Source: an uncultured Alphaproteobacteria bacterium
Lineage (GTDB): Bacteria; Pseudomonadota; Alphaproteobacteria; Micropepsales; Micropepsaceae
Direction of reading: 5' to 3'
NCBI GenBank assembly: GCA_937942205.1
Contig: CALDFO010000474.1
Span: forward strand, 1-10,611
Length of the DNA stretch: 10,611 nucleotides
Below, one piece after another: positions 1-10,611 of the stretch (the stretch's first letter is position 1; every line of letters begins with the position of its first letter). The notes beneath the pieces were generated by a model. The model saw only the letters and a list, made by a program, of their open reading frames with translations. It did not search any database and had not been told where the DNA came from. The position numbers and the translations under genes were made by a program.

Positions 1-885
1 GTCACGGGCGGCGAGGCGCTGGGCTTCGCGCACCGCTTCTTCTGGTGACAGGAACGGCACCACCCAATCGCTTTCACCCCCGGTGACGCGCCGCGCCAGC
101 GCCGCGACAGCCTGTTCCAGGCCTTCGCCGTTTTCGCCATAGCCCCAGACCGCCGCGCCGCAGCCCTCGAAATCGGCGGCGGGAAAGCCGGGCGTGAAGG
201 AGAGCATCATGCCGCCCGCCTGCTCGGCGGCGGCCAGCGCCGCATAGGTGCCGCGCGCCGGTTCCACCAGGGTGCACATGGCGTTGATGGGGATCAGGAA
301 AGGCAGGCGGCGCATGGCGCGGTGGAAGGGTTGACCCCGCCGCAACAGGCTTTGCATCAGATGCGCGGCGCGGTCGCCTGTCTCCGCCATGTCCTCATGC
401 GGATAGGTGCGATAGGCGACCAGCGCGTCCGCCGTCTCGATCATCCGGCGGGTGACATTGCCGTGCAGATCCAGGCTGGCGACGATCGGCACGCGCGGTC
501 CCACCGCCGCACGCAGCCGCGCCAGCAATTCGCCTTCGCCGTCCTCGACATGGGCGCAGACCATCGCGCCATGCAGGTCCAGATAAACTCCATCGAAATC
601 GCCGCCCCGCGCCGCCGCCACGATCTCGCTCGCGATGCGTTCAAAGGCGTCCTCGCGCACATGCGCGGCGGGCGTCGCCCCTGCCCAGACGGCGGGCACC
701 AATTCGGCCTGGGGCATGGCGCGGATGAAACCGCCGATGGGAATGTTGACGTCGCGCATCGCCAAAAGGTCCGCGCCCCGCGCCATGGCGGGGAACGCCC
801 CGCCGCGCACGAAATCGTCATAGCCCGTGGGCGAGGGGGCGAAGGTGTTGGTCTCGTGCTGGAAACCGGCGATCAGAAGGCGCAT
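1..885 (-). CDS. M81 family (MlrC/microcystinase-C-like) metallopeptidase, 3' end beyond window
   Basis: The minus-strand frame is open from an ATG at 885 to the left edge, giving 295 residues with no stop, so the C-terminus is missing. Family members are usually about 500 residues. The N-terminus carries the family signature FQHETNTFAP (residues 8-17). DLHGAM (103-108), SLDLHGN (137-143) and TYPHED (160-165) follow, the His/Asp-rich motifs typical of the M81/DUF1485 N-terminal domain that builds the metal site. MlrC itself degrades linearised microcystin and its tetrapeptide in sphingomonads. Most homologues have unknown substrates, so peptide or amide hydrolysis is a family-level assignment. 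No signal peptide is visible, so it is probably cytoplasmic. The start is the first Met and begins directly with the conserved MRLLIAGFQHE. No clear Shine-Dalgarno precedes it. The gene is divergent from the efflux operon, about 200 bases away. Confidence 0.9.
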   Translation of the reverse strand, partial: MRLLIAGFQHETNTFAPSPTGYDDFVRGGAFPAMARGADLLAMRDVNIPIGGFIRAMPQAELVPAVWAGATPAAHVREDAFERIASEIVAAARGGDFDGVYLDLHGAMVCAHVEDGEGELLARLRAAVGPRVPIVASLDLHGNVTRRMIETADALVAYRTYPHEDMAETGDRAAHLMQSLLRRGQPFHRAMRRLPFLIPINAMCTLVEPARGTYAALAAAEQAGGMMLSFTPGFPAADFEGCGAAVWGYGENGEGLEQAVAALARRVTGGESDWVVPFLSPEEAVREAQRLAARD

Positions 886-1083
886 GGGCGGGAACTTTAG
901 CGCGGCCCGGCTCTGACGCAAAGTCTGTGAAATCAACAGGTTAGGGGAACGGTTCTGCCGCCGCCGCGCCAGCCCGCGCGGTTGGGGCCACTCTGAGGTT
1001 AGTCTCTGGCAAAGGCCTTAACCCGAATCACTCTTTTTGCTTGGTATCGGTCACGGCGCATGGGGCGCGCACGAAGGATTTTG
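886..1083. promoter_or_regulatory. Divergent intergenic region between the M81 peptidase and the efflux operon
   Basis: This gap must carry the promoters of both diverging genes. I could not identify a convincing -35/-10 pair on either strand. Visible sequence features are a GGTTAG direct repeat (939-944 and 997-1002), an inverted copy TAACC at 1019-1023, the small dyad GAAC-G-GTTC (947-955), the palindrome AAGGCCTT (1012-1019) and one GANTC methylation-type site (GAATC, 1025-1029). No regulator gene of the EmrR/MarR or TetR kind lies in the window, so operon control is probably exerted from elsewhere. Confidence 0.5.
1073..1078 (+). promoter_or_regulatory. Ribosome binding site deciding the start of the outer-membrane factor
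   Basis: GAAGGA lies five bases before the ATG at 1084, an almost ideal Shine-Dalgarno placement. The alternative ATG at 1060, in the same frame, has no comparable site and would put eight Arg-rich residues (MGRARRIL) ahead of the signal peptide. Confidence 0.7.
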
Positions 1084-2511
1084 ATGCCCACACGGCTTGC
1101 AACCTGCGCGTTGCCGGTGCTGCTGCTGTGCGGCTGCGTCGGCGCGCCCGCCACCACGCCACAAACGGCCGAGGTGCCGCCGCAGGCGCTGGGCCTGGGC
1201 ACGGACCCCGCGCCGCCCTCGGACCTGGCATGGTGGACGGCGTTCGGCGATCCGCAGGTGGACCGGCTGGCCGGACGGCTGATGCAGTCCAATCCCACCC
1301 TTCAAGGTGTGTTGGCGCGCATCCGTGCCGCCCAAGCCGATATCTCCATCAACCGCGCCGCCAACTATCCGCAAGTCAGTCTCGACGCCTCGGTCCAGCG
1401 CATGTTGCTGTCCGACGCCTATATCTTTCCTGCCGGATTCGGCGGCAGCAGCCTGTGGGCGGGCGATGTGCAGGCGCGCCTGTCCTGGTCGCTGGACTTC
1501 TGGGGCAAGCAGGCGGCGCTGATCGACAAGGCGCGCGGCACCGCCGCTGCGGTGGCGCTGGATGGGCAGGCGGCGCGGCTGGCGCTGGCGGGGACGTTCG
1601 CGCAAGCCTATGTCGGCCTGTTCCTGGCCTGGCGGAATGTGGACATCGCCGGTCAGGCGGTGCGCGAGCGCCAGACCATCCTGGAACTCACGGAAAGCCG
1701 CGTGACGGCGGGACTGGAGAATGCGGCGGCGCTGGAACAGGCCAAGGCGCTGCTGGCCATGTCGCGCATCGAGGGGATGAAGTTCGAGGCCCAGCGCGAT
1801 GTGTCGATTCATGCCATCGCGGCGCTGACCGGACAGGGCGCCGCCGCCTATGCCGCCATCGAACGGCCGGTGGCGGCGTTGGACACGGCGCTGCCCTTGC
1901 CCACCGCGCTGCCCGCCGATCTTCTGGCGCGGCGTCCCGACATCCTGGCGGCGCGGGCGCGGGTGACGGCGGCGCTGCGCGGCCGCGATGCCGCCCATGC
2001 CGATTTCTTCCCCAACATCAACCTGGCCGCCAATATCGGGCTTCAGGCGGTGGGGCTGGGCAACATCTTCACCGATGACGCCTTCACGGCGGGGGCGGGC
2101 CCGGCGCTGCATCTGCCGATCTTCGATGCGGGGAAAATCCGCGCCCAGTACGCGCGGGCCACCGCCGATCTGGACCTGGCGGTGTCGGAGTATAACGCCA
2201 CGGTGCTCGGCGCGGTGCGCCAGGTGTCCGATGCGCTCACCCAGGTCAAAAGCCTGGAAGCCCAGCGTGTCCAGCAGCAGCTGGCGCTGGACAGCGCCGC
2301 CCGCGCCTTTGCCCTGGCCGAGGAGCGCTACCGGCTGGGGCTGGACGGCCAGCTTCCCATGCTGACGGCCCAGAACACCCTGCTGGCCGCCCGCCAACAG
2401 ATGGCGGCGCTGGTGTCGCTGGCGGTGATCCAGCGCGTGACCCTGCTGCTGTCGGTGGGCGGCGGCTTTGCGCCGTCCGGTGACAGCGCCACACAGGATT
2501 CCAGACCATGA
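1084..2511 (+). CDS. NodT-type RND/MFS efflux outer-membrane factor (TolC-superfamily lipoprotein)
   Basis: A 475-residue protein, the normal length for NodT/OprM-type outer-membrane factors. These form a trimeric channel that carries substrates from the periplasm through the outer membrane. The N-terminus is a lipoprotein signal peptide: MPTRLATCALPVLLLCGC with the lipid-accepting Cys at residue 18 (lipobox L-C-G-C). The mature start is followed by the characteristic WWTAFGDPQVDRL segment. Two outer-membrane-efflux (OEP) repeats follow. Family landmarks are SLDFWGK, near residues 138-144, and the conserved LLARRPDILAARARV stretch that opens the second repeat, then FFPNINLAANIGLQ. The start at 1084 is preferred over 1060 because of its ribosome binding site. 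The stop overlaps the adaptor start as ATGA, so the two are translationally coupled. Gene order (OMF, adaptor, pump) indicates a complete tripartite exporter. The substrate cannot be told. Confidence 0.93.
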   Translation: MPTRLATCALPVLLLCGCVGAPATTPQTAEVPPQALGLGTDPAPPSDLAWWTAFGDPQVDRLAGRLMQSNPTLQGVLARIRAAQADISINRAANYPQVSLDASVQRMLLSDAYIFPAGFGGSSLWAGDVQARLSWSLDFWGKQAALIDKARGTAAAVALDGQAARLALAGTFAQAYVGLFLAWRNVDIAGQAVRERQTILELTESRVTAGLENAAALEQAKALLAMSRIEGMKFEAQRDVSIHAIAALTGQGAAAYAAIERPVAALDTALPLPTALPADLLARRPDILAARARVTAALRGRDAAHADFFPNINLAANIGLQAVGLGNIFTDDAFTAGAGPALHLPIFDAGKIRAQYARATADLDLAVSEYNATVLGAVRQVSDALTQVKSLEAQRVQQQLALDSAARAFALAEERYRLGLDGQLPMLTAQNTLLAARQQMAALVSLAVIQRVTLLLSVGGGFAPSGDSATQDSRP

Positions 2512-3680
2512 GCGATTCCGCCCAGACCCGCGCCGAAAAGAACCGCGCCGAAAAGACCCGCGCCGAACGCCGCCGCAAGGGCTTCCTGCTGATGGGGGTG
2601 GCTCTGTTGCTGGCGGCGCTGGCCTGGGGCCTGTGGTGGCTGCTGGTGGCGCGCTTTCGCGAAATCACCGACGACGCCTATGTCGCGGGCAATATCGTGG
2701 TGGTGACCAGCCGCGAGAACGCCACGGTCACCGCGCTTCATGCCGACAATACCCAGAGTGTCCGCCGCGACCAGCTTCTGGTCGAGATGGACCGCGCCGT
2801 GGCCGAGGTGGCGGTGAAGGCGGCCGAGGCCAATCTGGCGCGCGCCGCGCGCGGCGTGCGGGGGGCCTTTGCGGGCGCCGATTCCACGCAGGCGCAACTG
2901 GCCCAGGCGCAGGTGGCGCTGGCCCGGGCGCGCAGCGACTATCAGCGACGCCAGTCCGCGCTGGGCGGGGCGGTGTCGGGCGAGGAAGTCGCCCATGCCC
3001 GCGACGCGGTGCGGGCGGCGGAAAGCGCGGTCAACGCGGCCCGTTCGGGCCTGGATCAGGCGCGGTCCGGCATCGCGGGGGCGGATGTGGCGAACAATCC
3101 CGAAGTGCTGGCGGCGGCGGCGCAGCTGCGCGCCGCGATGATCACCCGCAGCCATATGCGTCTGGCCGCGCCGGTGGATGGGGTGGTCGCCCAGCGCACG
3201 GTACAGGTGGGCCAGCGGGTGGCGGCGGGCCAGCCGCTGCTGGCGGTGGTGCCGCTGGACCATGTCTGGGTGGATGCCAACTTCAAGGAAGTGCAGCTGG
3301 CGAACATGCGCGTCGGCCAGCCGGTGACGGTGACGGCCGATATTTACGGCGGCGGCGTCACCTACAAGGGCAAGGTGGCGGGGCTGGGCGCGGGGTCGGG
3401 CAACGCCTTCGCCCTGCTGCCGCCGCAGAATGCCAGCGGCAACTGGATCAAGATCGTGCAGCGCGTGCCGGTCCGCATCGCGCTGGACGCGGCCCAGCTC
3501 CAAAACCATCCCCTGCGGATCGGTCTCAGCGTGACGGCCAAGGTGGACATTTCCGACACTTCCGGGCCGCTGGTGGCGTCGGCGCCCGCGCAAGGCGTGA
3601 TGCGCGCCGATGCCGATGACGCGGTGGACGCCCAGGCCGATGCGGCCATCGCCCGGATATTGTCCGAGAACAGCCGGTGA
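2508..3680 (+). CDS. emrA: EmrA-type HlyD/membrane-fusion periplasmic adaptor
   Basis: At 390 residues it is the same size as Escherichia coli EmrA. A charged cytoplasmic tail (residues 1-24) precedes a single membrane anchor (about 26-48), then the EmrA-type signature DDAYVAGN (55-62). The first half of the split lipoyl/barrel-sandwich domain follows. A long Ala/Gln/Arg-rich helical hairpin covers roughly residues 90-205. The second lipoyl half is marked by LAAPVDGVVAQRTVQVGQ, followed by a beta-barrel region with VWVDANFKEVQL and a DISDTSGPL tail. The protein should link the inner-membrane pump to the outer-membrane channel in the periplasm. The ATG at 2508 overlaps the upstream stop by four bases, with AGGA at 2495-2498 nine bases before it. 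The stop overlaps the pump's GTG. The symbol is a family-level assignment; orthology is not proven. The cytoplasmic tail holds a short tandem repeat, listed separately. Confidence 0.93.
   Translation: MSDSAQTRAEKNRAEKTRAERRRKGFLLMGVALLLAALAWGLWWLLVARFREITDDAYVAGNIVVVTSRENATVTALHADNTQSVRRDQLLVEMDRAVAEVAVKAAEANLARAARGVRGAFAGADSTQAQLAQAQVALARARSDYQRRQSALGGAVSGEEVAHARDAVRAAESAVNAARSGLDQARSGIAGADVANNPEVLAAAAQLRAAMITRSHMRLAAPVDGVVAQRTVQVGQRVAAGQPLLAVVPLDHVWVDANFKEVQLANMRVGQPVTVTADIYGGGVTYKGKVAGLGAGSGNAFALLPPQNASGNWIKIVQRVPVRIALDAAQLQNHPLRIGLSVTAKVDISDTSGPLVASAPAQGVMRADADDAVDAQADAAIARILSENSR
2529..2573 (+). repeat. Three-copy 15-base in-frame tandem repeat in the adaptor N-terminus
   Basis: Three consecutive 15-base units begin CGCGCCGAA and encode RAEKN, RAEKT and RAERR (residues 8-22 of the adaptor). 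The first two copies differ at one base. The third diverges at its 3' end. The repeat lies in the charged cytoplasmic tail just before the membrane anchor and keeps the frame, so changes in copy number would only lengthen or shorten the tail. Confidence 0.85.
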
Positions 3681-5230
3681 GCCGCGCGGCGGCGGGACAT
3701 GCCCCGGCGCCGCTCACCGGCGCGGCGCTGGGCGTCACCGCCCTGGCGCTGGCGCTGGGCACCTTCATGCAGGTGCTGGACGCCACCATCGCCAATGTCT
3801 CGCTGCCCACCATCGCGGGCAATCTGGGGGCGTCCACCGACCAGGCGACCTGGGTGATCACCGCCTTCGTGGTCGCCAACGGCATCGGCGTGCCGCTGAC
3901 CGGCTGGCTGATGAACCGCTATGGCGTGGTGCGGACTTTCGTGGCCTCGGTGCTGGCCTTCACCGCCATGTCCTTTCTGTGCGGCATCGCCTGGAATCTG
4001 GAGTCCCTGGTGTTCTTCCGCGCCCTGCAGGGGGCGGTGTCCGGGCCGATGATCCCCGGCTCCCAGGCGCTGCTGCTGTCCATTTTCCCCTCCAGCCGCC
4101 GCGCCACCGCGCTGGGCATCTGGTCCATCACCACGCTGGTGGCGCCGGTCTGCGGCCCGATCATCGGCGGCTATATCTCCGACAACTGGCATTGGGGCTG
4201 GATATTCCTGATCAATGTGCCGGTGGGACTGCTGGTGGCCTTCCTGTGCTGGAACAACCTGGCGTCGCGCGAGACGCCCACCGCCCGGCTGCCGATAGAC
4301 GCGGTCGGCCTGGGCCTTCTGATCGTCTGGGCGGGCGCGCTGCAGATCATGCTGGACACCGGCAAGAATGCCGATTGGTTCAATTCCAGTTGGATCGTGA
4401 CACTGGGCGTCATTTCGGTGGTGGGATTCTGCGCCTTCCTGCTGTGGGAGTGGACGGAGGAGCATCCCATCGTGGACCTCTCCCTGTTCCGCGACGCCAA
4501 CTTCACCCTGGGCACCATCGTGCTGTGCCTGGGCAATGCGGTGTTCTTCGCCAACATGCTGCTGCTGCCGCTGTGGCTGCAAACCCAGCTCGGCTATACC
4601 GCCACCTGGGCGGGTCTGGTGACGGCGCCCACCGGCATGGTGGCGGTGCTGCTGACGCCGCTGGCGGCGCGGATGATGGCGCGGTTCGATGCCCGGCTGG
4701 TGGCCAGCATCGCCTTCGCGGCCTCGGCGGTGTCCTATTTCATGCGCGCCGAACTGACGGCGGAGGCGGATGTCTGGGCCTTCGTGCTGCCGCTGCTGGT
4801 ACAGGGCATCTCCTCGGCCACCTTCTTCATCGCCCTGGCCATGATCGTGCTGGACGGGATTCCGCCGCAGCGGATTCCGTCCGCCACCGGCCTGTCGAAT
4901 TTTGTCCGCATCCTCGCCAGCGGCTTTGCGGCCTCCTTCGTCACCACCCTGTGGGACCAGCGTGAGGCTTTTCACCAGAGCCGGTTGTCGGAGGCCGCCA
5001 CCGCCACCGCGCCGGCGTTCAACCATGCCCTGTCCACCCTGCAGGGACTGGGGCTGGGCGAGCTGCAGGCCAAGGTGGCGATCAGCCAGAAGATGGTGAG
5101 CCAGGCCTACCTGCTGGGGGCGCTGGACATCTTCCATCTTTCCGCCCTGGTCAGTCTGGTGCTGGTGGGCGCGGTCTGGGCCTGCCGCCGCCCGGCGCGG
5201 CATGACGCGGCGCCCGCGCCGATCGACTAG
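3677..5230 (+). CDS. emrB: EmrB-type DHA2 family MFS drug efflux permease (14 TM)
   Basis: A 517-residue inner-membrane proton antiporter of the DHA2 (14-TM) drug:H+ class, close to the length of E. coli EmrB. Signatures are the motif D1 stretch QVLDATIANVSLPTIAG with the conserved Asp35, motif A as GWLMNRYGVVR (76-86) after the second helix, and the antiporter motif C as APVCGPIIGGYISD (156-169), followed by HWGWIFLINVPVG. Hydrophobic segments continue to the last helix near residue 490-505. Translation most likely starts at GTG 3677, which overlaps the adaptor stop as GTGA. No Shine-Dalgarno is apparent, consistent with coupled translation, and the ATG at 3699 is out of frame. It completes the tripartite exporter. 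The substrate is unknown; hydrophobic drugs, fatty acids or a secondary metabolite are all possible. Its stop faces the ligase stop only three bases away. Confidence 0.93.
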   Translation: MSRAAAGHAPAPLTGAALGVTALALALGTFMQVLDATIANVSLPTIAGNLGASTDQATWVITAFVVANGIGVPLTGWLMNRYGVVRTFVASVLAFTAMSFLCGIAWNLESLVFFRALQGAVSGPMIPGSQALLLSIFPSSRRATALGIWSITTLVAPVCGPIIGGYISDNWHWGWIFLINVPVGLLVAFLCWNNLASRETPTARLPIDAVGLGLLIVWAGALQIMLDTGKNADWFNSSWIVTLGVISVVGFCAFLLWEWTEEHPIVDLSLFRDANFTLGTIVLCLGNAVFFANMLLLPLWLQTQLGYTATWAGLVTAPTGMVAVLLTPLAARMMARFDARLVASIAFAASAVSYFMRAELTAEADVWAFVLPLLVQGISSATFFIALAMIVLDGIPPQRIPSATGLSNFVRILASGFAASFVTTLWDQREAFHQSRLSEAATATAPAFNHALSTLQGLGLGELQAKVAISQKMVSQAYLLGALDIFHLSALVSLVLVGAVWACRRPARHDAAPAPID

Positions 5231-5233
5231 GCG

Positions 5234-6793
5234 TCAGGCGCCATAGCGGGCCACGATGGCCTTGCGGTCGATCTTCAGGTTGGGCCGCAACAGGCCGTTT
5301 TCGCGGGCGAAGGGGGCGTCGGTGAACACCACCTCCACGAACTGGGTGATCTTTTTGGTCGATTGCAGTCCCGCCGCATGAGCCTTGATGCGCTCGCGCG
5401 CTCCGCCGGTTTCCGGGCGGACAAGGTCCACCACGCAGGTGAGATGGGTGCTGCCGGACCGCAGGCACACCACCGAATGCGCCACGTCGGGGCAGTTGTT
5501 CATCTCCTGCTCGATCACTTCAGGATGCACCTTGTAGCCGCCGGGGGTGACGATCAGTTCCTTCTTGCGCCCCAGAAGAAACAGGTTGCCGTTATGGTCC
5601 AGCCGCCCGATATCGCCGGTGGCGATGCGCCCATCGCCGATAAAGGTGCGTTCATTCTCGCCCTCGGCGCACTGGAAGTAGCGCAGGGTCATGGGCCTGT
5701 CGCGATGGACGATGATCTCGCCATCGTCGCGGAACGAGAGGTTCACGCCTTCCAGCGGCTTGCCGACCGAGCCGAACTCCCGGCTGCCGGCGGCACGGAA
5801 GGTCAGCGAGCCGGTTTCCACCATGCCGTAGCTTTCGCACAAGGGAAGCTGCATACGCGCGAAGAACTGGCCGATAGTGCGCCGGATCGGGGCCATGCCG
5901 GTCATCAACACGCGCATCCGGTTGCCGAACTGGGCATGGAAATCCGGAAACAGCCGCCGCGCCAGGGCCAGGCGCAGGCCCGCGCCCGGCAGCCTGGAGA
6001 GCAGAGACCCCAGGCCCAGCCGCAACACCTGCTTCCAGCGCGGCAGTTTTTCGAAATCGGCATGGATCATCTGGAACAGCACCGGCGGCGCGATCAGGAT
6101 GGTCGGCGCCAGGGCCTTCATCGCCGCGAACACCTTGGCGGTGTCGGTGATGATGATGTCGATGTCCTTCCACAGCGCCCCATAGCACATGTTGCGCTGC
6201 TGGAAGTTCGACATGGGCAGGAACAGCAGCAGCCGGTCGTCAGGCCGGAGGCCCAGAATGTCCGTGATCGGCGGCAGGGTGGATTCCACGCCCTTGCGGC
6301 TGATCACCAGACCTTTCAGCCCGCCGGCCGAGCCGGAGGAAAAGGCCAGGCTGTGATGGTCGTCTTCGTCCGGCTCACCCGATGCGGGGCGTTCCAGCGC
6401 GCGAACCGCGCCATTGTCCCCGTCCAGAAAGGCGACATGCGCGGGACGGTCCGGGAACAGGCGGGCGCTGTCCCGCGAAATCAGCAGCAAAGCGATATTG
6501 TAGCGGTCCAGCAGGTCATCATTGACGGCGCCGGCGAAATCGTCGGTGAAGGGCACCGAGATCGCGCCGATATCCAACAGGGCGAGATCATGCACCAGCC
6601 ACGGATAGGAGTTGGGCGCATAGATGCCGACCCTGCTGCCGCGCCGGACACCCCAGCCTTGCAGGCGCGCAATGGCGTCGCGTACGTCCTGATGGAGGTC
6701 GGCATGGCTATGGCGGACCGGCTTGCTGCGTTCCAGCGTGTAAACCGCCTTCGTCTTGGCCGGCAGTCCGTGAACCAGTGCCCGGAATTCCAT
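5234..6793 (-). CDS. AMP-forming acyl-CoA synthetase/ligase (ANL superfamily, long-chain fatty-acid ligase-like)
   Basis: 519 residues from ATG 6793. ANL enzymes activate a carboxylate to an acyl-adenylate and pass it to CoA or a carrier-protein thiol. Core motifs in order are the phosphate loop FSSGSAGGLKG (151-161), MTGMAPI (298-304), ESYGMVE (320-326), TGD (392-394), the hinge GRKKELIVTPGGYKVHPEVIE (408 on), and the C-terminal ENGLLRPNLKIDRK, which places the catalytic Lys at about 507. The last two fit fatty-acyl-CoA ligases rather than NRPS adenylation domains. The phosphate loop departs from the usual SGTTGxPKG: Ala replaces the second Thr and Leu replaces Pro, although Gly and Lys are kept. 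The start is uncertain: in-frame GTG 6805 has AGGGG just upstream and TTG 6826 is also open. It may be co-transcribed with the GNAT gene upstream (197-base gap). The acyl substrate is unknown. Confidence 0.88.
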   Translation of the reverse strand: MEFRALVHGLPAKTKAVYTLERSKPVRHSHADLHQDVRDAIARLQGWGVRRGSRVGIYAPNSYPWLVHDLALLDIGAISVPFTDDFAGAVNDDLLDRYNIALLLISRDSARLFPDRPAHVAFLDGDNGAVRALERPASGEPDEDDHHSLAFSSGSAGGLKGLVISRKGVESTLPPITDILGLRPDDRLLLFLPMSNFQQRNMCYGALWKDIDIIITDTAKVFAAMKALAPTILIAPPVLFQMIHADFEKLPRWKQVLRLGLGSLLSRLPGAGLRLALARRLFPDFHAQFGNRMRVLMTGMAPIRRTIGQFFARMQLPLCESYGMVETGSLTFRAAGSREFGSVGKPLEGVNLSFRDDGEIIVHRDRPMTLRYFQCAEGENERTFIGDGRIATGDIGRLDHNGNLFLLGRKKELIVTPGGYKVHPEVIEQEMNNCPDVAHSVVCLRSGSTHLTCVVDLVRPETGGARERIKAHAAGLQSTKKITQFVEVVFTDAPFARENGLLRPNLKIDRKAIVARYGA

Positions 6794-6990
6794 GTGATAC
6801 GCCACGTGCCCCTGCTGCCGCCGCAATCATGCCAGGGGTATATGCGCTTCAGCCGATGCCGGGGCGCCGGGATGGCCCCCCGAATCCGGGAATGTCCGCC
6901 CCCCTGAACGTCCATGCCCCAGCCGAGGCAACGAAACTACTTTAGGGCGCAGTCCGTGTCATCAGGCAACCGGAAGTTTTTCCAGGGGCC
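6794..6990 (-). other. Intergenic gap between the GNAT gene and the ligase gene
   Basis: This is the leader of the ligase gene if it has its own promoter, and otherwise an intercistronic spacer. Two small inverted repeats sit at the end of the GNAT gene: GGCCT-C-AGGCC (6987-6997), spanning its stop codon, and CCGGAA-GTTT-TTCC-A-GG (6970-6986) just beyond it. Neither is followed by a T-tract on the minus strand, so a rho-independent terminator is not supported. I see no convincing promoter. Confidence 0.4.
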
Positions 6991-8235
6991 TCAGGCCTTC
7001 TTGCGCTCCGGGTGCCTCGACGCCGCCCTGACCGCCGATTTTTCCAGGATGCCCGGGGTGTGCCAGCGGCCTTCCGGGCGAATCAGGACATAGGGGTCGG
7101 CATCAAGGGTGATGGCGTCCGGATCGCGTTCGATATGCGCGATGATCTCGACATACTCATAGTCCGAGAAAGTGAACGTCTTGGTATCCGGCTTTACCTG
7201 GAAGCCGAACCGGCTCCAGAAAGGAACAAGCCGCTCCTGAATATGACCATAGACACGTGTATAGCCCTTTTTCTGGCACAGCTTGAACCCGGCCCGGGCA
7301 AGCTGGATGGCGGCCCGTGACTTGCGGAATTCCTTGCGGATCGCCATGCGCTCGAATTTGGCGAAGTCGGCAAAGAACCGCAGGCGCAGGCATCCGACGG
7401 GTTCGTCGCCGATATAGGCCAGCAGGTGCGTGGCCGACAGGTCGTTTCCGTCATACTCTTCGTCGTAAGGACATTCCTGCTCGCCGATATAGACCGCGTT
7501 GCGGATCGCGGCGACGCGCATCAAGTCCTCGAAGCTGTGCGCCACGGTGATGCCGACACTGTCCTTGCCACGGCCCGGTATATAGCTGTCATAAAGTGGG
7601 CGCTGGCGCTCGCGCGAAAAAATCCAGACATTGGGCGCGTCAATTTCTCCAATGCGCGTACCCGGCGTAAATCCCAGCGCCAGGTTGAAGCGGCGTCCGG
7701 CATCGGTATTGGGACGGGAATAGAGGCTGATGCCGGCATATTGCTCGGATGCGACGCGCGCCATGTAGAGAGCCGCGCTGGCAGCCAGCGCGCCGGGCGT
7801 GAACATGCACCACATGTAAAGACCGGCGGGACGTTCATGCGGCGGCGTGATCAAGCGCAGATCCGGCTTTGTCGCGTCGAACGCTCCCAGCGCCAGCATC
7901 TGCAGTCCCAGGGCATTGAGGGGGAGTGTGGCGATAAATCCCTCGGCGGCAGGGCAGGACGGATCGAACTGCGAGCGCCGCGCGACCGCCAGCATACAAA
8001 GCGGATTGTGCCGCGAGACCTTGAGCACTTCCTCTGTTGCCGCAAGGCCAGGAATGGCAAGGCGCGCCTTTTCCATCAGGCTTTCAATCAGCGCCGGGCT
8101 CGGTTCGAACATCACCAGACGTTTGGCAAGGCGATTGGCGTCCAGTTCGTTCAAAGGGTGCTTGCCGTGTCCGGCATCGCTGTTCCCCTCAGAGGCCAAC
8201 CTTCTTTGAGACTGTGCCATTACGACGTCCGCCAT
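6991..8235 (-). CDS. Two-part GNAT-fold acyltransferase (degenerate N-terminal and intact C-terminal GNAT domain)
   Basis: 414 residues from ATG 8235. The C-terminal half (about 240-350) is a recognisable GNAT N-acyltransferase: AIRNAVYIGEQECPYDEEYDG (244 on), ATHLLAYIGDEPVGCLRLRF (268-287), then the acyl-CoA-binding strand-loop-helix FERMAIRKEFRKSRAAIQLA. There the usual R/Q-x-x-G-x-G/A reads RKSRAA. The domain ends with PFWSRFGF (338-345). The N-terminal half also reads like a GNAT remnant (GFIATLPLNALG at 99-110, YMWCMFTPG at 140-148, DAGRRFNLALGF at 178-189) but lacks a clear acyl-CoA loop. The tail DPYVLIRPEGRWHTPGILEKS looks conserved-type. The acceptor substrate is unknown. No signal peptide is visible. 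ATG 8235 follows CGGAA; ATG 8220 also has a plausible GGCGGA. GC content is lower than in the flanking efflux genes. The gene diverges from the PAS gene and may form an operon with the ligase. Confidence 0.8.
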   Translation of the reverse strand: MADVVMAQSQRRLASEGNSDAGHGKHPLNELDANRLAKRLVMFEPSPALIESLMEKARLAIPGLAATEEVLKVSRHNPLCMLAVARRSQFDPSCPAAEGFIATLPLNALGLQMLALGAFDATKPDLRLITPPHERPAGLYMWCMFTPGALAASAALYMARVASEQYAGISLYSRPNTDAGRRFNLALGFTPGTRIGEIDAPNVWIFSRERQRPLYDSYIPGRGKDSVGITVAHSFEDLMRVAAIRNAVYIGEQECPYDEEYDGNDLSATHLLAYIGDEPVGCLRLRFFADFAKFERMAIRKEFRKSRAAIQLARAGFKLCQKKGYTRVYGHIQERLVPFWSRFGFQVKPDTKTFTFSDYEYVEIIAHIERDPDAITLDADPYVLIRPEGRWHTPGILEKSAVRAASRHPERKKA

Positions 8236-8307
8236 GTTAATATTTCCGAAACCATAAAAGCTCCGGCAGCGGGAATAAATATCAATCTGGCACAGGCTTA
8301 CCCGCAA

Positions 8308-8323
8308 AAATGGTAATCCATTT
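8308..8323. promoter_or_regulatory. Dyad AAATGG-N4-CCATTT
   Basis: A perfect 6-base inverted repeat around TAAT. If two unpaired A residues are allowed on the left, the symmetry extends to GC...GC (8304-8325). It lies about 75-90 bases upstream of the GNAT start, just upstream of the weak TTGCGG/GATATT promoter reading. It is a candidate operator; no matching regulator is visible in the window. Confidence 0.4.
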
Positions 8324-8380
8324 GCTTTCCACAACCGCTTTGCGGCGCGTGCCCGGCTTGCAGCGATTCCGCTGGTTAAT

Positions 8381-8398
8381 GCGGCATCTCGATGCCGC
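8381..8398. promoter_or_regulatory. 18-base dyad GCGGCATC-TC-GATGCCGC
   Basis: Perfect 8-base arms around a 2-base centre. This length and spacing is usual for helix-turn-helix dimer operators, including 18-20 base lux/tra-box-type sites, although the arm sequence is not that of a known lux box I can name. It sits midway between the two divergent genes and is flanked on both sides by GATTC. A two-base loop is too tight for an RNA hairpin, so a DNA-binding site is the more natural reading. Confidence 0.5.
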
Positions 8399-8437
8399 CA
8401 ATGATTCTGTGGACCTATTGCCGCTTAAAGGCCGGTG

Positions 8438-8454
8438 CGTCATGACCCATGACG
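8438..8454. promoter_or_regulatory. 17-base dyad CGTCATG-ACC-CATGACG
   Basis: Perfect 7-base arms with a 3-base centre, 31 bases before the PAS gene's first ATG at 8486. Position and symmetry suit an operator governing the PAS gene. The binding protein is unknown. Confidence 0.5.
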
Positions 8455-8485
8455 TTGTGTTTGAAGGCTGTTTTACCCGCTGTTC

Positions 8486-9082
8486 ATGATTTTTCGTCAA
8501 GATCGAGGCATGAATGTCATTGCCGCGGCCAGGGCACTGAATCAGAAAGCGGTGCAACGGAACTGGTATCACTATTGTGATCCCACGCTGGCGTTCTCCG
8601 ACGCCAGCTACCACAAGCTGTTGTCCGTTTGGCGGGACAAGGCGGCGGGCCGCGCAATGCCGTCGCGGTCGCAGATTTCGGCACGCGATCTTAAGGATTT
8701 CCTGCGCAACATCCTGCTGTTCGAACGCGTGGCGAAGGACCCTTCTCGCTACCAGTGGCGATTGATCGGAACAGGCATGACGGATCTAACAGGGCATGTG
8801 ACGGGAAAGATGCTAGAGGACACCGTTCCGGAAGAGCATCTGCCACGCTGGATCGAATGCGGTGATCTGGTGCTGGAGGGCGGCCAGCCGCTGCGGTTCC
8901 TGGGCCGGGTCCACATCAGCGGGCGCGAATATCTCGATGCGGAGAACCTGTTCATTCCGCTGGCCAATGACAATGACGAGCCCAGCTTCGTGATGGGGTT
9001 GTGCCGCTATACCCCGCGCACCTCCGACAGCATGGAAAGCTGGGAGAACGAGCTGGCCTCGATCCCCGGCGCGCTTCTCTAG
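8486..9082 (+). CDS. Single-domain PAS protein (PAS_5 type)
   Basis: 198 residues with no recognisable output domain. The middle resembles the PAS_5 family common in Alphaproteobacteria: YHKLLSVWRDKAAGRAMPSR (42-61), ISARDLKDFLRNILLFERV (64-82), the signature YQWRLIGTGMTDLTGHVTGK (89-108), then a HISGREYLDAENLFIPLAND strand region and FVMGLCRYTP near the end. PAS folds sense small ligands or mediate protein contacts. Without a kinase, cyclase or DNA-binding domain, this one would act by partner binding, or its ligand remains undefined. The start is ambiguous: ATG 8486 gives the longest reading. ATG 8510 (MNVIAAARALNQ) is possible but its GAGG is only one base away. The gene diverges from the GNAT gene, and the transporter gene follows on the same strand after 163 bases. 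Confidence 0.8.
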   Translation: MIFRQDRGMNVIAAARALNQKAVQRNWYHYCDPTLAFSDASYHKLLSVWRDKAAGRAMPSRSQISARDLKDFLRNILLFERVAKDPSRYQWRLIGTGMTDLTGHVTGKMLEDTVPEEHLPRWIECGDLVLEGGQPLRFLGRVHISGREYLDAENLFIPLANDNDEPSFVMGLCRYTPRTSDSMESWENELASIPGALL

Positions 9083-9245
9083 CCGCGCGCCGCGCCGCAC
9101 AACGCCATACAGCCAAGACATCCGTGTGACACGCAAAGCGTGGTGCGCCGCGTGCCGTCCCGTGGCATAACTGCTTCGGGGGGCGGCCCGTGTCGCCCAG
9201 GATCGTCTCAGAAGGCCCGCATGGGCCGCGAAAGGCAGGCCTGCG
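9083..9245 (+). promoter_or_regulatory. Leader of the MFS-NRPS gene pair, with clustered CGTG half-sites
   Basis: The gap holds an odd palindrome CGTGT-G-ACACG (9123-9133) overlapping a second dyad CACGC-AAA-GCGTG (9130-9142). Further CGTG copies lie at 9151, 9161 and 9189. Closer to the gene are a hairpin-capable GGCCC-GCAT-GGGCC (9214-9227) and a perfect palindrome GCAGGCCTGC (9235-9244) that contains the AGG ribosome binding site six bases before ATG 9246. No T-tract follows the dyads, so a terminator is unlikely. No clear -35/-10 pair was found. Confidence 0.4.
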
Positions 9246-10490
9246 ATGCGCGCGTCCGCGTTCCCGGTTTATTATGGCTGGATGGTCCTGGCCGCCTCGG
9301 CCCTGTGCGAGATGCTGGTGATGGGCGCGACCAGTTATGCCGCGGGCCTGTTCGTGCTGCCGCTGCAGGCGGAATTTCAGGTGTCCCGCGCCGCCGCCAG
9401 CAGCGCCATCCTGATCCTGTTCCTGGGCGCCGCCATCGCCGCGCCCTTCATCGGCCGCCTGCTGGACCGCCATCCCATTCGTCTGGTGATGTGCGGCGGC
9501 GCCATCGTGCTGGGCCTGTCGCTCAGCGCCATTGCCTTGTCGCCCTCGCTGCTGGTGATGGCCCTGCTGCTGATGTTTCCGGCCGCCTTCGCCTTCATGG
9601 CGGTGGGGCCGCTGACCACCTCCACCCTGGCGTCGCGCTGGTTCTATCGCCGCCGCGGGCTGGCCCTGGGCATCGCCGCGGTTGCCACTTCGGGCGGCGG
9701 CTTCATCGTCGTGCCGTTGCTCAGCGAGGCGATCCAGCGTTTCGGCTGGCGTCAGGGCCTGATGCTGGAAGCCGCCGTGCTGGTGGTGGTGCTGTTCCTG
9801 CTGGGATTTTTCGTGCTGCGCGACAGCCCTGCCAGCGAAGGGCTGGACGATCATCCGGAAAATCACGGCCGCGCCCTGGCCGAGGCCCCGGCGGCGGCGC
9901 GTAAGCTGCCGTTGAAGGACATTCTGTTCAGCCGCGCCTTCTGGATTCCCAGCCTGACCCTGGCCGCCATCTCCGGCACCTGCCAGGCCACGGTGGTGAC
10001 GCTGATCCCCTATGGCCGCCAACTGGGCTTTGCGCCCGCCACGGTGGCGCTGCTGGTGTCGGTCTTCGCGGTCAGCGCCGGCGTCACCAAAGTGGGCGCG
10101 GGTCTGTTGGCCGACCATCTCAACCGCCGCGCGCTGCTGGTGATCGCGGCCCTGTGCATGACCTGTTCCTGGCTGGTGGTCAGCATATCGGCGGAATATG
10201 CGGCGCTGGTGACCTGCGCCGGCCTGGCCGGTGTGGGCCTGGGCTTTGCCCTGCCCACGGTGGGCGCGCTGATCGCGGGCCATTTCGGGGCGCCCAGTTT
10301 CGGAACGGTGATGGGCTGGACCTATGTGCTGGTTCTGCTGTTCGCCATCCTGGCGGTGCTGTTCGCCGCGTCGGTGTTCGACCGCACCGGCAGCTATGTC
10401 CCGGCCTTCCAGAGTTTCGCGGGTCTGTTGGGCGGTCTTCTGCTGCTCAACCTGCTGATGCCGCCGTTCCGCCAAAGCCTGATGCCGTGA
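9246..10490 (+). CDS. MFS transporter, 12 TM (monocarboxylate/oxalate-formate-type subfamily), likely exporter coupled to the NRPS gene
   Basis: 414 residues with two six-helix halves separated by a hydrophilic loop (about 193-224). The N-terminus PVYYGWMVLAASAL is the opening typical of the MCT/OFA-like MFS branch. Motif A reads GRLLDRHPIR (70-79). The branch-typical ASRWFYRRRGLALGIA stretch follows helix 4 (129-144), and a second-half motif A-like DHLNRR is also present. ATG 9246 has AGG six bases upstream. The stop TGA (10488-10490) overlaps the next start as GTGA, so this gene and the assembly-line gene are translationally coupled, which suggests the transporter moves that enzyme's product or precursor. 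Members of this branch carry small carboxylates as well as larger molecules, so the substrate and direction are inferred from context only. It is not related in class to the EmrB-type pump at the left. Confidence 0.87.
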   Translation: MRASAFPVYYGWMVLAASALCEMLVMGATSYAAGLFVLPLQAEFQVSRAAASSAILILFLGAAIAAPFIGRLLDRHPIRLVMCGGAIVLGLSLSAIALSPSLLVMALLLMFPAAFAFMAVGPLTTSTLASRWFYRRRGLALGIAAVATSGGGFIVVPLLSEAIQRFGWRQGLMLEAAVLVVVLFLLGFFVLRDSPASEGLDDHPENHGRALAEAPAAARKLPLKDILFSRAFWIPSLTLAAISGTCQATVVTLIPYGRQLGFAPATVALLVSVFAVSAGVTKVGAGLLADHLNRRALLVIAALCMTCSWLVVSISAEYAALVTCAGLAGVGLGFALPTVGALIAGHFGAPSFGTVMGWTYVLVLLFAILAVLFAASVFDRTGSYVPAFQSFAGLLGGLLLLNLLMPPFRQSLMP

Positions 10491-10611
10491 TCTCAATACC
10501 CCGTTTGCTGGCGGAACTGGAGGGACGGGGTATTCACCTGTCCCTGGCGGAAGGGCAGCTTCGCTATCGCGGCCCCGGCGGGGCCCTGACTCCGGCCGAC
10601 CGCGAGACGCT
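10487..10611 (+). CDS. N-terminus of a putative NRPS or NRPS/PKS hybrid: TubC-type docking domain (partial, runs off right edge)
   Basis: From GTG 10487 the frame stays open to the edge (41 codons plus two bases). The translation starts MISIPRLLAELEGRGIHLSL and continues AEGQLRYRGPGGALTPADRETL. This closely follows the consensus of TubC N-terminal docking domains: LLAEL-x-x-RGI/V-x-L, then a short strand with x-LRYR-x-P-x-GALTP, then the start of the next helix. These roughly 50-residue domains sit at the N-terminus of NRPS or hybrid NRPS/PKS subunits, where they take up the preceding subunit's C-terminus. A condensation domain is the usual next domain but lies outside the window. There is no Shine-Dalgarno; the GTGA overlap with the transporter stop supports coupled translation. 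The alternative that only the small domain is present cannot be excluded here. Confidence 0.75.
   Translation, partial: MISIPRLLAELEGRGIHLSLAEGQLRYRGPGGALTPADRET

Follow-up and report, generated by a model that had tools for sequence, protein, structure and literature searches.

Free-standing condensation enzymes

SgcC5 (C-1027; PDB 4znm) is a free-standing condensation enzyme that acts on a carrier-bound acyl group, like the enzyme proposed here, and is not known to carry a docking domain. Bamb_5915 (PDB 6CGO) is presented in the cited portion of PMC13324335 as the enzyme of enacyloxin chain release, a stand-alone protein with docking and condensation domains. Motifs shorter than 15 residues are described in the relevant passages of PMC9113145 as binding the second strand of the docking hairpin via salt bridges and a hydrophobic face, and the excerpted text of PMC13324335 reports a tail that is dispensable in vivo in another system. 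In the Oaa system, as outlined in the passages of PMC13142362 used here, a discrete adenylating enzyme, a carrier and a condensation (C) domain join an acyl chain to a free amine; the C-domain motif given there is (D/H)HxxxD, followed by Ser, Ala or Gly.

The stretch of DNA analysed here (the window, 10,611 nucleotides) ends in an open frame that encodes a TubC_N docking domain. Comparison with related genomes makes it quite probable that this frame opens the gene for a free-standing condensation enzyme, about 500 amino acids long and with an N-terminal TubC_N domain, encoded in a compact locus of a Rhizomicrobium-like alphaproteobacterium, and that the locus specifies a ligase-carrier-condensation pathway. 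No description of the locus was found in the portion of the open-licence full-text literature that was covered.

Gene content and conserved gene order

The features recognized in the window are collected in Table 1.

Table 1. Features of the window, with the evidence for each assignment.
Position	Strand	Feature	Evidence or remark
1-936		M81-family (DUF1485) metallopeptidase-like gene	Left edge
1060-2511	+	NodT-type outer-membrane efflux channel	TIGR01845, 328.2 bits (cut-off 210.05)
2508-3680	+	HlyD/EmrA-type membrane-fusion subunit	Pfam HlyD_3 and CusB_dom_1 above cut-off
3677-5230	+	DHA2/EmrB-type MFS efflux permease	TIGR00711, 477.7 bits (cut-off 230.2)
5234-6826	-	Stand-alone AMP-binding acyl ligase	Pfam, 118.1 bits
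6991-8334	-	C-terminal GNAT domain protein, weakly FeeM-like	Pfam; P0122, 1305 matches; order survey
8486-9082	+	PAS_5 domain protein, conserved part of the locus	Pfam, 44.5 bits; 62-71% identical in 11 loci
9246-10490	+	MFS transporter (MFS_1)	Pfam, 118.6 bits; adjoins TubC_N-condensation genes in 6 genomes of one order
10487-10611	+	5' end of a probable TubC_N-condensation gene	Cut by the window end; Pfam, PDB 6cgo, frames of relatives

Searches by tblastn with the window proteins recovered a repeated order of outer-membrane channel, HlyD subunit, DHA2 pump, ligase, GNAT protein, PAS protein, MFS transporter, TubC_N-condensation (TubC_N-C) protein and 4'-phosphopantetheinyl transferase (PPTase), in which the ligase and GNAT genes are convergent and the MFS gene is optional, with no MFS match between the PAS and TubC_N-C genes at three places (G811, G796:C96 and G796:C34). 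Judged by this order, the ligase, GNAT, PAS and efflux genes of the window are part of the cluster. The metallopeptidase-like gene had no match in the related loci that were compared with the window proteins. An earlier reading of the window from its sequence alone (the sequence-only reading) had a natural-product cluster starting at the docking-domain frame or continuing to the right; the natural-product-like character of the cluster stands, but a start at this frame probably does not, as seven window genes to the left belong to it by conserved order.

The ligase is 66-70% identical in eight TubC_N loci, and the 25 NCBIfam families shown of the 90 that it matched are mostly acyl-CoA ligases, all under their cut-offs, with PDB relatives of the same kind. 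The true start of the GNAT gene is probably nearer 8235, because a public copy of 414 aa covers 93% of the frame at 100% identity. Ligase and GNAT genes lie alongside at 8 of the 11 above-cut-off TubC_N places in the related order, one place being on a 3.1-kb contig, too short to tell. Two genomes (G812 and G818) carry the condensation gene, PPTase and carrier; GNAT and ligase genes were not found there in the 9-10 kb upstream of the condensation gene, nor a GNAT anywhere in either genome at E <= 1e-90. In both of these genomes, the carrier gene is directly followed by a gene for an M28-family peptidase (L036 12427-14121 and L035 5017-6588, the latter in G812). Genes past the carrier were rejected as parts of the locus for too little repetition, the M28 peptidase occurring at two loci and an amidohydrolase, an enolase-like protein and a sensor kinase at one.

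The order GNAT-PAS-MFS is found without a TubC_N match in five further genomes (G776, G775, G779, G816 and G814). One contig of G776 holds a sister cluster (L023 18345-19826 and L038 734-4627) with a free-standing condensation domain without TubC_N, an isochorismatase-like protein, an ACP, a second GNAT of the family (54% identical to that of the window) and an acyl ligase (56% identical to that of the window). The MFS homologue of locus L029 (G820:C2:16482-17720) has one in-frame TGA, and its neighbours look intact.

The docking-domain frame

The frame (10487-10609, 41 codons, translated as VISIPRLLAELEGRGIHLSLAEGQLRYRGPGGALTPADRET) is open to the window edge, and its GTG start lies within a GTGA (10487-10490) common to the stop of the MFS gene, the 4-base overlap that the sequence-only reading had pointed out. 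The match of the 41 residues to a TubC docking domain, likewise claimed there, is confirmed by TubC_N (PF18563), the single Pfam family in the frame (36.5 bits, E 5.4e-9, cut-off 26), which is matched over profile positions 1-37 of 52 and scores above its cut-off although the domain is cut. By its family, the domain would recruit a carrier protein, in agreement with the sequence-only reading, in which it takes up an upstream partner.

With an HMM built from the N-termini of 120 homologues (those listed of 342 matches), the frame scores 59.7 bits and the next of the six-frame window pieces of at least 20 aa 4.4 bits; the 41 residues themselves score 64.7 bits, and 2000 shuffles reach 9.7 at most. 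A random short match was considered and rejected for this frame. GC by codon position is 0.78/0.54/0.73, and the low second position is shared by three other genes of the window. Because the frame continues open 5' into the MFS gene (from 10154), its start codon is not forced by the sequence; the 4-base overlap of MFS and TubC_N genes is seen again in four of five related loci checked, the fifth having 8 bases.

A PDB search with the 41 residues found the docking domain of 6CGO (Bamb_5915) as the best match (E 9e-11), with AerJ at 0.12 and TubC at 0.5. In six loci, the frame after the same transporter shares 54-67% identity with these residues (over 33-41 aa). The second strand of the hairpin in the window, QLRYR, contains two arginines, which would fit an acidic carrier tail.

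The full-length gene in relatives

The related order was sampled with 96 genomes (probably Micropepsales), of which 11 have MFS homologues (E <= 1e-90) and 11 have TubC_N, above the cut-off in 10; the count of 11 above-cut-off places leaves out G804 (24.5 bits, under the cut-off) and fragments in G800 and G815. TubC_N lies directly 3' of the MFS gene in six genomes (G523, G782, G769, G802, G789 and G820), and the protein encoded after the MFS transporter in these relatives consists of TubC_N and Condensation domains in about 500 aa, followed by PPTase. Pfam searches of the proteins of four relatives gave these two domains and no adenylation, PCP or TE domain. The description of an NRPS assembly-line gene in the sequence-only reading is probably wrong, since the gene of the relatives carries TubC_N and a single condensation domain.

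At each of the 11 above-cut-off places in the order, the frame is 311-553 aa long; a contig end truncates one of the 11, and another is split. The shortest, of 311 aa, belongs to the split gene of G812 (two frames of 307 and 196 aa; L035 8209-9719), and no relative seen has a frame that stops soon after the docking domain, an outcome that had been raised against the assembly-line assignment. The G812 copy looks decayed, with its condensation gene split and only a partial match to the neighbouring MFS gene.

Public, mostly metagenomic sequence clustered at 90% contains 342 matches, of which the 120 listed are each 495-520 aa and have TubC_N and Condensation domains; the window's own protein is absent among these 120, and the closest N-terminus matches that of the window at 29 of 40 aligned positions. 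In the six TubC_N-C genomes that were searched for the Condensation family, TubC_N-C gave the sole match of each genome at E <= 0.001. A homologue, P0319, matches 6CGO over residues 3-499 (E 4.5e-82), and its predicted structure (pLDDT 83.6, pTM 0.85; below 50 at residues 207-214 beside the active-site motif) superposes on 6CGO with a query-normalised TM of 0.84-0.85, the other 48 structures listed reaching at most 0.58. The docking region of the model has the elements H4-13, E17-21, E24-28, H36-44 and H46-63, of which the window covers about the first two thirds.

The carrier and its C-terminal tail

The sequence-only reading saw no carrier in the window and looked for the partner downstream or on the other strand. 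A carrier HMM indeed matched none of 158 window pieces of at least 35 aa at E <= 10, and in the relatives the carrier gene is both downstream of the condensation gene and on the opposite strand, in all eight loci with enough contig. In a PP-binding Pfam search of 11 genomes, a carrier was located just past PPTase in every TubC_N-C genome except the sixth (G820), whose contig ends before that position, and an HMM built from the five locus carriers found three more. Thus, a discrete carrier gene, convergent with that of PPTase, stands past it in 8/8 loci that reach that far, the other three places ending earlier. The stop codons of PPTase and carrier overlap by 4 bases in six of seven loci (L022, L024, L030, L031, L032 and L036) and are eight bases apart in L016. 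The cluster may well continue to the right, as had been supposed, but by homology for only about 2.3 kb (the rest of the condensation gene, the transferase and the carrier).

The carrier ends in E-x-G-x-[LI] in all eight related loci (the five that built the HMM and the three found by it). This tail occurs in 0 of 14 other carriers from the order, a narrow control since 11 of them are of a near-identical primary-metabolism ACP type; the 14, from 31 PP-binding matches outside the five locus carriers, comprise 11 assessed by pattern and 3 read directly. Other likely partners of TubC_N proteins, paired with them by gene order, have tails of the form E-G-x-[LI], one residue closer (Tistrella, DFEEGAL; Janthinobacterium, DYEEGIIR; Shinella, DMTEGTL). 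In the related cluster of G776, whose condensation domain is without TubC_N, the carrier, considered separately from the 14, ends in RLQRECV, the single informative contrast. The carrier tail of the relatives, as sequence, resembles the tails that TubC_N grips, with its spacing one residue off.

Distribution of the GNAT and MFS genes

GNATs of the window's kind occur in 29 of the 96 genomes of the order, 8 with and 21 without a TubC_N-C match; the GNAT therefore need not act with TubC_N-C. All of the seven top-scoring copies come from genomes with TubC_N-C, and the eighth copy from such a genome ranks 13th. A Pseudomonadota sample (398 genomes) gave seven matches, six partial (45-51%) and one near full length (34%). 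Against known acyltransferases the GNAT gave low-score matches only (FeeM-type, 20.6 bits, Pfam cut-off 27), its structural model is weak (pLDDT 67.4, pTM 0.51), so that the N-terminal half of the model is used for no conclusion here, and any role for it in the pathway is a guess.

Among the 120 public matches of the MFS transporter listed (of 572), the best has 93% identity and comes from a contig no longer than 4.5 kb, and the other 119 are at most 65% identical, a few of them labelled Rhizomicrobium or Alphaproteobacteria. One of 385 genomes sampled from a class, G523, has an MFS homologue (60%), and its order is the one represented by the 96 genomes above; a scan of genome contigs with the MFS protein gave two MFS proteins that are distant (25-26%). 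In a megablast search against plasmids, the whole window matched at the pump genes only (4 records, about 75-77% identity), and scans of viral sequence gave no match. Contig sizes shared between the public matches, within the 120 listed for each protein (of 572 MFS, 1305 GNAT and 342 condensation matches), number 12 for MFS and condensation, 19 for MFS and GNAT, and 6 for GNAT and condensation (means after shifting 0.9-1.1; maxima 4, 5 and 5, respectively); the GNAT-condensation pairing taken alone is weak, as 6 compares with a shifted maximum of 5.

Proposed pathway and alternatives

In the proposed pathway, the acyl ligase (5234-6826) would activate a carboxylic acid, and a discrete carrier would take the acyl group. 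The adjacent PPTase would prime this carrier, whose gene is predicted on the opposite strand, about 2.0-2.2 kb beyond the end of the window. The C-terminal tail of the carrier (E-x-G-x-[LI]) would dock on the second strand of the TubC_N hairpin, and the condensation domain (AHMIADA in place of HHxxxDG) would transfer the acyl group onto a free amine or alcohol and thereby release it; ester formation is as possible as amide formation because the condensation enzyme is nearer to Bamb_5915. The GNAT protein may add or prepare a second acyl or amide linkage, and for the EmrAB-like tripartite pump and the second MFS carrier we infer transport of the product or a precursor. The docking domain is read in the window itself, and the gene layout, carrier and tail in the relatives; the continuation of the window's gene is expected by homology, and the docking contact and the order of the reactions are proposals.

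Alternatively, the protein could serve, as Bamb_5915 does for enacyloxin, to release the chain of a polyketide or peptide whose synthesis is encoded at another place in the genome. Bamb_5915 is its closest solved relative, and the Janthinobacterium homologue adjoins large genes annotated as SDR and beta-ketoacyl synthase-like. This explanation is nonetheless unlikely, given that the carrier of the relatives is discrete and encoded beside the condensation gene, that a single Condensation match was obtained in 10 of the 11 genomes searched and none in the remaining one, and that the subset of ORFs of the relatives and the window put to Pfam contained no ketosynthase or other PKS domain.

A condensation domain that is catalytically dead or regulatory, its HHxxxDG having become AHMIADA, has still less to recommend it and is judged improbable. 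Among the 120 homologues listed of the 342, the motif is AHMIADA in 116, AHMIADG in 2, SHMIADA in 1 and NHFISDA in 1, so that the first place, never His, is taken by Ala (118 homologues), Ser (1) or Asn (1), whereas HHIIVDA is retained in 6CGO and the Janthinobacterium homologue. Conservation is complete, however, for the second His and the Asp (120/120 of those listed), and the same two residues are highly conserved in fatty-acid-amide C domains, 36% of which have Ala in the last place (PMC13142362, in the passages cited). The last place is also Ala in Bamb_5915 (6CGO), and thus only the first His sets the relatives apart.

That the frame opens a large NRPS or NRPS/PKS subunit continuing to the right, as might be expected from plasmid records with a TubC_N-like match (10 of 13 annotated there as NRPS, adenylation or condensation genes, with Tistrella and Shinella cases in open frames of 1470, 1643 and 1207 aa), is very improbable, and a multidomain NRPS can probably be rejected, given the sizes of all 11 above-cut-off frames in the order, the proximity of the docking domain to that of a stand-alone condensation enzyme, Bamb_5915, and the stand-alone TubC_N-C gene, with TubC_N and Condensation only, that follows the same upstream gene in six genomes. 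On these comparisons the sequence-only reading was half right, in the docking, the carrier-based chemistry and the other-strand partner, and probably mistaken in the multidomain NRPS and the cluster start.

If the ligase-carrier-condensation reading is correct, the locus offers a three-piece condensation system small enough for reconstitution in vitro, in which two discrete proteins carry a natural docking pair. The contribution of beta-hairpin and tail, in which published systems differ according to the cited portion of PMC13324335, could then be tested directly with separate carrier and enzyme, and the 342 matches, of which the 120 listed all have this make-up, would represent an unstudied product family common in public, mostly metagenomic sequence. 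More speculatively, and with the balance of probability against it, such loci might be widespread miniature pathways in which docking elements of giant synthases hold a lone carrier on a lone condensation enzyme and which, with the ligase and GNAT, yield an exported small molecule bearing two acyl groups, which might be a signal or surfactant.

Comparison with known systems

The enzyme predicted for this locus resembles Bamb_5915 in being a free-standing TubC_N(betaHD)-C protein (P0319 is 36% identical over the whole structural alignment), and the related loci would resemble the Bamb_5915/Bamb_5917 pair in having a partner carrier with a putative C-terminal SLiM (PMC9113145 and PMC13324335, cited portions). 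Unlike Bamb_5915, the relatives have as donor carrier a discrete small protein encoded beside the condensation gene, which itself lies amid acyl ligase, GNAT, PPTase and efflux genes, and their motif is AHMIADA rather than the HHIIVDA of 6CGO. SgcC5 (4znm) compares with the P0319 model at a TM of 0.58. The FeeM-type N-acyl amino acid synthases share a GNAT fold with the window's protein and suggest a plausible acyl-transfer role for it, the match being under the cut-off.

The OaaA/OaaACP/OaaC system, the nearest working model, is similar in that a discrete ligase, a carrier and a free-standing C domain are encoded in one locus in the relatives, the window showing the ligase and the start of the C gene. 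Docking by TubC_N is not mentioned for Oaa in the passages of PMC13142362 cited, and the present locus adds a putative docking pair to the three parts, together with GNAT, PPTase, PAS and efflux genes. The motif is non-canonical in both, with the second His and the Asp kept, but the first place is Ala in the relatives, not Asp or His. The acceptor is a free small molecule in Oaa and presumably also in this locus.
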